Source: Candidatus Coatesbacteria bacterium RBG_13_66_14
GTDB lineage: Bacteria > RBG-13-66-14
Length of the DNA stretch: 12,117 bases
NCBI GenBank assembly: GCA_001774505.1
Contig: MFAF01000034.1
Span: 12,842-24,958, forward strand
Reading direction: 5' to 3'
Below the pieces are notes generated by a model. It saw only the letters and a list, made by a program, of their open reading frames with translations. It had not been told where the DNA came from and did no database searches. The first letter of the stretch is position 1. Every line of letters begins with the position of its first letter. Below, in pieces: positions 1-12,117 of this stretch. The translations under genes were made by a program, and so were the position numbers.

Positions 1-1
1 C

Positions 2-1465
2 ATGGTCAACCAGAACACCTGCTTCCAGGCGGAGGCGTGGCAGAACGTCATCCGGTACGGCAAGTTCGAGTTCTGGCCGGAGGGGATAGACGCGCCGCCG
101 GAGGGCTGGCAGCTCTACGGTGCCCCGACGGCGGTGGAGCGGGAATCCGGCGCGGGGAACGTCCGGGTGGGGAACTACTCGGTGAAAATTACCACCGGCG
201 GGGCCAACCGCGGCATCAAGTACGCCGTCCCCAACTTCCGCGACTACCTGGGCAAGGTGTTCACCGTCTCGTGCTGGGTGAAGCAGTCCACGGCGGGGAC
301 CGTGGCGATCACCGTTGACGACGGGGTGGGGACCACGACCGGCCTCGCCGTCGTCCTGAGCGGGAACTTCCAGCAGGCGTTCTGCCGCCACACCATGGCC
401 GCCGCGGCGACGAAGCTGGAGGTCATCATCGCCTCGGTGGGGACCGCGCCGACCTTCTACGTGGACGAATTCTCGGCCTACGAGGGGACGATGCTCAAGG
501 CATACTCCCGGAGCCCCGAGGGGTCCATCGCCGAGCACGACGTAGTTCCGGTCAACCTCCTCTTGAATGCCGACTTCGAGCACTGGGCGGACGCCGCCGG
601 GATGGCGGACCAGTGGGAGAACTACACCGCCGCCGCCGTGTCCGCGCCCAATGCGGACGCGCACTTCGGCAACCGGAGCCTGGAGATAACCGCCGCGGCG
701 GCCATCGGCCAGGGGGCGTGCCAGCGCATCGGGGCCTTCTCCGACGTTCTCGCCTTCCTCAGAGGCAAGACCGTCTGCTTCAGCGTGTACGTGAAGGAGC
801 TGACGCCGGGGACCTCCCGGGAGTTCGCCCTGACCATCGAGGACGGCGTGGGCTCGACCGGCATCTCCTTCGATCAGGACGACTACGCGGACTGGACGCG
901 GCTGTGGGTGGTCCACACGGTGGACGCCGCGGCGACGCTCCTGACGGTCTCCGTGACCGCGAACCAGGCGGTGGTCGTGGCGGGGCTCCTGGCGGACTCG
1001 GCCTGCCTGAACATCGGCTCCCGGCCGATGCCCTGGTCCGGCAACATGCCCTCGGTCTGGTCGCCCGTGCGATACGGATTTTTTAAGAGCGGCGCGGTGA
1101 CGACCGGGACCTACCTGGACGAGGCCTGGCCCGTGCCGGAGCGGTTCTACCCGACGCGGCTGGACGTTTACTGGCTTCTCGGCCCCACCAGGATTCTCCC
1201 GGCGGGGAACACGGACGCCGTCCTCTACACCGGTGTCCGCGGGGCCGCCCCGGCCTCGACCGGGTTTTACGTCCGGGTGGCCGCCGAGCTGGCCCCCGAC
1301 GCGGACGGCGTGGGCGCCTCGGCGACGCAGATACCGGCTGCGGCTGAGACCGACGTGACGGCGGAGCTGAAGTACCTCCGCATCTACGTGGACAATGTGA
1401 GCACCTCCGCCAACCCGCAGACGCCCAGCGTGCTCCTGACCGGCTACACGCTGGCGCTGCCGTAG
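2..1465 (+). CDS. Phage tail/appendage-like protein with two tandem carbohydrate-binding-like modules (5' end possibly outside window)
   Basis: The reading frame is open from the window edge, so the ATG at base 2 may be internal and the protein (at least 487 residues) may be longer. Two modules of about 150 residues follow each other (roughly 17-162 and 186-338). Each opens with an aromatic N-x-x-F-E-x-W type strand (KFEFWPEG; NADFEHWAD), continues with a 'GN-S-I/L' strand (VGNYSVKIT; FGNRSLEIT), and has a near-identical hairpin (ITVDDGVGTTTG; LTIEDGVGSTG). This is the pattern of jelly-roll, CBM4/9-like beta-sandwich domains. The C-terminal third (about 355-487) is a separate beta-rich domain. 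Downstream genes form a phage lysis-like cassette, which suggests a virion tail or receptor-binding role; that is inference. A secreted glycan-binding protein is the alternative. An SD-like AGGAGG overlaps the stop and serves the next gene. Confidence 0.6.
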   Translation: MVNQNTCFQAEAWQNVIRYGKFEFWPEGIDAPPEGWQLYGAPTAVERESGAGNVRVGNYSVKITTGGANRGIKYAVPNFRDYLGKVFTVSCWVKQSTAGTVAITVDDGVGTTTGLAVVLSGNFQQAFCRHTMAAAATKLEVIIASVGTAPTFYVDEFSAYEGTMLKAYSRSPEGSIAEHDVVPVNLLLNADFEHWADAAGMADQWENYTAAAVSAPNADAHFGNRSLEITAAAAIGQGACQRIGAFSDVLAFLRGKTVCFSVYVKELTPGTSREFALTIEDGVGSTGISFDQDDYADWTRLWVVHTVDAAATLLTVSVTANQAVVVAGLLADSACLNIGSRPMPWSGNMPSVWSPVRYGFFKSGAVTTGTYLDEAWPVPERFYPTRLDVYWLLGPTRILPAGNTDAVLYTGVRGAAPASTGFYVRVAAELAPDADGVGASATQIPAAAETDVTAELKYLRIYVDNVSTSANPQTPSVLLTGYTLALP

Positions 1466-1473
1466 GAGGCATC

Positions 1474-1776
1474 ATGCCTTGGCGCTGGGCGAGAGATGAA
1501 TGGTGGGCGGGCGACAAGCTCGGCCACTTCTTGGGGGGGCTGGCGAGCCCCCTTCTTCTGTGGGCCGTGTTTCACCTCTGGCGCGGCTGGTGCGTCCTGG
1601 GCTCCCTGGCTTTTTGGTGGCTGTGGGAGGTCAAGGACGTGTACATTCCGTACGAAAAGTACGGTTGGCTCGGAGGCGACGGGTTCAGTTGGCGGGACGC
1701 CCTGGCCTCGTCCGTCGGCATCTGGTTCGGCTGGATGATCCTGGAGCTGTTCGGCTCCTGCCTGCCGGGGGCGTGA
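1474..1776 (+). CDS. Small DUF2279/YfiM-like membrane protein of the phage cassette
   Basis: This 100-residue protein starts at an ATG eight bases after the preceding stop, with TAGGAGG just upstream. The N-terminus has the sequence WWAGDKLGHFLGG (residues 10-22), matching the 'DK-x-x-HF' signature of the YfiM/DUF2279 group. A hydrophobic segment (about 24-48) follows, then WEVKDVYIPYEKYG, and a second hydrophobic stretch (about 79-97). The 'W-E-x-K-D' acidic patch after the first helix is also typical of that group. Small proteins of this kind are found both in bacterial envelopes and in phage late regions; their function is unknown. Its place directly before a holin-like gene and an endolysin suggests a lysis or membrane role here, which is inferred. 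Its stop overlaps the next start by one base. Confidence 0.6.
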   Translation: MPWRWARDEWWAGDKLGHFLGGLASPLLLWAVFHLWRGWCVLGSLAFWWLWEVKDVYIPYEKYGWLGGDGFSWRDALASSVGIWFGWMILELFGSCLPGA

Positions 1777-2120
1777 TGGAAGAGAAAACGGTTGAGCGGC
1801 CCAAGCTCTTCAACTTCAACGGCGGGATAGAGTTCGGCCAGCGGCTCTTCGGCTTCCTGCTGATCGCCCTCCTCGCAGCGGTGGCGCTGGTGCTCCACGC
1901 CTGCGGGGTCATCGGCGAGGGGGCGTTCAACGCGGCGATTGTGACGGCGGGGACCGTGGCGGCGGCGCTCGCCGTCGGGCGCTCCATCCAGAAGGCCGCC
2001 CGGGAGAAGGCCGGCGGGGAGATTGACGACGCCACGGGGAACGCCATCATCGAGGCCGTGGGAAAGGCCGCGCCGCAACCGAAGGGAGGCGGGGGCTTTG
2101 GAGACGGGAAATCTGTTTGA
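1776..2120 (+). CDS. Two-helix holin-like small membrane protein
   Basis: The start is the ATG that overlaps the preceding TGA by one base (TGATG), giving 114 residues. There is a hydrophilic N-terminus (about 1-24), a strong transmembrane helix (about 25-46, LFGFLLIALLAAVALVLHAC), a short turn (GVIGEG), and a second Ala-rich helix (about 52-68), followed by a charged Lys/Glu segment and a Gly/Lys tail. Size, helical hairpin, charged C-terminus and position immediately upstream of a peptidoglycan peptidase fit a class II holin, which would permeabilise the inner membrane and release the endolysin. No specific holin family is recognised, so the function rests on architecture and context. The 3' end overlaps the endolysin start by 23 bases. 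Confidence 0.55.
   Translation: MEEKTVERPKLFNFNGGIEFGQRLFGFLLIALLAAVALVLHACGVIGEGAFNAAIVTAGTVAAALAVGRSIQKAAREKAGGEIDDATGNAIIEAVGKAAPQPKGGGGFGDGKSV
2083..2089 (+). promoter_or_regulatory. Ribosome binding site supporting a TTG start for the endolysin
   Basis: AGGGAGG lies eight bases before the TTG at 2098 and inside the 3' end of the holin-like gene. It decides between the TTG start and the unlikely upstream ATG at 2023, and it implies translationally coupled expression of the two lysis genes. Confidence 0.6.
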
Positions 2121-2667
2121 CATCCCCCGCGACCTCGCCCGGCCCCGAGAGGGCCGGGTTACTTATGTGCGGATGAAGGGGACCGGGCGTCTCATCGAAA
2201 CGCTGGACGAGTGGAAGGTCCGCGTCGTGACGCTTTACGGCGGCGACCCGGCGGGTTTTCTGGTGGCGAACTCCTGCTACCGCCCGAAATCCGACCTCGA
2301 GCCCGGCGGCCCCGGCCCGGAGCCCGGCGTGGATCGGGCCAGCTACCCCACGGACTACACCGACGCCAACGGCCACTGGACAGGCTGCGCGGTGGATTAC
2401 TCCGCGCGGCTGACCGCCGAGAGCTTCTGGGGAAGCCTGTGCCCCAAGTGGTGCCGGGACGACATCCGGGACAGCCTCGTCGCCGCGGGGCTCTTCCACC
2501 CCTGGTACTACTACCGCTCCTGGGTCGAGGGGTACTTCAAGATGCACGAATACTGGCACATCGCCGTCGAGCTCACCCCCTGGGAGCAGGCCCATGCCTA
2601 CCGGGAGACGCCGCCGCACTGGTACGACGGCTTGCGGCCCGGCTCGACCGCCATCCGTACCCATTGA
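2098..2667 (+). CDS. Phage endolysin, M15-family zinc peptidase (D-Ala-D-Ala / L-Ala-D-Glu type)
   Basis: A longer frame begins at 2023, but its first 25 codons lie wholly within the upstream gene. A TTG at 2098 sits eight bases after AGGGAGG (2083-2089) and gives a more natural 189-residue protein. The M15 zinc site is visible: H93-W-T-G-C-A-V-D100 matches 'H-x-x-G-x-A-x-D' (His and Asp ligands), and E151-Y-W-H154 matches the catalytic 'E-x-W-H' (general base Glu, third ligand His). Such enzymes cut cross-bridge or stem peptides of peptidoglycan. There is no signal peptide, so it would depend on the holin-like protein upstream. A Pro/Gly-rich stretch (about 67-80) and an aromatic C-terminus are present. 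Exact bond specificity cannot be read from the sequence. M15 carboxypeptidases of the host are the alternative, but they normally carry export signals. Confidence 0.75.
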   Translation: METGNLFDIPRDLARPREGRVTYVRMKGTGRLIETLDEWKVRVVTLYGGDPAGFLVANSCYRPKSDLEPGGPGPEPGVDRASYPTDYTDANGHWTGCAVDYSARLTAESFWGSLCPKWCRDDIRDSLVAAGLFHPWYYYRSWVEGYFKMHEYWHIAVELTPWEQAHAYRETPPHWYDGLRPGSTAIRTH

Positions 2668-2697
2668 GGGTACGAGCGTACCCGTTTTGGGTACACC
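2656..2697. repeat. Two tandem 21-base palindromic units across the endolysin stop codon
   Basis: Unit one (2656-2676) and unit two (2677-2697) share the layout CGTACCC-5 bases-GGGTAC. The four arms alternate in orientation at 2657-2662, 2668-2673, 2678-2683 and 2689-2694 with an exact 21-base period. GGGTACG (2668-2674) can also pair with CGTACCC (2677-2683) across a two-base gap, so alternative hairpins compete. The first unit contains the TGA stop. No poly-T follows directly, so a simple terminator is unlikely. A protein-binding site or an mRNA processing or regulatory structure is possible. Confidence 0.6.
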
Positions 2698-2720
2698 CGT
2701 AGCTGTTAATAAAAAGGGGA

Positions 2721-2766
2721 AAGTGAGCGACAACGGGATTTGCCGCTAAAAAGTGAGCGGCAACCC
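2721..2766 (+). repeat. Direct repeat and stem-loop before the small membrane protein gene
   Basis: AAGTGAGCGACAAC (2721-2734) and AAGTGAGCGGCAAC (2751-2764) are direct repeats 30 bases apart with one mismatch. The second copy also forms a stem: TTGCCGCT (2740-2747) pairs with AGCGGCAA (2756-2763) over an eight-base loop, extended by GGG (2735-2737) with CCC (2764-2766) around a two-base bulge. The stem ends two bases before the AGGAAGG ribosome binding site of the gene at 2780, so it could affect that gene's translation or mRNA stability. Confidence 0.5.
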
Positions 2767-2779
2767 CAGGAAGGATAAA

Positions 2780-2905
2780 ATGAACGACGGGGCAGGCAAG
2801 TGGCGCTGGATTTTCTGGACCATCTTCGTCATCGCCGTGGTGGCGGTGTTCTTCCTCGTCGGCTGGGCCCTCGACTGGTGGTCGGTGGGAGGTCTGTTCC
2901 TCTGA
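2780..2905 (+). CDS. Tiny single-pass membrane protein (41 aa)
   Basis: A short ATG frame is preceded by AGGAAGG (2768-2774) at five bases spacing and ends in a TGA that overlaps the next ATG (TGATG). The peptide has a short charged N-terminus (MNDGAGKWRW), one long hydrophobic helix (about residues 10-31) and a Trp-rich end (ALDWWSVGGLFL). A good ribosome site, coupling to the next gene and high hydrophobicity support real coding despite the size. It may be a second holin, an antiholin or another membrane component of the lysis cassette; no family is recognised. Confidence 0.55.
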   Translation: MNDGAGKWRWIFWTIFVIAVVAVFFLVGWALDWWSVGGLFL

Positions 2906-3156
2906 TGAGCGACGGCAACGGCGAAAAACGCTGGCTGACGTGGCTGGTCCGCGTCATCGTGCCCGCGCTGATCGCGGCGCTCTGGTTGAGCCTGTCGGCC
3001 CAACTGGACGACCTGCGGTGCGAGGTCCGGGAGATGCGCGCCGAGGTGCGCGACGAGCTGAAGTCGCAGCGGCTCGTCAACCGGGAGCAGGACGGGCGTC
3101 TAGCCCGGCTGGACGCGGAGGTCGGGCTCCTGCGGGACGACGGCCGCGGTGATTAA
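2905..3156 (+). CDS. Membrane-anchored coiled-coil protein, i-spanin/XhlA-like
   Basis: The start chosen is the ATG overlapping the preceding TGA; a frame extending further upstream would consist of shadow sequence of the 41-residue gene. The 83-residue product has a basic N-terminus (MSDGNGEKRW), one transmembrane helix (about 11-30, LTWLVRVIVPALIAALWLSL), and a strongly charged helical region (about 33-78) with Leu/Val at heptad-like spacing (LDDLRCEVREMRAEVRDEL and later LARLDAEVGLL). An N-terminal anchor followed by a coiled coil matches the layout of Rz-type inner-membrane spanins or small XhlA-like phage proteins. No outer-membrane partner (Rz1-like lipoprotein) was found. The last 57 bases overlap the 3' end of the opposite-strand Gx gene, suggesting the element's edge. 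Confidence 0.6.
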   Translation: MSDGNGEKRWLTWLVRVIVPALIAALWLSLSAQLDDLRCEVREMRAEVRDELKSQRLVNREQDGRLARLDAEVGLLRDDGRGD

Positions 3157-3624
3157 CCCGACGACCACGCCGGCGGCGAGAGAGGGGAGGAGGACCAGCG
3201 GCAGGAGGCCCCAGGCGAGGCCCGGCAGCAGCACGAGAATCGCCGTCGCCCACTGTGCGGCCGCGTGGAACGCCGCCCCGGTGAGGGAGACGCCCACGAG
3301 GCTGACGCGCCGGGGGTAGAGCGGCAGCAGGGCGCTCATCGCCCCCCAGCTCGCCACGGAGCCGGCGAGGTTCATGAAAATTATCGGCGTCAGGAGGTTG
3401 CCCAGGAAGAGGGAGCCCAGGACGGTCCGGACAAGGCTCAACCTCAGTGCCGGCAGCGGGCCCTGCCTCACCAGGACCACCAGGACGACGATGTTGGAGA
3501 GGCCGAGGCGCATCCAGGGGACCGGGCGCGGCAGGAGGCCCTCCAGGACGTAGAGGGCCAGGGCCAGCGCGAGCAGGCCGATCCCCCTGTACCTCTCCAC
3601 GACCCGCCTAACGGGTGACGGCAT
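3100..3624 (-). CDS. Gx transporter family / heptaprenyl diphosphate synthase component I-like membrane protein
   Basis: This 174-residue, highly hydrophobic protein has about five membrane segments. The family signature is visible: P-W-M-R-L-G-L-S-N-I-V (35-46), followed by an Arg-containing motif (LVRTVLGSLFLGN, 64-76) and N-L-A-G-S-V-A-S (85-92), matching the LGLaN, R-ll-G and sl-G-x-x-S blocks of the Gx family. These resemble substrate-binding (S) subunits of ECF-like transporters and were historically named heptaprenyl diphosphate synthase component I; the substrate is not settled. Its ATG overlaps the end of the NusG_II gene by 17 bases, so the two are coupled. The last 18 residues (LITAAVVPQEPDLRVQPG) are encoded antisense to the phage-like gene at 2905-3156. 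The hydrophilic tail after AAVV may have been supplied or altered by the inserted element. Confidence 0.75.
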   Translation of the reverse strand: MPSPVRRVVERYRGIGLLALALALYVLEGLLPRPVPWMRLGLSNIVVLVVLVRQGPLPALRLSLVRTVLGSLFLGNLLTPIIFMNLAGSVASWGAMSALLPLYPRRVSLVGVSLTGAAFHAAAQWATAILVLLPGLAWGLLPLVLLPSLAAGVVVGLITAAVVPQEPDLRVQPG

Positions 3625-3967
3625 CTACACCGCCCTCTCCTTCAATTCGAACCCCGACACCGTTGGGGACGCACCAGACCGCCTCGCCCGCCTTGTCTAT
3701 CCCCCCCATCTTCACGCAGAGCTTCTGGGGGCAGTCCGAGCTCTCCACCCAGGCCCGGCCTCCCTCGATCCGGACGACGGTCTCTCCGACTGGCCCCTCG
3801 AGCACAAGGGTCCGTTCCTCGTCGAGGCCGACGCGGATCTCCCCGCCGGGGTAGGTGACGACCGCCGTGGCGCCCGGCTCCTCGGGGAGCATCCAGGGAA
3901 TCGCCGCCGCCGCCGACAGAGCGACGGCCAGCGGGATGTCCAGGGGTTTCAGCCGCCAGCGCGCCAT
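3608..3967 (-). CDS. NusG domain II (NusG_II)-containing membrane-anchored protein
   Basis: The ATG at 3967 is preferred over an in-frame start at 4003, because GAGG lies six bases upstream and because the family begins with a short basic stretch and a helix (MARWRLKPLDIPLAVALSAA). The 119-residue protein has one N-terminal transmembrane segment (about 10-28) and then a small beta domain. It contains the NusG_II block: SSDCPQKLC (77-84), VKMGGIDKAGEAVWCVPN (85-102), with C79, C84 and C99 conserved. Despite the name, it lacks the NGN domain and is not the transcription factor NusG. In many genomes this family sits beside Gx-type proteins, often near electron transport (Rnf, ApbE) or isoprenoid genes. 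Here it is seven bases after the M28 peptidase gene and overlaps the Gx gene. Confidence 0.8.
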   Translation of the reverse strand: MARWRLKPLDIPLAVALSAAAAIPWMLPEEPGATAVVTYPGGEIRVGLDEERTLVLEGPVGETVVRIEGGRAWVESSDCPQKLCVKMGGIDKAGEAVWCVPNGVGVRIEGEGGVDAVTR

Positions 3968-3974
3968 CGGACCC

Positions 3975-6314
3975 TCAACGGATGACGGCGAGCTTCCCGA
4001 CACTCTCCTCGACCCGGGCCGCCAGCCGGTAGAGGTACACGCCCGAGGCCAGGTCCCGCCCGCCCGAGTTCTCCACCGCCCACTCGTACTCGCCCTCCAG
4101 GCCCCCCGCTTCGAAGACCAGGCTCCCCGCCGCGTCGAAGACTTTGAGGTCCGTCCCCGCCGGCAGGTCGCGGAAGGTGACCGTCGTGTGGCCCTCGCCG
4201 GGGCGGAAGGGGTTCGGGAAGGCGTAGGCGGCGTCCAGCCCTTCCGCCTGCCCCCCGCGGGGTACCAGTTGCAGGACCGCGGCCGCCGCCGCCCGGGCGC
4301 CGCTCACCCCCTGCACCATGTCCAGCTTGTCAATCGTGTCCTCGGTGGTGTGGTAGTAGGGGTAGATCTGGGTGCCGTCGTACTCGCCGATGTGGATCGC
4401 CGGGATCCCCGCGCGCCAGAAGCTGGCGTGGTCCGAGCGGTACCACTCGGGGTCGTTGGTCTCCACCACGAAGGCCGGCGTGTAGCCGCACCCGTCGTCG
4501 TAGGCGCCGGAGAGCCAGAGCGAGTCGTCCCGGGTGAAAGCCTCCAGGTCGTAGTTCTCGTCGTCGCGGTAGGCGTACATGTCCAGGTTCAGCACGCCGC
4601 CGACCTCGCCCTCCGCCAGGTCGGCCACGTAGTAGGACGACCCGATCAGCCCCTGCTCCTCCCCGGAGAAGAAAACGATTCGGACGGGCGTTTCGAAGGT
4701 GAGCCCCCGGCATGCGCGCGCGACCTCGAGGCAGGCGGACACGCCGCTGCCGTTGTCGTCCGCCCCGGGCGCCAGGTTGTGCGGGTCATCGGAGATGCTG
4801 TCGTAGTGCCCCGTGACGAGAAGGGCCGGGCCGTCTCCCGAGCTTTCGAGCTCGCAGACCACGTTCCGCCAGGTCAGCCTCTCCTCGGTTTCGATTTCCC
4901 CCCCGACGAGGGTCCCGCCGCCGTCGGTGGAGACGTAGGCGAAGGGCGGCTCCCCGCCGCCGATCCACAGGGTGTCGTCGTCCAGCACGTCCAGGGCGAG
5001 GAAGCGGTCCCGGTCCGAGCTCTGGATTACGGTCCAGATCGCGCCGCCGTCGGTGGTCTCGAACAGGTGGCGGTTGTCCCCCACGCAGAAGCCGTGCAGC
5101 GCATCCACGAACTCGACCTGGTAGATGAACTGGGAGAACCCGCTCTCCTGATCCGACCAGGAGAGTCCGCCGTCCCCGGAGCGGAGGATGGTGCCGGCCG
5201 CGCCGACCGCCCACGCGTCGCCGGCCGTCGGAGAGATGCTCACCGCGTAGAGGATACTCTCGGTCCCCGAGTCCACGCCCACCCACGACTCCCCCCAGTC
5301 CACGCTGCGCAGTATCCGCCCCCCCGAACCCACGGCCAGCCCCAGGGAGCCTACCAGGTCCACCCCCAGCATGCTCCACGTGTCGGGGACGTCGGCCTCG
5401 GTCCAGGTTTCGCCCCCGTCGTCCGTCCAGGAGATGAAGCCGATGCCGGCGGCGCATCCGTGCCCATCGTCGCTGAAGGCGATGTCCCGGATGCTCGAGG
5501 GGAAGTCGTGGTCCACGACCTCCCAGCTATCCCCCCCGTCATCGGTGGCGAGCATGGTCCGCCACCCCCCGACGAACCCCCGGTCCGCGTCGAGGAAGAG
5601 CACCGCGCGGGTGTAGTAGCCGCCGGTGTCCTCCAGGGCGTGCCAGGTTTCCCCCCCGTCCTCGGTCTTGACCGCCATCAGCCCCACGGCGTAGACCGTG
5701 TTGGAATCCACGGCCGAGACGTCCCAGACGGACACCGTCCCGACCCCGTTTAATTCGTAGGTATGGTAGTAGGGCTCGTAGCCCCACCCTCCCAGGGTGG
5801 CCATCAGAAGCTCGGCGGCCTCGGCGCACCCCGGGCAGAAGGAGAAGCGGGTGGGGATGGCGGTGAGCTGCTCGAGATGGTCCAGGTAGTGCTCGGTGTC
5901 TATCCGGGCGATGACCGCCGGGTCTATCCAGCCGCCGCCGAAGGGCTCGGGGGGCGTGTCCTGGAGCATCCCGGCGGGCCGGGAGACCCCGGGCAGGGGG
6001 GAGAGGAGCAGGAGCTCGCCGCCGGGGAATCCCGGCAGGAGCCCGTCGGAGGAGAGCAGGTGGACGCCGGGGAAGGAGGCGACGGTCCGGGTCCCCGCGG
6101 GCGGGGCCTCGCCGTAGAAGAGGTAGTAGAACGAGCCGGGCTCGTGGTCGGCCAGCCATCGGGCGCCCGGCGTCGCCTCGCCGAGGTAGAGCCAGCCGTC
6201 GGCCGCGGGAACGGCGAAGACGGAGGACTCGGGCGCGGCCGGCGAATAAAAGAGGCCCGGCGTCGCCCAGGCCCCCAGGTGAAGAAGGGTGAGGAGCCAA
6301 ACGGTGGCGCGCAT
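3975..6314 (-). CDS. Secreted M28-family zinc metallopeptidase with inserted seven-bladed Asp-box propeller and Por/FlgD-like C-terminal domain
   Basis: The 779-residue protein starts with a signal peptide (MRATVWLLTLLHLGAWA). Residues 138-190 resemble the start of an M28 unit (HLEQLTAIPTRFS, then an amphipathic helix and GWGYEPYYHTYELNG). The catalytic core resumes at about 476 and ends near 685. All zinc-site residues are present: H503 (TGHYDS), D519 (GADDNGSG), E552 and E553 (SGEEQG), D578 (NLDMY) and H655 (YYHTTED), plus the usual SDH at 627-629. Between the two halves (about 191-475) lie seven Asp-box-like repeats of the form D-G-G-x-x-W, as in Ycf48/BNR propellers. The C-terminus (about 695-779, with FPNPFRPG and GVYLYRL) is a Por-secretion or FlgD-Ig-like domain, suggesting surface display. 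It probably acts as an aminopeptidase outside the cytoplasm. It lies nine bases after the YbjN-like gene. Confidence 0.85.
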   Translation of the reverse strand: MRATVWLLTLLHLGAWATPGLFYSPAAPESSVFAVPAADGWLYLGEATPGARWLADHEPGSFYYLFYGEAPPAGTRTVASFPGVHLLSSDGLLPGFPGGELLLLSPLPGVSRPAGMLQDTPPEPFGGGWIDPAVIARIDTEHYLDHLEQLTAIPTRFSFCPGCAEAAELLMATLGGWGYEPYYHTYELNGVGTVSVWDVSAVDSNTVYAVGLMAVKTEDGGETWHALEDTGGYYTRAVLFLDADRGFVGGWRTMLATDDGGDSWEVVDHDFPSSIRDIAFSDDGHGCAAGIGFISWTDDGGETWTEADVPDTWSMLGVDLVGSLGLAVGSGGRILRSVDWGESWVGVDSGTESILYAVSISPTAGDAWAVGAAGTILRSGDGGLSWSDQESGFSQFIYQVEFVDALHGFCVGDNRHLFETTDGGAIWTVIQSSDRDRFLALDVLDDDTLWIGGGEPPFAYVSTDGGGTLVGGEIETEERLTWRNVVCELESSGDGPALLVTGHYDSISDDPHNLAPGADDNGSGVSACLEVARACRGLTFETPVRIVFFSGEEQGLIGSSYYVADLAEGEVGGVLNLDMYAYRDDENYDLEAFTRDDSLWLSGAYDDGCGYTPAFVVETNDPEWYRSDHASFWRAGIPAIHIGEYDGTQIYPYYHTTEDTIDKLDMVQGVSGARAAAAAVLQLVPRGGQAEGLDAAYAFPNPFRPGEGHTTVTFRDLPAGTDLKVFDAAGSLVFEAGGLEGEYEWAVENSGGRDLASGVYLYRLAARVEESVGKLAVIR

Positions 6315-6323
6315 CCGCCCCCC

Positions 6324-6815
6324 CTACCGGTAGACGTTCTCGATTATCCGCGGGTACTCGGAATCGGCGGTGCCCAGCATCAGCCACAGCGCCGTGACGA
6401 AGTCCTCCCGGGAGAGGGAGGTGGCGGGGAACTCCGCCTCCAGCTCCACGTTGTTGTAGTCGTTGATGACCGCCTTGACCATGTAGTTCTCCAGGCCGAT
6501 GCGCAGCAGGACCCCGGCCAGGTCGCCCAGGTCGCCGTGGCTGTGCTCGGGGATGGAGACCAGGATGGACTGGAAGCAGATGAACCCGTCGCAGAGGTAC
6601 AGGGTGCAGGGGACGGCGCCCATGTTGTCCCCGGTGGTGCTGATGTACCAGGTGTTCGGTTCGTCGTCGTAGGTGAGGGGGTCGAAGCCCTCCTCGGTGA
6701 GCCAGACCGCGATTTGCGCCGCCTGTGCCGCCAGCGCGGCTTCCGGGTCCGGAGGCTTGACCTCCTGGGCCGCCAGGGCGACGGGCAGAAGAAACAGGAT
6801 TACAATCAGCCGCAT
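6324..6815 (-). CDS. Secreted YbjN-like protein
   Basis: The ATG follows GGAGG at eight bases. The 163-residue product begins with a signal peptide (MRLIVILFLLPVALAAQ). The mature part has an N-terminal Ala-rich helix (about 24-40, including AAQAAQIAVWLTEEGF), a beta sheet (TWYISTTGDNMGAVPCTLYLCDGFICFQS), a helix around 95-108 (LAGVLLRIGLEN), and a second strand-helix unit ending LSREDFVTALWLML. This order and the 'lll-ln-x-n-x-x-kx-x-i-d' block resemble YbjN/type III chaperone-like domains, which bind other proteins. A periplasmic location for such a fold is notable. It leads a four-gene operon with the M28 peptidase, and an assisting role for the peptidase is only a guess. C70, C75 and C80 could form disulfides. 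Confidence 0.6.
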   Translation of the reverse strand: MRLIVILFLLPVALAAQEVKPPDPEAALAAQAAQIAVWLTEEGFDPLTYDDEPNTWYISTTGDNMGAVPCTLYLCDGFICFQSILVSIPEHSHGDLGDLAGVLLRIGLENYMVKAVINDYNNVELEAEFPATSLSREDFVTALWLMLGTADSEYPRIIENVYR

Positions 6816-6844
6816 CTTCCACGCCTCCTTGAGTGGGCGCTTTC

Positions 6845-6875
6845 ATTATAACCGGACCGGACACGTTTCGGTCAA
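6845..6875 (-). promoter_or_regulatory. Sigma-70-type promoter for the YbjN-M28-NusG_II-Gx operon
   Basis: On the minus strand, TTGACC (6875-6870) is followed after 19 bases by TATAAT (6850-6845), a perfect consensus -10. Transcription would begin near 6838 and leave a short leader with GGAGG before the ATG at 6815. The spacer is two bases longer than optimal. It is the only strong promoter-like signal on this side of the operon. Confidence 0.65.
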
Positions 6876-6882
6876 GTCGAAT

Positions 6883-6914
6883 AAAAAAAGGGGCCCGGGG
6901 CCCCTCTTTTTTTT
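6883..6914. terminator. Bidirectional intrinsic terminator at the end of secG
   Basis: GGGGCC (6890-6895) pairs with GGCCCC (6899-6904) around a CGG loop. It is flanked by seven A's on the left (6883-6889) and TCTTTTTTTT on the right. Read on the minus strand, it follows the secG stop codon and ends in a T run, so it terminates secG. Seven bases later the -35 box of the next operon begins. Confidence 0.85.
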
Positions 6915-7275
6915 ATTGTGTCCCGGGGGTCGGTTGCTCCCCGCCGCCCGTTTCCGCCGCGGGCTCTTCGGTCGCCATGGGCTTCGCCTCGGGCGGCTTC
7001 TCGGTCTCCTCGGTCCCGGCGCCCGGCTGGGCGTCCTCCTCCGGCTTGGGCGTGGAGTAGAGGAAGGCCAGCACCATGGAGAGGACCATGTAGCTTATCG
7101 CCAGCCAGCGGGTGAGCTTGGAGAGGAAGGTCGCCGCCCCGCGCTGCCCCAGGATGGTCTGGGTCCCCGCGCCGCCGAAGGCGCCGGACAGCCCGCCGCC
7201 CTTGCCGGCCTGCAACAGGACGGTGACCGACAGGCCGACGCACAGAAGGATGTGGATGACAAGGACGATGATCAC
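6913..7275 (-). CDS. secG: SecG, preprotein translocase subunit
   Basis: The start is a GTG with GGAGG nine bases upstream; the protein is 120 residues long. It has two membrane helices (about 2-21 and 52-73) joined by the typical SecG loop, LLQAGKGGGLSGAFGG (20-35) and FLSKLTRWLAI (50-60). It is an auxiliary subunit of the SecYEG channel in the inner membrane and helps SecA-driven export. The second half of the protein (74-120) is an unusual Pro/Glu/Gly-rich, low-complexity cytoplasmic or periplasmic tail; tails of this sort occur in several SecG proteins and are probably disordered. The gene follows the DUF2723 gene after 64 bases and is closed by the terminator at 6883-6914. Confidence 0.92.
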   Translation of the reverse strand: MIIVLVIHILLCVGLSVTVLLQAGKGGGLSGAFGGAGTQTILGQRGAATFLSKLTRWLAISYMVLSMVLAFLYSTPKPEEDAQPGAGTEETEKPPEAKPMATEEPAAETGGGEQPTPGTQ

Positions 7276-7339
7276 CGGGGCCGACCTCCTCTACCCTGTT
7301 GCGAGGCGGGCGAAGTTTAGCAGAAGGGCGCTCCCCGCG

Positions 7340-9472
7340 TCAAGGTGCCGGGGCGGTCATGGCCCCCAGGATGCCGGAAAACCTGGCCGCGCCCTCCTCG
7401 TCGCCCAGTATCAGGCTCTCCGTGTAGAGGGCGTACAGGTCCGGGACTCCGGCCGTCCCCTCCTCCAGCCGCCGGCGCGCGTAGAGGGCCGCGCGGCCGT
7501 AGAGGCCGTAGAAGAGGCAGCGGCCCACCAGGACGTCGGAGGGCGTCTCGCCGCGGGCGAGGGCGGTCCAGACGGCGGCGGCGTCCTTCGCCACGTCCCA
7601 CCGCCGGGGGTCCAGGGGGGAGAACCATCCGGCGCGGACCGCCGCCGCAGCGGCCCGGGGGGCGTATCCCGCCGCCGAGGCCGCCTCGGCGAACACGTCC
7701 AGCCGGCCGAGGAGGAAATCGGTGGCGGCGCGCTCGTACTTGTGCGGTCCGGCGGGCCGGGGCCTGAACCGCAGGGTGTCCCAGCGGGTCCGGGTCAGGG
7801 TCAACCGGCCCAGGTCGGTGTCGCCCGAGGCCGTGTACGCCTCGAAGGGCCGCCAGACCTCGACCAGGCCCAGGGGGACGAACCCGTCCCGCCCCTCCCT
7901 CCCCGCCAGGGAGAAGGCGTAGAGATAGTCCACGTCCACCGCCAGGGCCAGCGGGCGGCGGGCGGTCCGGGAGTAGTGCTCCAGCAGGCTCGTGTCCACG
8001 AAGCTCCGGGCCGTGCGGACGTCGGGGGCCCGCTCTCCGGCGTAGCGCCACAGCCGCATCTGTTCGTCCTCCCCCGGCGGGAGGAGCCCCGCGCGGTCGG
8101 CCAGCTCCCGCTGGTACCACGGGTCGCCCACCTGGTAGGCCGAGGAAATTTCGAGGTCCGGGCGGCGGTCGCGGGCGTAGCGCCGTACCAGGCCGTCGAA
8201 GTAGCAACTGTCGCCCTGGACGATTGCCACGGCCAGGATGGCCCGGGGGGGGCAGGAGGCGAAGAGGTCGGCCCCCAGCTCCTCCATCCCGGTCCTTTCC
8301 GACAGGTCGGCCCGGGGAAGGTTCAGTAGAATTGTGGCGGCGAGGATGAGCGTCAGCGCGCCGACGGCGACCGGCCCGCCCGCCCTCTTCCATTTCCGGG
8401 CGAGCCGGGAGGCCCCGAGGTAGAGCCCGGCGGCGAGGACGAAGGCCCCGGTCAAGAGGAACGTCTCCCCGGACCCCACGAGCTGCGGCACGGGGAAGTT
8501 GCTTATCGCCAACAGCAGCGCCGCCGGCAGGAGCCACAGTAAAAGCACCCCGGCGAGTAGTTGGCGCCGTCCCTTCCCTATTAAAACCGTGAGGCCAGCG
8601 ACGCCCAGGATTGCCGCCCCCGGCGCCAGGTCCGCCCACCATGTCCGTCCCATCCAGGCGATCTGGCCGCCGAGGACGGCCCAGTCCCGCGCCAGCGGCG
8701 TGTCGGCGTAAACCGCCTGGCTCAGGCTCCGGGTGAATCCGTAGAAGCTGTCCGGAGAGGACCAGTTGACCAGCGGCCCGGTGGAGGCGCGGATGGGCAG
8801 GTAGAGGTAGGCGGAGAGGCCGAGAACGAGCGCCGCGAAGGTCAGTCCCCAGCCGGGGGCCTTCAACCGTTTCAACGCCGGCCACAGAACGAGCGCCAGC
8901 GCCGGGAGGTACGCGTAGCCGGCGTTGTGGCTGACCAGTAAAAGTCCGATGACCAGGCCCGCCGTGACCGTCTCCACCCCCGAGGGCTCGGAGGCCAGGG
9001 CGAGGCGCCGGGCCCGCAGGCTCACGTAGAGCGCCGCCGCCAGAAAAGCCGTGTGCTGGGTGTAGACGTCGGTGAGGGAGGCCTGGGTCCAGAGCGTCGC
9101 CGAGAGGCCGAAGGCCAGCGCGCCCAGGGCGGCCAGCCACGGCCTTTCCCTGCCGTCGGCGCAGCGCCCCAGCTCGGCCAGGGCCAGGGTCAAAAAGAAA
9201 ACCGTCAGCGCGCCGAAAAACCCGGAGAAGAGGTTCGTGGCCCGGGCGGGGTCCGAAAAAAGGGCGATGAAGGGGTGGGCGGTAAGGGAGTGGAGCGGGT
9301 AGCCCGGCGAGTGGGCGCAGCCGAGGTCCGCCGCCGCCAGGGTCAGGTCGGAGTTGCTCTCCAGGAGGACCGTCCCGGGCGCCGCGGTGAGCCAAAAGGC
9401 GGCCAGTGAAATTACCGCCGCCAGGAGCGCGGGGAGCCAGGGGCGCGTCCGGCGGGTTTCAATCTCATCCAC
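7340..9472 (-). CDS. DUF2723 / PMT-like GT-C multi-pass membrane protein
   Basis: The start is GTG at 9472; an ATG four bases further in is out of frame. The 710-residue protein has a basic N-terminus and about ten membrane helices in the first 390 residues, followed by a mainly soluble C-terminal half. The DUF2723 signature is clear in the first periplasmic loop: P32-G, N40-S-D-L (acidic residue expected for GT-C catalysis), then AAADLGCAHSPGYPL (46-60) and R77-x-x-N-L-F-S (77-83). The family is related to protein O-mannosyltransferases and to TMEM260, so transfer of a sugar from a lipid-linked donor is likely; donor and acceptor are unknown. The C-terminal part (about 600-710) looks helical and may be TPR-like. 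It lies upstream of secG on the same strand. Confidence 0.8.
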   Translation of the reverse strand: MDEIETRRTRPWLPALLAAVISLAAFWLTAAPGTVLLESNSDLTLAAADLGCAHSPGYPLHSLTAHPFIALFSDPARATNLFSGFFGALTVFFLTLALAELGRCADGRERPWLAALGALAFGLSATLWTQASLTDVYTQHTAFLAAALYVSLRARRLALASEPSGVETVTAGLVIGLLLVSHNAGYAYLPALALVLWPALKRLKAPGWGLTFAALVLGLSAYLYLPIRASTGPLVNWSSPDSFYGFTRSLSQAVYADTPLARDWAVLGGQIAWMGRTWWADLAPGAAILGVAGLTVLIGKGRRQLLAGVLLLWLLPAALLLAISNFPVPQLVGSGETFLLTGAFVLAAGLYLGASRLARKWKRAGGPVAVGALTLILAATILLNLPRADLSERTGMEELGADLFASCPPRAILAVAIVQGDSCYFDGLVRRYARDRRPDLEISSAYQVGDPWYQRELADRAGLLPPGEDEQMRLWRYAGERAPDVRTARSFVDTSLLEHYSRTARRPLALAVDVDYLYAFSLAGREGRDGFVPLGLVEVWRPFEAYTASGDTDLGRLTLTRTRWDTLRFRPRPAGPHKYERAATDFLLGRLDVFAEAASAAGYAPRAAAAAVRAGWFSPLDPRRWDVAKDAAAVWTALARGETPSDVLVGRCLFYGLYGRAALYARRRLEEGTAGVPDLYALYTESLILGDEEGAARFSGILGAMTAPAP

Positions 9473-9493
9473 TCGCGCCCCGTTGCAGTTAAG

Positions 9494-9511
9494 GGGCCGG
9501 CCCTCCGGCCC
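9494..9511. repeat. GC-rich hairpin upstream of the DUF2723 gene
   Basis: GGGCCGG (9494-9500) pairs perfectly with CCGGCCC (9505-9511) around CCCT. It lies 22 bases before the DUF2723 start, within its probable leader. No T run follows on either strand, so attenuation or RNA stability is more likely than plain termination. The 128 bases between 9473 and 9600 hold no gene. Confidence 0.4.
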
Positions 9512-9555
9512 GCCCCCGTCCGTGTTAATTCGAAGATTCAGCGACCGTCACCGTT

Positions 9556-9571
9556 AAAAAAGTTCTTTTTT
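9556..9571. terminator. Weak AT-rich terminator-like palindrome after the RHIM-like gene
   Basis: AAAAAAG (9556-9562) and CTTTTTT (9565-9571) form a perfect seven-base palindrome about 30 bases beyond the stop of the minus-strand gene at 9601. The stem is A/T only apart from one G:C pair, so termination would be weak; it may simply be AT-rich island sequence. Confidence 0.3.
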
Positions 9572-9600
9572 CTTACATTTGCGTGAATTTGCTATTGCGA

Positions 9601-10119
9601 CTATTCACCAAGCACAGATTTTATTATAGCTCCTGCGCTTGCACCTAGTATTGCGGTTACAATGGGATGCTTAAGAAAAGTTGCGAGACGCGATTTTACT
9701 TCTTCTTTTTGTTCCGGCGCTACGTCTGATTTATCAATAGCATCTACTAATGATTGAAGAACAGAAGATATTTCTTGAATATTATGATCACCAATCTGGA
9801 TAGCATTAGCTTGTTCTATATTGATGTTCGTTACACGCTCACCATGTGTTCTCAGAGAAGTATTTTTACGAATTAATAGTTTCCATTGATCAGGTATCGA
9901 ATGTAGGCCTTTATTAAAAACCGCCTCAAGGATCGTATAAACCTCAATTTTATTGTTTGGTAACACCCGTTCGAGTGTGTCGCCATCGTCTACATCGAGT
10001 TCGTCGTCATTGATGAGATATACTTTATCGCCTTGTACACTAGCCATGTGTGGTCCATTAGCTGTGCCATTTTTTTTTCGAATCGTAATCGAATCATTGA
10101 ATATTTCAGAGAAAGGCAT
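9601..10119 (-). CDS. RHIM-like amyloid-motif protein with a glycine-rich hydrophobic C-terminus, in an AT-rich island
   Basis: The ATG at 10119 is preferred over a TTG at 10146, because AGAGGA lies about six bases upstream. The product has 172 residues. Residues 8-84 form a small, probably all-beta domain (ITIRKKNGT, MASVQGDKVYLIND, DVDDGDTLERVLPNN, KIEVYTIL) of a kind seen in uncharacterised bacterial proteins. Residues 96-113 read VTNINIEQANAIQIGDHN: the I107-Q-I-G110 tetrad and following D-x-N match the RIP homotypic interaction motif, whose cores are IQIG in RIPK1 and VQVG in RIPK3. A helical stretch (115-150) follows, then a hydrophobic Gly/Ala segment (about 152-170, PIVTAILGASAGAIIKSVLG). 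The gene's GC content is about 40 percent, far below its neighbours, which indicates recent transfer. A role in amyloid-based signalling or antiphage defence is inferred; no enzyme motif is present. Confidence 0.7.
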   Translation of the reverse strand: MPFSEIFNDSITIRKKNGTANGPHMASVQGDKVYLINDDELDVDDGDTLERVLPNNKIEVYTILEAVFNKGLHSIPDQWKLLIRKNTSLRTHGERVTNINIEQANAIQIGDHNIQEISSVLQSLVDAIDKSDVAPEQKEEVKSRLATFLKHPIVTAILGASAGAIIKSVLGE

Positions 10120-10157
10120 ACTAGTCCTCTTTGGGTTATGGGTCAATAATTAGACTG

Positions 10158-10215
10158 ACCTAAAAGGTTCGGAATTTAGGTTTTCTGTCTATATTTAACT
10201 CGCTGTTAAATATAG
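10158..10215. repeat. Two inverted repeats upstream of the RHIM-like gene
   Basis: ACCTAAA (10158-10164) and TTTAGGT (10175-10181) form a perfect seven-base inverted repeat. CTATATTTAAC (10189-10199) and GTTAAATATAG (10205-10215) form a perfect 11-base inverted repeat around TCGCT. Both lie 40-100 bases before the ATG at 10119, in the expected promoter zone, so they may be operators. The larger one is also downstream of the GYF/RDD gene, but it has too few G:C pairs and no T run for a terminator. Confidence 0.5.
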
Positions 10216-10237
10216 TAAATAGCAAGCGTGGCCCCGG

Positions 10238-11449
10238 TCAGATGTTGGTGTCCACGACCTGGGTGCGGGCGATGCGGTCGCCGATGCGCAGCCCCTTGTG
10301 GTCGCCCAGAACCAGGAAGAACTCGATGACCAAGGGCACCAAGGTGACCACGGTGAGGTTTCGCAGGACGAGCTTGCCGAAGCCGGCCGGCTGCTTGGTG
10401 ACGCGGTCCACCACTCGGAGGCCCGCCAGCCGCTTGCCCAGGGACCGGCGGCCGAAGAGGGCGTCGCGGAAGAGAAGATAGAAGCCGATGACGCCGATCG
10501 AGATGAAGACGAAGGTTTTGGAGAGGTTGGCCAGGAACCCGGCCCCCTGGAGGACCCCCAGGGTGTCCGAGGGGTTGAAGACTTTTACCGAGAAGTCGGC
10601 GAAGGCCTTGTCGAGCATGTGGAAGACGATGCCGAGGACGGCGACGAAGCTGAAGCAGATGACGAAGTCCCATATGAGGCCGCCGAAGCGTTTGGCGGCG
10701 TTGGCCTTCATCAGGGGGAGCTCGCGGGGGTCAATCTCCGCCACGCGCTCGCGGAGCTGGGTCTCCTCGGATGCGCCGACGAAGTCGCCGATGGTGCCGA
10801 TGGCGCCCTCTCCGCGGGGCCGCTCGTCGGCGAAGACGCGGGCCACGATGTCGCGGTCCGAGACGACCGGCTTCTTGGCCTTGCCCTTGGTTTCGGTCTC
10901 GAATTCGGCCCAGTCGCTGTCGGGGACGGGGACCTCGACCCCCTCCTCGACCCGGGGCGTCTCCTCGGCGATCTCCTCGACCTCCTCGGCGGGCTCGGCC
11001 TCCGCGGCCTCCTCCGGCTCCTCCTCGGCGGATGGTTCGGTCCCCCGGGCCTGTTCGGCGTCCTGCCGCTCGAAGGCCTGGCGGAACTGGACGATTTTCT
11101 CCAGCTCGAACCAGCGGTTCTGCCGCTCGATCCAGACGAAGTCCTGGCGGCTGATGCGGCCGTCCTGGATGAACTCGATGATCTGGGTGGCGGGGTAGGG
11201 GCCGTACTGCTCGCCGGCGATGCTGACCAGGAGGCCCTCGGAGGCGGCGGCGCCGTCGGCGGTGACGCCCCTCTCGTCGAAGATGCGCTTGAACTGGGCG
11301 ACGTTGCGGGCCAGGACCCATTCGTTGCGGGCCGCGATCCAGACCTGGTCGTCGGGCCCCAGGCGCCCCTCCTCGGCCCACTTCTTGATCTCGGAGACCG
11401 AGAGGGGGCCGTAGGATTCCCCGTTGATGAAGATGTACGTGTCGGCCAT
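10238..11449 (-). CDS. Membrane protein with two GYF_2 domains and a C-terminal RDD domain
   Basis: The 403-residue protein starts at an ATG with a weak GGTGA site. Two GYF_2 (DUF4339) domains are visible: residues 5-56 (YIFINGESYGPLSVSEIKKW, then VWIAARNEWV) and 73-126 (LVSIAGEQYGPYPATQIIEF, then VWIERQNRWF). An acidic Glu/Ala/Pro linker follows (about 130-180). The RDD domain spans about 248-402, with three hydrophobic segments and the family residues R254 with D261 (KRFGGLIWDFVI), RDALFGRRSLGKRLAGLRVVD (328-348) and GDRIARTQVVD (390-400). GYF_2 modules probably bind peptides or membrane-proximal partners; RDD proteins are membrane proteins, some linked to ion transport. Its exact role is unknown. 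It appears to be transcribed alone, and a fragment of its RDD domain recurs in inverted orientation at 11645. Confidence 0.85.
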   Translation of the reverse strand: MADTYIFINGESYGPLSVSEIKKWAEEGRLGPDDQVWIAARNEWVLARNVAQFKRIFDERGVTADGAAASEGLLVSIAGEQYGPYPATQIIEFIQDGRISRQDFVWIERQNRWFELEKIVQFRQAFERQDAEQARGTEPSAEEEPEEAAEAEPAEEVEEIAEETPRVEEGVEVPVPDSDWAEFETETKGKAKKPVVSDRDIVARVFADERPRGEGAIGTIGDFVGASEETQLRERVAEIDPRELPLMKANAAKRFGGLIWDFVICFSFVAVLGIVFHMLDKAFADFSVKVFNPSDTLGVLQGAGFLANLSKTFVFISIGVIGFYLLFRDALFGRRSLGKRLAGLRVVDRVTKQPAGFGKLVLRNLTVVTLVPLVIEFFLVLGDHKGLRIGDRIARTQVVDTNI

Positions 11450-11641
11450 GCTTCACCGTTCGTTGGGCGTTCGGCGCGGGCCGCCGACGGCCGGTGCGAT
11501 GAAGGAACGCTGTATCTTCAATTTTAGCTCAAATTACCGCGATTATCCGAAAACCCCGCCGCTGTCCGCTCCGCGGATGATTCCCCACCGCCTCGCTCCC
11601 ATCCATTACCCCTCGAAGCACGCGGACGACTGCGCCGCCTG

Positions 11642-11765
11642 AGTTTCGGCCGCCGGTCTCTGGGCAAGCACCTGGCGGGACTGCGCATCGTGGACCGCGT
11701 GAGCAAGACCCCCGCGTCCTCAGGCGCGCGCGGGTCCGGCTTCGTCTCGGGCCGCCTCGAACCCA
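11642..11765 (+). pseudogene. Decayed RDD-domain fragment, inverted relative to the intact gene
   Basis: From 11645 the plus strand translates as FGRRSLGKHLAGLRIVDRV followed by SKTPAS. The intact RDD protein on the minus strand has FGRRSLGKRLAGLRVVDRV at residues 332-350 (10456-10400). The match continues at DNA level over about 65 bases with scattered differences. It has no start codon, no membrane segments and no upstream RDD part. Beyond about 11710 the similarity becomes doubtful; a GGCTTCG shared with the intact gene suggests it may extend to about 11765 after a small insertion. It is probably the remnant of a second RDD gene or of an inverted duplication. The surrounding 400 bases (11450-11849) contain no other gene that I can support. 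Confidence 0.7.
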
Positions 11766-11849
11766 GACGCCCCTTGCCCCCGCGCCAGCCCGGCCGTTCA
11801 GCCTCGCTCCCCAGTAAATATACCACCCGGTGCGGCGGCGCGCAAGTGC

Positions 11850-12117
11850 CTACGCGCCGAAGGCCGCGCAGAGGAGCGCCGTGGCGAGGGCGGTGTCCAG
11901 GATGTCCTCCCGGTGCACCCCCTCGTCCGGCCCGTGGATGCCCTCGGAGCGGACGGAGTGCCCGCAGCAGGGTATTTTCCCGAAGAAGCGCATGTCGGTG
12001 AAGAAGGCGCTCAATCGCCGGGGGGGCTTTTTCCCGTAGACGTTTTCGAGGGCGCCGGCCAGGGCGTTCGCTATCTCGGAATCCGCTTGACAGACGACGG
12101 CGGGGGCAAGCTGGAGC
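11850..12117 (-). CDS. C-terminal part of an M20-family metallopeptidase (5' part outside window)
   Basis: Reading the minus strand inward from the window edge gives 88 residues ending at a TAG (11850-11852). The fragment contains CQADSEIANALAGALENVYG, then FFTDMRFFGKIPCCGHSVRS and EGIHGPDEGVHREDILDTA. This is the end of an M20 (ArgE/DapE/CPG2-like) peptidase: T-D-M-R-F-F corresponds to the 'T-D-a-x-x-f' strand, and H-G-P-D-E-G-V carries the final metal-binding His of that family. The enzyme would hydrolyse an amide bond in a peptide or N-acyl amino acid. The substrate cannot be told from this fragment. The initiation region and the first metal ligands are beyond base 12117. It is not clear whether it shares a transcript with anything in the window. 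Confidence 0.8.
   Translation of the reverse strand, partial: LQLAPAVVCQADSEIANALAGALENVYGKKPPRRLSAFFTDMRFFGKIPCCGHSVRSEGIHGPDEGVHREDILDTALATALLCAAFGA

Follow-up and report, generated by a model that had tools for sequence, protein, structure and literature searches.

We found that a gene for a 172-aa protein in the window (the whole stretch of 12,117 nucleotides analysed here, from Candidatus Coatesbacteria bacterium RBG_13_66_14) is of a phage-borne type that rides in prophages as cargo, in the so-called 'moron' position, and that its product joins a predicted beta-barrel, a conserved RHIM-like motif and hydrophobic C-terminal helices. We give an even chance to the reading that this mobile, prophage-type cargo gene encodes an amyloid switch which is contained in one chain, needs no NLR and serves phage defence or superinfection exclusion; as a single gene it may set off cell suicide in response to phage. 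The features of the locus are the following:

9601..10119, minus strand: gene of the RHIM-like protein, 172 aa, ATG start, TAG stop, with a match to phrog_16834
9847..10095, minus strand: predicted N-terminal beta-barrel domain (residues 9-91)
9775..9831, minus strand: RHIM-like motif TNINIEQANAIQIGDHNIQ (residues 97-115), core IQIG at 9790-9801, from conservation and the PDB profile search
9610..9795, minus strand: C-terminal helices (residues 109-170) of the AF2 model, with a hydrophobic, putatively membrane-active last stretch (152-170)
9554..10229: inserted segment of 676 bp, 36.8% GC, holding this gene only, from comparison with the congener G001
10189..10215: perfect 11-bp inverted repeat with a 5-bp loop, about 70 bp upstream of the gene, a candidate operator

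A single-gene insertion

The sequence-only reading had delimited the gene correctly: it runs on the minus strand from 10119 to 9601 of the window, begins with ATG and codes for 172 aa. The source genome is an assembly of 2.06 Mb in 152 contigs (75.6% complete). Around the gene the GC content is about 38-40%, as opposed to mostly 62-76% over the rest of the contig. In G001 the DNA on both flanks of 9554-10229 aligns at 87% and 91% identity, while the 676-bp segment is absent and about 113 unalignable bp occupy the same site. Searching 60 related genomes (13 from the same phylum, three of those from the same genus) gave no match at E<=0.001. Because of the low GC content, the congener site lacking the segment and the absence of matches in these 60 relatives, the window gene was most likely acquired horizontally, and recently, as a single gene. 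The insert is not flanked by direct repeats of 9 or more bases, and promoter and terminator scans stayed at chance level. At the other end of the window (2-3156) a run of plus-strand ORFs resembles, by eye, phage structural or lysis genes; PDB searches with the ORFs at 2-1462 and 2128-2664 gave no match.

Conservation of the RHIM-like motif

A RHIM-like motif had been proposed from the letters of the protein, and it is indeed present: V96-T-N-I-N-I ... I107-Q-I-G-D-H-N113 (VTNINI...AIQIGDHNIQ), in which I107-Q-I-G110 provides the [IV]-Q-[IV]-G core of RHIMs. When the residues of the protein were shuffled 20,000 times, [IV]Q[IV]G arose in 1.3% of the trials and the longer pattern [IV]Q[IV]Gx[HYN]N in 0.005%; the motif is beyond chance. 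Across 122 family sequences (query included), a sample biased by the choice of candidates through shared 5-residue words and limited to the best 120 of 317 profile hits, the core is among the best conserved stretches of the protein. Position 107 is I, V or F in all 122, Q108 is kept in 121, I or V stands at 109 in 122, and G110, D111 and N113 are kept in 121, 120 and 122, respectively. The residue before IQIG is A in the window protein and G in 106 of the 122 sequences. Three of the best 120 homologues bear the source name 'RIP homotypic interaction motif', and precomputed PF12721 is found on 14 of the best 120. The sequence-only reading had allowed for the IQIG tetrad being unconserved in homologues; instead, the core is conserved in the full-length family.

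The comparison with RHIM models that had been suggested earlier gave a divided answer, as the family profile recovers RIPK1 and RIPK3 in the PDB but the window protein alone stays below the Pfam RHIM (PF12721) cut-off (10.6 bits against 20). Among the barrel-family relatives scanned with the same model P0043 (21.7) and P0097 (22.1) pass and P0119 (19.3) misses, and the member from Cronobacter phage ENT39118 (15.1 bits) also misses. In 369 genomes of the class of Pseudomonas salomonii PF12721 gave two matches at E<=0.01, both in chance-like frames, and two barrel + RHIM members of this class that had been picked up by the family profile escaped it; the Pfam model is thus insensitive to such proteins. 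Over the window genome (75.6% complete, and searched with this profile insensitive to the family) it found no convincing second match. By comparison, a 23-member family profile searched against 177,635 PDB sequences returned 11 matches at E<=10 (best E 0.0038), with RIPK1 ranking first and RIPK3 next: five are RIPK1, three RIPK3, one is a chain of entry 12kl and two are unrelated. This 12kl chain is named 'ribonucleoside-diphosphate reductase large subunit-like' and chain A of that entry is RIPK3; we take the reductase-like chain to be a viral RHIM protein. The alignments with RIPK1 are 18 to 37 residues long and reach N-S-x-G before the core. The window protein alone found no RHIM in the PDB. 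Some other candidates were set aside: IsdB-type matches from the single-sequence PDB search were weak (E 0.42 and above), NCBIfam matches lay far below their cut-offs, and a Pfam EAD10 match (E 0.015, below cut-off) covered residues 97-118 only.

Predicted structure

The all-beta N-terminus and the hydrophobic C-terminus described beforehand were borne out by the structure model and a hydrophobicity count. In the monomer model, built from an alignment without the fragments P0008-P0010 and without P0013 and P0092, the mean pLDDT is 54 for residues 91-100 and 53 for residues 101-110, with residues 97-100 under 50. The motif thus seems not to be buried in a stable globular fold, a possibility that had also been raised against it; judging from pLDDT, the region is predicted to lack a confident fold. 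The RHIM trait of being unfolded before assembly is therefore seen by prediction only, and a helix is predicted from residue 109 on (AF2 helices at 109-130, 135-149, 152-158 and 160-170). In all 119 sequences counted (the three fragments P0008-P0010 left out) the most hydrophobic 19-residue window falls within the C-terminal 45 aa. Over these 119 the Kyte-Doolittle 19-residue maximum has a median of 1.64 and reaches 1.6 or more in 53%, which suggests only a borderline transmembrane helix.

The barrel appears in the model to share its fold with phage neck proteins, the likenesses comprising neck or head-to-tail connector proteins of phiXacJX1, Milano (gp15), 7-7-1, Chi, SPP1, Douge, Pam3 and lambda. 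One of them, the Milano neck 2 protein, is described as building a hexameric ring (PMC10491603). By hhalign no sequence similarity was found between the barrel and the shallow profiles of lambda FII and Milano gp15, a weak comparison because all 80 loci retained for lambda FII lay at 96-99% identity to their query and a single relative was available for Milano gp15.

Prophage loci

The window protein matches phrog_16834 over residues 2-167 (E 5.3e-27, full-length) and phrog_5789 over residues 94-166 (E 4.5e-5); both are groups of phage proteins with no assigned function. Among 50,697 phage records one phage has a member, Cronobacter phage ENT39118 (two records, 90% query coverage), in which the gene lies in reversed orientation between an antitermination gene and the lysis side. 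Scanning viral contigs with the single window protein brought up no relative, and an alignment-guided scan keyed on the motif brought up 23 loci. The neighbour table covers 21 of these (L028 and L039 were left out, as the ORF caller missed their target ORFs), several of which are apparent near-copies of each other. In 15 of the 21 the gene is opposite in strand to its downstream neighbours, which share families. In 14 of these 15 loci the next gene falls into either of two families, the representatives of which match Q antiterminators; on the other side representatives match holin, endolysin or DNA methyltransferase. The remaining six loci show other settings.

This cargo position was overlooked in the sequence-only reading, which is on the whole partly supported: neither of its own two objections held, but phage cargo and mobility were missed. 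It had also passed over the single-gene insertion, the conserved unit of motif and helices and the neck-like fold of the barrel. Its description of the protein as stand-alone fits the window copy, whose insertion holds one gene, and the prophage copies looked at.

Exchange of modules

With Z set to 100,000, the barrel profile matches three TIR proteins encoded on plasmids, at their N-termini, and part of a protein from an Acetobacter plasmid (E of about 1e-15 to 1e-11). The first 90 residues of one TIR protein, used as a query, gathered 31 proteins, 24 of them with a Pfam CAP12/Pycsar TIR domain; the TIR part matches PADLOC PDC-S35 and the group profile matches solved Cap12 (E 5e-4). We found no paper on PDC-S35 in the literature searched. 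The earlier statement that no enzymatic effector is recognizable is right for the window protein, and in other proteins the same barrel carries a Cap12-type TIR. Because of this fusion the N-terminus looks like a sensor or recruitment part. On plasmids, the barrel + Cap12-type TIR gene is followed by genes for a DUF4238 protein and one annotated korC (L053:4995-7530, L009:5001-7545, L010:5001-7545), and the three genes together are a possible defence cassette, judged from their order.

Five of the 31 proteins, of about 203 aa, have a tail NSRVN...DNS with helices behind it in place of the TIR. This tail is Asn-rich, ends in a hydrophobic C-terminus and is weakly similar to PDC-M14B models; the tail of the Acetobacter protein weakly matches AbiTi too. 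A second family (P0148-P0152, L027, L142-L144, L147, L149) combines the barrel with an N-x-R-x-N-x-x-S-x-D-x-S-x-N tail and C-terminal helices; the one member modelled has low pLDDT, and this tail may be another amyloid-type motif.

The RHIM motif and the hydrophobic C-terminal helices are conserved together as one module, which is common to proteins with winged-helix-like N-termini (a fold judged by eye and from weak Pfam matches of one protein). In four of six aligned winged-helix-like proteins [IV] is missing at the first position of the tetrad, and the winged-helix RHIM profile found no RIPK in the PDB, which counts against reading every such protein as RHIM. A six-frame profile sample that was not word-seeded covered four groups of 369, 399, 372 and 375 genomes, whose draws partly overlap. 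Fifteen genomes matched, four of them centres chosen as known members. The 11 non-centre genomes comprise one with barrel + RHIM, six with the barrel and another tail (a loose assignment in L149) and four with a winged-helix-like N-terminus and the RHIM module. Q-I-G is kept in four of the five non-centre RHIM-module cases and the full [IV]Q[IV]G in one, the barrel-bearing one. These counts are lower bounds, because in many larger genomes scoring was confined to 8 or 9 first-look candidates; they indicate that the family is rare and that barrel and RHIM module are separable within it.

Defence neighbours

The window gene has no strong PADLOC match, the best being weak ones to GajA (E 0.0053) and PDC-M14B (E 0.007). 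Module relatives sit on chromosomes and a plasmid, some adjoining defence genes. In L002 a TIR-TM gene is the second gene downstream; in L005 (5157-7893) a kinase/TPR pair matching the PADLOC candidate system PDC-M71A/PDC-M71B lies directly upstream of the RHIM family gene; and in L146 (123-1707) a winged-helix-like RHIM-module gene overlaps the end of an HsdS (type I restriction specificity) gene by 8 bases. A neighbour in L007 is weakly AAA/nSTAND3-like (E 0.005-0.008), and L003, L004 and L006 have no defence-type neighbour among the proteins scanned. In a small control of proteins chosen by hand, PADLOC matches at E<=0.001 turned up for three of ten encoded near the family genes and for one of ten encoded farther off; the three near matches come from two loci, and the near set holds no L006 proteins. 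The sole far match, a DrmC-like protein, is encoded about 3 kb away from the family gene in L002. The expectation that homologues lie next to defence genes thus holds for some relatives (L002, L005, L146) but comes from a small, hand-picked sample. A pattern scan of the neighbours for a RHIM-like core gave only chance-like matches and the L007 target itself.

Proposed mechanism and alternatives

What our computations show is a conserved motif, a linker without confident structure, a barrel, a hydrophobic C-terminus, mobility and the swapping of modules with TIR and winged-helix-like partners. In the switch that we propose, the N-terminal barrel would be the sensor or recruitment part, and a trigger would cluster the protein through it. 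The RHIM-like motif in the flexible linker could then polymerise as amyloid and concentrate the attached C-terminal helices, which would insert into or perturb the membrane, and the infected cell would be stopped. We infer that amyloid forms, that a trigger sets this off, that the helices act on the membrane and that there is a benefit against phages. This reading is supported by the PDB-wide RHIM resemblance, the conservation of the core and a motif without confident monomer structure; by the combinations of barrel with TIR, barrel with Asn-rich tail and winged-helix-like domain with RHIM and helices; and by the 'moron' position, the single-gene low-GC insertion, some defence neighbours and the patchy distribution. 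Counted against it are the borderline transmembrane segment, the winged-helix relatives lacking [IV] or a RIPK match, the fact that six of seven non-centre barrel matches carry another tail and not RHIM, the hand-picked neighbour sample, the near-copy prophage loci and the lack of a strong PADLOC match.

As to what the barrel might sense, it could be a captured or mimicked neck protein serving as bait, which late in the assembly of an infecting phage would join that phage's hexameric neck ring or connector, an idea we regard as a long shot. The ring would bring together six or more linked RHIM-like motifs, the clustered motifs would nucleate amyloid, and this would fire the membrane-active helices or, in the plasmid version, the TIR NADase; if true, this would be a necroptosis-like switch made of one gene and armed by virion assembly. 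Staphylococcal Thoeris, a TIR system, is described as sensing the phage major head protein (PMC11312562) and DSR2 as sensing the tail tube protein (PMC11087589), and a prophage protein blocking tail assembly has been reported (PMC10884400). Together with the hexameric Milano ring, these cases make the idea worth testing, no more.

Several other explanations have to be weighed. The RHIM-like fibre could act as an adaptor that recruits a separate effector (TIR-TM, kinase or NTPase) while the C-terminal helices merely oligomerise. The TIR-TM and PDC-M71A/B neighbours and the weakly AAA/nSTAND3-like one in L007 would be suitable partners; yet by pattern scan they lack a RHIM-like core, the window copy is a single-gene insertion and the prophage copies lie among ordinary phage genes, so that we hold an adaptor to be rather unlikely. 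It is unlikely, too, that the motif is not amyloid at all and that QIG is a short strand aiding a barrel/helix oligomer with a role in, e.g., prophage regulation, the likeness to RIPK1 being convergent. A match of a short motif can be fortuitous, the window protein alone falls short of the Pfam RHIM cut-off and most winged-helix-like relatives have lost the first position of the tetrad; against this, the RIPK1 profile match takes in N-S-x-G before the core over 18 to 37 residues, the pLDDT of the motif is low and its core residues rank with the best conserved positions of the protein.

Finally, the protein could be a phage-encoded RHIM decoy that silences a host cell-death pathway of RHIM or BASS3 type by co-aggregating with it. 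The family is phage-borne, and the use of such decoys by animal viruses is well established, M45 being a viral RHIM protein that acts in this way; ICP6 is also named as a viral RHIM protein. The latter comes from a paper on RHIMs (PMC12133306). We consider a decoy quite improbable, given that the gene is reversed to the neighbouring operon in 15 of the 21 viral loci, as lysogen-expressed cargo would be, that module relatives are encoded chromosomally or by a plasmid and in some cases adjoin defence genes, that the window genome has no second RHIM match of note (Pfam profile, 75.6% complete assembly), and that the same barrel carries TIR, a likely toxic effector. Taken together, the domain order, the exchange with TIR and the mobile cargo position would seem, as far as sequences tell, to fit a suicide switch better than an adaptor or a decoy.

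The family is a compact, testable candidate: one gene of about 170 residues with a RIPK1-like core, carried on mobile DNA including prophages. Should it prove to form amyloid and to block phages, RHIM-type signalling would exist in bacterial mobile elements without an NLR partner. The same sensor domain would then be linked to two effectors, amyloid/helix and TIR, and the gene would be a minimal model in which to study the triggering of an amyloid switch. Whether fungi and bacteria have NLR-independent signalling amyloids is a question raised in a 2021 review of the field (PMC7889193). Among the matches listed in our literature search no paper was titled on a stand-alone or prophage bacterial RHIM protein; subscription papers and preprints lay mostly outside this search, and absence is unproven. 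A Gifsy prophage defence protein was set aside as it is described with an ATPase domain.

Comparison with known systems

Phage neck and head-completion proteins, which the barrel resembles in predicted fold, are encoded in the virion structural cluster, whereas the window family gene lies outside such a cluster, next to Q antiterminator and lysis-side genes in ENT39118 and in 14 viral loci. The CAP12-PCTIR_TIR proteins (PDC-S35) share with the window protein a homologous N-terminal domain (residues about 2-85 of the latter), but have a TIR effector and no RHIM-like core by pattern.

BASS3 is described as a bacterial RHIM-related amyloid motif in NLR/BELL gene pairs, mainly of filamentous bacteria (Dyrka 2020, cited in PMC7889193); it has been grouped with PP and RHIM (PMC12261475), and its core given as G-[IV]-Q-[IV]-G (PMC7885112). 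The likeness lies in a RHIM-related amyloid-type motif in bacteria and a hydrophobic helical part in the same protein. In contrast to BASS3, the window family has a central and not a C-terminal motif, a barrel N-terminus, and a single, mobile gene. The adjacent NLR gene sharing the motif is absent, the insert being a lone gene whose flanking genes recur in the congener at about 87-91% DNA identity, and in place of the BELL architecture, an effector N-terminal to a C-terminal motif, the order is barrel, motif, helices. Without an NLR, with a central motif and with its mobility, the window family is therefore not a member of the BASS3 system.

With the animal RHIM of RIPK1 and RIPK3 (PF12721) the family consensus shares the [IV]-Q-[IV]-G core, N-S-x-G before it and x-x-N after it. 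RHIMs without a confident monomer structure have been described (PMC12133306), and the window protein model is predicted to be of the same kind. RIPK1 and RIPK3 differ in bearing a kinase where the bacterial protein, known here from its sequence, bears a barrel.
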